A DNA stretch of 50,498 nt from Bacteroidales bacterium (GTDB lineage Bacteria > Bacteroidota > Bacteroidia > Bacteroidales > UBA932), in NCBI GenBank assembly GCA_017616655.1, contig JAFZXU010000005.1, positions 1 to 50,498 of the forward strand, in the 5' to 3' direction. The position numbers were made by a program, and so were the translations under genes. The notes beneath the pieces were generated by a model. It did not search any database. It saw only the letters and a list, made by a program, of their open reading frames with translations, and had not been told where the DNA came from. Numbering within the stretch: position 1 is the first letter of the stretch; the number at the start of each line of letters is the position of its first letter. Of this stretch, positions 1-50,498 are shown piece by piece.

Positions 1-1049
1 AAGAGCGCAAGTGGGTCCATTACGGCCTCACCTCCACCGATGTGGTGGACACCGCCAACGGCTACCTCCTCAAGCAGGCGAACGACATCCTCCTCCAGGA
101 CCTGGAAGAATTCCAAGAGGTCCTGAAGCGCCGTGCGCTCGAGTTCAAGGAAACCCCCTGCATCGGCCGCACCCACGGCGTCCACGCCGACATCACCTCG
201 TTCGGCCTTAAATGGGCCCTCTGGTATGAGGAGATGAAGCGCAACATCGCCCGTTTCGAAGAGGCCCGCAAGGGTGTCGAGGCAGGCAAGATGAGCGGCG
301 CTGTCGGCAATTTCGCCAACATCCCGCCCTTCATCCAGGATTATGTCTGCGAAAAGCTCGGCATCGCCTCGGCCGACATCTCCACCCAGGTGCTGCAGAG
401 GGACCGCCACGCCTGGTATATCGCAACCCTCGCCGTCATCGCCTCCACGCTGGAGCAGATGGCATTCGAGGTCCGCAACCTGCAGCGCACCGAGGTACGG
501 GAGGCCGAGGAGGCATTTGCAAAGGGGCAGAAGGGTTCCAGCGCGATGCCGCACAAGCGCAACCCCATCAGCAGCGAGAATATATGCGGCTGCGCCCGCG
601 TGATGCGCGGCTATATGGCGGCATCCTGCGAAAACGTGGCGCTCTGGCACGAGAGGGACATCTCCCACTCCTCCACCGAACGCATCATCCTTCCCGACGC
701 CACCGAACTGCTCGACTATATGCTCTGCCGTTTCCGCGGCATCCTCGAGAACCTCGTGGTCTATCCGGAGAACATGCTTGCCAACATCTGGCGCACCAAA
801 GGCGTCATCTTCGCGCAGCGTGTAATGAACGCCCTGATAGAGAAGGGGTTGTCACGCGAAAAGGCCTACGACACGGTGCAGCCCATCGCGATGAAGGCCT
901 GGAGCGAAGGACTCTCCTACCTCGACCTTCTGAAGGAAAGCGCCGAGGTCACCGCCCTTCTCACCCCCGGGGAGATTGACAGCTGCTTCACCCTCGACTA
1001 CTACTTCAAGAACGTAGAGTTCATCTTCAAGAGAGTCGGAATCCTTTAG
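1..1049 (+). CDS. purB: Adenylosuccinate lyase, C-terminal part (5' end outside window)
   Basis: Cleaves adenylosuccinate to AMP and SAICAR to AICAR in purine synthesis. The reading frame is open from base 3, before the first in-window ATG at 42, and encodes the [13 protein letters not shown] segment typical of PurB, so the gene begins upstream of the window. Other family marks are [10 protein letters not shown], the flexible signature loop [11 protein letters not shown] (about 535-567) that carries the catalytic serine, and [18 protein letters not shown]. Roughly the first 90 residues are missing, judged against the family's usual 430-480 residues. The stop lies 3 bases before the next start, so it is probably cotranscribed with the M28 peptidase gene. 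The fumarase/aspartase superfamily is certain and the PurB assignment is strong. Confidence 0.96.
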
Positions 1050-1052
1050 AAT

Positions 1053-2618
1053 ATGAAAAGAATCCTTTTGATTTTCGCTGTCTGCGCAAACGCCATGTTC
1101 GCCTCCGCGCAGACTTCCGGCAACCGCACTACCCCCGCGGATGACGAAGCCCTTCTCCGCAATTGGATCAGCACCCTCGGCTCGGACGAATTCGGAGGCC
1201 GCAAGCCGATGACCGGGCACGAGGCCATAACGATAAACTACCTGGCCGACCAGATGAAGGCTATCGGCCTCCAGCCCGCATTCGGCGGCAGCTGGTTCCA
1301 GAAGGTCAAGACTATCTCGGCCGACTGCAAACTGCCCGGCAACAGGCTCCGCGTAAAGGGACGCAGGAAGGCCGACCTGATCTATCCCGACGACCTGGTG
1401 GTCTGGACTTCAAGGGCAGAAGACAAGGTGGTGATACCCAAGGCCGAATTCGTCTTCTGCGGCTTCGGCATCGATGCGCCGGAATTCAACTGGAACGACT
1501 TCGAAGGAGTCGATGTCAAGGGCAAGATCATAATAGCGATGGTCAACGATCCCGGCTTTTATGACGCTGAGATGTTCCAGGGCAAAAATATGACCTACCA
1601 CGGAAGGTGGACCTGCAAATTCGAAGTGGCTGAGAAACTGGGCGCCGCCGGATGTCTCGTACTCCATAACACTGCGGCCGCAAGCTACGGCTGGAACGTC
1701 TGCAAGAACGGCCATACCGCAGGGAACCTCGCGCTCTATGACGAAGAGACCGGCAACCGCAACTCACTGGCAATCAAGGGATGGCTCCACGAAGAGGGAT
1801 GCAGGAAAATCTTCGAAGCGGCCGGTCTCGATTTCGACAAGGCCGTCTCAGATGCCAGGAAACCCGGCTTCAAGGCTATTCCCCTGAAGGTCAAGGGCGA
1901 CGTCACTATGAATGTCAAGTATGAGATAAACGAAACCTGCAACGTGGCCGGAATCCTCCCGGGAACCGACCTCAAGAAGGAGGCCGTCGTCTTCAGCGCC
2001 CACTGGGACCACTTCGGATATGCCGATCCCGACAAGACGGGCGACCGCATCTACAACGGCGCCGCCGACAACGGCTCTGGAATGGCGGCGGTGTTGCTGC
2101 TGGCAAAGAAATACGCATCTCTCAAGGAACGCCCGCGCCGCTCCATGATATTCCTGATCCCCACTCTCGAAGAGAGCGGCCTGTTCGGCTCGGAGTACTA
2201 CTGCGCCCATCCGGTCATCCCGATGGAAAAGACAGCGGCCTGCATCAACTTCGACTGCATCGCTCCCGAACCCCTGACTTACGACGCCGTAGTGCTGGGC
2301 GGCGGCAAGACCATACTGGACAAATACATTATTGCCGCTGCGGGGGCCCAGGGCAGGTATGTCGTATTCAACGACGACAACTCCGACGGCTGGTTCTTCC
2401 GTTCCGACCATTTCAATTTCGTCAAGAAGGGAGTGCCAGCCGTGGTTATCGAATACGGCACCGACCTGGTGGATCCGTCACGTCCGAACAAGTATCCCCG
2501 CTCGCAGTGGTATCACAAACCCAGCGACGAATATCGCGAAGACTGGGACTTCTCCGGAACTCTCGCACATATAAATATGATGTTCGCAGTCGGCCTCTCG
2601 GTGGCCAACGCCAATTAA
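1053..2618 (+). CDS. Secreted M28-family zinc metallopeptidase with PA domain
   Basis: An exported aminopeptidase-like hydrolase of 521 aa. The N-terminus is a Sec signal peptide ending near FASAQ (about residue 20). The middle part (about residues 90-260) resembles a protease-associated insert. The M28 metal-binding set is visible: HWDHFG near residue 316, AADNGSG near 340, EESG near 372 (Glu pair for catalysis and metal binding), NFDC near 398 and SDHF near 450. These fit the two-zinc H/D/E/D/H ligand pattern of M28. The start lies 3 bases after the purB stop with no better upstream ATG. It probably trims peptides in the periplasm or at the cell surface; the substrate cannot be told from sequence. 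M28 aminopeptidases and glutamate carboxypeptidase-like enzymes share this fold. Confidence 0.9.
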   Translation: MKRILLIFAVCANAMFASAQTSGNRTTPADDEALLRNWISTLGSDEFGGRKPMTGHEAITINYLADQMKAIGLQPAFGGSWFQKVKTISADCKLPGNRLRVKGRRKADLIYPDDLVVWTSRAEDKVVIPKAEFVFCGFGIDAPEFNWNDFEGVDVKGKIIIAMVNDPGFYDAEMFQGKNMTYHGRWTCKFEVAEKLGAAGCLVLHNTAAASYGWNVCKNGHTAGNLALYDEETGNRNSLAIKGWLHEEGCRKIFEAAGLDFDKAVSDARKPGFKAIPLKVKGDVTMNVKYEINETCNVAGILPGTDLKKEAVVFSAHWDHFGYADPDKTGDRIYNGAADNGSGMAAVLLLAKKYASLKERPRRSMIFLIPTLEESGLFGSEYYCAHPVIPMEKTAACINFDCIAPEPLTYDAVVLGGGKTILDKYIIAAAGAQGRYVVFNDDNSDGWFFRSDHFNFVKKGVPAVVIEYGTDLVDPSRPNKYPRSQWYHKPSDEYREDWDFSGTLAHINMMFAVGLSVANAN

Positions 2619-2653
2619 ATTTAAAAAATTATTGTTTTGCAATAAATTTTTAT

Positions 2654-2661
2654 TATATTTG
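2654..2661 (+). promoter_or_regulatory. Bacteroidales -7 box (TATATTTG) for the CPBP protease gene
   Basis: TATATTTG matches the Bacteroides -7 consensus TAnnTTTG and lies in an AT-rich gap 24 bases before the ATG at 2685. A TTTG at 2636-2639 is only 14 bases upstream, shorter than the usual 19-21, so the -33 element is uncertain. Confidence 0.55.
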
Positions 2662-2684
2662 CGACAAATAATAAACGCAACACT

Positions 2685-3566
2685 ATGAACAAGAAGAACA
2701 TCATCGTCTATACCGCTCTCGTTTTTGCGCTTATCTGGACTGGAACGGCCATTTTCCGCCTTTGCGGAGGTGATTACCATGCAATCAGCGGACAACTGTT
2801 TGTCACCGGATGCATGTTTATTCCGATGCTGACGACCATAATACTTCAGGCTGTCAACAAAGAAAAGATTTTCAGCCACGTAGGCCTCTCCTTCAAAATC
2901 AACGGATGGTGGTTCGTCGGCTGGCTCCTTATGGCGGTGCTGGGAGTCCTGGTCCTCGGCGCCTCCTGCCTGATGCCCGGAGCGACATTCTCGACCGACA
3001 ACGAAATCATCGCTCCCGTTCTTGCACAGATGAACGCCTCCTTCGACGGGAAGTTCCGGATGACGCCGTTCCTGCTGGGTGTCATAACCGTCGTCAGCGG
3101 CCTGCTGGGCGGTATCACGATCAACGCGGTATTCGCATTGGGCGAGGAAATCGGATGGCGCGGATGGCTGCTCAGGCAGTTTAAGGGAAGCCACTTCATG
3201 ACGGCTTCTCTTCTAACCGGAGTCATCTGGGGATTATGGCATGCTCCCATCATTCTGATGGGCCACAACTACCCCTCAAACCCGGTAGCCGGCGTCTTTA
3301 TGATGATTGCGCTCTGCCTTGTACTGACTCCCATGATCCAGTACATCCGTCTAAAGGCGCGTTCAGTGATTGTCGCAGCCATAATGCACGGAACCTTCAA
3401 CGCGGTAGCCGGACTGTCGATTCTATACATCACCGGATGTAACGAGTTCATAACCGGAACGACCGGCGTCGCCGGCATCCTCACGATGCTCGCAGTGGAC
3501 GTCTGCCTCTTCCTCTACGACCGCTACGTCACCAAGGACAGGCTCTTCACTTCGGTACTGAACTAA
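2685..3566 (+). CDS. CPBP family intramembrane metalloprotease
   Basis: A 293-aa polytopic membrane protein with about seven or eight hydrophobic segments. The CPBP (CAAX protease / bacteriocin-processing, Abi/Rce1) signature motifs are present: EEIGWRGW (EExxxR, residues about 154-161), WGLWHAPI (about 182-189) and HGTFN (about 235-239). In the family these Glu and His residues sit within the membrane and coordinate the catalytic metal. Family members process prenylated proteins or bacteriocins or give immunity to them; nothing here shows which. The gene has its own promoter-like box and no operon partner. It is distant from the bacteriocin-like locus at 32.7-38 kb, so linkage to it would be speculation. 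Confidence 0.88.
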   Translation: MNKKNIIVYTALVFALIWTGTAIFRLCGGDYHAISGQLFVTGCMFIPMLTTIILQAVNKEKIFSHVGLSFKINGWWFVGWLLMAVLGVLVLGASCLMPGATFSTDNEIIAPVLAQMNASFDGKFRMTPFLLGVITVVSGLLGGITINAVFALGEEIGWRGWLLRQFKGSHFMTASLLTGVIWGLWHAPIILMGHNYPSNPVAGVFMMIALCLVLTPMIQYIRLKARSVIVAAIMHGTFNAVAGLSILYITGCNEFITGTTGVAGILTMLAVDVCLFLYDRYVTKDRLFTSVLN

Positions 3567-3593
3567 AAAAGCACCGTAGCTTCGCTACGATGC
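3565..3593 (-). terminator. Intrinsic terminator of tRNA-Ser
   Basis: Read on the minus strand, a hairpin with stem CGTAGC/GCTACG extended by GCA/TGC (3571-3593) is followed by six T (complement of the A-run 3565-3570). It lies 12 bases after the tRNA 3' end. On the plus strand the same hairpin follows the CPBP gene but has no U-run. Confidence 0.75.
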
Positions 3594-3605
3594 AATAATA
3601 ATCTG

Positions 3606-3690
3606 CGGAAGGTAAGGGATTCGAACCCCTGGTACATTGCTGTACAACAGTTTTCAAGACTGCCGCCATCGACCACTCGGCCAACCTTCC
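3606..3690 (-). tRNA. tRNA-Ser (anticodon UGA)
   Basis: The minus strand folds as a class II tRNA. The acceptor is GGAAGGT paired with ACCTTCC. The anticodon loop CTTGAAA gives anticodon TGA. A long variable arm contains GTAC/GTAC. The T arm is GGGG-TTCGAAT-CCC. The discriminator base is G and CCA is not encoded. A -7 box lies just upstream at 3702-3709 and a terminator follows. Confidence 0.95.
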
Positions 3691-3701
3691 TTACGGGACG
3701 G

Positions 3702-3709
3702 CAAAGTTA
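3702..3709 (-). promoter_or_regulatory. -7 box (TAACTTTG) for tRNA-Ser
   Basis: The minus-strand TAACTTTG matches TAnnTTTG and ends 11 bases before the tRNA 5' end, a normal distance for direct transcription of a tRNA gene. Confidence 0.6.
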
Positions 3710-3734
3710 GGTAAAAAAACTGAATAAAAATTGT

Positions 3735-3742
3735 TATATTTG
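3735..3742 (+). promoter_or_regulatory. -7 box (TATATTTG) for the M14 peptidase gene
   Basis: TATATTTG matches TAnnTTTG and lies 35 bases upstream of the ATG at 3778, divergent from the tRNA promoter. No clear -33 TTTG is seen. Confidence 0.55.
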
Positions 3743-3777
3743 TGATTGCCTTAAAGACATTACAAATCCCTAACAAT

Positions 3778-6303
3778 ATGAACCGGTTCAAATCCATCTT
3801 ATTCGCATCCGTGGCGGCAGTTACGCTGTTCGGTGCGGCAACTGAAACCTACGCCCAGCCAGGCAAACCTTCGGGAGTTCCCTCTCCCAATTCTTCAGTA
3901 GAGTACTTCCTCCCCGTACAGAATGCCAAGTACCTCAAGGGCATACAGTCTCCCCAGGAGTTCTTCGGCTTCGAAATCGGAGAGAGACTTGCCGACTGGG
4001 GCGACATCACCAGATATGCAGAATACCTGGCAGAGAAATCCAACCGCGTTTCCGTCAAGAAATTCGGTTACACTTTCGAGAGACGCCAGTTCATGCAGGT
4101 CTGCATTACCTCTCCCGGCAACCAGCGCCGTCTGGACCAGATCCGCAAAGATCACCTGAAAGTTCTCGACCCCGCCCAGTCCGACAAGGTCGATCTCGAG
4201 AAGATGCCGCTCATAGTGAACCTGTGCGGTAACATCCACGGTAACGAGATCTCCGGTTCCCAGGCAATCCTGCCCATCATGTACTTCTACGCAGCAGTCG
4301 ACGACAAGGCTGTGGCCGAGATGCTCGAAAACACCGTCATCGTATTAGTCCCCGCCCAGAACCCCGACGGTCTGAGCCGCTTTGCGATGTGGGTAAATTC
4401 CAACTCGAGCATCAACCACTTCATCGACCGCAATTCAAGGGAGTACAACGAGGTCAGCCCCAGCTCGAGGGCCAACCACTACTGGATGGACACCAACCGC
4501 GACTGGCTCACCGCACAGTTCCCCGAAGGGCAGAACCTCGTGAAGATGTATGAGTACTGGATGCCCAACGTGCTGCTCGATCTCCACGAGATGGGTGCCG
4601 GCCGCACCGCTCTCTATTATATCAGCCCCGGCGATCCCAAACGCACCTACAAATACATCCCCCAGGAGAATCAGGACCTCACCAAGGAGATCGGCAAGAC
4701 CACCGGAAGGTATCTCGACTCCATCGGAGTGCCTTATTACACCGGACGCGGCTATGACGACTTCTTCATCGGCAAGGGAGCATGCTACGGCGACATCCAG
4801 GGCTCCGTCTGCATCCTGCACGAACTCTCCTCCACACGAGGACATGTCCGCGACTTCGGTCCGATGGGAATCCACAATTTCGGTGAGAACGTACGCTGGC
4901 ACAGCCTCGCCGCCTGCGGCGTCCTGAACGGCTCCGTCGCCAATGCAAAGGCCCTCAAGGAGTACCAGAAGAATTTCTATGTAAATGCCGCCAAGGCCGC
5001 TGCAGCCGATCCCGGCAAGGGATATGTGTTCGACGCGCGCGGCAACCGCGGAATCGCCTTCAGCTTCGTCGAGAACCTGCTCCTCCACGAGATAGACGTC
5101 TATCCCGTCAAGGGCCAGGAGGGCAAGTATTTCGTCCCCTTCGAGCAGAAGCATTACTACAAGATCAAGGGCATCTTCGAGGATATCACGGAATATGAGG
5201 ACGACAAGTTCTACGACATCTCCACCTGGTCTCCCGCCCGCGCATATAACCTCAACTACGAGGTGGTGACCGAGGCTCCCGTGGTCGACAAGAAGATTGT
5301 CGAGGCCGTATTCCCCCAGGGTTCAGTCAAGGGCGGCGTCAGTCCTCTCGGATATGCATTCGCACCTGCTGAATACTACACCCCGTATATGATTGCAGCC
5401 CTCCAGAAGAAGGGAGTCAACCTCCAGGTGGCAACCGCTCCGTTCGCATACAAGAACAAGGCGACCAAGATCGACGTCACCATGCCTGAAGGAACGATAA
5501 TAGTTCCCGTCGAAGGACAGATCTTCGGCAGCCAGGAACTCTTCGCATTCGTCGACGAACTGGCCAAGAAGTGCGCAGTCGACGTGATTGGCCTGCAGAC
5601 CGAAAAGCGCAAGGGATTCACCCTCGATGAAGTCAACCGTGTTCCGGTACGCAACACCAGGACAGCCATCATCACCGACACCGGAGCATCCTCGCAGCAG
5701 GGCTCGATCTGGTATCTGCTCGACTACCGCTATGCGATGAACCACTCGCTGGTCAACTTCAAGAGCCTCAACGGCAAGGAGTTCGACTTCGGCAAATACG
5801 ACGCCATTATCTTCTCCGGCAATATCAGCGGCCAGCTGGAAGGTGAGGCTACCCAGAAACTCAACGACTGGGTCGAGAACGGCGGAACATTGATTCTCAT
5901 GGGCGGTTCCCATTATATCATCAGGAGCATCACCAACGACAGCGTTAAGGGTGATACCGGCGAAGGCGTCAGCGGTCTCGTCCTCAGCGCCGACCTGAAA
6001 CACGGCAGCCCTCTCCTCTGGGGATACGACCAGGACAACCTCGACGTCTTCCAGAGCAACGCCACCGTATGGAAGGTGGACGGCGGTGCAGACGTGGTGA
6101 TGAGCTACGGCGCTGAGCCTTACCGTTCCGGATATGTCACAAAGGAGCAGCTCGCGAAGTTCGCAGGCTCCCCCATCGTGGCCACCAAACGTCACGGCAA
6201 GGGCTGCCTGATCTTCATCCACAACGACCTGACCTACCGTTCATACTGGTTCGGTACCAACCATATCCTCACCAACGCCATCCTCTTCGGCAACCTGATC
6301 TGA
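3778..6303 (+). CDS. Secreted M14-family zinc carboxypeptidase-like protein
   Basis: An 841-aa exported protein. I chose the ATG at 3778 over the in-frame GTG at 3742 because the latter lies inside the -7 box, while 3778 begins a clean signal peptide (about 25 residues, ending near ETYAQ). The M14 zinc site is visible: NIHGNE (HxxE, near residue 154), MDTNRDW, and the third ligand in DLHEMG near 269. HELSSTRG near 347 is a possible site for the catalytic glutamate. The C-terminal half (about 520-841) has alternating beta and alpha segments resembling a glutamine-amidotransferase-like domain, common in large Bacteroidetes M14 proteins. It likely cleaves peptides in the periplasm or outside. 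The next gene starts 6 bases after the stop. Confidence 0.88.
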   Translation: MNRFKSILFASVAAVTLFGAATETYAQPGKPSGVPSPNSSVEYFLPVQNAKYLKGIQSPQEFFGFEIGERLADWGDITRYAEYLAEKSNRVSVKKFGYTFERRQFMQVCITSPGNQRRLDQIRKDHLKVLDPAQSDKVDLEKMPLIVNLCGNIHGNEISGSQAILPIMYFYAAVDDKAVAEMLENTVIVLVPAQNPDGLSRFAMWVNSNSSINHFIDRNSREYNEVSPSSRANHYWMDTNRDWLTAQFPEGQNLVKMYEYWMPNVLLDLHEMGAGRTALYYISPGDPKRTYKYIPQENQDLTKEIGKTTGRYLDSIGVPYYTGRGYDDFFIGKGACYGDIQGSVCILHELSSTRGHVRDFGPMGIHNFGENVRWHSLAACGVLNGSVANAKALKEYQKNFYVNAAKAAAADPGKGYVFDARGNRGIAFSFVENLLLHEIDVYPVKGQEGKYFVPFEQKHYYKIKGIFEDITEYEDDKFYDISTWSPARAYNLNYEVVTEAPVVDKKIVEAVFPQGSVKGGVSPLGYAFAPAEYYTPYMIAALQKKGVNLQVATAPFAYKNKATKIDVTMPEGTIIVPVEGQIFGSQELFAFVDELAKKCAVDVIGLQTEKRKGFTLDEVNRVPVRNTRTAIITDTGASSQQGSIWYLLDYRYAMNHSLVNFKSLNGKEFDFGKYDAIIFSGNISGQLEGEATQKLNDWVENGGTLILMGGSHYIIRSITNDSVKGDTGEGVSGLVLSADLKHGSPLLWGYDQDNLDVFQSNATVWKVDGGADVVMSYGAEPYRSGYVTKEQLAKFAGSPIVATKRHGKGCLIFIHNDLTYRSYWFGTNHILTNAILFGNLI

Positions 6304-6309
6304 TGACGG

Positions 6310-7494
6310 ATGGAAGGATATTCCTTTGACAAGATAACCGACCGCATCGGCAGCGGCTGCGTAAAGTGGGACCTCGATCCCGAGGTTCTGCCGATGTGGG
6401 TGGCAGACATGGACTTCGAAGCGCCTTCCTTTATCAGGGAGGCGCTTCGCAAGCGTCTGGACCACGGCATCTTCGGCTACACGGAGATCAAGGATTCGTA
6501 CTATGAGGCAATCATCGGCTGGTTCGGCAGACGGCGCGGCTGGAAGATAGAAAGGGAGTGGATCACCCCCGTAACCGGAGTCATTCCGGGACTCGCCGCC
6601 GTGCTTCACACCTTTACTTCGCCCGGCGACAAAGTGCTCATCAACTCTCCGGCATACAACCACTTTTTCGCAGCCATTTCCAACGCAGGCTGTAAGGTGG
6701 CCGCCTCCCCCCTGCGTTTCAGCGTCGAGGACGGAGTGCTCCACTATGAGATGGATTATGAGGATCTGGAGGCCAAACTCTCCGACCCCAAGGTGAAGGT
6801 TTTCCTCTTCTGCAACCCTCACAACCCCAGCGGACGCGTCTGGAGGCGGGACGAACTGGAGAAGGTGGGAGAACTCTGCCGCAAATGGGGCAAGCCCGTC
6901 ATCTCCGACGAAATCCATTGCGAGATCGAGATGCCGGGATTCAAGTACATCCCCTTCGCTTCCGTAAGCCCGGAGAACCGGGACTGCTGCGTTACCCTCA
7001 ACTCCAGCTCCAAGTCGTTCAACCTCGCCGGCCTGAAGATAGCCAACGTCATCACCCCCTGCAAGGAGTGGCGCGAGAGAATAAAGCATAGCGTTTCCAC
7101 CTACGAATGCGGCGATGTCAACGCTTTCGGCCCGGAATCCCTTCAGGCCTGCTACTCCCCCGAAGGAGAGCAATGGCTGAAGGAGATGTGCGACTATGTC
7201 CATGCCAACTACACACTTCTGAAAGAGCGCCTGGAGGCGGAACTGCCCGGCTTCGCGATCTCCGAACTGCAGGGCACATATCTCGCATGGATCGACTGCC
7301 ACAGGCTCATTATCCGCGGCATAACCTCCGTGGATATCGAGGAGTCGCTCAAGGAGGTTGAGAAGGTCTGGATAATGGGAGGCGAGATCTACGGGGACGG
7401 AAACTTCATCCGCGTAAACCTCGCCACTCCCAGAGCCCTCTTCGAAGAGGGGCTCGAAAGGATGATCACCGGCCTCAAACGGCTCAGCCGCTGA
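6310..7494 (+). CDS. PLP-dependent aminotransferase of the MalY/PatB (cystathionine beta-lyase-like) group
   Basis: A 394-aa fold-type I PLP enzyme. The N-terminal LPMWVADMDFEAP is the hallmark of the MalY/PatB subgroup. FCNPHNPSGR and the Schiff-base lysine in SSSKSFNLAGLK (about residues 231-243) complete the active site, and RVNLATPRA near the end binds the substrate carboxylate. Members act as cystathionine or cysteine-S-conjugate beta-lyases, giving pyruvate, ammonia and a thiol. It is probably cotranscribed with the M14 peptidase gene. It ends 16 bases before the convergent trpB2 gene. Aminotransferase versus beta-lyase activity cannot be decided from sequence. Confidence 0.88.
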   Translation: MEGYSFDKITDRIGSGCVKWDLDPEVLPMWVADMDFEAPSFIREALRKRLDHGIFGYTEIKDSYYEAIIGWFGRRRGWKIEREWITPVTGVIPGLAAVLHTFTSPGDKVLINSPAYNHFFAAISNAGCKVAASPLRFSVEDGVLHYEMDYEDLEAKLSDPKVKVFLFCNPHNPSGRVWRRDELEKVGELCRKWGKPVISDEIHCEIEMPGFKYIPFASVSPENRDCCVTLNSSSKSFNLAGLKIANVITPCKEWRERIKHSVSTYECGDVNAFGPESLQACYSPEGEQWLKEMCDYVHANYTLLKERLEAELPGFAISELQGTYLAWIDCHRLIIRGITSVDIEESLKEVEKVWIMGGEIYGDGNFIRVNLATPRALFEEGLERMITGLKRLSR

Positions 7495-7510
7495 AGCCGG
7501 CGTCATAATA

Positions 7511-8881
7511 CTACTCCACCTTCGGAAGTTTTGCCAGATTGGCGGCGATCTCCTCATCCGTAGGGATGTAGTCGTTCATTTCGCCGTCGTTGTACTTCTG
7601 ATAGGCCACAAGGTCGAAATAACCGGTACCGGTGAGGCCGAAGACTATTGTCTTCTCCTCGCCGGTTTCTTTGCACCTGAGCGCCTCGTCGATGGCTGCG
7701 CGGATGGCGTGGCTGCTCTCCGGAGCGGGCAGGGTGCCTTCCACCCTGGCGAAGAGCACAGCCGCCTCGAAGACCGAAGTCTGCTCCACGGCACGCGCCT
7801 CGAAGAGGCCGTCGTGATAGAGCTGCGAGAGGATGGTGCTCATTCCGTGGAAGCGGAGGCCGCCGGCGTGGTTCGCCGAAGGGATGAACTGGCTTCCGAG
7901 GGTGTACATCTTTGCGAGCGGGCAGATCATTCCTGTGTCGCAGAAGTCGTATGCGAACTTGCCGCGGGTGAAACTCGGGCAGGAGGCGGGCTCGACCGCA
8001 ATGATGCGGTAGTCGGCCTCTCCGCGGAGCATCTCGCCGATGAAGGGGGATGCCAGGCCGCCGAGGTTGGAGCCGCCGCCTGCGCAACCGATTATGATGT
8101 CGGGTTTGATGCCGTACTTCTTCAGCGCAGCCTGGGTCTCGAGGCCGATTATGGTCTGATGCAGCAGCACCTGGTTGAGCACGGAGCCCAGTTCGTAGCG
8201 GTATCCCTCCTGGCTCACCGCAGCCTCGACAGCTTCGGAGATGGCACAGCCGAGGGATCCGGTGGTCTCGGGGAATTCGGCGAGTATCCTGCGTCCGACA
8301 TTGGTGGTGTTGCTCGGCGAAGGAGTGACCTTTGCACCATAGGTGCGCATCACCTCGCGGCGAAAGGGCTTCTGCTCGTATGAGCACTTGACCATATAGA
8401 CCTGACAGTCGAGGTCGAAGTAGGAGCAGGCCATGCTGAGGGCCGTTCCCCACTGCCCTGCGCCCGTTTCGGTCGTCACGCCCTTGAGGCCCTGCTTCTT
8501 TGCATAGTAGGCCTGTGCGATGGCGGAGTTGAGTTTGTGGCTGCCCGAGGTGTTGTTGCCTTCGAATTTGTAGTAGATTTTCGCAGGCGTACCGAGCGCT
8601 TTCTCGAGGAAGTAGGCCCTGACCAGCGGGGAAGGACGGTACATTTTGTAGAAGTCGAGGACCTCTTTGGGGATATCGACGAAACGGGTGTCGTCATCGA
8701 GTTCCTGCCGGATGAGTTCCTTGCAGAAGATGGGTTCGAGCTCCTCTGCCTTCAGCGGCTGAAGCGTGCCGGGATTGAGCAGGGGGGCCGGTTTGTTTTT
8801 CATGTCCGCGCGGACGTTGTACCATTGGGTCGGGATCTCTTTCTCATCGAGATAGATCTTGTAGGGAATCTTGGTGTCCAT
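7511..8881 (-). CDS. trpB: Tryptophan synthase beta chain, TrpB2 type
   Basis: Condenses indole with serine to make tryptophan using PLP. At 456 aa it is longer than classical TrpB (about 400) and has the N-terminal extension of the TrpB2 branch. The PLP lysine is in GSHKLNSA (K116). The substrate loop is ETGAGQWGTALS and the phosphate-binding glycines are GCAGGGSNLGG. No trpA or other trp gene is nearby, so this is a stand-alone gene that may salvage indole. Regulation is visible upstream: a Trp-codon leader peptide and terminator (9048-9225, minus strand) precede it in the same direction. About 170 bases separate the terminator from the ATG. Confidence 0.93.
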   Translation of the reverse strand: MDTKIPYKIYLDEKEIPTQWYNVRADMKNKPAPLLNPGTLQPLKAEELEPIFCKELIRQELDDDTRFVDIPKEVLDFYKMYRPSPLVRAYFLEKALGTPAKIYYKFEGNNTSGSHKLNSAIAQAYYAKKQGLKGVTTETGAGQWGTALSMACSYFDLDCQVYMVKCSYEQKPFRREVMRTYGAKVTPSPSNTTNVGRRILAEFPETTGSLGCAISEAVEAAVSQEGYRYELGSVLNQVLLHQTIIGLETQAALKKYGIKPDIIIGCAGGGSNLGGLASPFIGEMLRGEADYRIIAVEPASCPSFTRGKFAYDFCDTGMICPLAKMYTLGSQFIPSANHAGGLRFHGMSTILSQLYHDGLFEARAVEQTSVFEAAVLFARVEGTLPAPESSHAIRAAIDEALRCKETGEEKTIVFGLTGTGYFDLVAYQKYNDGEMNDYIPTDEEIAANLAKLPKVE

Positions 8882-9047
8882 AAAAGTTGGAATCTTTGGG
8901 TTAATAGTATTGTTTAATAGTTTTCATCGTCATTATCTCAGGCCTGGCCGGGATTCTTCCCCCCGCGCGTCGGAACCTTTCCCGTCCCTCTGCTTTGCGA
9001 GTGACGGGAAGAACCCGCCGCTCCACAACGCCTCCGCACCATACCTG

Positions 9048-9085
9048 ATAAAAAAATTGAAGCCCAGCCGCCTCGGCTGAGCTTC
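9048..9085 (-). terminator. Intrinsic terminator of the trp attenuator
   Basis: On the minus strand, stem GAAGC-T-CAGCCG / CGGCTG-G-GCTTC with loop AGG (9059-9085) is followed by AA and seven T (9050-9056). It lies 31 bases beyond the stop of the Trp leader peptide and about 170 bases before trpB2, the arrangement expected for ribosome-mediated attenuation. Confidence 0.85.
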
Positions 9086-9112
9086 ATATATACTTGCATA
9101 CATACTGGCTGA

Positions 9113-9141
9113 CCCCTTACGACTCTCGGAGTTGTAACAGG
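9113..9141 (-). promoter_or_regulatory. Pause/protector stem overlapping the trp leader stop codon
   Basis: On the minus strand TTAC/GTAA and ACTC/GAGT pair around loop CGA, extended by CCT/GGG, starting directly after the third Trp codon. A ribosome stalled on the Trp codons would cover its 5' side. The antiterminator partner is not obvious. TCAGCC just after this stem could pair with GGCTGG in the 3' arm of the terminator. Confidence 0.5.
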
Positions 9142-9173
9142 CGCCACCACCAATATGCGTTGCTCGTAAACAT
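9117..9173 (-). CDS. Tryptophan leader peptide (attenuator peptide) of trpB2
   Basis: An 18-codon minus-strand ORF reading MFTSNAYWWWRLLQLRES, with three consecutive TGG codons at 9144-9152. A purine-rich AAGAAAGAC lies just before the ATG. It follows a promoter-like pair (9194-9225) and precedes an intrinsic terminator. Three adjacent Trp codons in an 18-codon ORF are very unlikely by chance and are the classical sensor of charged tRNA-Trp. When tryptophan is scarce the ribosome would stall here and favour read-through into trpB2. The peptide itself probably has no other role. Confidence 0.85.
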   Translation of the reverse strand: MFTSNAYWWWRLLQLRES

Positions 9174-9193
9174 TGTCTTTCTTGTTTCGGTCT

Positions 9194-9225
9194 GCAAGAT
9201 AGGAATAATTTCTTCCGTTTGCAAA
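9194..9225 (-). promoter_or_regulatory. Promoter of the trp leader / trpB2 transcript
   Basis: On the minus strand, TTTG (9222-9225), a 20-base spacer, then TATCTTGC (9194-9201), close to the Bacteroides -33/-7 pattern with ideal spacing. It begins just after the stop of the upstream lipoprotein gene and about 20 bases before the leader ATG. Confidence 0.6.
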
Positions 9226-9240
9226 AAAACTTCAATCGCA

Positions 9241-10725
9241 TCAATGACCGCCGATGGTTATCATGCAGGGCCACCAGATTCCCGCAGAGGTGAGGATGTC
9301 ATTGGAATCGTAGTAGCGGTCCTTTCCCATCGGGGTTCCGTCAGGATATTTCCTTCCCATCGAATAGGGGTCGTACACCTCGAAATAGAGTTTCGAGGAG
9401 GTCTGGACATATCCCTTTACCAGCAGGAAGTGGCCCCAGCCCGTGCCTGAGGTATTGTAGAACTTATTCACCCTCTTGCCGGAAACATTCCCGTAAGTGA
9501 TATAGTACATATCCAGGCAGAGCAGGACTATGTTGCCCCTGTCGATCTGACCGGTGATTTCGGTATTCGAAGAGTATGACCTCTGGGAGTGGGCGATGCC
9601 GTGGTTGGTGAAATAGGCGTTTATATCACTCGTGTACCACCAGCCTCCGTTGTTGTAGAACTCGTTGCGGGCATCCTGGGTAGTGCCGGTGAAGGAGGAG
9701 TCATACCAGTGGGCCGCCATGGTTGATGATGCGGGGCCGCAGTTGACGCCGGAGCAGGGTCCGGTGCTGCCCTGGTCGATATACCACTCATAGGAGCGCT
9801 CGTTGCTCACGTAGGATACGAGGGTTCCCTCGAGTCCCCACTCCGCGAACATCTCCGTCTTGGGTTTCTTGACGGTCCAGGCGGGATCGGTCAGGGGCGG
9901 AAGGATCACGGCGTCCTTGAAAGCGAGGGTGGCGCTCCTTGTCATTGTATAATATGTATCATCGCTTCCCGACCTGGTACCCTTCGTATCGGTTATGGTT
10001 ATGGCGTAATCCGCCGGTGCTCCGTCGGCCGAATAGTGGAGGCGTCCGCTGAAGGAGAGCCCGCCCTTGTACTGCATTCCGGGAAGCGCATCGCCGTATC
10101 CTGTGTTGCTGTAGATCCACTGCGGCTTGCCGTTGTAATAGACCGCACCCCAGGAGGTGCTGGGCAGGATCTTGTTGCATGAGAAGGTGTATCGCCCATC
10201 CTGGACTCCGGGCATATCTTCGAGATAGAACTGTACGAAGGAATCAAGGCTGAGATTGATGGTCGCCCTCAGGCGGTTGTCGGTTATCTTGTACAGGACT
10301 GAGTTGCAGCTCATCGAGTATGTCGCCGGCTGGGTACCGACCCTTACGATTCCAGTCGATGGGTCATAGCGGAATTCCGCATCCACGAATGGAATGTATG
10401 AGGCGGTCAGGTAGCCGTTCATACGCCCGAGAAGGTACTCCTCCAGAGCGGGATCGGAGAAGGCGGCGTTCCAGGAGACGCCGTTGTAGGTCAGGGTCAG
10501 AAGCAGCGGTTCCGTGTCGCTCCCACTCTTGGCGAAGTAGTCGTCGAATGCCACATACACCTTGTCTCCGGCTTCCCAGGAGGTTTTGACCGCCCTCGTA
10601 CCGTCGAGGTCGGATGTTACGGTAATATCCACATCGAGGTGCCGAAGCGAGAGCTCCGGCTCTTCGATGGCGCAGGCAGAAGCCAGGAATATCAAACTGA
10701 CGATATACAGGAATCTTCTTTTCAT
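9241..10725 (-). CDS. Surface lipoprotein with fimbrillin-like N-domain and C39-like cysteine peptidase domain
   Basis: 494 aa. A lipoprotein signal peptide ends in LASAC, putting the lipidated Cys at position 18. Residues about 30-290 form a beta-rich region of the fimbrillin-like kind, with the W-x-x-GD-x-V pattern near the start. The C-terminal part (about 305-494) looks like a papain-fold C39-like peptidase: Cys in SGVNCGPASS near 328, His in GWGHFLLVKGY near 431, Asp in YDPYSM near 450. The stop is immediately before the trp leader promoter. A 48-codon gene lies 22 bases upstream in the same direction and is probably cotranscribed. The catalytic set looks intact but the substrate is unknown. 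A papain-like peptidase with another specificity is possible. Confidence 0.75.
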   Translation of the reverse strand: MKRRFLYIVSLIFLASACAIEEPELSLRHLDVDITVTSDLDGTRAVKTSWEAGDKVYVAFDDYFAKSGSDTEPLLLTLTYNGVSWNAAFSDPALEEYLLGRMNGYLTASYIPFVDAEFRYDPSTGIVRVGTQPATYSMSCNSVLYKITDNRLRATINLSLDSFVQFYLEDMPGVQDGRYTFSCNKILPSTSWGAVYYNGKPQWIYSNTGYGDALPGMQYKGGLSFSGRLHYSADGAPADYAITITDTKGTRSGSDDTYYTMTRSATLAFKDAVILPPLTDPAWTVKKPKTEMFAEWGLEGTLVSYVSNERSYEWYIDQGSTGPCSGVNCGPASSTMAAHWYDSSFTGTTQDARNEFYNNGGWWYTSDINAYFTNHGIAHSQRSYSSNTEITGQIDRGNIVLLCLDMYYITYGNVSGKRVNKFYNTSGTGWGHFLLVKGYVQTSSKLYFEVYDPYSMGRKYPDGTPMGKDRYYDSNDILTSAGIWWPCMITIGGH

Positions 10726-10747
10726 AATACTCCGGTTTTAAGGTTTA

Positions 10748-10894
10748 CTACCATCTTTGCTCGGGATTGAATCCGGGGAACGGAACCTCCATCCCTCCGG
10801 CATCCACATTGCTGGCGCACAGCGTGCCTGCAGGCAAAGGCTCCACGACCTCCACCCGGGGTATCTCATAGATCAGTTTCTGTTTCATATCCAT
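10748..10894 (-). CDS. Small peptide (48 aa) upstream of the C39-like lipoprotein
   Basis: A minus-strand ORF with ATG at 10894 (or 10888) and TAG at 10748. It begins MDMKQKLIYEIPRVEVVEP, continues through ..TLCASNVDAGG.. and ends FPGFNPEQRW. The pattern of a polar start, a hydrophobic VEVVE-type strand, a central Cys-Ala-Ser-Asn and an aromatic C-terminus is like short Bacteroidales proteins often found before fimbrillin-type lipoproteins. There is no signal peptide. It sits 22 bases ahead of the lipoprotein start and behind a TAATTTTG promoter box. Function unknown. The similar arrangement at 15568-15702 supports it being real. Confidence 0.7.
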   Translation of the reverse strand: MDMKQKLIYEIPRVEVVEPLPAGTLCASNVDAGGMEVPFPGFNPEQRW

Positions 10895-10913
10895 AATCCG
10901 TCAGTTTGTTGCC

Positions 10914-10921
10914 CAAAATTA
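10914..10921 (-). promoter_or_regulatory. -7 box (TAATTTTG) for the small peptide / C39-like lipoprotein pair
   Basis: The minus-strand TAATTTTG fits TAnnTTTG and lies 19 bases upstream of the ATG at 10894, in a short AT-rich divergent gap. Confidence 0.55.
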
Positions 10922-10963
10922 AGAATATTATCGTAAATTGCACTATCCTTTTACTTTGCTATC

Positions 10964-13288
10964 ATGAAACGAATCACCATCCTTTCGCGGCTCGCAGCAT
11001 TCCTGCTTGCCCTCCTTGCCGTCGCACCGCAGGTGCGTGCACAGAAACTCACCGAAAAAGAGATTGAAGAGACCATCCTCGGCTATATGGACGACTGCCG
11101 CACCAGAGGCATGTCGGTCGCCCTTGTGATGGGCGATGAGATCATATACCAGAAAGCCTTCGGATGGCGCGACTTCGAGGCCGGCGACCCGCTGGATATC
11201 AACGATTTGTTCAAGATTGCGTCCATCTCGAAATCATTCTCGGCAGTCTCTATCATGCAGCTGGTGGACCAGGGCAAGCTTTCGCTCGACGACGATGTGA
11301 GCGACCTGATTGGCTTCACGGTACGCCACCCGCTTTGGCCGGAGATTCCCATCACCTTGAGGATGATGATGTCCCATACCTCCGGAATGAAAGACGGAAA
11401 CGGCAACTCCAGTTACTGGACCCCGGACTGGGTGGACCCCGCCATCACCCCTCGAGATTCGATGATCAAGTATGCGTGGTACGACTATGCTCCCGGGCAG
11501 GGCTACAACTACTGCAACCGCGGTTTCAACATGCTGGGCCGCATAATCGAGCGGGCAACGGGCGAGAGGTTCGACGACTATGTGCGCCACCACGTCCTCG
11601 ACAGGGTCGGAATCGGGATGGCCGGCTACAACGTGGATTCCCTGGACGCTTCGCGCCTCGTGGCGAAATACTCCTACAACAAGGCTAAAGACACTCTCAT
11701 CCGCACCCAGCCATATGTGCGCGTGAACGAGAAGAAGGTCGCGGACGGCACATACGTCATAGGCAAGGACGGCAACTACTGGTCTCCCACGGGCGGAATG
11801 AAAATCTCCGCCCCCGACCTCGCGAAATGGATGATGTGCCTCAGGGACAGCTGCATCACCGCCTCCGGCGACAGGCTGATCTCCGCAGAGAGCTACAAGA
11901 GGCTCTTCACTCCCATCACGCCGGCGGACCCCGGCACCCTCTACTGCCAGGGACTCCGCACCGAGACCCGTTTCATAGAGGGCAAGACCCTTCGCGGCCA
12001 CACCGGCTCCCTCCACGGCCTGAAGAGCTGCATGTTCTTCTGCCCGGGCGAGGACTGGGGCTTCGTCTGCCTCTGCTCCAGCACCAAGACCGACAAGATC
12101 AACCAGATCTACAAGATTTACTACGAGACCATCAACCTGCTTTATGAGCAGAAGATAAAGCCCATTATGGACGAGAATCTCCACGAAGAGCTTGCGGACA
12201 TCATGAAGAGGCACGAAGTCATCTCGATGACGGCTGCAGTGGTGAGGGGCGACAAGGTCGTCTATTCCGACGCCCTCGGTCTCAAGAGCCGCGAGACCGG
12301 CGAACCGGCATCGGTGACAGACATCTACCGCATCGCCTCCATCTCCAAAACCTTCTCCGGAGCATCGATAATGCAGCTTGTAGAGCAGGGCAAGGTGGGG
12401 CTGGACAATGATGTGAGCGACATTCTGGGCTACCGCATACGCAATCCGAAATTCCCCGATGTGCCCATCACAGTGAGGATGCTCCTCTCCCACACCTCCA
12501 GCGTGGTGGACAACCCGAAGGTTGATTACAAAAGGTCGCTCTGCGGTACTATCATTCCCGGAACGGCGGATCCCGACACCATCGCCTGCTGCTACTCAGA
12601 CTACGAACCGGGCACTCACTACGAGTACTCCAACCGCGGCATCAACCTCGTCGGCGCCGTGATAGAGCGCCTCTCCGGCGAGAGATTCGACAATTATGTC
12701 AGGCAGCACCTCCTTCTGCCGCTGGGCATCACCGACGCCGGCTTCAACGTGGATTCGCTCGACCACAGCCGTTTCGCCACCCTATACAAGAAGGAGGGCA
12801 AGTTCGTGGCGCAGCCCGGAGCATACCGTCGTTATCCCGAATACGATACGTACAGGCTGGGCATAGACACTCCCGTCCTCTCCCCCGCCGGCGGAATGAA
12901 GATATCGATTCTCGGCCTTGCAGAATGGATGACTACCCTGAAGAACGGCGGCACCGGCACCAACGGAGTGCAGGTTCTCACGCCCGAGAGCGTCGAGACG
13001 ATGTTTAAGAAAGCCGTTCCCGACGGTGTCAAAGGCTCCTTTGGGGCAGGTTATGGCCTCACCGCCAGCACAAATCCCCAGCTTCTGGGATTCCCGATGA
13101 GGGGCCACGGCGGAAGCGCCTACGGCCTCAGGAGCTGCCTTTATTTCAGCCCTGAAAAGGATTTCGGAATGGTATTCTTCTGCTCCAGCACCGACGGTGC
13201 CTCCGGCCCTTACGGCGGCGCTGTGGCAGCTTACTGCGAAGCCGCCGAAGCCCTCTACCGCGCCTACATCGCCAACAAACTGGACTGA
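10964..13288 (+). CDS. Secreted tandem serine hydrolase (two class C beta-lactamase/esterase-like domains)
   Basis: 774 aa with a signal peptide ending near VRAQ. Two complete copies of a beta-lactamase-family (class C / PBP4*-like) domain follow each other. Copy 1 (about 30-390) has SISKSF (nucleophile Ser and Lys near 88-91), YCN and GHTGSLHG. Copy 2 (about 400-770) has SISKTF near 459-462, YSN and GHGGSAYG. Both SxxK and YxN pairs are kept, so both sites may be active. Such proteins are usually D-amino-acid peptidases, esterases or beta-lactam-interacting enzymes; true beta-lactamase activity cannot be claimed. The start lies 6 bases after a TACTTTG box, so the mRNA leader would be very short. 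A small acidic gene follows after 21 bases. Confidence 0.87.
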   Translation: MKRITILSRLAAFLLALLAVAPQVRAQKLTEKEIEETILGYMDDCRTRGMSVALVMGDEIIYQKAFGWRDFEAGDPLDINDLFKIASISKSFSAVSIMQLVDQGKLSLDDDVSDLIGFTVRHPLWPEIPITLRMMMSHTSGMKDGNGNSSYWTPDWVDPAITPRDSMIKYAWYDYAPGQGYNYCNRGFNMLGRIIERATGERFDDYVRHHVLDRVGIGMAGYNVDSLDASRLVAKYSYNKAKDTLIRTQPYVRVNEKKVADGTYVIGKDGNYWSPTGGMKISAPDLAKWMMCLRDSCITASGDRLISAESYKRLFTPITPADPGTLYCQGLRTETRFIEGKTLRGHTGSLHGLKSCMFFCPGEDWGFVCLCSSTKTDKINQIYKIYYETINLLYEQKIKPIMDENLHEELADIMKRHEVISMTAAVVRGDKVVYSDALGLKSRETGEPASVTDIYRIASISKTFSGASIMQLVEQGKVGLDNDVSDILGYRIRNPKFPDVPITVRMLLSHTSSVVDNPKVDYKRSLCGTIIPGTADPDTIACCYSDYEPGTHYEYSNRGINLVGAVIERLSGERFDNYVRQHLLLPLGITDAGFNVDSLDHSRFATLYKKEGKFVAQPGAYRRYPEYDTYRLGIDTPVLSPAGGMKISILGLAEWMTTLKNGGTGTNGVQVLTPESVETMFKKAVPDGVKGSFGAGYGLTASTNPQLLGFPMRGHGGSAYGLRSCLYFSPEKDFGMVFFCSSTDGASGPYGGAVAAYCEAAEALYRAYIANKLD

Positions 13289-13309
13289 TCTCCCTAGTGA
13301 CGCACTGAA

Positions 13310-13525
13310 ATGACAGAAAAAAAGAGATCCTGGTGGAGTTTCTTCGACTTCAACGAAAACAGTATCGGAAAGAGAGGCGAGTTCGCCAACAACGACGAGG
13401 ACCTCGCCATCGAAGAAGAAATGCGACAGTTGAAAAGCGTCGACCATGACGCCGATCTCCAGGAGCATTTCGGATGGGAAAACGAGATGAACTACGACGC
13501 CGACAAAGACGATGACGACTGGTAG
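13310..13525 (+). CDS. Small acidic protein of unknown function
   Basis: 71 aa, strongly acidic, with an N-terminal KKRSWWSFFDF patch and a DDDDW end. No signal peptide, membrane segment or known motif is seen. It starts 21 bases after the tandem serine hydrolase gene in the same direction and may be cotranscribed. Codon use looks like the neighbours', which supports coding, but I do not recognise a family. Confidence 0.55.
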   Translation: MTEKKRSWWSFFDFNENSIGKRGEFANNDEDLAIEEEMRQLKSVDHDADLQEHFGWENEMNYDADKDDDDW

Positions 13526-13599
13526 GTCATCAGAATACAAGAAACTTCAATTAACAGAATGTTAATAACAAAATGTTAATTCAATTCCGTTAAGGTATT

Positions 13600-13765
13600 T
13601 CTTTCTCCGCTGCGTTCGGAGGGTTAGTACCCTTCGGACTAGGGTGCTCCCGTGCCTATTCGGCACCCCTCTGCTTCGCAGCTCCGTGGGCTCCCCCGCA
13701 ACGTGTTTACGTGGCTCTGCCCCGACCCCCGCCGTCATGCCCGCGCAGGCGGGCATCTCTAGCGT
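13600..13765. repeat. Intergenic REP-like palindromic region, left copy
   Basis: A GC-rich noncoding stretch in an otherwise AT-rich gap, with several short hairpins such as GTGCC-TATTC-GGCAC. It ends in the palindrome ATGCCCGC-GCAG-GCGGGCAT at 13737-13756. The same palindrome with its flanks recurs in inverted orientation at 16416-16435. No ORF in it looks coding. Confidence 0.6.
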
Positions 13766-13786
13766 GGAAACTGATTCAGCATTACG

Positions 13787-14086
13787 TTAATCTTTATACT
13801 TGATTGTCGCAACACCGACATCATAAGAGAAGTCAGATATTGTTTGACCTGCTTTCAGCCATATCTCAGTCAAATAGGGATTGTTATCGCACTTCAACGT
13901 ACTTAAAAGAGTATTACTACTAACATCAAGGCTAGTCAATTGATTCTGGCTGCACAACAGTCTGGTCAATGCCGTATTGTGGCTGACATCAAGGCTAGTC
14001 AGTTGATTCTGGTCGCAAGACATTGATGTCAGTGCCGTCGCGTGACTGAGATCCAAATTGGTCAATAGATTCTCTTCGCAGTGCAA
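13787..14086 (-). pseudogene. Out-of-frame C-terminal remainder of the LRR lipoprotein
   Basis: This minus-strand frame continues the 21-residue LRR pattern of the upstream ORF (LTSLDVSHNTALTRLLCSQNQ type, three units) and closes with a typical C-terminal cap (NPYLTEIWLKAGQ then a short beta tail to YKD). It is one frame away from the 14062-15549 ORF and has no start codon of its own at a sensible place. The joint at about 14086-14096 lacks a base, and the repeat unit there is also about three codons short, as if about ten bases were lost. Confidence 0.7.
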
Positions 14087-14500
14087 CGCGGATTATTACT
14101 GATATCCAGAGTGATCAGTTGATTCAAAAAGCAGTACAGCGTTCTTAGCTCCGTATTATTGCTGACATCCAGACTAGTCAGTTGATTCTCCTGGCACCAT
14201 AATACTGTCAGCTCTGTATTGTGGCTGACATCCAGACTGGTCAGCTGATTCTGGTTGCAGCGGAAGTCGCTCAACGTCATATTGTGGCTGATATCCAGAC
14301 TGGTCAGTTGATTCTGGTCGCACCACATTTTTGTCAGTGCCGCATTGTGGCTGACATCCAGGTTGATCAGTTTATTCTTGAAGCAGCGCAAATCGGTCAG
14401 CGCCGTATTGTGGGTAACATCCAGACTGGTCAGTTGATTATCATAACAAGCCAATGCTTTTAGTGCCGTATTGTGGCTAATATCTATACTTTTTAGCGGG
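13895..14500 (-). repeat. 63-bp tandem repeats encoding leucine-rich repeats
   Basis: About ten imperfect 63-base units encode 21-residue LRRs (LTSLDVSHNTALxxLxCxxNQ). Several neighbouring units are nearly identical at DNA level, which makes unequal recombination and unit loss likely. The frameshift lies inside this array. Confidence 0.8.
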
Positions 14501-15549
14501 TTTCCTGGGCAAATGAGTTCTTCTAAGTTTGTAAAGGCTTCTATTCCCTTCAATGACTCTATACCTTTACTTCCAATGGACACCCTAGTAATCAATAGAG
14601 CTTCTGGATAAGAAATCTCCCCATCTCCATCCTTGTCGAATTTAGACACACAGTAAGCTTTGAATTTGGCATCTTCGAATTCCACCAATTGACTATCGAA
14701 TACAGCTTCGAGAGCCGGCATTGTATTGACGACATTGCGCTGGATGGTGCGGGAGGCGGTGGTGGACTTCTTCATCTGCATCACGCCTTCGCCGACTGCC
14801 TTGATGGTGAAGCCGTTCGAGAAGGTGGTCGGAGGAATCACGAACCAGAACTCAGTGGCGGTTTCAGCAGTTCGGCCAAGCTGTATACCCTCTCCGCAGT
14901 CAATGGTAATGGTTGTAGTGGCCTCTTCAGACATTACGATAGTCGGGGCAGCAGCGTGACTTGCTGTAACGGTTGCAGCTCCAGCTATCTTCTCTCCATT
15001 GTTTCCTTCAAATGTGACGGCCTTAACAGTTGCATCTCCATATAGTTTGACGACAAGATAGCCGCATACATTCCTGAAGGGAAGGAAGTAGTCATTAATT
15101 CCATCGGTTACGGCTACCATTGTATTAGCCCCGACACCAAATGTATTAGGTGCATAAGGCTGAACTGAAGGCAGAATCAGTTTGATTCTTTCATCTCCCG
15201 TCAGACTTGTCGCAGAATTATACGGATATACGGCGTAGTTGTTCAATACGGTATTGCCGATATGGATGGAGCCTACAGGCTCAAAGGGACCTTCAGTGTC
15301 TCCAGTCTGACCGGCAAAACTGGACTGCTGGTTGTAGGTAGTGGCGAATATCGACAGACGGTCGTCAGCATTCCAATACAAACGGAGGTTGCTATCAACA
15401 TATGTGCGTGTATCCACTTTTTCGAAACCAGCAGTGAACGTCTGCCCTTTTCTGCTCTCTATTCCGCCCACGTTGTCAACATCTGCCCGCTCGCAGCCTG
15501 CAAGAAGCGCAAGCGCAGCAAAAACAATTAAAGTAATATCTTGTTTCAT
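14062..15549 (-). CDS. Surface lipoprotein with fimbrillin-like N-domain, EF-hand-like motif and leucine-rich repeats (frameshifted)
   Basis: 495 aa as read. The signal peptide ends ALLAGC (lipidated Cys near 19). Residues about 35-290 match the fimbrillin-like domain also seen at the start of the 25063-27630 protein. A calcium-loop-like DKDGDGEISYPEA follows near 310, then LRRs of 21 residues resembling internalin-type surface adhesins. The ORF ends abruptly at TAKRIY inside a repeat; the next repeats continue in another frame (13787-14086). So the gene is a single frameshifted CDS, a recent pseudogene, or an assembly error in the repeats. A 44-codon gene lies 18 bases upstream in the same direction. 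Base composition is visibly more AT-rich than the housekeeping neighbours. Confidence 0.8.
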   Translation of the reverse strand: MKQDITLIVFAALALLAGCERADVDNVGGIESRKGQTFTAGFEKVDTRTYVDSNLRLYWNADDRLSIFATTYNQQSSFAGQTGDTEGPFEPVGSIHIGNTVLNNYAVYPYNSATSLTGDERIKLILPSVQPYAPNTFGVGANTMVAVTDGINDYFLPFRNVCGYLVVKLYGDATVKAVTFEGNNGEKIAGAATVTASHAAAPTIVMSEEATTTITIDCGEGIQLGRTAETATEFWFVIPPTTFSNGFTIKAVGEGVMQMKKSTTASRTIQRNVVNTMPALEAVFDSQLVEFEDAKFKAYCVSKFDKDGDGEISYPEALLITRVSIGSKGIESLKGIEAFTNLEELICPGNPLKSIDISHNTALKALACYDNQLTSLDVTHNTALTDLRCFKNKLINLDVSHNAALTKMWCDQNQLTSLDISHNMTLSDFRCNQNQLTSLDVSHNTELTVLWCQENQLTSLDVSNNTELRTLYCFLNQLITLDISNNPRCTAKRIY

Positions 15550-15567
15550 AATGCGTTGTATCGTTTA

Positions 15568-15702
15568 TCAGTTCCAACCCCACTCGCCGCCGAGACTAGG
15601 ATTCTCAAGACTTGAAGTTGCTATGATCTGCTGAGTTTTCAAGAGCAGGACCGTGGTCTCAGGCGGGCAATACGTTTGGGGATTGAGCAATTCGTTTTCC
15701 AT
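15568..15702 (-). CDS. Small peptide (44 aa) upstream of the LRR lipoprotein
   Basis: A minus-strand ORF, ATG at 15702 and TGA at 15568, 18 bases before the LRR lipoprotein start. It begins MENELLNPQTYCPPETTV and ends IIATSSLENPSLGGEWGWN. The IIATS..NP..GGEWxW ending is a pattern I associate with very short Bacteroidales proteins encoded next to surface lipoproteins. There is no signal peptide. Function unknown. It parallels 10748-10894 in size, position and aromatic C-terminus. Confidence 0.7.
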   Translation of the reverse strand: MENELLNPQTYCPPETTVLLLKTQQIIATSSLENPSLGGEWGWN

Positions 15703-15745
15703 GGTTTTATCCGGCGCCCTGCCCCACGGGTCAAGTTGTAATTAT

Positions 15746-15953
15746 AAAAAAGTGTGGAGCCGCTTATCTGCTTCGAGGCTCTGCAAAGCCCTGCATCAAA
15801 AAACCGGTACTCCACACTCGTATGGATATGTGCCAGGATGGCACGATATACCAAACACGAGATGGGTGTACGCCGCCTTGATGCATGGAAATTTTGCAGA
15901 TTTCGAAGCAAGGAAAGCTTACACTTTCATCATATGTCCGTCAGTTGCCTGAC
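15746..15953 (-). ncRNA. Candidate structured RNA (long imperfect hairpin) or palindromic element
   Basis: A minus-strand transcript would start at a GUCAG-GCAA-CUGAC hairpin just after a TATATTTG box (15958-15965) and end at six U (15746-15751). The whole is a near-palindrome centred near 15838. Its core is GTGCCA/TGGCAC (15830-15844), flanked by CUCGU/ACGAG. Three exact 8-bp blocks pair at 15792-15799/15878-15885, 15780-15787/15893-15900 and 15769-15776/15903-15910. A terminator-type stem GTGTGGAG/CTCCACAC (15752-15817) precedes the U-run. It is no standard tRNA, tmRNA, RNase P or SRP RNA that I recognise. It could be a 6S-like rod RNA, a leader of the downstream lipoprotein genes, or a MITE/REPIN-like DNA element. 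Confidence 0.45.
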
Positions 15954-15957
15954 AGTG

Positions 15958-15965
15958 CAAATATA
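15958..15965 (-). promoter_or_regulatory. -7 box (TATATTTG) for the structured RNA candidate
   Basis: The minus-strand TATATTTG fits TAnnTTTG exactly and is placed so that transcription would begin at the first hairpin of the RNA candidate. Confidence 0.5.
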
Positions 15966-16059
15966 AGAAAAAGATATGGCAACTGAGCCAGATGGAGAGT
16001 ACTTTCCATCAGGCGCAGTGTATCAAGAGATTCTCGCCTTAGTTGAGGTGCCCGGTCAG

Positions 16060-16140
16060 GCCGGGCAGGACGGGAACGACGCCGGGCAGGACGGAGTGGA
16101 AGCCGGGGATGATGGCGTGGATGTGGGCAGGACGAAAACT
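16060..16140. repeat. 21-bp imperfect tandem repeats (about 3.8 units)
   Basis: Units at 16060, 16081, 16102 and 16123 share the core GCCGGGCAGGACG, followed by a variable part. The units are related to the GCGGGCATGACG repeats at 16428. Confidence 0.7.
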
Positions 16141-16415
16141 GGCAAAGTGACGTCGGGAGAAGTGCCTTAGAAGTGCGTCTGAGACGTGTTCTCCGGCATC
16201 ACTGCCCGGAATAAGGCAGTAACGTCGAAACATAAAAACTAACACTCTCATTATCAGCACTTTACCGATTAGCCTTCGGCTTCACTTTGTCGGTTTATTT
16301 GCAAAAACCGATCATCTTACACATTCGGTGAATACCAAGGTCCTGCGGAGCGGCGAGCCGGGTTCGCTTCGTCCTTCGGCAGGCTCAGGACTGGCTTCAG
16401 AATGACAGAATGGAG

Positions 16416-16481
16416 ATGCCCGCCTGCGCGGGCATGACGAAAGAGAACGCGGGCATGACGAAAGAGAACGCGGGCATGACG
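16416..16481. repeat. REP-like palindrome (right, inverted copy) plus 21-bp tandem repeats
   Basis: ATGCCCGCCTGCGCGGGCAT at 16416-16435 is the exact reverse complement of the copy at 13737-13756, with matching flanks. It overlaps GCGGGCATGACGAAAGAGAAC, repeated at 16428 and 16449 with a partial third unit at 16470. Confidence 0.8.
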
Positions 16482-16511
16482 GAGGATAGCCGTATGGACC
16501 ACTTAGAATTA

Positions 16512-17135
16512 TTAGTTATACTGTTTCAGCATCCGCTTCATACTTCGCCTGAGCAGTTTACGGAGCATTTTATATGAGAATGGCGCCAACTGATCTGAAT
16601 CCTGCGCATAAAAAGTCACAGTATTGGACAGGGCATCAAGCACAATAAGGTCGAGATTGAAATCAAGCACGACTAAAAACTGTTTCGTTTTGAAAGAAAA
16701 AGCCTCCCTACTCTTTTCAACGTCACAGTCAGCACAAACTACGACACCATACCTATTCCCTGATTCCTGTATCTTCTCCCGAAGCAGTTCAGGAATTGGT
16801 AAAGCAAACAGAATATCCTTATCAAGATTCTTAAGACTGGCCGCCTCGATACGCAGAAGCCTGTCATTATCAGCAGGAATAACCTTATAAACTATAAATG
16901 ACTCCTCCGTCAATTTAAGTAAGGAATCATATATGACTTCGTAAAGCGGACTTTCAGGAACCTCTGAAACGCTCTCATCATCAAAATAATTCAACTGTAT
17001 GACAGGGTCGAATAATGCTATTTCTTCCGATTTGGGAGCAGTATCCCCTGATGTGTAGTAATATGGAACACGACAACTGGACACTATTAATGTCATAGTT
17101 GCCAAGAATATCCAATATAGTCGACACATTCTCAT
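16512..17135 (-). CDS. Lipoprotein of unknown function
   Basis: 207 aa with a lipoprotein signal peptide ending LIVSSC. The start may be the first ATG (17135) or the second Met two codons on. The mature part begins RVPYYYTSGDTAP and is rich in Leu, Asp and Ser, with no motif I recognise. The C-terminus is basic (RKLLRRSMKRMLKQYN). The gene is clearly more AT-rich than glnN next to it, which suggests accessory or transferred DNA. It lies 31 bases after the glnN stop in the same direction, so read-through from the purA-car-glnN operon is possible. Confidence 0.7.
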   Translation of the reverse strand: MRMCRLYWIFLATMTLIVSSCRVPYYYTSGDTAPKSEEIALFDPVIQLNYFDDESVSEVPESPLYEVIYDSLLKLTEESFIVYKVIPADNDRLLRIEAASLKNLDKDILFALPIPELLREKIQESGNRYGVVVCADCDVEKSREAFSFKTKQFLVVLDFNLDLIVLDALSNTVTFYAQDSDQLAPFSYKMLRKLLRRSMKRMLKQYN

Positions 17136-17166
17136 AAATTCAAGACTGCGTCACCGGCGGAGAGGA

Positions 17167-19341
17167 TTAGCTGATAAACAGCATCTCGCGATACTTCGGG
17201 AGTGGCCAGAGGCTGTTGTCGACGATTTCCTCGAGGTCGTCGATGGACTTGCGGAGCGGCGGGAGCAACTCGGCGATGCCGTGATATGCCACCGCCTTCT
17301 CGTACTCGCTGGAAATGGCATTGGCCTTCTTGCGGGCCTCAACCATAGCGTCAACGCGGGCGTTGATATCCGCAAGGTCGTGGTTGATGCGGTCGATCAT
17401 CTCCATCTCGGCACGGCATCCGTCGAGCGAACCGCATGCCTCCTTCGTCAGCTTGACGATCTTCAGCAGGCGGGTCTTGTACTCCAGGGCAGCGGGAGCG
17501 ATATGGTTGACGGCCATGCGGGCCATGACGCGCGACTCGATCTGGACTTTCTTGCTATATGTTTCCCACTTCACCTCGTTGCGCGACTCCAGTTCGGGGA
17601 GGGAATAGACGCCGGTGCGGGTGAACATCTCCACCGAAGCGGGCGAAAGGAACTCCCTGATCATCTCGGGAACGCTGGTCTGGACATCCAGGCCGCGGCG
17701 CGCCGCCTCCTTCTGCCAAGCCTCGTCATAGCCGTTGCCGTCGAAGCAGACCACATCGAGGATTGACGCGATAATCGGCTTCAAGGCATCCATAATCGCC
17801 ACATTGCGCTCCTTTCCCTTAGCGGTTTCCTTGTCAAGGGCAGCCTTGAAATCCAGCAGCTGCTCCGCCATGGCGGCATTCAGGGTGGTCAGGGCGCCTG
17901 AACAGTTGGCGCTGGAGCCGACGGCGCGGAACTCGAAGCGGTTTCCGGTGAATGCAAACGGAGAGGTACGGTTGCGGTCGGTATTGTCGACGAAGATCTC
18001 CGGAATCTCCACCAGCCCGAGGCTGCGTCCCTTCTTGCCGGCAATCTCGATCGGAGTGCCGGAAGGGAGTTCCAGAAGTTTGTGGAGCACGTCGGTCATG
18101 GTCTTGCCCAGGAAAGCCGAGATGATGGCCGGCGGAGCCTCGTTGCCGCCGAGGCGGTGGGCATTGGTTGCAGAGGCTATCGATGCCTTCAGCAGGCCGT
18201 TGTGGCGCTGGACCGCAGCGAGCACGTTGACGAAGAAGGTGACGAACATCAGGTTGCCGTCGGCATCCTTTCCGGGAGCCAGGAGCTGTTTGCCGGTATC
18301 GGTGCCGAGCGACCAGTTGTTATGCTTGCCCGAGCCGTTGACGCCTTCGAAGGGTTTCTCGTGAAGCAGCACCACGAAACCGTGCTTGCGGGCAATCTTG
18401 TCCATCAGGTTCATCACCATCTGGTTCTGGTCGTTGGAGAGATTGGCCTCGCCGTAGATCGGAGCAAGTTCGAACTGGTTGGGAGCCACCTCGTTATGGC
18501 GCGTCTTGATGGGAATGCCCAGACGGTGGCCGGCAATCTCGAGGTCGCGCATGAACTCGGCCACGCGCGAGGGAATCGCTGCGAAATAGTGGTCGTCCAA
18601 CTGCTGGTTCTTGGAGGAGTTGTGACCGAAAAGGGTGCGGCCGGTGATCATCAGGTCGGGACGGGCCGAATAGAGGGACTCGTCGATCAGGAAATACTCC
18701 TGCTCCCATCCCAGATAGGAATAGACCTTGGAGGCTTCGGGGTCGAAAAGCCTGACTATCGGCAGTGCAGCATCGGAAACAGCCTTCAGGGAACGCTTTA
18801 GCGGAGTCTTGTAATCGAGAGCCTCACCCGTGTATGATATGAAAATCGTCGGGATGCAAAGGGTGTCGTCCTGGATGAAGACGGGCGAAGTGGGGTCCCA
18901 TGCCGTGTAGCCGCGCGCCTCGAAGGTGGCGCGGATTCCACCGTTGGGGAAGGAGGAGGCGTCAGGCTCCTGCTGTGCAAGCGCCTTGCCGTCAAAAGTC
19001 TCTATGACGCCGCCCTTGCCGTCATACTCGATAAGCGAATCGTGCTTTTCGGCGGTGCCTTCAGTCAGGGGCTGGAACCAGTGGGTCACGTGGGTGACGT
19101 GATTCTGAAGAGCCCACTCCTTCATTCCGAGAGCCACGCCGTCTGCTGTTTTACGGTCCAGCGGATGGCCCTTGTCGATACAGTCAAGAAGACTCTTAAG
19201 TGTCTGGGCATCAAGATATTTCTTCATCTTGGCCCTGTCGAACACAAGTTCTCCGAAGTACTCGGATGGAAGGCCGGCTGGACGCTCTGCGGGTACAGCC
19301 TGTTTCTCAAAACACTCTTTAACCAGGTCGAAGCGATTCAT
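17167..19341 (-). CDS. glnN: Glutamine synthetase type III
   Basis: Makes glutamine from glutamate, ammonia and ATP. At 724 aa it matches the long GSIII (GlnN) family of Bacteroidetes and cyanobacteria rather than 470-aa GSI. Family marks: N-terminal ERPAGLPSEYFGELVFDR, VTHWFQPLT, NQFELAPIYGEANLSNDQN, the ATP-site GSGKHNNWSLGTDTG, and RTSPFAFTGNRFEFRAVGSS. It is the last core gene of purA-carA-carB-glnN and starts only 18 bases after carB. Supplying glutamine next to carbamoyl-phosphate synthetase, which consumes it, makes metabolic sense. No regulator is visible beside it. Confidence 0.96.
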   Translation of the reverse strand: MNRFDLVKECFEKQAVPAERPAGLPSEYFGELVFDRAKMKKYLDAQTLKSLLDCIDKGHPLDRKTADGVALGMKEWALQNHVTHVTHWFQPLTEGTAEKHDSLIEYDGKGGVIETFDGKALAQQEPDASSFPNGGIRATFEARGYTAWDPTSPVFIQDDTLCIPTIFISYTGEALDYKTPLKRSLKAVSDAALPIVRLFDPEASKVYSYLGWEQEYFLIDESLYSARPDLMITGRTLFGHNSSKNQQLDDHYFAAIPSRVAEFMRDLEIAGHRLGIPIKTRHNEVAPNQFELAPIYGEANLSNDQNQMVMNLMDKIARKHGFVVLLHEKPFEGVNGSGKHNNWSLGTDTGKQLLAPGKDADGNLMFVTFFVNVLAAVQRHNGLLKASIASATNAHRLGGNEAPPAIISAFLGKTMTDVLHKLLELPSGTPIEIAGKKGRSLGLVEIPEIFVDNTDRNRTSPFAFTGNRFEFRAVGSSANCSGALTTLNAAMAEQLLDFKAALDKETAKGKERNVAIMDALKPIIASILDVVCFDGNGYDEAWQKEAARRGLDVQTSVPEMIREFLSPASVEMFTRTGVYSLPELESRNEVKWETYSKKVQIESRVMARMAVNHIAPAALEYKTRLLKIVKLTKEACGSLDGCRAEMEMIDRINHDLADINARVDAMVEARKKANAISSEYEKAVAYHGIAELLPPLRKSIDDLEEIVDNSLWPLPKYREMLFIS

Positions 19342-19359
19342 AGTTTACGGGAACTCCTT

Positions 19360-22300
19360 TTAGTATTCTTCCCAGGAGTTGATGGAAAGCCCTTCGAGGC
19401 CTATCGTGCATATCGCATAGATATAGGCCCTCGCAAGTCGGGAATTGGTTATAAGGGGAATATTGTGGTCCACCGCGGTCCTTCGGATCCTGTATCCGTT
19501 GCTCAGCTCGCGGGCGGAATGGTTCTTGGGGATGTTTATGACAAGGTCTATCTTCTGGTTGACAAGATAGTCGATTATATTGGGCTCAACCTCGGCATCG
19601 GGCCACTGGAGCATCTCGGCGGGAACACCGTGCTCCTCCAGGAACTTTGCGGTGCCGCCGGTGGCATAGAGCTTATATCCCTTGGCGGCAAGCATCTCGC
19701 ACGCCTCCAGCATCTCCACCTTGGAATAGGCGGGTCCGGAGGAGACCAGGATGCCCTTATCCTTCGAGGGAATGCGGTGCCCGACGGAGAGCATGCTCTT
19801 GAGCAGCGCCTCATGGTAATTGTCGCCGATGCAGGCCACCTCTCCGGTTGAAGCCATATCGACTCCCAGCACGGGATCGGCCTTCAGAAGACGTGCGAAG
19901 GAGAACTGGGAGCACTTGACGCCCACATAGTCGATGTCGGCGAAAGTCTTTCCGAAGGGTTCCACCTCGCGTCCCAGCATAATCTCGGTCGCCATGCCGA
20001 TAAGGTTGAACTTGGTGATCTTGGAGACGAAGGGGAAGCTGCGGGAGGCGCGGAGGTTGCACTCTATCACCTTCAGGGCGTTCTCCTTTGCCAGGAACTG
20101 GATATTGAAGGGGCCGGAGATATTGAGGGCCGCGGCCAGCTTGCGGGAGATGCGTATTATGCCGCGGATGGTTTCGTAATAGAGTTTCTGTGCGGGGAAG
20201 ACCACAGTGGCGTCGCCGGAATGGACGCCGGCGAACTCGATATGCTCGCTGATGGCGTAGCACTTGATGACTCCGTTCTGGGCCACCGCGTCGATCTCCA
20301 CCTCCTTGGTGCGCTGCATGAATTCGGTCACCACCACGGGATGCTCCTGGCTCACCACCGCCGCATTGTTCAGGGCATTTTCAAGTTCGTCGGCACTGGA
20401 AACCACGCGCATCGCCGCGCCGGATAGGACATAGGAGGGCCGGATCATCACCGGAAGGCCCACCTCGTCCACGAAGTTATAGATGTCTCCGATACTGGTG
20501 AGTTCCCTCCAGCGGGGCTGGTCGATGCCCAGAGGGTCACAGAGCTGCGAGAACTTCTGGCGGTCTTCAGCCATGTCGATAGACTGTGCGGGAGTGCCGA
20601 GGATCCTGACTCCGCGGCGGTCGAGCAGCAGTGCCAGGTTGTTGGGGATCTGTCCTCCGGTCGAGACCACGACTCCGAGAGGCGCCTCCATATCGCAGAT
20701 ATCCAGCACCCTTTCCAGGGTAAGCTCGTCGAAGAAGAGGCGGTCGCAGACGTCGTAGTCGGTACTGACGGTCTCCGGGTTGTAGTTTATCATAATGGCC
20801 CGGTAGCCGAGCTCCTGGATCTTCTTGACCGCGGTGACGCCGCACCAGTCGAACTCCACGCTGCTGCCAATGCGGTATGCGCCGCTTCCGAGCACCACCA
20901 CCGACTTGCCGTCGCGTTCGAAGTTGATGTCGTTCTCGTCGCCGTTATAGGTGATATAGAGGTAGTTGGTCAGGGCGGGATACTCGCCTGCCAGGGTATC
21001 AATCTGCTTGACGCAGGGCAGGATGCCCAGCTCCTTTCGGCGGGCTCGGATCAGGTCGCCCTTACCGTGCGGATCGATATCCTTGCCGCGGAAGATGGTG
21101 CTGCCGATCTGGTAATCGGAGAAGCCCATCTGCTTTGCGCCGCGCAGCAGCTCGGCGTCAAGATCATCGACTGATTCCAGTGCGCGCAGCCTGTTGCGAT
21201 ATCTGTGGATAATCTCGAGGCGGTAGAGGAACCACTTGTCGATCTTGGTTATCTCGTGCAGGCGGTCCACCGAATAGCCTTCGTCAAAGGCCTGAGCTAT
21301 GGCGAAGATGCGTTTGTCGGTAGGATTGTTCAGTTCGGTATCGATATCGGCGATGTGGATGGAGTTGCATACGAAGCCGTGCATTCCCTGCCCCACCATC
21401 CTGAGGCCCTTCTGGATGGCCTCCTCGAAGGTACGTCCGATGGACATCACCTCGCCCACCGACTTCATCGAGGAGCCGATGAGCTTGGAAACACCCTCGA
21501 ACTTGCCGAGGTCCCAGCGGGGAATCTTGCAGACCACATAGTCGAGGGCCGGCTCGAAGCAGGCCGAAGTGACTCGGGTCACGGCGTTGGGAATCTCGTC
21601 CAGACCGAGTCCGAGGCCCAGCTTGGCAGCTACGAAGGCAAGCGGATAACCGGTTGCCTTGGATGCGAGGGCCGAAGAACGGCTCAGGCGGGCGTTGACC
21701 TCGATAACGCGGTAGTCATCGGAATCGGGGTCGAGGGCATACTGCACGTTGCACTCGCCGATGATGCCCACGTGGCGGATAATCTTGATGGCAATCTGGC
21801 GCACCTTGTGGTACTCGTGGTCGCTCAGGGTCTGCGAAGGAGCCACGACGATGCTCTCTCCGGTATGGATACCCAGAGGGTCGAAATTCTCCATGTTACA
21901 GACGGTGATGCAGTTGTCGTAGCAGTCGCGGACCACCTCATACTCAATCTCTTTCCACCCCTTCAGGGACTCCTCTATCAGGATCTGAGGGGAATATGTG
22001 AAGGCCGTGGAGGCCAGTTTTATCAGTTCGTCGTCATTGGAGCAGAAGCCGGAACCGAGGCCGCCGAGGGTATAGGCGGCGCGCACGATTACCGGGTAGC
22101 CGATCTCCTTGACCACCGAGAGGGCCTCGGGGATGGAGTTGACCGCTTCGCTCCTCGGGGTCTTGACGTCTATCGAACGGAGCATCTCCGCGAAGAGTTC
22201 GCGATCCTCCGTGTTGATGATGGCTTCGACCGGAGTGCCGAGCACCTTGACGCCATATTTCTTGAGGATGCCGGAGGTGTGGAGTTCCACGCCGCAGTTG

Positions 22301-22578
22301 AGTGCCGTCTGGCCGCCGAATGCGAGCATTATGGCATCGGGTTTCTCCTTGATGATGACCTTCTCCACGAAATAGGGAGTGATGGGAAGGAAATAGACCA
22401 CATCCGCGATACCCTCCGAGGTCTGCATGGTGGCTATGTTGGGGTTGATGAGGATGGTGTATTTCCCCTCTTCGCGCAGCGCCTTGAGGGCCTGCGAGCC
22501 GGAATAGTCGAATTCGCCCGACTGGCCGATCTTCAGCGCGCCGGAACCCAGCAAAAGTATTCTATCTGCCTTTTCCAT
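19360..22578 (-). CDS. carB: Carbamoyl-phosphate synthase large subunit
   Basis: Makes carbamoyl phosphate from bicarbonate, two ATP and ammonia channelled from CarA, for arginine and pyrimidine synthesis. 1072 aa, the normal length. Two homologous ATP-grasp halves are seen, the first opening with LLLGSGALKIGQSGEFDYSG and the second with VVLGSGAYRIGSSVEFDW. The C-terminal allosteric (MGS-like) domain begins ILVSSGPAYSKVEMLEA and contains LYATGGTAKFL. The start overlaps the carA end by 17 bases, implying translational coupling. Confidence 0.98.
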   Translation of the reverse strand: MEKADRILLLGSGALKIGQSGEFDYSGSQALKALREEGKYTILINPNIATMQTSEGIADVVYFLPITPYFVEKVIIKEKPDAIMLAFGGQTALNCGVELHTSGILKKYGVKVLGTPVEAIINTEDRELFAEMLRSIDVKTPRSEAVNSIPEALSVVKEIGYPVIVRAAYTLGGLGSGFCSNDDELIKLASTAFTYSPQILIEESLKGWKEIEYEVVRDCYDNCITVCNMENFDPLGIHTGESIVVAPSQTLSDHEYHKVRQIAIKIIRHVGIIGECNVQYALDPDSDDYRVIEVNARLSRSSALASKATGYPLAFVAAKLGLGLGLDEIPNAVTRVTSACFEPALDYVVCKIPRWDLGKFEGVSKLIGSSMKSVGEVMSIGRTFEEAIQKGLRMVGQGMHGFVCNSIHIADIDTELNNPTDKRIFAIAQAFDEGYSVDRLHEITKIDKWFLYRLEIIHRYRNRLRALESVDDLDAELLRGAKQMGFSDYQIGSTIFRGKDIDPHGKGDLIRARRKELGILPCVKQIDTLAGEYPALTNYLYITYNGDENDINFERDGKSVVVLGSGAYRIGSSVEFDWCGVTAVKKIQELGYRAIMINYNPETVSTDYDVCDRLFFDELTLERVLDICDMEAPLGVVVSTGGQIPNNLALLLDRRGVRILGTPAQSIDMAEDRQKFSQLCDPLGIDQPRWRELTSIGDIYNFVDEVGLPVMIRPSYVLSGAAMRVVSSADELENALNNAAVVSQEHPVVVTEFMQRTKEVEIDAVAQNGVIKCYAISEHIEFAGVHSGDATVVFPAQKLYYETIRGIIRISRKLAAALNISGPFNIQFLAKENALKVIECNLRASRSFPFVSKITKFNLIGMATEIMLGREVEPFGKTFADIDYVGVKCSQFSFARLLKADPVLGVDMASTGEVACIGDNYHEALLKSMLSVGHRIPSKDKGILVSSGPAYSKVEMLEACEMLAAKGYKLYATGGTAKFLEEHGVPAEMLQWPDAEVEPNIIDYLVNQKIDLVINIPKNHSARELSNGYRIRRTAVDHNIPLITNSRLARAYIYAICTIGLEGLSINSWEEY

Positions 22579-23644
22579 AATCTGCCATCGAGTTGAAGAA
22601 AGTTGCGAAGAGGTCCTCCGTATCGACCGGGCCGCTGGAGGCCTCGGGATGGAACTGGGTTGAGAAGAAGGGCTTGCTCCTGTGGCGGATGCCTTCGTTG
22701 GTGCCGTCGTTCAGGTTGACGAACATCTGTTCCCAGTCGGGCGGAAGCGTCTTCTCGTCCAGAGCGAAACCGTGGTTCTGCGAGGTGATGAAGCACTTGT
22801 GGGTGCCGGGCACGATCACCGGCTGGTTATGTCCGCGGTGGCCGTACTTGAGCTTATAGGTCTTTGCGCCCGCAGCAAGGGCGAGTATCTGGTGTCCGAG
22901 GCAGATGCCCATGATCGGCTTGTCCTGCTCGATCGCCTTGCGGGTATGCTCTACCGTCGCCACGCACATCGCAGGGTCGCCGGGGCCGTTTGAGAGGAAG
23001 AGTCCGTCGTACTCCTCATTGGTGAAGTCGTAATCCCACGGCACCACCTTCACGGTGACGTCGTGCTTGAGAAGGCAGCGAATGATGTTGTTCTTCTTGC
23101 CGCAGTCCACCAGCACCACCTTGTAGCGCCCCTCGCCTACCGTAAAAGGCTTGTCTGTAGCAACCTGCGCCACCAGATTCTCCTTGTTCGGATCGTAGAA
23201 GGGCACCTCTTCGCCGTCGAAGATTATGCGGCCCAGCATCGAACCGCAGTCGCGGAGCTTCTTGGTCAGTGCCCTGGTGTCTATGCCGTAAAGGCCGGGA
23301 ACATCCCAGTGGCGGAGCCAAGAACCGAGGCTGAACTTCGAGTCCCAGTGGCTGTAATTCTCCGAATAGTTGGTAATCACAAGGGCGGTGCACTGTATCT
23401 TCTCCGACTCGTAGAACTTGGCTATCCCGTTGACCGTATCTTCGCCGGGGACGCCGTAGTTGCCTATCATCGGAGAGGTCGGCACCAGGATCTGACCCTT
23501 GTAGGAGGGGTCGGTGAGGCTTTCGGGGTAGCCCGTCATAGCCGTATAAAAGACCAGCTCGCCTGCCACGGACTTCTCGCATCCGAATGAGTAGCCTTCG
23601 TAGCGCGTGCCGTCCTCCAGCTCCAGTATCGCCTTTTTCGCCAT
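22562..23644 (-). CDS. carA: Carbamoyl-phosphate synthase small subunit (glutaminase)
   Basis: Hydrolyses glutamine and passes ammonia to CarB. I chose the ATG at 23644 (MAKKAILELEDGTRYEG) because the open frame upstream to 23800 lies inside purA and shows no homology. 360 aa, normal for CarA. The class I amidotransferase triad is visible: Cys in MGICLGHQ (near 246) and His/Glu in STQFHPEAS. It begins 8 bases after the purA stop and overlaps carB by 17 bases. Confidence 0.97.
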   Translation of the reverse strand: MAKKAILELEDGTRYEGYSFGCEKSVAGELVFYTAMTGYPESLTDPSYKGQILVPTSPMIGNYGVPGEDTVNGIAKFYESEKIQCTALVITNYSENYSHWDSKFSLGSWLRHWDVPGLYGIDTRALTKKLRDCGSMLGRIIFDGEEVPFYDPNKENLVAQVATDKPFTVGEGRYKVVLVDCGKKNNIIRCLLKHDVTVKVVPWDYDFTNEEYDGLFLSNGPGDPAMCVATVEHTRKAIEQDKPIMGICLGHQILALAAGAKTYKLKYGHRGHNQPVIVPGTHKCFITSQNHGFALDEKTLPPDWEQMFVNLNDGTNEGIRHRSKPFFSTQFHPEASSGPVDTEDLFATFFNSMADYGKGR

Positions 23645-23652
23645 AAGTCTGA

Positions 23653-24945
23653 TTATCTGAATATCGTGGCCTCGCGGTCGGGTCCGAGGGAAATGATCTT
23701 CACCGGCACGCCGAGGTATTTTTCCATGAATGCTATATACTCCCTGAACTCTGCGGGGAGCGCCTCCTCGCTGCGGATTGCGGAGAGGTCGCGCTTCCAA
23801 CCCTTGAATCCGGTATAGACCGGCTCTACGGGCTGCGAGATGTCGAAGGGCAGTTCCAGGGTCTCTTTGCCGTTCACGCGGTATGAAGTGCAGACCTTGA
23901 CGGTATCGAAACTGTCGAGACAGTCCGCCTTCATCATGATCAGGTCCGTGACTCCGTCGATTATCACGGCGTAGCGGAGCGCCACCAGGTCCAGCCAGCC
24001 GCAGCGGCGCGGACGGCCGGTTACGGCGCCGAACTCATGCCCGACTTCGCGGAGCTTATCTCCCGTCGCATCGAAAAGTTCGGTGGGGAAAGGACCGCTT
24101 CCGACCCTCGTGCAGTATGCCTTGAATATGCCGAACACCCTGCCGATGCCCTGCGGAGCCACGCCGAGGCCAAGGCAGGCGCCCGAGCATGAGGTGGTCG
24201 AAGAGGTTACGAAGGGATAGGAGCCGTAGTCGATGTCGAGCATCGTGCCCTGCGCCCCTTCAGCCAGAACGCTGCCCTTCCGGAGCGCCTCGTTGAGAAA
24301 ATACTCGCAGTTGACCAGCGGGAATTCCAGGACCTTCTCCACCGCCGCGAAGAAGCGCTTCTCCTCCTCTTCAAGGGAACCATCCAGCGGAGCGGCTACT
24401 GATGCCTTCCAGTCATATCCGAGATGCTCCAGTTCCGCAATGTGGCGCGCCTTGAGTTTCAGGTACTTATCCATGAAATCGGAAGCCTGCATATCCCCCA
24501 CCCTCAGGCCGTGACGGCTCACCTTGTCGGTGTAACAGGGACCGATGCCCTTCTGGGTGGAGCCTATCTTGCCTTTGCCTGCCGCAGCTTCGTTGGCCGC
24601 GTCGAGAAGGCGGTGGGTAGGCAGTATGATGTTGGCCTTGCGGCCGATCACGAGCCTCTCCTCGACGGGAACTCCGGCAGCCTTCAGCTCGCCGCACTCC
24701 TTCACGAAGGCGATGGGGTCGAAGACCACTCCGTTGCCTATGATGTTGACCGTCCCCTCGCGGAAGATTCCGGAGGGAATGGAGCGCAGCACGTAACTCT
24801 TTCCGTTGAAATGGAGGGAATGCCCGGCGTTGGGACCTCCCTGGAAACGGGCGACGTTGTCATATTTTTCTGCCAAAACATCGACAATCTTCCCTTTGCC
24901 CTCGTCTCCCCATTGGAGTCCCAAAACGACATCTACTTTGTTCAT
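23653..24945 (-). CDS. purA: Adenylosuccinate synthetase
   Basis: Joins IMP and aspartate with GTP to form adenylosuccinate, the step before PurB (whose gene opens this window). 430 aa. The N-terminal LQWGDEGKGKIVD has the catalytic Asp and P-loop. GPNAGHSLHF supplies the catalytic His. STQKGIGPCYTDK and GSGPFPTE are further signatures. It is the first gene of the purA-carA-carB-glnN operon, with a TATATTTG promoter box upstream. Confidence 0.98.
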   Translation of the reverse strand: MNKVDVVLGLQWGDEGKGKIVDVLAEKYDNVARFQGGPNAGHSLHFNGKSYVLRSIPSGIFREGTVNIIGNGVVFDPIAFVKECGELKAAGVPVEERLVIGRKANIILPTHRLLDAANEAAAGKGKIGSTQKGIGPCYTDKVSRHGLRVGDMQASDFMDKYLKLKARHIAELEHLGYDWKASVAAPLDGSLEEEEKRFFAAVEKVLEFPLVNCEYFLNEALRKGSVLAEGAQGTMLDIDYGSYPFVTSSTTSCSGACLGLGVAPQGIGRVFGIFKAYCTRVGSGPFPTELFDATGDKLREVGHEFGAVTGRPRRCGWLDLVALRYAVIIDGVTDLIMMKADCLDSFDTVKVCTSYRVNGKETLELPFDISQPVEPVYTGFKGWKRDLSAIRSEEALPAEFREYIAFMEKYLGVPVKIISLGPDREATIFR

Positions 24946-25037
24946 CGCTTTATGACATTAAGAAAACCGCTCCCCGGAGAGGCTTGTTCCTGTTCTCTTC
25001 GGTGATCGGTTCATTGCAGATTACTTTATACAACCTG

Positions 25038-25045
25038 CAAATATA
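25038..25045 (-). promoter_or_regulatory. -7 box (TATATTTG) for the purA-carA-carB-glnN operon
   Basis: The minus-strand TATATTTG fits TAnnTTTG and lies in the 117-base gap after the beta-helix lipoprotein gene. It would give a leader of about 85 bases before the purA ATG. No convincing purine-type riboswitch core is seen in that leader. Confidence 0.55.
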
Positions 25046-25062
25046 ATAAAATATTCTTTGAT

Positions 25063-27630
25063 TTACCACCACCCTCCGGGGCCTCCGGATGAAGTACCTA
25101 TGGTGGTAAGTCTCGAGCTTACGGTGAACTCTTTCAAAACCGTTCCCTGGCTCAGTTTTCCGGGGCCGTACCACCCCTCCCAGGAGTCGGAAAAAGCGGA
25201 AAGCCTGCCTCCCTTCTTGAAGACGTAGCTGCCGTTTGCCAGTTCGGGGCTGCTCACTATAAGAACCGAGCCCCTGGAGCCCAGGCTGCGGGGAATCTCA
25301 TAGCTGAAGAGGGTCGTGGTGCCGTCGAGCCTGCAGAGAGATATGACTTCATCCTTCTCTACTCCGGAATTGTTGTACATCACCACATTCTGCCTCGAAG
25401 AGGAGGTATTGGGCTTGACGGCGCCTCCGGCGAAGCCGATCATTATGCCACCGTTGACGTGGAAATCGCTGCTGCGGTCGGTATCGAAGGCTTCTTCCGG
25501 GGTAGAGCTGCCGCTGGAGAGGGCCAGGCCGCCGTTGATGGTGATGGTGCCGTTGGAATCGAGTCCGTCGTTGTTGGAGGCGTAGCAGCAGAGGCGGCCG
25601 CCGTTCATCGTGAAGCCGGTCTTGGAGTTCACGGCATCGTCATAGGCCGTGGAGCGCACCTCGCCGCCGTTGATTACGATGTTCGCCTTGCTTTCGATGC
25701 CCTCCGAACCTTCGCTGTTGCCTGTGACGTTCACCCTTATCGTTCCGCCGTTTATGGTAAGGTCGCCGTCCACCTTGATGCCCTTCGGGGAGCATGAATA
25801 GGTGCGGCTGTACTTGTACATTCCGCCGCTGGTGGCGATATCCACGGTTCCGCCGTCGAACACAGCGGTGCGGTCCACGCTGATGCCCTTGCCGCCGTCT
25901 CCGGTGCTGCGGGCGATGATTGTGCCGCCGCTGAGATGGAAGAGGCTGTCCACCTTGAGGCAGCAGGAGGCGGTCGCATCCCTGAGGGTGGCGTCATACA
26001 TTCCTCCGCCGGTGGTGCCCAGTTCCAGCTTGCCTCCCGACATATCGAAGCAGCCGTCAGTGCTGAGCGCCTTGCCGGCTGTGCTGCTGACATGGGAATA
26101 GATCAGGCCGCCGCCTACCCTGATTCCGATTCCCTCGGAGGCATCACCCTTCGCCTTGATTCCGTTGTCGGTGGCGTCAGTCACGGCGATGGTCACGCCC
26201 GGTCGGGTTGTCAGATACTCGTCGGTGGCTATTCCGTGCTTGCAGTTGCCCCTTGCCACCAGCACTCCTGAGCCGCTGAATATCAGCGACCCTTCAGCGA
26301 AGAAACACCCCTTCCGGTCCTCAGTGGCGGAGGTTCCTCCACCCAGATAGACATAGTCGTTCTGATATGTCGAGGCATCCGTGATGCGGTTGGTAGTGCC
26401 GGGAGCCAGATGGACGAAAACCCTCTTGTGGCACTGGCTGTTTATAGCCGGGCCTCGAAGGGAGGTGATGTCGACTCCCGAGAGGGTCAGTTTGTATTTC
26501 TTGTTGCCGTAAACCTTGAGCGAGCCGTCGGTGGCGGTGCCCTTGAGGATTATCTCCACGTTCTTGACGTCGTTGGTAAGCATATCCACCGTGACGTGGG
26601 CGCCGTTGACGGTGAGGTTGATGTTCCTGTTGGTGGTGGCGGCGCTGGCCGTGGTGCCGTTGTAGATGATGCTGACGGTGTTGCTGAAGGTGTTTGCCTC
26701 CCAGTAGAAATCCTGATCGCTTCCCGGGACGTCGAGGGCGGCATCCGTCGCTGTTTCGCCGTCGTATGGCTCCACCGTGATGATGTTCTCATCCACGGTA
26801 CCATGCCCGGTAACATCGGTTATGGCATATATCCTGGCACGTTCGAAGGAGACGGACTCCTGGGTGAATTTGGTCATGGAGGTGCCGTCAGTGTATTCCA
26901 CCTTCATTGTGATTCCCAGCTCGAAGACGTGCGGCATGAGGGCTACGAAGAAGGAAGCGGTGTCGGTCGGCGAGAGGCGGACTCCGTCACCGCAGTCGAG
27001 TACTATCTTCTTGATGTCGGCGTCATCATCCTCATCTTTCTCGGTGAGGGTGGACTCGAGGGTATTGACATCCACCCGAACCCTGCCGGAAAGTACGTCG
27101 TGGTTGTTTCCGGTAAGGGTAATGCGACGGACGGTCTTTGTTCCGGCCATGCGGAAATTGATGAACGAGCAGACGTTCATCAGATGGAAACCGTCTCCGG
27201 TCCCGGCGCAGGCCATCATATTCGCCCCGGCTCCATAGCTGTCTTTCAGGTAGTTCTGGACGCCGGAGAAGGTTGTGAAGAAGGAGCTGTCGGGGTTATA
27301 GATTGCCCTTGAATCATATGGATAGAGAAGCACCGTATAATCCGTCGTGAATGTCGCCTCATCCTCCGAGATGCGGGTCAGGGTACCCTCCGCATCCCCC
27401 GTATTCCCTTCGAAACGCCAGCATCCGTTGGCGTCGGAATAGCGGAAGACTGAGAGCAGGTCACCGGCAGTCCAGACCGTCCGGAATCCCTCCGAAAGCT
27501 GCACCCTGGTGCCCTGCTCGGCCGAAACGGTTATCCGCTCAGCGAATGGCGCGCCACCATTTTCCTCCTCAGTACAGGAAAAAAAGAGCAGCACTAAGGC
27601 TGCCGGAATTATGTGTTTGAGAAATTTCAT
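25063..27630 (-). CDS. Surface lipoprotein with fimbrillin-like N-domain and Cthe_2159-type beta-helix carbohydrate-binding domain
   Basis: 855 aa. The lipoprotein signal ends LLFFSC (Cys near 19). Residues about 30-270 match the fimbrillin-like domain of the LRR lipoprotein, for example LDCGDGVRLSPTDTASFF. From about 300 onward come many short beta turns (STDGCFDMSGGKL, INGGTIRVNV, ITINGGLALSSG) forming a right-handed parallel beta-helix of the kind called Cthe_2159 carbohydrate-binding; in the founding member this binds acidic polysaccharide with calcium. The C-terminus is glycine-rich and aromatic (SSGGPGGWW). The start directly abuts the lspA stop codon, so a lipoprotein is encoded right behind its own signal peptidase. 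Ligand unknown. Confidence 0.8.
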   Translation of the reverse strand: MKFLKHIIPAALVLLFFSCTEEENGGAPFAERITVSAEQGTRVQLSEGFRTVWTAGDLLSVFRYSDANGCWRFEGNTGDAEGTLTRISEDEATFTTDYTVLLYPYDSRAIYNPDSSFFTTFSGVQNYLKDSYGAGANMMACAGTGDGFHLMNVCSFINFRMAGTKTVRRITLTGNNHDVLSGRVRVDVNTLESTLTEKDEDDDADIKKIVLDCGDGVRLSPTDTASFFVALMPHVFELGITMKVEYTDGTSMTKFTQESVSFERARIYAITDVTGHGTVDENIITVEPYDGETATDAALDVPGSDQDFYWEANTFSNTVSIIYNGTTASAATTNRNINLTVNGAHVTVDMLTNDVKNVEIILKGTATDGSLKVYGNKKYKLTLSGVDITSLRGPAINSQCHKRVFVHLAPGTTNRITDASTYQNDYVYLGGGTSATEDRKGCFFAEGSLIFSGSGVLVARGNCKHGIATDEYLTTRPGVTIAVTDATDNGIKAKGDASEGIGIRVGGGLIYSHVSSTAGKALSTDGCFDMSGGKLELGTTGGGMYDATLRDATASCCLKVDSLFHLSGGTIIARSTGDGGKGISVDRTAVFDGGTVDIATSGGMYKYSRTYSCSPKGIKVDGDLTINGGTIRVNVTGNSEGSEGIESKANIVINGGEVRSTAYDDAVNSKTGFTMNGGRLCCYASNNDGLDSNGTITINGGLALSSGSSTPEEAFDTDRSSDFHVNGGIMIGFAGGAVKPNTSSSRQNVVMYNNSGVEKDEVISLCRLDGTTTLFSYEIPRSLGSRGSVLIVSSPELANGSYVFKKGGRLSAFSDSWEGWYGPGKLSQGTVLKEFTVSSRLTTIGTSSGGPGGWW

Positions 27631-28272
27631 CTATGCTTGCTCCTTTTCCTCAGTCTTGTTCCCGGAGAAGAAGCGCCAGTGGAAGATAAGCAGATAGAAG
27701 GCGCCGCAGGTGATGCAGCTGTCCGCGAAATTGAATATCGGACGGAAGAAGACGATATGCCTTCCGCCCCATATGGGAACCCATGATGGCAGGTCGGTGT
27801 CAATGATGGGGAAATAGAGCATATCCACCACCTTGCCCTGCAGAAGGCCCGCGTATCCGCCACCGGCGGGGAAGAGCTGAGCGACCTGGGTAAAGGTACT
27901 CTCGGAAAAGATCAAACCGTAGAAAAGGGAATCCACTATATTGCCGAGAGCGCCGCACATTATGGCCGCCAAGCCGACCAGGACGCCCCACGGGGTCTCC
28001 GGCTTCCTGAGCAGCCTGCGCATATAGACTATGATCACGCCCACCAGGGCGATCCTGAATATGCTGAGCAGATATTTGCCGATATGGCCCCCGAACTGCA
28101 TTCCGAAGGCCATGCCGTTGTTTTCAATAAAGTGAATCTGGAACCAGTCTCCAAAGACGTGGATGCTCTGCCCTACCGTCATATTGGTCTTGACCAGGAT
28201 CTTGATGACCTGGTCGATGACGAGGAGAAGGACGACGAAGATCGAAATCTTTGTTCCTCTGGAGAGCTTCAT
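27631..28272 (-). CDS. lspA: Lipoprotein signal peptidase (signal peptidase II)
   Basis: Inner-membrane aspartic protease that removes signal peptides from prolipoproteins. 213 aa with four hydrophobic helices. Both catalytic aspartates are present: GALGNIVDSLFYG (near 110) and FNFADSC (near 179). It starts 3 bases after the DksA-like gene and its TAG touches the ATG of the next lipoprotein. The neighbourhood ileS / DksA-like / lspA is a familiar Bacteroidales arrangement. Confidence 0.96.
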   Translation of the reverse strand: MKLSRGTKISIFVVLLLVIDQVIKILVKTNMTVGQSIHVFGDWFQIHFIENNGMAFGMQFGGHIGKYLLSIFRIALVGVIIVYMRRLLRKPETPWGVLVGLAAIMCGALGNIVDSLFYGLIFSESTFTQVAQLFPAGGGYAGLLQGKVVDMLYFPIIDTDLPSWVPIWGGRHIVFFRPIFNFADSCITCGAFYLLIFHWRFFSGNKTEEKEQA

Positions 28273-28275
28273 CGC

Positions 28276-28674
28276 CTACTTGCTGATCTGGTTCTTGCCC
28301 TCGACACTGAGAGTGGCGTGGGGCACGAGCTTCAATCTCTCCTTGGGTATAAGTTTACCGGTGACGCGGCAGATGCCGTAGGTCTTGTTCTCGATGCGCA
28401 CGAGCGCAGCCTCGAGATTCTGGATAAACTTGTACTGGCGGGATGCGAGCTGGCTTGCCTCCTCCTTTGAAAGAGCGGAAGCGCCCTCCTCCAGCACCTT
28501 GAAGGTGGGAGAGGTATCCTCCGTGTCGTTACTTGCCCTGTGGTTGACGGCGTCCTTGAGCATATTGTACTCGCTGCGCGCCTGCTCGAGCTTTTCGAGG
28601 ATCAGCTGCTTGAATTCCTGCAGCTCCTCGTCGCTGTAACGCACTTTTTCCTGGGTTTCTTTGTTCTGCTCCAT
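28276..28674 (-). CDS. DksA/TraR-family protein with degenerate zinc finger
   Basis: 132 aa. An N-terminal coiled-coil region (about 12-85, Glu/Lys/Leu-rich) is followed by YGICRVTGKLIPKERLKLVPHAT, which aligns with the DksA/TraR zinc-finger region. Only the first of the usual four cysteines remains, so zinc binding is unlikely. DksA-type proteins enter the RNA polymerase secondary channel and alter promoter response, in many bacteria with ppGpp. It lies between ileS and lspA with 3 bases to lspA and a promoter-like box in front. Loss of the cysteines seems usual for this Bacteroidetes branch, from memory. Confidence 0.85.
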   Translation of the reverse strand: MEQNKETQEKVRYSDEELQEFKQLILEKLEQARSEYNMLKDAVNHRASNDTEDTSPTFKVLEEGASALSKEEASQLASRQYKFIQNLEAALVRIENKTYGICRVTGKLIPKERLKLVPHATLSVEGKNQISK

Positions 28675-28696
28675 ATCTTTACTGCGGTTTAATCTT

Positions 28697-28704
28697 CAAA
28701 TTTA
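28697..28704 (-). promoter_or_regulatory. -7 box (TAAATTTG) ahead of the DksA-like gene
   Basis: The minus-strand TAAATTTG fits TAnnTTTG in the 46-base gap after ileS, 22 bases before the ATG. It may give the DksA-like gene and lspA a promoter separate from ileS. Confidence 0.45.
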
Positions 28705-28720
28705 CAAAAATAAATGGATA

Positions 28721-31700
28721 TTACTGCTTTTCAACCAAAATTTTAAGGGTACCCTCATCCCACTCCACTTCGGAAGCGTTTTCGGGGGATTCGGAGAATC
28801 CGATTGAAAGGGCGAGGGTCTGTTCGCAGACATACTTCCCGAACTGCAGGAGGGCGTCCCTGACTGCGGCGTTCTCCTCCACCGTCACCTTCACGCGGTC
28901 GGTCACCTCGAAGCCGCTCTCCTTGCGGATGTTCTGGATGCGGTTGATGAGTTCGCGGGCGATTCCCTCCCTGCGGAGTTCGTCGGTCACGGTGATGTCG
29001 AGGGCCACGGTGAGGGTGCCTTCGGTAGCCACGAGCCAGCCCGGCATATCCTCGGAGGTGATCTGGTAATCCTCGGCGGTGAGTTCCACAGGGCCGCCCT
29101 GGAGCTGCAGGGTATAGTCTCCTGCGCGCTCGATTTCGGAGATGGTGCTCTGATCCATTGTGGCGAAGAAGCCCGCAATCTCCTTCATTCGTGCGCCGCA
29201 GCGCTTTCCGAGGGTCTTGAAGTTGGGCTTTATCTTCTTGGTGATCAATCCGGTAGTGTCATAGATAAACTCTGCCTCCTTGACGTTGACTTCTGTCAGG
29301 ACGATGCCCATCACCTTCTCGAGCTGCTCTCGCTTGCGACTGTCGAGCACGGGAATAATGAGCTTCGCGAGGGGCTGGCGGACCTTGATGTTCACCTTCC
29401 TGCGGAGGGCGAGCACCATCGAGCAGCACTGCTGTGCGAGTGCCATCCTCTCCTCGAGGGAGGCGTCCACCATCGAAGCGTCGGCTACCGGCATCTTTTC
29501 GAAGTGCACGGAGTCGGCTCCCGGGGTGAGATCGCACCAGAGGCGGTCCATGAAGAAGGGCGCTATAGGAGCGGCCAGCAGGGCCACGGTCCTGAGGGCG
29601 TTGTAGAGGATTCCATAGGCCACCTTCTTGTCGGCGGTCAGGCCGCCGCCCCAGAAACGCTTGCGGTTCAGACGCACGTACCAGTTGGAGAGGTCGTCGC
29701 ATACGAAATCCTGTATCATCCTGCCTGCCAGGGTAATATCGTAATCCTCATAGGCCGCCGTCACCTTTGCGGTGAGGGAATTCAGCAGTGACACGAGCCA
29801 GCGGTCGATCTCCAGCATTCCTGCAGGGTTTACTTCGGCGTCGGAAGGGTTGAAGCCGTCCACGTTTGCGTAGAGGGCGAAGAAGGAGTAGGTGTTGTAG
29901 AGGGTGCCGAAGAATTTGCGGCGCACCTCGTCCACGCCCGACATGTCGAACTTGAGGTTGTCCCAGGGCTGTGCGTTGGTAAGCATATACCAGCGCAGAG
30001 CGTCGGCGCCGTACTCGTCGAGGGCCATGAAGGGATCCACGGCGTTGCCGAGGCGCTTGCTCATCTTGTTGCCGTCCTTGTCGAGCACCAGGCCGTTGGA
30101 AATCACCGTCTTGAAGGCGCACTTGCCGCTCACCATCGTATTGATGGCGTGGAGGGTGTAGAACCATCCGCGGGTCTGGTCGACGCCTTCGGCGATGAAG
30201 TCGGCGGTGCGGCCGAAATCGGGAGTTCCGACCTTTCCGAGCCCCTCCTGCGCGTAAGGCATCGAACCGGAGTCGAACCAGACGTCGATCAGGTCGAGTT
30301 CGCGGATCATCTTGCGGCTGTCCTCCGAAACGAGGTACCAGCCGTCCACATAGGGACGGTGGATATCTATCTTTTCGTAATTCTCCCTGGAATAGTCACC
30401 GGGAACGAAGCCCTTGTCCCTCAACGGGTTGGAAGGCATGATACCGGCCTTGACCGACTTGTCGAGCTCTTCGTAGAGCTCCGCCACGGAACCGATGCAC
30501 TTCTCGCAGGAGCCGTCCTCGGTGCGCCAGATGGGCAGCGGGGTGCCCCAGTAGCGGCTGCGGCTGAGGTTCCAGTCCTGAATATTCTCGAGCCACTTGC
30601 CGAAACGGCCGGTACCGGTGGACTTGGGCTTCCAGTTGATGGTGTCGTTGAGTTCTATCATCTTATCCTTCACCGAGGTGGCACGGATGAACCAGGAGTC
30701 GAGCGGATAGTAGAGCACCGGCTTGTCGGTACGCCAGCAGTGGGGATAGTTGTGGACGTGCTTTTCGATGCGGAAGGCCTTTCCCTCCTGCTTGAGGTCC
30801 ATGCAGATATCTATGTCGATGGTGGAGTCGTCCGGGCCGAGGGTGCTGTCGTAGGCATTTTTGACATACCTTCCGGCATAAGGGCCGTACAGCGCTTTGT
30901 CCACCCTTTCGCTGACGAATTCGGGAGCGAGATCCTCAATCCTGAACATCCTTCCCTTCTTGTCCACCATCGGCTGGTTGGAGCCGTCACGGTCGATAAC
31001 GAAGAAGGGCGGTATGCCGAAGGGCTTAGCCACCTTGTTGTCGTCCGCACCGAAAGTCGGGGCGATATGGACTATACCGGTACCGTCCTCGGTGGTGACA
31101 TAGTCGCCCGTGATCACCCTGAAGGCGCCCTCATCGGGTCTCATCCAGGGCAGAAGCTGCTCATATGCCATTCCGGTGAATTCGGAGCCCTTGTAAACTC
31201 CGTCAAGCACCTTGAAGGGATTCTTGTCGTTGAAATGGGCACCTACCAGCTCCTTCGCCAGAACATAGGCCGCAGGCGCCTTGGAGTAGGGATTCACGCT
31301 CTCTACGACCACGTAGTCGATGGAGGGGCCCACGCAGAGGGCCGTATTGGAAGGAAGGGTCCAGGGGGTGGTGGTCCAGGCCAGCATGAAGAGGGGCTTG
31401 TCGGTGAGCTGGAAGAGCCACTCCGAAGCCTCGTTGCGGATGATCCTGAACTGCGCCGTGACCGTTGTATCCTTCACGTCGCGGTAGCATCCGGGCTGGT
31501 TCAGCTCGTGGGAGCTGAGGCCGGTTCCGGCCGCGGGGGAATAGGGCTGGATGGTGTATCCCTTGTAGAGATAACCCTTCTTGTAGATATCCTTCAGCAG
31601 GTACCATAGGGTTTCGATATAGCGGTTGTCGTAGGTGACGTAGGGGTTGTCCATATCCACCCAGTAGCCGATCAGCTCGGTGAGCCTTCGCCACTCGGCG

Positions 31701-32083
31701 GTGTACTTCATCACCTCCTGGCGGCAGGCGGAGTTGTACTCGTCCACAGAAATCTTCGTGCCGATATCTTCCTTGGTGATGCCGAGTTTCTTCTCCACGC
31801 CGAGTTCCACGGGAAGGCCGTGGGTGTCCCAGCCCGCCTTGCGGCGCACATAATAGCCCTGCTGCGTCTTGTAGCGGCATACCGCGTCCTTGATGGAGCG
31901 CGCCATCACGTGGTGGATTCCGGGTTTGCCGTTTGCGGAGGGAGGCCCCTCGTGGAAATAGAATTCGGGAGCGCCCTTGCGCAACTCGAGGCTCTTCGCG
32001 AAGGCGTCAAGCCTCTGCCATTTCTCTAGCACCGAGAGATTGGTCTCTACCAGGTCCAGCTTCTTGTATTCGGGAAAACTCAT
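28721..32083 (-). CDS. ileS: Isoleucyl-tRNA synthetase
   Basis: Charges tRNA-Ile. I chose the ATG at 32083 (MSFPEYKKLDLVETN); the open frame to 32158 overlaps the promoter region. 1120 aa, the size of the large bacterial/eukaryotic-like IleRS. Class I motifs: the HIGH-type site in GPPSANGKPGIHHVMARSIKD and KMSKR in DGNKMSKRLGN. The editing (CP1) domain lies between, with TTTPWTLPSN. C-terminal tRNA-binding region present. First gene of the ileS / DksA-like / lspA / lipoprotein run. Confidence 0.98.
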   Translation of the reverse strand: MSFPEYKKLDLVETNLSVLEKWQRLDAFAKSLELRKGAPEFYFHEGPPSANGKPGIHHVMARSIKDAVCRYKTQQGYYVRRKAGWDTHGLPVELGVEKKLGITKEDIGTKISVDEYNSACRQEVMKYTAEWRRLTELIGYWVDMDNPYVTYDNRYIETLWYLLKDIYKKGYLYKGYTIQPYSPAAGTGLSSHELNQPGCYRDVKDTTVTAQFRIIRNEASEWLFQLTDKPLFMLAWTTTPWTLPSNTALCVGPSIDYVVVESVNPYSKAPAAYVLAKELVGAHFNDKNPFKVLDGVYKGSEFTGMAYEQLLPWMRPDEGAFRVITGDYVTTEDGTGIVHIAPTFGADDNKVAKPFGIPPFFVIDRDGSNQPMVDKKGRMFRIEDLAPEFVSERVDKALYGPYAGRYVKNAYDSTLGPDDSTIDIDICMDLKQEGKAFRIEKHVHNYPHCWRTDKPVLYYPLDSWFIRATSVKDKMIELNDTINWKPKSTGTGRFGKWLENIQDWNLSRSRYWGTPLPIWRTEDGSCEKCIGSVAELYEELDKSVKAGIMPSNPLRDKGFVPGDYSRENYEKIDIHRPYVDGWYLVSEDSRKMIRELDLIDVWFDSGSMPYAQEGLGKVGTPDFGRTADFIAEGVDQTRGWFYTLHAINTMVSGKCAFKTVISNGLVLDKDGNKMSKRLGNAVDPFMALDEYGADALRWYMLTNAQPWDNLKFDMSGVDEVRRKFFGTLYNTYSFFALYANVDGFNPSDAEVNPAGMLEIDRWLVSLLNSLTAKVTAAYEDYDITLAGRMIQDFVCDDLSNWYVRLNRKRFWGGGLTADKKVAYGILYNALRTVALLAAPIAPFFMDRLWCDLTPGADSVHFEKMPVADASMVDASLEERMALAQQCCSMVLALRRKVNIKVRQPLAKLIIPVLDSRKREQLEKVMGIVLTEVNVKEAEFIYDTTGLITKKIKPNFKTLGKRCGARMKEIAGFFATMDQSTISEIERAGDYTLQLQGGPVELTAEDYQITSEDMPGWLVATEGTLTVALDITVTDELRREGIARELINRIQNIRKESGFEVTDRVKVTVEENAAVRDALLQFGKYVCEQTLALSIGFSESPENASEVEWDEGTLKILVEKQ

Positions 32084-32111
32084 AATCGGCGTATATGCTT
32101 CTGTTTTTGAA

Positions 32112-32142
32112 TTTGCAAAGATACGATAATTCAGTAATTTTG
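32112..32142 (+). promoter_or_regulatory. Promoter of cvpA (and possibly the export cluster)
   Basis: TTTG (32112-32115), a 19-base spacer, then TAATTTTG (32135-32142): a textbook Bacteroides -33/-7 pair, 21 bases before the cvpA ATG. It overlaps the divergent ileS promoter box. Confidence 0.75.
32116..32123 (-). promoter_or_regulatory. -7 box (TATCTTTG) for ileS
   Basis: The minus-strand TATCTTTG fits TAnnTTTG, 32 bases before the ileS start at 32083. It interleaves with the cvpA promoter, so the two divergent genes may compete for polymerase. Confidence 0.6.
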
Positions 32143-32163
32143 AAGCCTGCAAATGCATATTAT

Positions 32164-32649
32164 ATGGGAACTGTAGATATTATAATACTTATATGCCTGA
32201 TGCCGTCGCTCTATTTCGGCATCAAGAACGGCCTGGTTAAGCAGATAATCTCATTCGCAGTCATCTATCTCGGCATCACCCTCTCCCTGAAATTCTCGGG
32301 CTCGGTGGAGCCTTATGTCCAGCAATATCTCCACCTGGAGGGCTTCTGGGCCAAATTCGTGGCCTTCATTGCCATCTTTTCGGTGGTCGCACTGGTCCTC
32401 TCCATCCTGGGTAACATAATCGACAAAGCCATCAAAGCCGGAGCCACCGGATTCCTCAACAGGGTGCTCGGTCTGCTCCTTTCGCTCTTCATCTTCATAC
32501 TTCTCACCGCCCTCCTGGTCTATATGGTCGATTCCCTCAACCAGGTCACGGGCCTGATTCCGAAAGAGAAACTCGCTGAGTCAAAGCTATATCCGCTTAT
32601 GCTGGATATAGCAAAAACGTTTTTTCCGTATTTGAAGTCGCTTTTCTAA
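32164..32649 (+). CDS. cvpA: CvpA family membrane protein
   Basis: 161 aa with four hydrophobic helices, starting MGTVDIIILICLMPSLYFGI, with the conserved GIKNGLVKQI after the first helix and a C-terminal helix around LLSLFIFILL. I chose the ATG at 32164 because the open frame from 32095 runs through the promoter. CvpA was named for its need in colicin V production in E. coli and is also linked to envelope stress; the biochemical role is unknown. Here it sits directly before a colicin-V-type export cluster on the same strand, 111 bases from the next small ORF. Confidence 0.88.
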   Translation: MGTVDIIILICLMPSLYFGIKNGLVKQIISFAVIYLGITLSLKFSGSVEPYVQQYLHLEGFWAKFVAFIAIFSVVALVLSILGNIIDKAIKAGATGFLNRVLGLLLSLFIFILLTALLVYMVDSLNQVTGLIPKEKLAESKLYPLMLDIAKTFFPYLKSLF

Positions 32650-32655
32650 AAAAGT

Positions 32656-32679
32656 GATGGCCCGACAAAATGGGCCATC
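32656..32679. repeat. Inverted repeat between cvpA and the export cluster
   Basis: GATGGCCC-GACAAAAT-GGGCCATC, 7 bases after the cvpA stop. On the plus strand no U-run follows, so it is at best a weak terminator or an RNA-stability hairpin. On the minus strand it is followed by a T-run, but no minus-strand gene ends here. Confidence 0.5.
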
Positions 32680-32760
32680 TCCGAAAAAATTGCGTCCAGC
32701 GGCATACAAAATCCGCGGACGCTCCCTTTCTTTGCCCCCGAAACCCGGAATGCGGATGTC

Positions 32761-32907
32761 ATGGAACGCGAAGAAAAGGTATTGCCGCTGGATGAACTCG
32801 AAGTGACCGTGGACGGCCTGCTGCCCAAGGCGAGCAGGGCCGCCAGGAGTTTCTACATCGCAATGATGCTGCTTCTTTTGATGCTTTTTGCAGCGATACT
32901 TATATGA
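32761..32907 (+). CDS. Small membrane peptide (48 aa) at the head of the peptide-export cluster
   Basis: ATG at 32761, TGA at 32905. The N-terminal half is polar (MEREEKVLPLDELEVTVDG) and is followed by LPKASRAARS and a C-terminal transmembrane helix (FYIAMMLLLLMLFAAILI). No signal peptide or GG leader. It ends 64 bases before the ATG I chose for the ABC exporter. I do not recognise a family. Location in the cluster and a single helix make it a candidate immunity or accessory protein; that is inference only. The frame is open back to the cvpA stop but has no earlier ATG. Confidence 0.5.
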   Translation: MEREEKVLPLDELEVTVDGLLPKASRAARSFYIAMMLLLLMLFAAILI

Positions 32908-32971
32908 ATAGACCGGGGGAGCAGTGAAGAAGACATTGTGCCGGGAGGAGCTCCCCCTTATTGGAAAAGAG

Positions 32972-35080
32972 ATGAAAACCGATATCAAACAGCACGACAT
33001 CACCGATTGCGCAGCAGCGGTAATCTGCTCGGTGGCACGGCATTACGGAAGGGAGATTCCCCTGACCGCGATACGCGAGGCCTCCGGCACGAACACCCTC
33101 GGGACCTCCATTAAAGGGGTTCTCGACGCCTGCACCGCGCTGGGATTCCGGGCGGGCGGATACAAATCTCCGGAGAAGGATTTCGAACCGCTCCGGAAGG
33201 TTCCCCTCCCCGTGGTGCTGCACACTGTCAACAAGAGGGGCGATCTCCATTTCGTGGTGCTCTACGGCCTGAAAAAGGGGAAGGCGATCATAATGGATCC
33301 CGCCCCGGGAAAACATGTCAGAATAACGGAGGCCGAGCTCCGCGAAATGTGGACCGGCTACCTCATAGTCATAACCCCGGATCCGGGCAAGGCTCTTTTC
33401 TCACAACCTGCTGTTTCGCCTCTGAAACAATTCTTTACAATTCTTGCTTCTATCAAATCAATCGATTTTCCGTATGCCTTGCTCGGATCCTTTTTCTCGA
33501 TTTTCAGCGGAATCGTAACTGCCATATTCCTGCAGAAGACGATAGATGCCATACTGCCCGGAGGTGATGTCTCTGCCCTGGCGAGGGCAGTGCTCCTGAT
33601 TGCGGCACTCTCCATTTGCTCGCTTGGGATCTCCTTCCTGCGAGCCATATACGCCCTGCGGGCAGGCCTCAGGATCGACGGAAACCTCATCCTGGGATAC
33701 CTCAGAAGCCTCTTCCGCCTCCCGACCGGGTTCTTCGCCCACCGAGGGGCGGGAGAACTGAATTCCCGAATCGCAGACGCCGTCAAGGTGAGGGCCTTCC
33801 TGACCGAAGGGATCACTTCGGCAATTACGGGATTCTTCATGCTTTCGGCCTCCTTCGCCCTGATGTTCCACTACAACTGGAATCTTGCGCTGCTTACGGC
33901 GGCTTTCATCCCCCTCTACATCCTGCTTTTCATCATCTCCGACCACGTGAACCGGAAGGTAAAACGGGAGGTGATCGAGAGCGCTGCCGCTTTCGAGGAG
34001 AAGAGTGTGGAGAGCATCTCATCCATCCGGACGATAAAGTATTTCGACAGCAGCGGAAGGGGATATCTGTCCCTGGAAAGGCGCTACGCGGAGCTGAGCG
34101 GCAACGTTTACCGCGGAGGAAAGTGGCTCGACATCTTCGCCACGGCCGGCGAGGGGCTCAACACCATAATGATGCTGACCATCCTCTCATACGGCTCGCT
34201 GCTGGTAATCAGGGGAAGCCTGACCGCCGGAGGGCTGGTGTCGTTCTACTCGTTGATGGCCTACTTCTCCTCCCCTCTCGGACAGCTGGCTGCCATCAGC
34301 GACGGATACAACGAGGCGAAGATTTCGCTCGAGAGGCTCAGGGACATCACCTGCCTTGAGCCCGAGGGAGGAGTATGCGCCTTTTTCCCGCTCGACGGCA
34401 GCGAAGATATAGAATTCAGGGATGTAGAGTTCTCCTATCCGGGATCACCTCCCCTTCTGGAGGGGTTCAACGCCCTCTTCCGGGCCGGGAAGATAACCGC
34501 CGTCCGCGGAGAGAGCGGATGCGGAAAGAGCTCGCTCGCCGCCCTGCTGATGAGGGATTACAAGGTCGGCTCGGGCAGGATACTGGCCGGAGGCACCGAC
34601 ATCTCCATCATCGACCTCGGGCAGTGGCGGAGCCATATCACCATTGTTCCTCAGGAGCCCTCGCTGATGAATGCTTCGATACTCGACAATATCACAGGCG
34701 GAAGCTCGGACCCCGACCTGAAGAGGGTCGGCGCCCTGCTGGACGAGCTGGGAATGAAGGAGTTCGTCACTTCCCTGCCCACCGGCCTGCTGACCGTCAT
34801 AGGGGAACGGGGCGCCCTCCTGTCCGGAGGACAGCGGCAGCGGATCGCCCTCGCAAGGGCACTCTACCGCAACCCCAAGGTACTCATACTGGACGAGGCC
34901 ACCTCCTCCCTGGACGCCGAATCGCAGGGCTTCATCCTGCGCAAGGTCATCTCATTCAGGGATGAGGGAGGAACGGTGATAATGATAACCCACCGCAGCG
35001 ACAACGCTGCCATCGCAGATTATACGATAGATATGAATGAGTGCGCACTCAGCGGGCAATTTGCGGAGGCCCGGATATGA
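32972..35080 (+). CDS. Peptidase-containing ABC transporter (C39 peptidase, bacteriocin exporter type)
   Basis: Removes a GG-type leader and exports the peptide across the inner membrane. 702 aa from the ATG at 32972, preceded by GGAAAAGAG; a GTG at 32924 in the same frame is possible. Domain order: C39 peptidase (1-130) with the oxyanion Gln and catalytic Cys in QHDITDC (C13), His in DLHFVVLYG near 93 and Asp in IMDPAPG near 109; six-helix membrane domain (about 160-430); ATPase with Walker A GESGCGKSS near 512, Q-loop VPQEPS, signature LLSGGQRQR near 616, Walker B LILDEATSSLD near 639 and switch His in MITHRSD. All catalytic residues are intact. Two GG-leader peptide genes begin 31 bases after its stop. 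Confidence 0.95.
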   Translation: MKTDIKQHDITDCAAAVICSVARHYGREIPLTAIREASGTNTLGTSIKGVLDACTALGFRAGGYKSPEKDFEPLRKVPLPVVLHTVNKRGDLHFVVLYGLKKGKAIIMDPAPGKHVRITEAELREMWTGYLIVITPDPGKALFSQPAVSPLKQFFTILASIKSIDFPYALLGSFFSIFSGIVTAIFLQKTIDAILPGGDVSALARAVLLIAALSICSLGISFLRAIYALRAGLRIDGNLILGYLRSLFRLPTGFFAHRGAGELNSRIADAVKVRAFLTEGITSAITGFFMLSASFALMFHYNWNLALLTAAFIPLYILLFIISDHVNRKVKREVIESAAAFEEKSVESISSIRTIKYFDSSGRGYLSLERRYAELSGNVYRGGKWLDIFATAGEGLNTIMMLTILSYGSLLVIRGSLTAGGLVSFYSLMAYFSSPLGQLAAISDGYNEAKISLERLRDITCLEPEGGVCAFFPLDGSEDIEFRDVEFSYPGSPPLLEGFNALFRAGKITAVRGESGCGKSSLAALLMRDYKVGSGRILAGGTDISIIDLGQWRSHITIVPQEPSLMNASILDNITGGSSDPDLKRVGALLDELGMKEFVTSLPTGLLTVIGERGALLSGGQRQRIALARALYRNPKVLILDEATSSLDAESQGFILRKVISFRDEGGTVIMITHRSDNAAIADYTIDMNECALSGQFAEARI

Positions 35081-35111
35081 AACTTCCGCAAACCATTAAA
35101 CCAAAACAGCT

Positions 35112-35303
35112 ATGGAAGAAAAAATGTTGAAGGATTCGGGGTTGTTGGAAATGACTTCTTCCGAACTCTGCCTGAGGGGCGGCGCAAGCAAGGCCCTCGA
35201 AACGATCTTCACCAAGGTCAGGTACGTCATCAATTTCATCGCCGACTATGTGCCCAAGTTCCTCAAGGGCATCTCTGACGGCTTCGGATTATCGATTTTC
35301 TAG
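35112..35303 (+). CDS. Double-glycine leader peptide A (bacteriocin-like precursor)
   Basis: 63 aa. A leader of 24 residues ends SSELCLRGG, a GG cleavage site for the neighbouring C39 exporter. The predicted mature part is 39 residues, starts ASKALETIFTK and ends DGFGLSIF. It is amphipathic with a weak positive charge (five Lys/Arg, three Asp/Glu) and has a GxxxG motif (GISDG). The leader's Glu-Leu pair is one position closer to GG than in the usual LSxxELxxIxGG pattern. It starts 31 bases after the exporter and 12 bases before peptide B. Alternative roles are a signalling peptide or another exported small protein. Confidence 0.8.
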   Translation: MEEKMLKDSGLLEMTSSELCLRGGASKALETIFTKVRYVINFIADYVPKFLKGISDGFGLSIF

Positions 35304-35315
35304 GAGGGCCGGATC

Positions 35316-35486
35316 ATGAAAGAACTCAACGTAACCGGACTTGTCGCCCTATCCGGAAACGAGGCGGCGGCCGTTTTCGGCGGCGTCGACAAGGGCGCCC
35401 AGGAAACGCTCTATCTGGTGGGATATGTGATCGGCGTCATCGCAAAGGTGTTCGTCAGCATCTTTACCTTCATTAAGAGGAGATAA
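35316..35486 (+). CDS. Double-glycine leader peptide B (bacteriocin-like precursor)
   Basis: 56 aa, ATG at 35316 and TAA at 35484. The leader of 23 residues ends LSGNEAAAVFGG, which fits LSxxELxxIxGG in position and character. The predicted mature part is 33 residues, starts VDKGAQETLYL, has a GxxxG motif (GYVIG), a hydrophobic helix and a basic end (TFIKRR). The gene follows AGGAGG 11 bases before the ATG and ends 9 bases before the TolC-like gene. Two adjacent GG precursors, each with GxxxG in the predicted mature part, are what class IIb two-peptide bacteriocins look like. Confidence 0.8.
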   Translation: MKELNVTGLVALSGNEAAAVFGGVDKGAQETLYLVGYVIGVIAKVFVSIFTFIKRR

Positions 35487-35495
35487 TCATCGCCT

Positions 35496-36797
35496 ATGCG
35501 GGGATTCATCCTGACTCTGCTGCTGGCAGCATCGCTGCCGCTGTGCGCTTCCGAGCCGCTATCTCTCGAGAGATGCATCGCCATAGCGCTTAAGGAGGAC
35601 CGGTCACTCCGCCAGGGGGAGATAACCCTTGCCGAGAACCGATCCAAGGCGGCACTGTCAATCATGGATTGGATTCCCGAGATCAATGTCGGAGCCGGAA
35701 ACGATTTCAACTGGGGCCGTTCGGTGGACATGCAGGAACTGCTCATCGTGGACAACCATATGACGCTCACCGCATCCTTTTCAGCAAGTGCCTCATTCTC
35801 ACTGACTAAGGGATTTCTCAACGGAATGCAGAGAGAGGCCTTGTTCCTGGACGGAAAGAGCGCTGAACTGACGAACTCTCAGGCTGAAACTGAAGTGGCG
35901 GCAAGGGTGACCGGAGCCTTTTTCCAGATCCTCCTTTGCAGCCAGGCCTGCGAGATCTGCCGGCGCAATTCCGCTGAAATCGACTCGAAACTGGAAAGTG
36001 CCTCCGCAGAGGCGGAAGCCGGAAGCAGAGCCATGGCCGATCTGTACGAACTTGAGGCTCAGGCATACAGGGAACGGTTTGCCTTGCAGGAGGCCCGTAA
36101 CAAATTGAGAATCGCCGAGATGACATTGTGTGACTATTTGAATCTGCCGCCGGAGGAGGGGATTACGCTCCTGCCTCCGACGGGAGATTCCCTTCCCGCA
36201 CCTCCGGATGCCGGGATTATTCTTGCCGATGATTTCCCGAAGGCCCCCTCTGTCGAACTCGCCCTGAACCGTCTCGAAAGGGACAGGATCCAGGTCAGGA
36301 TTGCAAAGGCGGCTTTCCTGCCCGACCTTACTGTAGCCGGTGGATGCGGTACCTATTATAGCAGTACCGGAGGCGGCGGATTCATGGAGCAGGTAAAGGG
36401 GAATGTCAATCCCTCGGCCGGCATAACCCTCTCAATCCCCATCATAGACGGTTCGGCCAACACGCGGAACCTGGCAGGTGCCAGGGCGCAGCTTGCACGG
36501 CAGGAGATCGAAGTGGAGAAGGTGCGGCAAGAGGCGGCCTCCGCCCTGCGTGAAGCCATCGCCGAGGCTGCGAATCTCTATGGGAACTGCAAGGCGGCAG
36601 AAGCCGGCTTCAAGGCCGCTTCGGCAGTTGAAAGGATTGCGCAGGAGCGCTTCGGCAGCGGAGAAATCTCCGGAGCGGACTATCTTGCGGCGCGCAACGC
36701 AAGGCTGCGGGCGGAGGCCCAGACGCTACAGGCCAGATACCGTTACCTGCTGCAGCTCAAGCTTTTGGAATGCCGTTACGGCATCATGACATATTGA
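35496..36797 (+). CDS. TolC-family outer membrane channel protein
   Basis: 433 aa with a signal peptide ending near LCASE. The opening LSLERCIAIALKEDRSLRQGEITLAENRSKA is the repeated TolC-type helix start. A second half with long Ala/Glu-rich helices (about 310-420) matches the OEP repeat. It would form the outer-membrane exit duct for the ABC exporter and adaptor. It starts 9 bases after peptide B and ends one base before the adaptor gene, so it is coupled to both. Confidence 0.92.
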   Translation: MRGFILTLLLAASLPLCASEPLSLERCIAIALKEDRSLRQGEITLAENRSKAALSIMDWIPEINVGAGNDFNWGRSVDMQELLIVDNHMTLTASFSASASFSLTKGFLNGMQREALFLDGKSAELTNSQAETEVAARVTGAFFQILLCSQACEICRRNSAEIDSKLESASAEAEAGSRAMADLYELEAQAYRERFALQEARNKLRIAEMTLCDYLNLPPEEGITLLPPTGDSLPAPPDAGIILADDFPKAPSVELALNRLERDRIQVRIAKAAFLPDLTVAGGCGTYYSSTGGGGFMEQVKGNVNPSAGITLSIPIIDGSANTRNLAGARAQLARQEIEVEKVRQEAASALREAIAEAANLYGNCKAAEAGFKAASAVERIAQERFGSGEISGADYLAARNARLRAEAQTLQARYRYLLQLKLLECRYGIMTY

Positions 36798-36798
36798 A

Positions 36799-37971
36799 AT
36801 GAAACGAAGGAACAAGGTTATCGGTGCCGCTCTCTGCGCCTTGGCAGTATTCGTCATACTGGCAAGCCGCGGATGCGGGGAGAAGGTGCCGGAAGTGGAG
36901 GCCGTCAGGGTCTGCCGGGGCGAAATCGTAGAATCCATTCCCGCAGGCGGCAAGATCCGCCCCATGACAGAAGTGGAGATAGCTGCCGAAGTCTCCGGCG
37001 AGATTGTCTTTCTGCCCATTTCAGAAGGGGATGCCGTCAAAAAAGGGCAGGTACTGCTGAAGATAAGGCAGGACAGCTACCTGGCAGCCCTTGAGAGCGC
37101 GCAGGCCTCTCTAGGAATGCTGAGGGCCGAATATGAGCAGCAGCGGCTCAAAGCCGAAGAGGCCGCCGTCGAATTGGAGAGGGCGAAATCGCTCTGTGAG
37201 AAGGAGGCTGCACCGCAGAGCAGGCTTGAAAGCGCCCAGGCCTCAAAACGGATTGCCGATTCCCAGCTGGAGGCGGCCGGATATGCCGTGCAGCGCGGTG
37301 AAGCGGCACTCAGGGAGGCTGAGGATAACCTCTCGCGGACAGTCATAACCTCACCTATGGACGGCACCGTCACCCTCCTTGCCGTGAAAAAGGGAGAGAG
37401 GATTGTCGGCACCAGCCAGATGGCGGGCACCCTGATAATGCGCATCGCCGATCTCTCCGAGATGGAACTCATCGTGAATGTCGGGGAAAACGACGTTGTC
37501 AGGATCCACGAAGGCGACAGTGCCGGAATCACCGTAGATGCCTTCGGAAAGGGGAATTTCAAGGGAAGAGTGACAAAAATCGCAAATTCCGCCAAGTTTG
37601 TTGACGGAACCTTCGGGCAAGTTACTAACTTTGAGGTCCGGATTGCAATGCTTGCCGACTCCGCGGATGGCGGCGCTTTCGTGCCGAAACCGGGACTGTC
37701 GGCCTCCGCATCCATCAGAAGCGCCTCGGAGAGGGATATCCTGAAGGTTCCCGCCGGAGCGGTTTTCCTGAAGGAACGCCGGGAGCGGCTCTGGGTGGTG
37801 AAGGAGGGCAAGGTGCACTCCGTGAAAATTGAAACCGGTTTACAGGACCTGGACTTCGTCGGCATACTGGGCGGCGTCAAGGAGGGTGAGATGGTGGTGA
37901 CAGCCCCCGCATCAGCCATCTCCGGAGGGCTTTCCGAAGGGATGAAGGTAAAGGTCCGAAACAGTGAATAG
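36799..37971 (+). CDS. HlyD-family periplasmic adaptor (membrane fusion protein)
   Basis: 390 aa. An N-terminal uncleaved membrane helix (residues about 7-25) is followed by a lipoyl half (VEIAAEVSGEIVFLPISEGDAVKKGQ), a long coiled-coil hairpin (about 95-185), the second lipoyl half (TSPMDGTVTLLAVKKGERI) and beta-barrel domains. It would bridge the ABC exporter and the TolC-like channel. The sequence looks closer to MacA/efflux-type adaptors than to long CvaA-type ones, by length and the TFGQVTNFEVRI segment. The stop is 3 bases before tsaB. Confidence 0.92.
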   Translation: MKRRNKVIGAALCALAVFVILASRGCGEKVPEVEAVRVCRGEIVESIPAGGKIRPMTEVEIAAEVSGEIVFLPISEGDAVKKGQVLLKIRQDSYLAALESAQASLGMLRAEYEQQRLKAEEAAVELERAKSLCEKEAAPQSRLESAQASKRIADSQLEAAGYAVQRGEAALREAEDNLSRTVITSPMDGTVTLLAVKKGERIVGTSQMAGTLIMRIADLSEMELIVNVGENDVVRIHEGDSAGITVDAFGKGNFKGRVTKIANSAKFVDGTFGQVTNFEVRIAMLADSADGGAFVPKPGLSASASIRSASERDILKVPAGAVFLKERRERLWVVKEGKVHSVKIETGLQDLDFVGILGGVKEGEMVVTAPASAISGGLSEGMKVKVRNSE

Positions 37972-37974
37972 AAA

Positions 37975-38655
37975 ATGGAACATCCTGTCATACTGATGAT
38001 TGAAACCAGCACCGAATGGTGCTCCGTCGCCGTTTCGGCGGGCAGGCGGATTATCTCACGACGCATTACCGAAACCGGAAGGCAGCACGCCTCCCTCCTC
38101 GCCCCTTTCGTGGACGAGGCGCTCAAGGAGACTGGGCTTAAGGCCTTCGAGTGCGATGCCGTGGCGGTAAGCGAAGGGCCCGGATCCTATACCGGACTGC
38201 GCGTAGGGGTCTCAACAGCGAAAGGCATCTGCTTCGGAGCGGGCATTCCGCTGCTGGCGGTCGACACCCTCCGTATCCTGGCGATGCAGGGAGCCGGCAA
38301 GGCGGAGTTCATCGTACCTATGATCGACGCCCGCAGGATGGAGGTCTATTGCGCACTCTTCGACGGAAATGGCGGCAGGCTGGAGGGAACCGAGGCCAGA
38401 ATCCTGGATGAAAGGAGTTTCTCCGACCTTCTGGAATCGCACAAGGTTCTCTTCATCGGGGACGGCGCGGCAAAGTTCGGCGAAATCTGCAGCCATCCCA
38501 ACGCTCTCTTCGAGAAGTGCTGCCCCGTGGCTGACGCGATGCTGATCCCCGCCATCGAGGCATACGAAAAAGAAGAGTTCAAAGACATTGCGTACTTTGA
38601 ACCCTTCTATCTCAAGGAATTCGTTGCCGGAATCAGCAGGAAATCAGTGCTATAG
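37975..38655 (+). CDS. tsaB: tRNA threonylcarbamoyladenosine biosynthesis protein TsaB
   Basis: Partner of TsaD in making t6A37 on ANN-decoding tRNAs. 226 aa. ASKHA-type N-terminus with LMIETSTEWCSVAV, then RQHASLLAPFVDEAL and the hallmark VSEGPGSYTGLRVGVSTAKG. Its ATG is 3 bases after the adaptor stop, so a housekeeping gene is the last member of the export cluster's transcript. It ends overlapping the convergent TlpA-like gene by 6 bases. Confidence 0.96.
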   Translation: MEHPVILMIETSTEWCSVAVSAGRRIISRRITETGRQHASLLAPFVDEALKETGLKAFECDAVAVSEGPGSYTGLRVGVSTAKGICFGAGIPLLAVDTLRILAMQGAGKAEFIVPMIDARRMEVYCALFDGNGGRLEGTEARILDERSFSDLLESHKVLFIGDGAAKFGEICSHPNALFEKCCPVADAMLIPAIEAYEKEEFKDIAYFEPFYLKEFVAGISRKSVL

Positions 38656-39783
38656 GCTTTTCTTCACCAAAGCTTCAAGTTCATTCTCCGCGAACACGTC
38701 GCGCGAAAGGACATCACCTTCACGGTTGATGACGAAAAGCGACGGCAACTGGCCTATATTATAAGCGACACGCGCGGGCGAACCGGCTCCGAGCCCGTCG
38801 TTTACGCTGATCCAAGGAAGTTCCTGGCTCTTGACGGTCGATGCCCACATCGCCTTGTCCACGTCGAGCGATACCTGATAGATCTCCAGCCCGGCATCGT
38901 GATACTTGGCGTAAAGGTCCTTCAATGTCTGATTGTACATCTTCTGGTCGGCATTGGCAGCGGTCCAGAACGAGAGGATGATCACCTTGCCTTCGAGGTC
39001 GGAAAGGATGCGGTCCCTGCCCTCCACGTCGGGAAGGTTGAGTTCCGGATAGGAGATGGTGCTCATCCTGTCGAGTTTCTGGTTCAGGTCGAAAGCCTGC
39101 TCGCGGCGGTTGATCTCATCGCCGAGGGCCACCACGTACTGCGATTTGGGATAAACAGTCTGAAGTGAATCGTAGAGCTGCTTGAAGAGAATCACGTCGG
39201 TGTGCTCGTTGAAGACCGGAAGCTGCTCGCTGAAGCGCTGGAAGGGGATTATTGCGGAGGTGATGGACTTGGGATTGTTCATAATCTGAGCCACTGCTCC
39301 GCGCTTGTAATCAATGTAGCTGCGGCTCATCTCGGTAGCCACCTTCGTATAGGCGTCATCGTCAGGAGCTGCGTTCAGCAGGTCGGCATAACGCTCCATA
39401 TCGACCCTTGCGGCATAGAATGCTTCGTCAATCTGCTTGAGGAGTGCGGATTCTTCGGAGCCCTCCACTTCATAGTCGTACGCACCGACCTTGACGGTGA
39501 CCTTGTCGCCCGGCAGCAGCACCAGCGCCGCAGCCTGACGTTCACCGTCGTAAAGATAGTAGAAAGTGGGAGTCTCGCCTGGCAGTTCAACCTTATAGTT
39601 GAAAGCGCCTTCCGTTCCCAATGTCAGGGTATCGACTTGGACGAGGCTGTTGAGATCGAGCCTCTGCAGGACCAGGCAGGTGTCGGAGAGCCCTTCGGCA
39701 GTACCGGAGAGCATAGCGGTGGGAGTCTTCGCGCAGGAGAACGTCAGAACCAGGGCAAGTGCCAGTATTACAACTCTTTTCAT
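38650..39783 (-). CDS. TlpA/thioredoxin-like lipoprotein lacking the redox cysteines
   Basis: 377 aa exported protein, probably a lipoprotein (LTFSC near residue 17). The N-terminal part (about 20-130) resembles the DUF4369 domain, and an alpha-helical middle follows. The C-terminal 140 residues are thioredoxin-like (PDVEGRDRILSDLEGKVIILSFW...). Where active members have WCxxC there is FWTAANADQKM, so disulfide chemistry is not possible at that site. The cis-Pro region QLPSLFVI is kept. Similar non-catalytic forms exist in Bacteroidales as far as I recall. It starts 4 bases after the HIT gene. A role in envelope protein binding is inference. Confidence 0.85.
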   Translation of the reverse strand: MKRVVILALALVLTFSCAKTPTAMLSGTAEGLSDTCLVLQRLDLNSLVQVDTLTLGTEGAFNYKVELPGETPTFYYLYDGERQAAALVLLPGDKVTVKVGAYDYEVEGSEESALLKQIDEAFYAARVDMERYADLLNAAPDDDAYTKVATEMSRSYIDYKRGAVAQIMNNPKSITSAIIPFQRFSEQLPVFNEHTDVILFKQLYDSLQTVYPKSQYVVALGDEINRREQAFDLNQKLDRMSTISYPELNLPDVEGRDRILSDLEGKVIILSFWTAANADQKMYNQTLKDLYAKYHDAGLEIYQVSLDVDKAMWASTVKSQELPWISVNDGLGAGSPARVAYNIGQLPSLFVINREGDVLSRDVFAENELEALVKKSL

Positions 39784-39787
39784 CCTT

Positions 39788-40189
39788 TTACAGCTTTTCG
39801 AATTCTGCGGCGATTGCGCCTGCTATCTCCTTGAACCTTTCATGGGCAAGGGTGAGTTTCTTCTTGCGGAAATCGAGATCCGCCTCACTCTGGAGGGGAA
39901 CCAGGTGGATATGTGCATGGGGCACCTCCATTCCGAGAACCGCCACTCCAATGCGCTTGCAGGGGATGGCCTTCTTCTGGGCCTTCGCCACCTTGCGGGC
40001 AAATGCGGTCAGCGCCGCATAGGTAGGATAATCCAGGTCGAAGAGGTAGTCGACCTCCTTCTTGGGGATTACGAGAGTATGGCCCTCGGCCAGCGGACTG
40101 ATGTCGAGGAATGCGTAGCAGAGGTCGTTCTCGGCCACTTTGTAAGAGGGAATCTCTCCCTTGACTATCTTGGTGAATATCGATGCCAT
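39788..40189 (-). CDS. HIT family nucleotide hydrolase (HinT-like)
   Basis: 133 aa. The histidine triad HAHIHLVPL is at residues 91-99 (His91, 93, 95). The N-terminus ASIFTKIVKGEIPSYKVAE is typical of HinT-like purine nucleoside phosphoramidases, which hydrolyse AMP-linked amines. It lies 6 bases after greA and 4 before the TlpA-like gene, forming a greA-hit-tlpA-like operon. Confidence 0.95.
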   Translation of the reverse strand: MASIFTKIVKGEIPSYKVAENDLCYAFLDISPLAEGHTLVIPKKEVDYLFDLDYPTYAALTAFARKVAKAQKKAIPCKRIGVAVLGMEVPHAHIHLVPLQSEADLDFRKKKLTLAHERFKEIAGAIAAEFEKL

Positions 40190-40195
40190 GGCGGT

Positions 40196-40666
40196 TTAGA
40201 TAGAAATGTCCAGAACTTCGAATTTCAGGAGGCCGGCGGGGACGTTGACCTCGACTATGTCGCCTTTCTTACGCCCCATGAGAGCCTTTCCGATGGGTGT
40301 GGTGGCGGCGAGCTTGCCCTCCTTGAAGTTGGCCTCGCTCTCGCCCACGAGGGTGTATTCCACCACCGTATTCTTGAGGAGGTTCTTGAGGGTAACCTTG
40401 TTGAGCATCTGGATGACGTCGGTATTGATCTTCGACTCGTCGATGACCTTGGCGTTGATAAGTTTCTCCTGGAGTTTGGATATCTTGAGCTCGAGAAGCC
40501 CCTGCGCCTCGCGCGCTGCGTCATACTCCGCATTCTCGGATAGGTCGCCCTTGTCGCGCGCCTCCGCAATTTGCGCCGATATCACGGGACGCTGTGCGAT
40601 GAGTCTGCTGAGTTCGTCCCTCAAATTGTCCAACCCTTCCTGGGTTACATATACAATTTCTGCCAT
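40196..40666 (-). CDS. greA: Transcription elongation factor GreA
   Basis: Stimulates RNA cleavage by backtracked RNA polymerase. I chose the ATG at 40666 (MAEIVYVTQEGLDNLRDEL); the open frame to 40792 covers the promoter. 156 aa, the normal length. The N-terminal coiled coil has the acidic tip DKGDLSENAEYDAAREAQ, and the C-terminal FKBP-like domain has ATPIGKALMGRKKGDIVEVNVP. A strong hairpin followed by a T-rich run lies in its leader. Confidence 0.97.
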   Translation of the reverse strand: MAEIVYVTQEGLDNLRDELSRLIAQRPVISAQIAEARDKGDLSENAEYDAAREAQGLLELKISKLQEKLINAKVIDESKINTDVIQMLNKVTLKNLLKNTVVEYTLVGESEANFKEGKLAATTPIGKALMGRKKGDIVEVNVPAGLLKFEVLDISI

Positions 40667-40671
40667 AAGTA

Positions 40672-40709
40672 TAAAAATTAGAAAGAATCCCGGCGGACGG
40701 GACCCTTTC
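40672..40709 (-). terminator. Terminator-like hairpin in the greA leader
   Basis: On the minus strand a 12-bp stem, GAAAGGGTCCCG / CGGGATTCTTTC (two G-T pairs) around loop TCCGC, at 40681-40709. It is followed by TAATTTTTA and, 14 bases after the stem, the greA ATG. It lies between the greA promoter box and the gene, so it could cut short greA transcription. Confidence 0.6.
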
Positions 40710-40734
40710 AAAAAAACCATAGTAATTACGGGTG

Positions 40735-40742
40735 CAAATATA
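40735..40742 (-). promoter_or_regulatory. -7 box (TATATTTG) for greA
   Basis: The minus-strand TATATTTG fits TAnnTTTG, with a T-rich run and ATTG 18 bases upstream. It gives a leader of about 65 bases that contains the terminator-like hairpin. Confidence 0.6.
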
Positions 40743-40757
40743 CAAAAAAAATCAATA

Positions 40758-41651
40758 TCAATACCCGTCGAAGTTTCGGGCGGCCTTCTCATCTTCGGCC
40801 AGCTGTAGCGAAAGTTCCTTCAGGGAGGCGAACTTCTGCTCATCCCGGAGACGTTCGAGGAAGGTCACCGTTATATCCAGTCCGTATATGTCCTCGTTGA
40901 AATCGAGCAGATGGGTCTCGATGGTCCGGCCCCTGCCGTCGTCGAGAGTAGGCCTGTGGCCGATGTTGCAGATGCCGCGGAAGGTACGCCCCAGGACCTC
41001 GGCACGCACTATATATACCCCTCCTGCCGGAATAAGTTTCAGCGGCTCGTAAAGCGACATGTTGGCGGTGGGATAGCCTATCTTCCTGCCTATCTTCGCC
41101 CCCGCCACCACGACTCCGGTCAGGGGATAGCCATATCCGAGCAGGGATGCGGCGTCGCTGACCTTTCCCTCCGCAAGGAGCCTGCGGATGAGGGTGGAAC
41201 TCACGTTGCGTCCGCCCGGGGCAGTGCAGTCGTCCACGAAAACGGGTTCCACGCCGGCGCTGCGAAGCGCCTTGGCCATGGCTTCGGGGTTCGGGAAGGG
41301 ATCGCAGCCCAGACGGTGGTCGTGCCCCAGGACGAGGGTGTCGGCGTCAAATCTGTTCCTGAGGTATTCCCTGACGAAGCCCTCGGCGGTAAGGCGTGCG
41401 AAGTCGCGGCTGAAGGGCAGCACCTCGAAGCAGTCGGCTCCGGCAGCCAGGCATAACGCCCGCTTTTCGGAAAGCGAGTTGAGCAGGCGCAAAGTATCGG
41501 CGTCCTGCTGGAGGACGTTGCGCGGATGGGGCCAGAAGGTGACCACAACCGATTCGGTGCCCCTGTTGCGCGCCTCGGTGACCATCCTGTCGAGGACGGC
41601 GCGATGCCCGAGATGGACTCCGTCGAAGAAGCCGGTAGCGACTACTGCCAT
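40758..41651 (-). CDS. ribF: Bifunctional riboflavin kinase / FAD synthetase
   Basis: Makes FMN and then FAD from riboflavin. 297 aa. The FAD-synthetase domain opens MAVVATGFFDGVHLGHRAVL with its nucleotidyltransferase HxGH-like site, and VLGHDHRLG follows. The kinase domain includes GRKIGYPTANM and GVYIVRAEV. The start overlaps the xseB end by 10 bases. Last gene of the methyltransferase-xseA-xseB-ribF run. Confidence 0.96.
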   Translation of the reverse strand: MAVVATGFFDGVHLGHRAVLDRMVTEARNRGTESVVVTFWPHPRNVLQQDADTLRLLNSLSEKRALCLAAGADCFEVLPFSRDFARLTAEGFVREYLRNRFDADTLVLGHDHRLGCDPFPNPEAMAKALRSAGVEPVFVDDCTAPGGRNVSSTLIRRLLAEGKVSDAASLLGYGYPLTGVVVAGAKIGRKIGYPTANMSLYEPLKLIPAGGVYIVRAEVLGRTFRGICNIGHRPTLDDGRGRTIETHLLDFNEDIYGLDITVTFLERLRDEQKFASLKELSLQLAEDEKAARNFDGY

Positions 41652-41839
41652 CGTTTCATCAGTTTATCTATTTCCCCGGCGTTGCCCCGCACATAGTCGC
41701 GGCACCATTTGATCATCCCGAGGGCCTTCTCGATGTCGGCGCGGAGGGATGCGAGGTCCCTGGCGGGATCCTCAATCTTCTCCACGAGCTTTTCCAGCTC
41801 CCCGAAGACCTCTTCGTATTTCAGCTCCTTCTCTTCCAT
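41642..41839 (-). CDS. xseB: Exodeoxyribonuclease VII small subunit
   Basis: 65 aa, helical, beginning MEEKELKYEEVFGELEKLVEKIE, the standard XseB pattern. It forms the exonuclease VII complex with XseA, encoded 2 bases upstream, and overlaps ribF by 10 bases. Confidence 0.93.
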   Translation of the reverse strand: MEEKELKYEEVFGELEKLVEKIEDPARDLASLRADIEKALGMIKWCRDYVRGNAGEIDKLMKRWQ

Positions 41840-41841
41840 TG

Positions 41842-43035
41842 CTATTTATTGTTTTTTATTTCATTTACAGTGACCTCGACCAGGGCGTCGCGCATCATCA
41901 GGGTGAGGCTCTCGCCGGGGACGAAAGAGGCGGCAGAGTCCACCCTGCGGCCGTTTTTCAGGACTATCGAATAGCCTTTCTCCAGGGTTTTCGCAGGGTC
42001 GGCGGCCTGTGCTCTGAGTTCCAGCCTGTCAAGGGCGGCCAGTTCGTCTGCGAAGCGTCTGCGGCAGGCGGCGTCTATCCTGAGCATGAAGTTGTCGAAT
42101 CGGGCCTCCTCGGAAGAGGCCTTGCCGCGTACCGCCAGATGGAGCCTCGAAGCAAGATTCTCTACCTGAAGATCCTCTTCTGCAATGAGATCTACCAGAT
42201 AATCGGCCAGGGCCGTAGGGGTCTTGACGTTGGCATAGGCCACCATGTCTATCACGTGGTAATCGTGGTCGTGTCCGATGCCGGTGAGCACCGGGAGGGG
42301 GAACTGGGCCACGTTGACGGCGAGGTCGTAGTCGTCGAAGCAGACCAAATCCATCGCTCCTCCTCCGCCGCGCAGTATCAGCAGGGCATCGAATTCATCC
42401 AGGCGTCCGGCCACCGCATCCATCGCCTCCATTATCCTTGCGGGGGCCTCCGAGCCCTGCATAGCGGCGGGGAACAGTTCCGTATGGAAACGGAAGCCGT
42501 ATTCGTTGTCGTGCAGATGGTGCATGAAGTCGCGGTACCCCGCCGCGGTATCGGCCGAAATGACGGCGAAACGCAGCGGAACCATCGGCAGCGACAGGGT
42601 GGAATTCATATCCATCATCCCCTCTTCGGTAAGCCGCGCTATGGTCCGGCGGCGCTGCCGTTCCAGTTCGCCGATGGTGAACGAAGGGTCTATATCGGTG
42701 ATTACCAGGGAGAAAGAATAGAGTTCAGAAAACTGCACCTGGGCGCGCACAAGCAGGTTCATGCCCACCTGCAGTTCCTCCCCTGTTTCACTTACGAAGA
42801 AGGGGCGGAGCATCCGGTAGGAGGAGGCCCAGATGACGGCGGAGACCTTTGCGGTGAGGCCGCCGTCGGACTCGGTCAGGGTAAGGTAGCAGTGGCCTGA
42901 AGGGTGGTTCTTCACCTCGCTGATCTCCGCACGCACCCATACCGGCTCGGGGAACCCCTCCTCGATATGTTCCTTCACTTTTCCGAGCAGTTCCCGAAGC
43001 CCGAGAATCCGCCTATTCTCCTCCGTCGCACTCAT
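41842..43035 (-). CDS. xseA: Exodeoxyribonuclease VII large subunit
   Basis: Catalytic subunit of the single-strand exonuclease VII. 397 aa. An N-terminal OB domain (VWVRAEISEVKNHPSGHCYLTL) is followed by the catalytic region with FDALLILRGGGGAMDLVCFDDYDLA, VLTGIGHDHDYHVIDMVAY and VKTPTALADYL, then the C-terminal coiled coil. Slightly short for the family (400-450) but all core motifs are present. The ATG overlaps the TGA of the methyltransferase gene (ATGA). Confidence 0.97.
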   Translation of the reverse strand: MSATEENRRILGLRELLGKVKEHIEEGFPEPVWVRAEISEVKNHPSGHCYLTLTESDGGLTAKVSAVIWASSYRMLRPFFVSETGEELQVGMNLLVRAQVQFSELYSFSLVITDIDPSFTIGELERQRRRTIARLTEEGMMDMNSTLSLPMVPLRFAVISADTAAGYRDFMHHLHDNEYGFRFHTELFPAAMQGSEAPARIMEAMDAVAGRLDEFDALLILRGGGGAMDLVCFDDYDLAVNVAQFPLPVLTGIGHDHDYHVIDMVAYANVKTPTALADYLVDLIAEEDLQVENLASRLHLAVRGKASSEEARFDNFMLRIDAACRRRFADELAALDRLELRAQAADPAKTLEKGYSIVLKNGRRVDSAASFVPGESLTLMMRDALVEVTVNEIKNNK

Positions 43036-43685
43036 AATACCCTTGCTGTGTTTAATCCGTCACGAAGCGGGAGTATGAAATTCTCAAGTCTCGGGTCGGC
43101 CGCGACCAGGTCGTTGAAAGAAGCTATACCGCGCGACTGCGGGTCGCCTTTGGGGCTGTCGCCCAGGATCTTGCCATCCCAAAGCACGTTATCGGCAATT
43201 ATCCAACTGCCGGAACGGACCTTCGGAGCGCCGCCTACGGGGGAATCCCCCATTATCAAGGAGAGATACTCCGGGTACTCGCGCTTGTTGGCGTCTATGT
43301 ATACCAGATCGTAAACCTCTTCAAGAGAAGGGATTACAGTTTTACAGTCACCGAAAAGGAGCCTCACCTTCCCCTCTATCCCCGCCATCCGGTACCCTTC
43401 GCGGATGACATCCTCCAGCTCGTCATTGATCTCCACGGCATCGAGCCGCCCCTCCTCCGGAAGGCCCGCCGCGAGGCAGACCGAGGAGTATCCGGTGAAG
43501 GTGCCCAGCTCCAGGATGCGGCGCGGACGAAGCATCATCGAGAAGGTCTCCAACAGCTTCCCCGCCTCGAATCCTGCCAGCATGTGGGGAAACTTCGTAC
43601 GCAGATGGGTCTGGCGCACGATCCACTCCAGAGCCTCTTTCCTCGGGGTCGAATGGGAGATGACGTATTTTTCGAGATCATTCAT
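43032..43685 (-). CDS. SAM-dependent O-methyltransferase (catechol OMT-like)
   Basis: 217 aa. Class I Rossmann methyltransferase of the COMT/caffeoyl-CoA type: motif I LELGTFTGYSSVCLA near 58-72, VEINDELEDVIR, and the metal-binding YDLVYIDANKREYPEY and IIADNVLWDGKI. Substrate unknown. First gene of an operon with xseA (4-base overlap), xseB and ribF. It is divergent from dnaX. Confidence 0.9.
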   Translation of the reverse strand: MNDLEKYVISHSTPRKEALEWIVRQTHLRTKFPHMLAGFEAGKLLETFSMMLRPRRILELGTFTGYSSVCLAAGLPEEGRLDAVEINDELEDVIREGYRMAGIEGKVRLLFGDCKTVIPSLEEVYDLVYIDANKREYPEYLSLIMGDSPVGGAPKVRSGSWIIADNVLWDGKILGDSPKGDPQSRGIASFNDLVAADPRLENFILPLRDGLNTARVL

Positions 43686-43697
43686 AACTCAATACTG

Positions 43698-43705
43698 CAA
43701 ATTTA
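43698..43705 (-). promoter_or_regulatory. -7 box (TAAATTTG) for the methyltransferase-xseA-xseB-ribF operon
   Basis: The minus-strand TAAATTTG fits TAnnTTTG, 12 bases before the ATG at 43685, in the 48-base divergent gap with dnaX. Confidence 0.55.
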
Positions 43706-43718
43706 TGTTTTTTATTCT

Positions 43719-43726
43719 TACTTTTG
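43719..43726 (+). promoter_or_regulatory. -7 box (TACTTTTG) for dnaX, very close to the start codon
   Basis: TACTTTTG fits TAnnTTTG and ends 7 bases before the dnaX ATG (43734). Transcription would then begin at or almost at the start codon. Confidence 0.5.
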
Positions 43727-43733
43727 TACAATT

Positions 43734-45473
43734 ATGGGACAGTTCATAGTATCAGCACGCAAGTACAGGCCCAACAGCTTCGAGACGCTTATCGGCCAGG
43801 AGAATATCGCCAGGACGCTGAAGAATTCCATCCTCAGGAACCAGCTGGCGCACGCCTACCTCTTCTGCGGTCCGCGCGGAGTGGGCAAGACCAGCGCGGC
43901 GCGCATCTTCGCCAAGACCATCAACTGCTCCAACCCCTCCGCGGACATGGAACCGTGCGGGGAGTGCGAGAGCTGCCGCTCCTTCGCGGAAGGGCGTTCC
44001 TACAGCATCCACGAGCTGGATGCCGCATCCAACAACTCGGTTGACGACATCCGCGCCCTGACCGACAAGGTGCGCATCCCGCCGCAGGTGGGCAAGTACA
44101 GCGTCTATATCATCGACGAGGTCCACATGCTTTCCCAGGCCGCCTTCAACGCCTTCCTCAAGACGCTCGAAGAGCCCCCGGCACACGCCATCTTCATCCT
44201 CGCCACCACCGAGAAGCACAAGATCCTCCCCACCATCCTCTCCCGCTGCCAGACCTACGACTTCAACCGCATCGGAATCGAGGACATAGTGAAGAACCTG
44301 CGTCACATCGCTGAATGCGAAGGCATTACGATCAGTGAGGACGCCATGCACATCATAGCCCAGAAGGCTGACGGCGCCATGCGCGACGCCCTCACCCTCT
44401 TCGACCAGATGGTGGCCTTCTGCGGAAAGGAAATCACCTACGAGCAGGTCATCAAGAACCTGAACGTCCTGGATTACGCCTACTACTTCAAGCTGACCGA
44501 CTGCTTCCTGCAGGGGGATTACGCCACCGCCCTGCTCACCTTCGACGAAATCCTTTCGCGCGGATTCAACGCGCTCCACTTCATATCGGGTCTGAGCACC
44601 CACTTCCGCGACCTTCTGGTATGCCGCAACGGCGCCTCCCAGAGCCTTCTGGAGATAGCCCCCACCGTGGCGAAGAATTACCGCGAAACGGCCCGGAAGT
44701 GTCCTACGGACTTCCTTTTCGAGGCCCTCAACGTTACCACAGCCTGCGAGGCGCAGTACAAGCAGAGCGGCAACCAGCGGCTCCTGATAGAGTTCGCACT
44801 GATGAAGCTCTGCCGCCTTGTTCCCGCCGCAGCGGCCGCCTTCTCCGGCAACGGAACCCCCGTACAGGTCGCAGAACCGGCCCAGCCGGCACCTGCCCCG
44901 CAGCAGCCCGAAAAGCCCGTGCAGCCAGCGCAGCCCGCGCAGAGTGAGCCTGCGCCTATTTTCGAGCCCCTGAAGAGGACTGCCGTAGCCCCTGGAATGT
45001 CCATCAAGGATATGATGCTCAAGGCCGACACTCCGGCAAAAGGAGCAGGCCTGAGAGGCGTGCTCGCCGCCGGAGGTGTCACCACCGCAGCCGAAATGCC
45101 GATTTCGGTAAGCGGCGAATCTGTCATCGAGGCGTGGAGAAAACTTGCCGACGCCGAGCCGGGCACCAACCTGAAGGCAGCCCTCACCAGTTCGGTCCCT
45201 CACTTCGATCCCGACAGCATGGAAATCCACTTCGAAGTGAAGAATGCCGCCCAGAAGGAGTGGATAGACAAGAACCGCCGCATCAGGATGGAAGAGACTC
45301 TTCGGCACGAACTTGGCAGGGATGACATACGCCTCTTCATAGATGTGGCTGAAATAAAGGAAAACAACTCCGCGGCAAGGCTCTACATGCCCTCCGACAG
45401 GGACGAATACCTTACGAAGAATTCCGAGGAGTTCAGGAACTTAAAGAACGATTTCGGGCTGGAGGTCAACTGA
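43734..45473 (+). CDS. dnaX: DNA polymerase III subunits gamma/tau
   Basis: Clamp-loader ATPase of the replisome. I chose the ATG at 43734 (MGQFIVSARKYRPNSFETLIGQ); the open frame from 43584 lies over the divergent methyltransferase gene. 579 aa. Walker A GPRGVGKTSAARIFAK near 46, zinc site CSNPSADMEPCGECESC, Walker B VYIIDEVHMLS, sensor TTEKHKILPTILSRC. A Pro/Ala/Gln-rich linker (about 375-415) leads to a tau-like C-terminal domain. No frameshift signal for a separate gamma product was looked for in depth. Confidence 0.97.
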   Translation: MGQFIVSARKYRPNSFETLIGQENIARTLKNSILRNQLAHAYLFCGPRGVGKTSAARIFAKTINCSNPSADMEPCGECESCRSFAEGRSYSIHELDAASNNSVDDIRALTDKVRIPPQVGKYSVYIIDEVHMLSQAAFNAFLKTLEEPPAHAIFILATTEKHKILPTILSRCQTYDFNRIGIEDIVKNLRHIAECEGITISEDAMHIIAQKADGAMRDALTLFDQMVAFCGKEITYEQVIKNLNVLDYAYYFKLTDCFLQGDYATALLTFDEILSRGFNALHFISGLSTHFRDLLVCRNGASQSLLEIAPTVAKNYRETARKCPTDFLFEALNVTTACEAQYKQSGNQRLLIEFALMKLCRLVPAAAAAFSGNGTPVQVAEPAQPAPAPQQPEKPVQPAQPAQSEPAPIFEPLKRTAVAPGMSIKDMMLKADTPAKGAGLRGVLAAGGVTTAAEMPISVSGESVIEAWRKLADAEPGTNLKAALTSSVPHFDPDSMEIHFEVKNAAQKEWIDKNRRIRMEETLRHELGRDDIRLFIDVAEIKENNSAARLYMPSDRDEYLTKNSEEFRNLKNDFGLEVN

Positions 45474-45495
45474 CGCCGCCCGGTGAAGACAAAAG

Positions 45496-46257
45496 ATGAA
45501 ACTCTACTGTACTGACCTGGTCAAGAAATATGGCAAACGCACCGTCGTGAAAGGCGTTTCCATCGAAGTCGAACAAGGCGAAATCGTGGGTCTGCTGGGC
45601 CCCAACGGAGCCGGCAAGACCACCTCTTTCTATATGATTACCGGCCTTATCAAACCCAATGCCGGCGACATCTTCCTGGATGACACCAACATCACCAAGA
45701 TGCCTATGTACCGCCGCGCCCAGATGGGAATCGGATATCTGGCACAGGAGGCCTCTGTCTTCCGCACGATGAGCGTCGAGGACAACATAATGTCCGTCAT
45801 GGAGATGGCGGGATTCGACAAGGAATACCGCAGTCAGAGGCTGGAGGCCCTGATTGACGAGTTCGGTCTCCACAAGGTCCGGAAGAGCCACGGCGTTATG
45901 CTCTCCGGAGGTGAGCGCCGCCGCTGCGAGATTGCGCGCGCCCTCGCCATCAACCCCAAGTTCATCCTTCTCGACGAGCCGTTCGCAGGTGTGGACCCCA
46001 TCGCGGTGGAGGATATCCAGCACATCATCGCCAAGCTCAAGACCAAGAACATCGGCATCATCATCACCGACCACAACGTCCACGAGACGCTGGCGATTAC
46101 CGACCGCGCCTACCTGCTGTACGAAGGATCGATCCTCGAGAGCGGCACGGCAGAGCAGCTGGCCAACAATCCCGAGGTCCGCAAGAAGTATCTGGGTCAG
46201 AATTTCGAACTCCGCAAGGCTGTGCTTCACGAGCGCGCGGAGGATGTCGAAGAGTAG
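45496..46257 (+). CDS. lptB: LPS export ABC transporter ATP-binding protein
   Basis: ATPase that powers LPS transport to the outer membrane with LptFG. 253 aa. Walker A GPNGAGKTTSFYMITGL, Q-loop YLAQEAS, signature LSGGERRRCEIARAL, Walker B FILLDEPFAGVDP, His in ITDHNVHET. It lies 22 bases after dnaX, and its 3' end overlaps a small convergent gene by 31 bases. A strong terminator follows at 46286-46316. Confidence 0.96.
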   Translation: MKLYCTDLVKKYGKRTVVKGVSIEVEQGEIVGLLGPNGAGKTTSFYMITGLIKPNAGDIFLDDTNITKMPMYRRAQMGIGYLAQEASVFRTMSVEDNIMSVMEMAGFDKEYRSQRLEALIDEFGLHKVRKSHGVMLSGGERRRCEIARALAINPKFILLDEPFAGVDPIAVEDIQHIIAKLKTKNIGIIITDHNVHETLAITDRAYLLYEGSILESGTAEQLANNPEVRKKYLGQNFELRKAVLHERAEDVEE

Positions 46258-46409
46258 AAGGCGCAGCCTTCGCAACCACCTTCAGGGCAGGCGTTTTCGC
46301 CTGCCTTTTTCTTTTTGCACGAACGACGGAAAAACACTGCCGCCCCCATTGCGAGGACGGCCAGCATCAGCACTGCCGCAGCTATGACAAGAGTCAGTAT
46401 CACAGGCAC
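46227..46409 (-). CDS. Small Cys-rich membrane protein (FeoB-associated-like)
   Basis: 60 aa, starting at a GTG (46409) that overlaps the nadE end by 10 bases. One membrane helix (LTLVIAAAVLMLAVLAMGAAVFF), a basic stretch RRSCKKKKAGE, then CPEGGCEGC. The layout resembles the FeoB-associated Cys-rich membrane proteins, which may bind metal; no feo genes are near, so the link is weak. Its middle is encoded opposite the lptB terminator. The GTG two codons further in is another possible start. Confidence 0.6.
   Translation of the reverse strand: MPVILTLVIAAAVLMLAVLAMGAAVFFRRSCKKKKAGENACPEGGCEGCAFYSSTSSARS
46286..46316 (+). terminator. Intrinsic terminator after lptB
   Basis: GGCAGGCG-TTTT-CGCCTGCC followed by TTTTTCTTTTT, 28 bases after the lptB stop. 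It is textbook in form and lies within the antisense of the small Cys-rich protein gene. Confidence 0.92.
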
Positions 46410-47239
46410 TTGAATTCCGGTGCAATAGGATGCTCGCCCACCTTGAGCATAGGCGGAATCTGCATCACCTTGAATGCGGAAGCGGCCTTGAGCCGCAGAA
46501 TCCGCTCCACAGTTGCGCGGTCCGCTCCGGAGGCGATGACCTCTTCCGGATCGCGCCCCTCTTCGTGGAGGGCGTGAAGTATGGGGTCCAGCACCTCATA
46601 GGGCGGAAGCGAGTCGGTATCCTTCTGGCCGGGCTTGAGTTCGGCCGAAGGGGCCTTGGTCATAGTGGACTCGGGAATTATCTCCCTTTCGCGGTTGATA
46701 TGGCGCGCAAGCTCATAGACCTGCAATTTGTAAAGGTCTGCGATTACCATCATAGCCCCCGCGAGGTCGCCGTAGAGGGTGCCGTAGCCCATGAAGAGCT
46801 CGCTCTTGTTGGAGGTATTGAGCACCAGGGCGCCACGCTTGTTGGAGTAGGCCATCAGGATGACTGCCCTGGTACGGGCCTGGATGTTCTCCTGCGTCAC
46901 GCTCCACTGCCCGTCGGCGAAGAGCGGAGCGAGTTCCTCGATGAATTTGTCGTAGATGCCGCCGATGGGAACGATGTCGTAGGAGGCGCCGCAGTTGCGG
47001 GCCAGATCCTCCGCATCTTTGACTGAGTGGGAGGTCGAGAAGCCGGAGGGCATCAGTACTCCGTGGACATTTTCCGCTCCGAGGGCCTCGCAGGCGAGGG
47101 CGAATACCACCGCGGAGTCGATTCCGCCTGAGAGCCCCACGACCGCGCGCTTCATTCCGCAGCCTTCGAAATAGGCCTTGATTTTCGAAACGAGGAGGCT
47201 GTGGGCCTCCTCGATCGGTATATTGGGTTGGAGTATCAT
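46400..47239 (-). CDS. nadE: NH3-dependent NAD+ synthetase
   Basis: Amidates nicotinate adenine dinucleotide with ammonia and ATP to form NAD+. 279 aa from the ATG at 47239 (MILQPNIPIEEAH), typical of the short ammonia-dependent form with no glutaminase domain. The PP-loop is VGLSGGIDSAVVFALA; MGYGTLYGDLAGAM and FKVMQIPPMLK are further NadE marks. It lies one base after the prs stop and overlaps the small membrane gene by 10 bases. Confidence 0.96.
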   Translation of the reverse strand: MILQPNIPIEEAHSLLVSKIKAYFEGCGMKRAVVGLSGGIDSAVVFALACEALGAENVHGVLMPSGFSTSHSVKDAEDLARNCGASYDIVPIGGIYDKFIEELAPLFADGQWSVTQENIQARTRAVILMAYSNKRGALVLNTSNKSELFMGYGTLYGDLAGAMMVIADLYKLQVYELARHINREREIIPESTMTKAPSAELKPGQKDTDSLPPYEVLDPILHALHEEGRDPEEVIASGADRATVERILRLKAASAFKVMQIPPMLKVGEHPIAPEFKCL

Positions 47240-47240
47240 A

Positions 47241-48206
47241 TCAATAGATGAATGTCGAACTGATTGGCGAGAAGTTGTAAACCTTGGCAATGATGTCGGC
47301 GAAGAGGTCGGCTACGGTCACAATGGTGAATTTGGATTTATCGACTGAAGGGTCCTCCTTGAGCGGAATGGTGTCGGTGATGACGAACTGCTCGATTGCA
47401 GAGTCGGCTATGCGTTCGTAAGCCTTGCCGGAAAGGACAGGGTGGGTGCAGAGGGCGCGGACGCTCCTGGCTCCCTTCGCCATAAGCATGTCGGCGCAGG
47501 TGGTGATGGTACCCGCGGTATCTACCATGTCGTCCACGATTATGACATTCTTGTCTTCGACGTCGCCGATCGCGGTCATCGAGCCCACGACATTGGCCCT
47601 TGCACGGGACTTGTGGCAGATTATCATCGATGCGTCGAGCCTCTTGGCGTATGCATTGGCCCTCTTCGCGCCGCCCATATCCGGAGAAGCGATCGCCAGG
47701 TTGTCGAGGTTCAAATCCCTGATGAACTTGACCAGCAGGGTGCTGGCGTAGAGATGATCCACGGGAATGTCGAAGAAGCCCTGAATCTGGTCGGCGTGAA
47801 GGTCCATGGTCATTACGCGGTCGCAGCCCGCAGCCATCAGCAGGTTGGCGACCACCTTGGCTCCGATGGGGACGCGTGGCTGGTCCTTGCGGTCCTGGCG
47901 GGCCCAGCCGAAGTAGGGAATGACTGCCGTAACCTTGTGTGCGGAAGCCCTTTTTGCAGCATCGATCATCAGCAGGAGCTCCATAAGGTTGTCGGAGGGC
48001 GGGAAAGTGGATTGTACGATGTAAACCATTGCGCCGCGGACGCTTTCCATATACGAGGGCTGGAATTCACCGTCGCTGAACTGGACTAACTCAGACTGGC
48101 CGAGCTCGACTCCGAGCGAGGCGCAGATCTTCTCGGCAAGGTACTTGGATTCCCTGCCGGCGAAGATTTTCAGGTTGTGTTTGTGAGGCTCCTGTACGAA
48201 TGACAT
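47241..48206 (-). CDS. prs: Ribose-phosphate pyrophosphokinase (PRPP synthetase)
   Basis: Makes PRPP from ribose 5-phosphate and ATP, feeding purine, pyrimidine, NAD, His and Trp synthesis. I chose the ATG at 48206 (MSFVQEPHKHNLKIFAGR); upstream open frame to 48368 overlaps engB. 321 aa, normal. FSDGEFQPSY, AKRASAHKVTAVIPYFGWARQDRK, and the PRPP loop VIIVDDMVDTAGT are seen. It is in an operon with nadE, another PRPP-linked pathway. Confidence 0.97.
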   Translation of the reverse strand: MSFVQEPHKHNLKIFAGRESKYLAEKICASLGVELGQSELVQFSDGEFQPSYMESVRGAMVYIVQSTFPPSDNLMELLLMIDAAKRASAHKVTAVIPYFGWARQDRKDQPRVPIGAKVVANLLMAAGCDRVMTMDLHADQIQGFFDIPVDHLYASTLLVKFIRDLNLDNLAIASPDMGGAKRANAYAKRLDASMIICHKSRARANVVGSMTAIGDVEDKNVIIVDDMVDTAGTITTCADMLMAKGARSVRALCTHPVLSGKAYERIADSAIEQFVITDTIPLKEDPSVDKSKFTIVTVADLFADIIAKVYNFSPISSTFIY

Positions 48207-48237
48207 AATGCAGTATATTAATCGGTTAAGTATAGGT

Positions 48238-48834
48238 TTACAAGCTCTTGAGCACCGTCTCGATATATGCCAGTATCTCCTCCCTTCCGGTGCCGTCCTT
48301 GGAGGAACTGCGGAATACTGGCGGCAGTTCCTCCCAGTATTCGAGCAGTCCGGCGTTGTTCTTTGCAAGCTGGGTTTCGAGTGCCACGGCGCCGGATTTG
48401 TCGCATTTCGTATAGATGATGGCGAAGGGCACCCCCTCCTCCCCCAGCGTAGTGAGGAATTCGAGGTCTATCTTCTGCAGGTCGTGGCGCGAGTCTAGAA
48501 GCACGAAGAGCAGGACCATCTCCGGCGAGCCCAATACGTATTCGCGTATCATTGCAGAGAGCTTCTCGCGTCCGGCCTTTCCCATCTTGGCGTAGCCGTA
48601 GCCGGGAAGGTCCACGAGGTACCAGCTGTCGTTTATCAGGAAGTGGTTTACGAGCTGCGTCTTGCCGGGCGTAGCCGAGGTATGGGCGAGTTTACCGTTG
48701 TTGCAGAGGCAGTTGATGAGTGAGGATTTACCTACGTTAGAGCGTCCGATGAAGGCGAATTCCGGAAGACGGGCCGCCGGCCTGTCCTTGAGATGTTCGC
48801 TGCTGCCTGCGAAAACAGCTTGTTTGATAATCAT
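48238..48834 (-). CDS. engB: Ribosome biogenesis GTP-binding protein EngB/YsxC/YihA
   Basis: GTPase needed for large ribosomal subunit assembly. 198 aa. G1 GRSNVGKSSLINCL, G2-region TSATPGKTQLVNHF, G3 VDLPGYGYAKMG, G4 TKCD and SSKDGTGREE near the end. It starts the engB-prs-nadE-small gene run, 31 bases before prs. Confidence 0.96.
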   Translation of the reverse strand: MIIKQAVFAGSSEHLKDRPAARLPEFAFIGRSNVGKSSLINCLCNNGKLAHTSATPGKTQLVNHFLINDSWYLVDLPGYGYAKMGKAGREKLSAMIREYVLGSPEMVLLFVLLDSRHDLQKIDLEFLTTLGEEGVPFAIIYTKCDKSGAVALETQLAKNNAGLLEYWEELPPVFRSSSKDGTGREEILAYIETVLKSL

Positions 48835-48856
48835 CGGAGCAAATGATTTGGTTATG

Positions 48857-48864
48857 CAAATTTA
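48857..48864 (-). promoter_or_regulatory. -7 box (TAAATTTG) for engB
   Basis: The minus-strand TAAATTTG fits TAnnTTTG, 22 bases before the engB ATG. Confidence 0.55.
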
Positions 48865-49083
48865 GTCTTTTTTTCATCTAAAATCACCCCGCCGACAACA
48901 CTTTTGCAAACATTAAACAAACATTATTGCCGAGGGTGGCACAGGTTTTCAGAGAAACATCAACTGCGCCTATAGAGGGCCGCATCGTTGTAAACAAAAA
49001 AACGAAAATGATATAAAGCGGTAGATTTTTTCGTATTTTAGCGGATTGTTGAAAACAATTTTAAACCATCTATACATTTTTAT

Positions 49084-50498
49084 ATGAAAGACGCTATTTA
49101 TTCATTCCCGATGCCCACGAATGAGCCGGTTCTGACCTATCTCGAAGGGTCGCCCGAGCGCGTGGCGCTGGAAAAAGAGCTCAAAAGGCAGAAATCCATA
49201 GAACTCGACATCCCGCTGATCATCGGCGGCAAAGAGGTCCGCACGGGCAACATCGGCAAGGTGGTGATGCCCCACGACCACCATCACGTGCTGGCCACCT
49301 ACCACAAGGCAGGCCCCAAGGAGGTCAAGATGGCAATCGACGCCGCAATGAAGGCGCGCAAGGAGTGGTGCGAAACCGACTGGACCATCCGCGCTTCCAT
49401 CCTGATGAAGGTCGCCGAGCTCATCTCCACTAAGTACCGCGCGCTGATGAGCGCTTCGCTGATGCTGGGACAGAGCAAGAACATATATCAGGCTGAGATC
49501 GACGGAGTCTGCGAGCTGATCGACTTCCTCCGTTACAACGCCCATTTCGCTTCGGAAATCTACGGTTTCCAGCCCAAGAGCGCAAAGGGACAGATCAATA
49601 CGGTAGAATACCGCGCCCTCGAAGGCTTCGTATTCGCCCTCACCCCGTTCAACTTCACCTCCATCGCTTCCAACCTCAACATGTCGCCCGTACTGATGGG
49701 TAACGTCACAGTATGGAAGCCTTCCACCACCGCCATCCTCTCCAACTACTATCTGATGCAGATATACAAGGAGGCGGGCCTTCCCGACGGCGTGGTCAAC
49801 TTCATCCCCGGCCAGGGTTCCGTCATCGGCAAGGAGATCTTCGCGTCCAAGTACCTTGCAGGCGTACACTTCACCGGCTCCTCCGCAACCTTCAACACCC
49901 TCTGGAAGCAGGTCGGCGAGAACCTCGACAGGTACATCAGCTATCCGCGCCTCGTAGGCGAGACCGGCGGCAAGGACTTTATCTTCGTACACCCTTCGGC
50001 TGACCCGAAGGACGTTGCTGTCGCAGCATTCTGCGGCGCATTCGAGTATCAGGGCCAGAAGTGCTCCGCAGCGAGCCGTATGTACGCTCCCAAGTCGCTC
50101 TGGAAGGAGATACTCGCAGGCATCAAGGAGTTCGCCAAGGAGGTAAAGATGGGCGACGTATGCGACCCTCAGAACTTCATCAACGCAGTCATCGACGAGA
50201 CTTCGTTCGACAATATCGCATCCTACATCAAGTACGCCAAGGAGTCGAAGGAAGCCAAGGTTGTTGTGGGCGGCAAGTGCGACAAGAAGGTCGGCTACTT
50301 CGTGGAGCCTACCGTCATCGAGACCACGAATCCCCACTTCAAGAGCATGGAAGAGGAGATCTTCGGCCCCGTCCTCACCGTCTATGTATATGACGACAAG
50401 GACCTCAACAAGGCGGTCGAGCTCTGCGACACCACCTCCCCTTACGGCCTGACCGGCGCCGTTCTCGGAAAGGACCGCATGGCAGTCCAGAAGATTGC
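49084..50498 (+). CDS. pruA: L-glutamate gamma-semialdehyde (1-pyrroline-5-carboxylate) dehydrogenase, 3' end outside window
   Basis: Oxidises the proline breakdown product glutamate semialdehyde to glutamate with NAD+. The frame is open from the ATG at 49084 (MKDAIYSFPMPTNEPVLTYL) to the window end, 471 codons of about 540. Aldehyde dehydrogenase marks: FALTPFNFTSIASNLN, WKPSTTAILSNYY, GVHFTGSSATFN, the catalytic region with Glu in GETGGKDF and Cys in YQGQKCSAASRMY, and EEEIFGPVLTVYVY. The gene has its own 250-base AT-rich upstream region, divergent from engB, with a TATTTTAG that only roughly resembles a -7 box. Confidence 0.96.
   Translation, partial: MKDAIYSFPMPTNEPVLTYLEGSPERVALEKELKRQKSIELDIPLIIGGKEVRTGNIGKVVMPHDHHHVLATYHKAGPKEVKMAIDAAMKARKEWCETDWTIRASILMKVAELISTKYRALMSASLMLGQSKNIYQAEIDGVCELIDFLRYNAHFASEIYGFQPKSAKGQINTVEYRALEGFVFALTPFNFTSIASNLNMSPVLMGNVTVWKPSTTAILSNYYLMQIYKEAGLPDGVVNFIPGQGSVIGKEIFASKYLAGVHFTGSSATFNTLWKQVGENLDRYISYPRLVGETGGKDFIFVHPSADPKDVAVAAFCGAFEYQGQKCSAASRMYAPKSLWKEILAGIKEFAKEVKMGDVCDPQNFINAVIDETSFDNIASYIKYAKESKEAKVVVGGKCDKKVGYFVEPTVIETTNPHFKSMEEEIFGPVLTVYVYDDKDLNKAVELCDTTSPYGLTGAVLGKDRMAVQKI

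What the first reader, a model, noticed from the sequence alone, without database searches (positions are those of the whole stretch)
32761..37971. Apparent two-peptide bacteriocin locus with its own three-part exporter
Seen: a C39-peptidase ABC transporter with all catalytic residues, two small genes with GG-type leaders (35112 and 35316), then TolC-like and HlyD-like genes, all on one strand with gaps of 1-31 bases. Both predicted mature peptides (39 and 33 residues) contain a GxxxG motif, as known for class IIb two-peptide bacteriocins, where it mediates helix pairing. Bacteroidales GG-leader peptides (bacteroidetocins) are known, but these two peptides do not look like that family to me. 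Inference: the pair is secreted and acts together, perhaps against related gut bacteria.
Basis: partly seen in the sequence, partly recalled or inferred. Interest (0 to 1): 0.85.

Follow-up and report, generated by a model that had tools for sequence, protein, structure and literature searches.

The report
Core two-peptide export locus in Bacteroidales
A pair of tiny secreted-peptide genes with their own export machinery sits at one place in the chromosome of a whole group of gut bacteria, inherited like a household gene rather than like the usual come-and-go bacterial toxin.

Summary
In detail: a C39-peptidase ABC exporter, two GG-leader ORFs (P1 35112-35303, P2 35316-35486), TolC and HlyD lie head to tail. 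A small membrane-protein gene (32761-32907) and tsaB, 3 nt after hlyD, belong to the arrangement. The pair is real: both ORFs were read directly in 76 genomes, they are under purifying selection, and GxxxG occurs in 69 of 70 distinct mature P1 and 63 of 76 P2.

The surprise is its evolution. It is present in 37 of 40 genomes of the genus (the misses look like assembly gaps), single-copy, between cvpA and tsaB, in ten genera of one Bacteroidales family, and its divergence follows ileS. It was probably added to an older orphan tolC-hlyD-tsaB unit. Other C39 genes in the genus are patchy (5 of 40). No obligatory immunity gene was found, and one sublineage keeps C39-P1-P2 without tolC-hlyD (7 of 7 loci).

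It looks like a two-peptide helix pair, but inheritance and missing immunity do not fit an ordinary bacteriocin. I slightly favour a producer-serving envelope or surface role; antibacterial action stays open. New variant of a known kind.

The parts
32112..32142 (+). Bacteroidetes-type promoter consensus (TTTG-N19-TANNTTTG) ending 21 nt before the cvpA start at 32164
   Evidence: 3 matches in the window, mean 0.22 in shuffles, 1 of 100 shuffles with 3 or more. Consensus recalled. May drive cvpA and, possibly, the cassette.
32164..32649 (+). cvpA family gene, conserved upstream neighbour; not judged part of the cassette (the 'colicin V production' name is a coincidence of annotation)
   Evidence: PF02674 E 8.4e-25; synteny; start codon
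32761..32907 (+). small tail-anchored membrane protein, 48 aa, function unknown
   Evidence: 33 of 36 genus loci whose upstream region is present; profile, 34 of 40 genus genomes; no Pfam match
32972..35080 (+). peptidase-containing (C39) ABC exporter; expected to cut leaders after GG and export
   Evidence: (solved relatives matched over the full length include bacteriocin transporter 4ry2 and ComA 8hf7)
35112..35303 (+). P1 precursor: leader 1-24, mature 25-63, amphipathic, Y46 and G53xxxG57
35316..35486 (+). P2 precursor: leader 1-23, mature 24-56, hydrophobic, G36xxxG40
35496..36797 (+). TolC-like outer-membrane channel (OEP)
   Evidence: PF02321 E 1.8e-41
36799..37971 (+). HlyD / RND_mfp periplasmic adaptor
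   Evidence: TIGR01730 174.8 bits (cut-off 94.9)
37975..38655 (+). tsaB, conserved downstream neighbour (3 nt after hlyD); housekeeping, not part of the mechanism
   Evidence: PF00814; synteny

Best explanation
This is a lineage-core two-peptide secretion module. Inferred from the families: the C39 domain cuts P1 and P2 after GG, and the peptides leave through C39-HlyD-TolC (or, where TolC-HlyD is not in the locus, reach the periplasm or use another adaptor). Shown in sequence: P1 is amphipathic, P2 is mostly more hydrophobic, and both keep GxxxG or, in part of the P2 set, AxxxG. Inferred: the two helices pair through these faces and the pair works at a membrane or cell surface. The way it is kept (single copy, one site, vertical, purifying selection, no obligatory immunity gene) makes me favour, narrowly, a job for the producer itself (envelope, surface, aggregation or kin recognition) over killing of rivals.
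For: Pair and order: both ORFs read directly in 76 genomes (48, 8, 20). Profile pairing: 103 of 133 P1 hits have a P2 hit directly downstream; of the 30 others I read 18 (14, 4) and all 18 have a P2-like ORF; 12 were not read. Core: C39 and P1 occur in the same 37 of 40 genus genomes; of the 3 misses, two also lack a tsaB match and one has tsaB cut by a contig end. Other C39 genes occur in 5 of those 40 genomes. Site: 44 of 49 loci run C39 to tsaB, 3 are cut by contig ends, 2 could not be assigned. Vertical: distances track ileS, r 0.77 C39, 0.71 P1, 0.71 P2, 0 of 499 permutations as high; the C39s of ten genera form one clade, support 0.997. Selection: dN/dS at most 0.31 for P1 and P2 in 14 informative of 15 pairs, a few with saturated dS. 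Helices: GxxxG counts; P2 conservation lies on one helical face (18 of 5000 permutations as high); P1 amphipathicity is reached by at most 10 of 300 shuffles in 15 of 18 representatives. Immunity: the small membrane gene was not found in G004, G008 and G027, whose peptide and exporter genes are there. Precedent for a non-killing role: EbfG peptides and PteB (PMC4997328 abstract).
Against: Two different GG-leader peptides with GxxxG in both is the pattern of two-peptide bacteriocins, and no non-killing heterodimer of this kind is known to me. Absence of an immunity gene is no proof, since bacteroidetocin producers seem to have none either (PMC6671954 passages). P1 conservation shows no significant helical period (1945 of 5000). 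Small-xxx-small is universal but only modestly above shuffles (70 of 70 against 53.1; 76 of 76 against 63.1). Within the genus the peptides diverge more (0.47, 0.48) than ileS (0.25) and tsaB (0.36). C39 of g21 and g17 at the same site fall outside the clade. One genome per species, many of them MAGs, so strain-level patchiness is unseen. No receptor or regulator gene was seen in the cassette.
Confidence: 0.45

Rival explanations
1. Two-peptide (class IIb-like or Cdz-like) antibacterial system that has become a fixed trait of the lineage: the mature helices pair and insert into membranes of competitors.
For: GG leaders, C39 exporter, adjacent peptide genes, GxxxG in both; P2 mostly cationic and, in 14 of 18 representatives, more hydrophobic than P1; Cdz of Caulobacter is a type I-secreted two-protein killing system of a Gram-negative with a small membrane immunity protein (PMC5380434 passages).
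Against: Core and vertical, whereas Cdz-like systems are described as mostly in only some isolates, many horizontally acquired, with the toxins varying more than the secretion genes (PMC5380434 passages). Here mean divergence within the genus is P1 0.47 and P2 0.48 against TolC 0.62, HlyD 0.45 and C39 0.43, so the peptides vary less than TolC and about as much as HlyD and C39. No obligatory immunity gene.
Confidence: 0.4
2. The peptides act in the periplasm or at the inner membrane of the producer, and TolC-HlyD is an optional partner inherited with the site.
For: 7 of 7 loci read of one g15 sublineage have C39-P1-P2 followed by tsaB with no tolC or hlyD match, and the two of these genomes searched (G053, G114) have no close HlyD elsewhere (best 32 and 31% identity, against 44 and 42% in locus in two other g15 genomes). 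The peptides stay constrained there (L071-L073 dN/dS 0.11 and 0.07). tolC-hlyD-tsaB exists without C39 in other families.
Against: In the other cassette loci read, apart from those cut by contig ends and L178, TolC and HlyD are beside the peptides; another adaptor could serve in g15.
Confidence: 0.12
3. The two ORFs are chance or decayed ORFs beside an efflux pump.
For: None found beyond their small size and lack of any confident family match.
Against: Frame, GG and neighbours kept in 76 genomes; dN below dS.
Confidence: 0.01

Closest known systems
Class IIb two-peptide bacteriocins (lactococcin G, plantaricin EF/JK, carnobacteriocin XY)
   Same: two adjacent leader-bearing genes, dedicated transporter, GxxxG or GxxxG-like motif in both core peptides (PMC6957408 passages); mature length here about 28-49 aa
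   Different: three-part Gram-negative exporter, no obligatory immunity gene, P1 often near neutral, core and vertical; killing untested
Cdz system, CdzC/CdzD/CdzI of Caulobacter crescentus (PMC5380434)
   Same: Gram-negative, two small exported proteins with glycine motifs, type I secretion, small membrane protein gene in the cluster
   Different: CdzC and CdzD are 86 and 84 aa with extended GxxxGxxxG zippers and 75% glycine and small hydrophobic residues, no TolC gene in the cluster, and CdzI is essential; ours are shorter with a single GxxxG, and the small membrane gene can be absent
Bacteroidetocins (PMC6671954, PMC8546649)
   Same: GG-leader peptides with a C39-type ABC exporter in Bacteroidales, no obvious immunity gene
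   Different: single peptide with four Cys, thiol oxidoreductase and 5-TM protein genes, target BamA; ours is a pair without disulfide potential and with TolC-HlyD
EbfG1-4 with PteB of Synechococcus elongatus (PMC4997328, abstract)
   Same: GG-motif small proteins whose export needs a C39-type peptidase transporter, with a role for the producer (biofilm)
   Different: cyanobacterial, four proteins; no sequence comparison made here

Membership tests
Class IIb two-peptide bacteriocin | two different adjacent GG-leader precursors | tested here: met
Class IIb two-peptide bacteriocin | GxxxG or GxxxG-like motif in both mature peptides | tested here: met
   69/70 P1 and 63/76 P2 with GxxxG; the 13 P2 exceptions printed carry AxxxG on reading; relaxed motif only modestly above shuffles
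Class IIb two-peptide bacteriocin | dedicated transporter plus accessory protein | tested here: met
   HlyD/TolC take the accessory place, not in the locus in 7 g15 loci
Class IIb two-peptide bacteriocin | cationic amphiphilic peptides (recalled) | tested here: inconclusive
   P1 amphipathic, but K/R minus D/E is -5 to +5 for P1 (mean 0.9, 53 peptides, one mis-cut) and -4 to +6 for P2 (mean 2.3, 57 peptides)
Class IIb two-peptide bacteriocin | dedicated immunity protein encoded with the peptides | tested here: not met
   Only candidate, the small membrane ORF, not found in 3 of 37 cassette genomes of the genus nor in 11 of 11 g2, g5, g11, g13, g15 loci scanned with a hydrophobicity cut-off. 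An unlinked immunity gene was not sought.
Class IIb two-peptide bacteriocin | both peptides needed for killing | not testable with these tools
   needs peptides and strains
[quoted passage not shown]
   Window only: P1 63 aa, P2 56 aa; each a single GxxxG (sequence)
Cdz-like | contact-dependent killing, surface aggregates | not testable with these tools
   -
Bacteroidetocin | four cysteines in the mature peptide | tested here: not met
   0 of 70 P1 and 0 of 76 P2 have 2 or more Cys
Bacteroidetocin | four-gene cluster with thiol oxidoreductase and 5-TM protein | tested here: not met
   Window ORFs 30-40.5 kb; the thioredoxin-like gene at 38650-39783 (named from its sequence, no family call) is an opposite-strand neighbour
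Peptidase-containing ABC transporter (PCAT) / type I secretion | C39 peptidase with Q, C, H, D, ABC membrane and ATPase domains, GG substrates nearby | tested here: met

The most novel reading that the evidence does not exclude
A core, vertically inherited, non-bacteriocin two-peptide system: a secreted (or periplasmic) helical heterodimer held by GxxxG contacts that serves the producing Bacteroidales cell or its kin, assembled by placing a C39 exporter and a duplicated peptide gene beside an ancient orphan tolC-hlyD pair.
Probability: 0.45. Interest if true: 0.8.

Novelty: new variant of a known kind. Interest (0 to 1): 0.6.

Why it matters
GG-leader peptides beside C39 exporters are readily called bacteriocins. 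Here is a pair with the bacteriocin look but the inheritance of a household gene, across ten genera of a Bacteroidales family that includes many rumen and gut members. That gives a clean, testable case of what else such peptides do, or, if they kill, of a toxin kept as a core trait without an obligatory linked immunity gene.

Tried and rejected
Family libraries gave no name: Pfam, NCBIfam and PHROGs show no confident match for the peptides; the best weak ones were PHROG 12926 (E 0.029) for P1 and, for 1 of 23 P2 members, NCBIfam 'CTB family bacteriocin' (E 0.0081). PDB profile searches with the peptide alignments gave only matches inside larger proteins (best E 0.00036 a TetR regulator, 0.0032 a prenyl diphosphate synthase), judged chance. 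Mobile or recently imported island: rejected; GC of the cassette 0.574 against 0.563 (sd 0.020) for 5.2-kb windows, fixed site and vertical signal. Small membrane ORF as obligatory immunity protein: rejected by its absence from G004, G008, G027. A claim that the mature parts are always more conserved than the leaders was dropped: true for P2 (1.60 against 1.44 bits), not for P1 (1.63 against 1.90). P1 and P2 as paralogues: profile comparison gives 94% probability, E 1.2e-7, over leader and mature part, likely tandem duplication, but the leader may drive it. P1 beyond the family: 5 of 295 order genomes matched, 2 of them in the family, 3 weak and inside frames of 232-1033 aa, rejected. C39 of all same-site loci as one clade: not met, g21 (L118) and g17 (L120) fall outside. 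Sigma-70 and terminator scans were near chance. Print: searches listed nothing that I recognised as this locus.
Full report
Observation. The window carries on the + strand a small membrane ORF (32761-32907), a C39-peptidase ABC exporter (start 32972, stop 35080), P1 (35112-35303), P2 (35316-35486), a TolC-like gene (35496-36797), an HlyD/RND_mfp gene (36799-37971) and tsaB (37975-38655), with gaps of 64, 31, 12, 9, 1 and 3 nt. Upstream lie ileS (-) and cvpA (+), downstream a thioredoxin-like gene, HIT and greA (-) (the names ileS, thioredoxin-like, HIT and greA are mine from the sequences). This C39 is the only one found in the genome.

Who it is. The window is one contig of a 2.09-Mb genome. 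The 27 named relatives found in genome contigs are mostly MAGs from ruminants and horse faeces, titled Bacteroidales or Bacteroidia bacterium, Bact_11 or Candidatus Cacconaster (taxonomy: Bacteroidales incertae sedis). I recall, from no call, that GTDB calls this genus Bact-11 in family UBA932.

Distribution. P1 as a single sequence was found in 36 of 39 other genomes of the genus (198 genomes searched, 69 with E up to 1, many weak). The P1 profile is found in 132 of 398 family genomes and 11 of 25 genera, the eleventh (g22) resting on one weak hit in a 1350-aa frame that I do not believe. The P2 profile matches in 135 of 398 genomes. I compared places using 103 P2 hits; 42 others were left out, 41 of them in frames of 132-717 aa that are not P2 and one (G289) a short leader-like match in a 60-aa frame. 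103 of 133 P1 hits have a P2 hit directly downstream. Of the 30 P1 hits without one, I read 18: 14 and 4 (G049, G051, G112, and G068, where only the P2 ORF was printed). All 18 have a P2-like GG ORF, too divergent for the profile. The other 12 were not read; one is a contig edge (G014), one the g22 hit. In the genus, C39 and P1 occur in the same 37 of 40 genomes. G007 and G020 show only the distant TsaD-like match for tsaB, and G012 has tsaB cut at a contig end, so assembly gaps explain the misses. Other C39 genes occur in only 5 of the 40. Outside the family nothing convincing was found in 295 order genomes.

Site. Of 49 loci fetched, 44 run from C39 to tsaB, 3 are cut by contig ends (L038, L050, L067) and 2 could not be assigned: L080 has no match to the 12 window proteins and L079 is a 6.2-kb contig with a divergent C39. 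Same-site loci were also found in g2, g6, g11, g13, g18 and in 20 more loci, of which L178 has no tolC, hlyD or tsaB match in the stretch fetched. In L074, L108, L113 and L116 the ileS-cvpA side is inverted or lies at the other end, with the C39-to-tsaB block intact. In g9, g16, g22 and g24 cvpA is followed directly by tsaB; in g10 only tolC remains, on the strand opposite to tsaB. HlyD next to tsaB occurs in 9 of 26 other loci examined (flanks of at most 1.5 kb). All 7 such loci fetched in wider context (five other families; g8 and g23 of this family) show tolC-hlyD-tsaB with no C39 match (L159 has only 1.7 kb upstream); in g8 (L164) cvpA stands before tolC, that is, the same arrangement without C39 and peptides. 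The simplest reading is an old orphan tolC-hlyD next to tsaB, to which C39 and a peptide pair were added in this family, with later losses.

Vertical inheritance and selection. Pairwise distances of C39, P1 and P2 follow those of ileS (r 0.77, 0.71, 0.71 over 50-53 loci; 0.86, 0.79, 0.75 within the genus; 0 of 499 permutations as high). The C39 proteins of ten genera (g1, g2, g4, g5, g6, g11, g12, g13, g15, g18) form one clade (0.997, midpoint root), but those of g21 (L118) and g17 (L120) at the same site do not join it. dN/dS of P1 and P2 is at most 0.31 in 14 informative pairs of 15, similar to or somewhat above neighbouring genes, with saturated dS in a few.

Peptides. P1 invariants in 25 sequences: M1, E2, E18, G23, G24, Y46, G53; P2 in 23: G22, G23, D25, G40 (the more divergent loci read later are not in these alignments). 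GxxxG in distinct mature peptides: P1 69 of 70, P2 63 of 76, expected 15.1 and 16.2 by shuffling; the relaxed small-xxx-small motif is universal but expected in 53.1 and 63.1. In the g15 sublineage without local tolC-hlyD, P2 has AxxxG instead, as it also has in some g4 loci and in g18. P1 amphipathicity is reached by at most 10 of 300 shuffles in 15 of 18 representatives; P2 is the more hydrophobic partner in 14 of 18; P2's conserved positions fall on one helical face (18 of 5000), P1's do not significantly (1945 of 5000). K/R minus D/E varies: P1 -5 to +5, P2 -4 to +6.

The small membrane gene. Found just upstream of C39 in 33 of 36 genus loci whose region is present and by profile in 34 of 40 genus genomes; not found in G004, G008 and G027 although their exporter and peptide genes are there. 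Similar ORFs were seen in one g4 locus and in g6, g12 and g18 loci, none in 11 g2, g5, g11, g13 and g15 loci scanned with a hydrophobicity cut-off. It could help the exporter or protect the cell, but it is not obligatory.

Mechanism and rivals. Role: the inheritance pattern, missing obligatory linked immunity and absence of TolC-HlyD from the locus in one lineage speak against a standard bacteriocin and slightly for a producer-serving role; the two-peptide GxxxG signature speaks for membrane activity and keeps the bacteriocin rival nearly level.

Literature seen. Passages: PMC6671954, PMC10352776, PMC5380434, PMC13289728, PMC6957408. Abstract and outline: PMC8546649, PMC4997328. Others: search listings only (one search returned none). 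None of what I saw describes this locus; the searches cover only the open-licence library.

Limits. One genome per species, many of them MAGs; no expression, no strain series, no activity data.

Noticed in passing
L071, L073, L173-L177 (genus g15 sublineage): C39-P1-P2 is followed by tsaB with no tolC or hlyD match in 7 of 7 loci, and P2 there carries AxxxG instead of GxxxG.
   Followed up: partly
L158-L164: tolC-hlyD-tsaB stands as a unit without a C39 match in five other Bacteroidales families and two genera of the same family, an orphan exporter pair beside a tRNA-modification gene.
   Followed up: partly
window 32656-32679: An 8-pair inverted repeat (GATGGCCC...GGGCCATC) lies between cvpA and the small membrane ORF; it may separate or attenuate transcription of the cassette.
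   Followed up: no
L079:4263-5379 (G090, g17): A divergent C39 (grouping with that of L120, which sits next to ileS-cvpA) is followed by three GG-type small ORFs before tolC; the first ends in a P1-like GFVDGF stretch, so this may be the g17 form of the locus.
   Followed up: partly
L165 (G048, genus g10): Only tolC remains at the site, on the strand opposite to tsaB; the one C39 found in that genome lies elsewhere (L117).
   Followed up: no
window 35496-37971: TolC and HlyD of the window and its closest relative (L032) share only 56 and 62% identity, while C39, tsaB and the peptides share 77-87%, so these two genes diverge unusually fast here.
   Followed up: no
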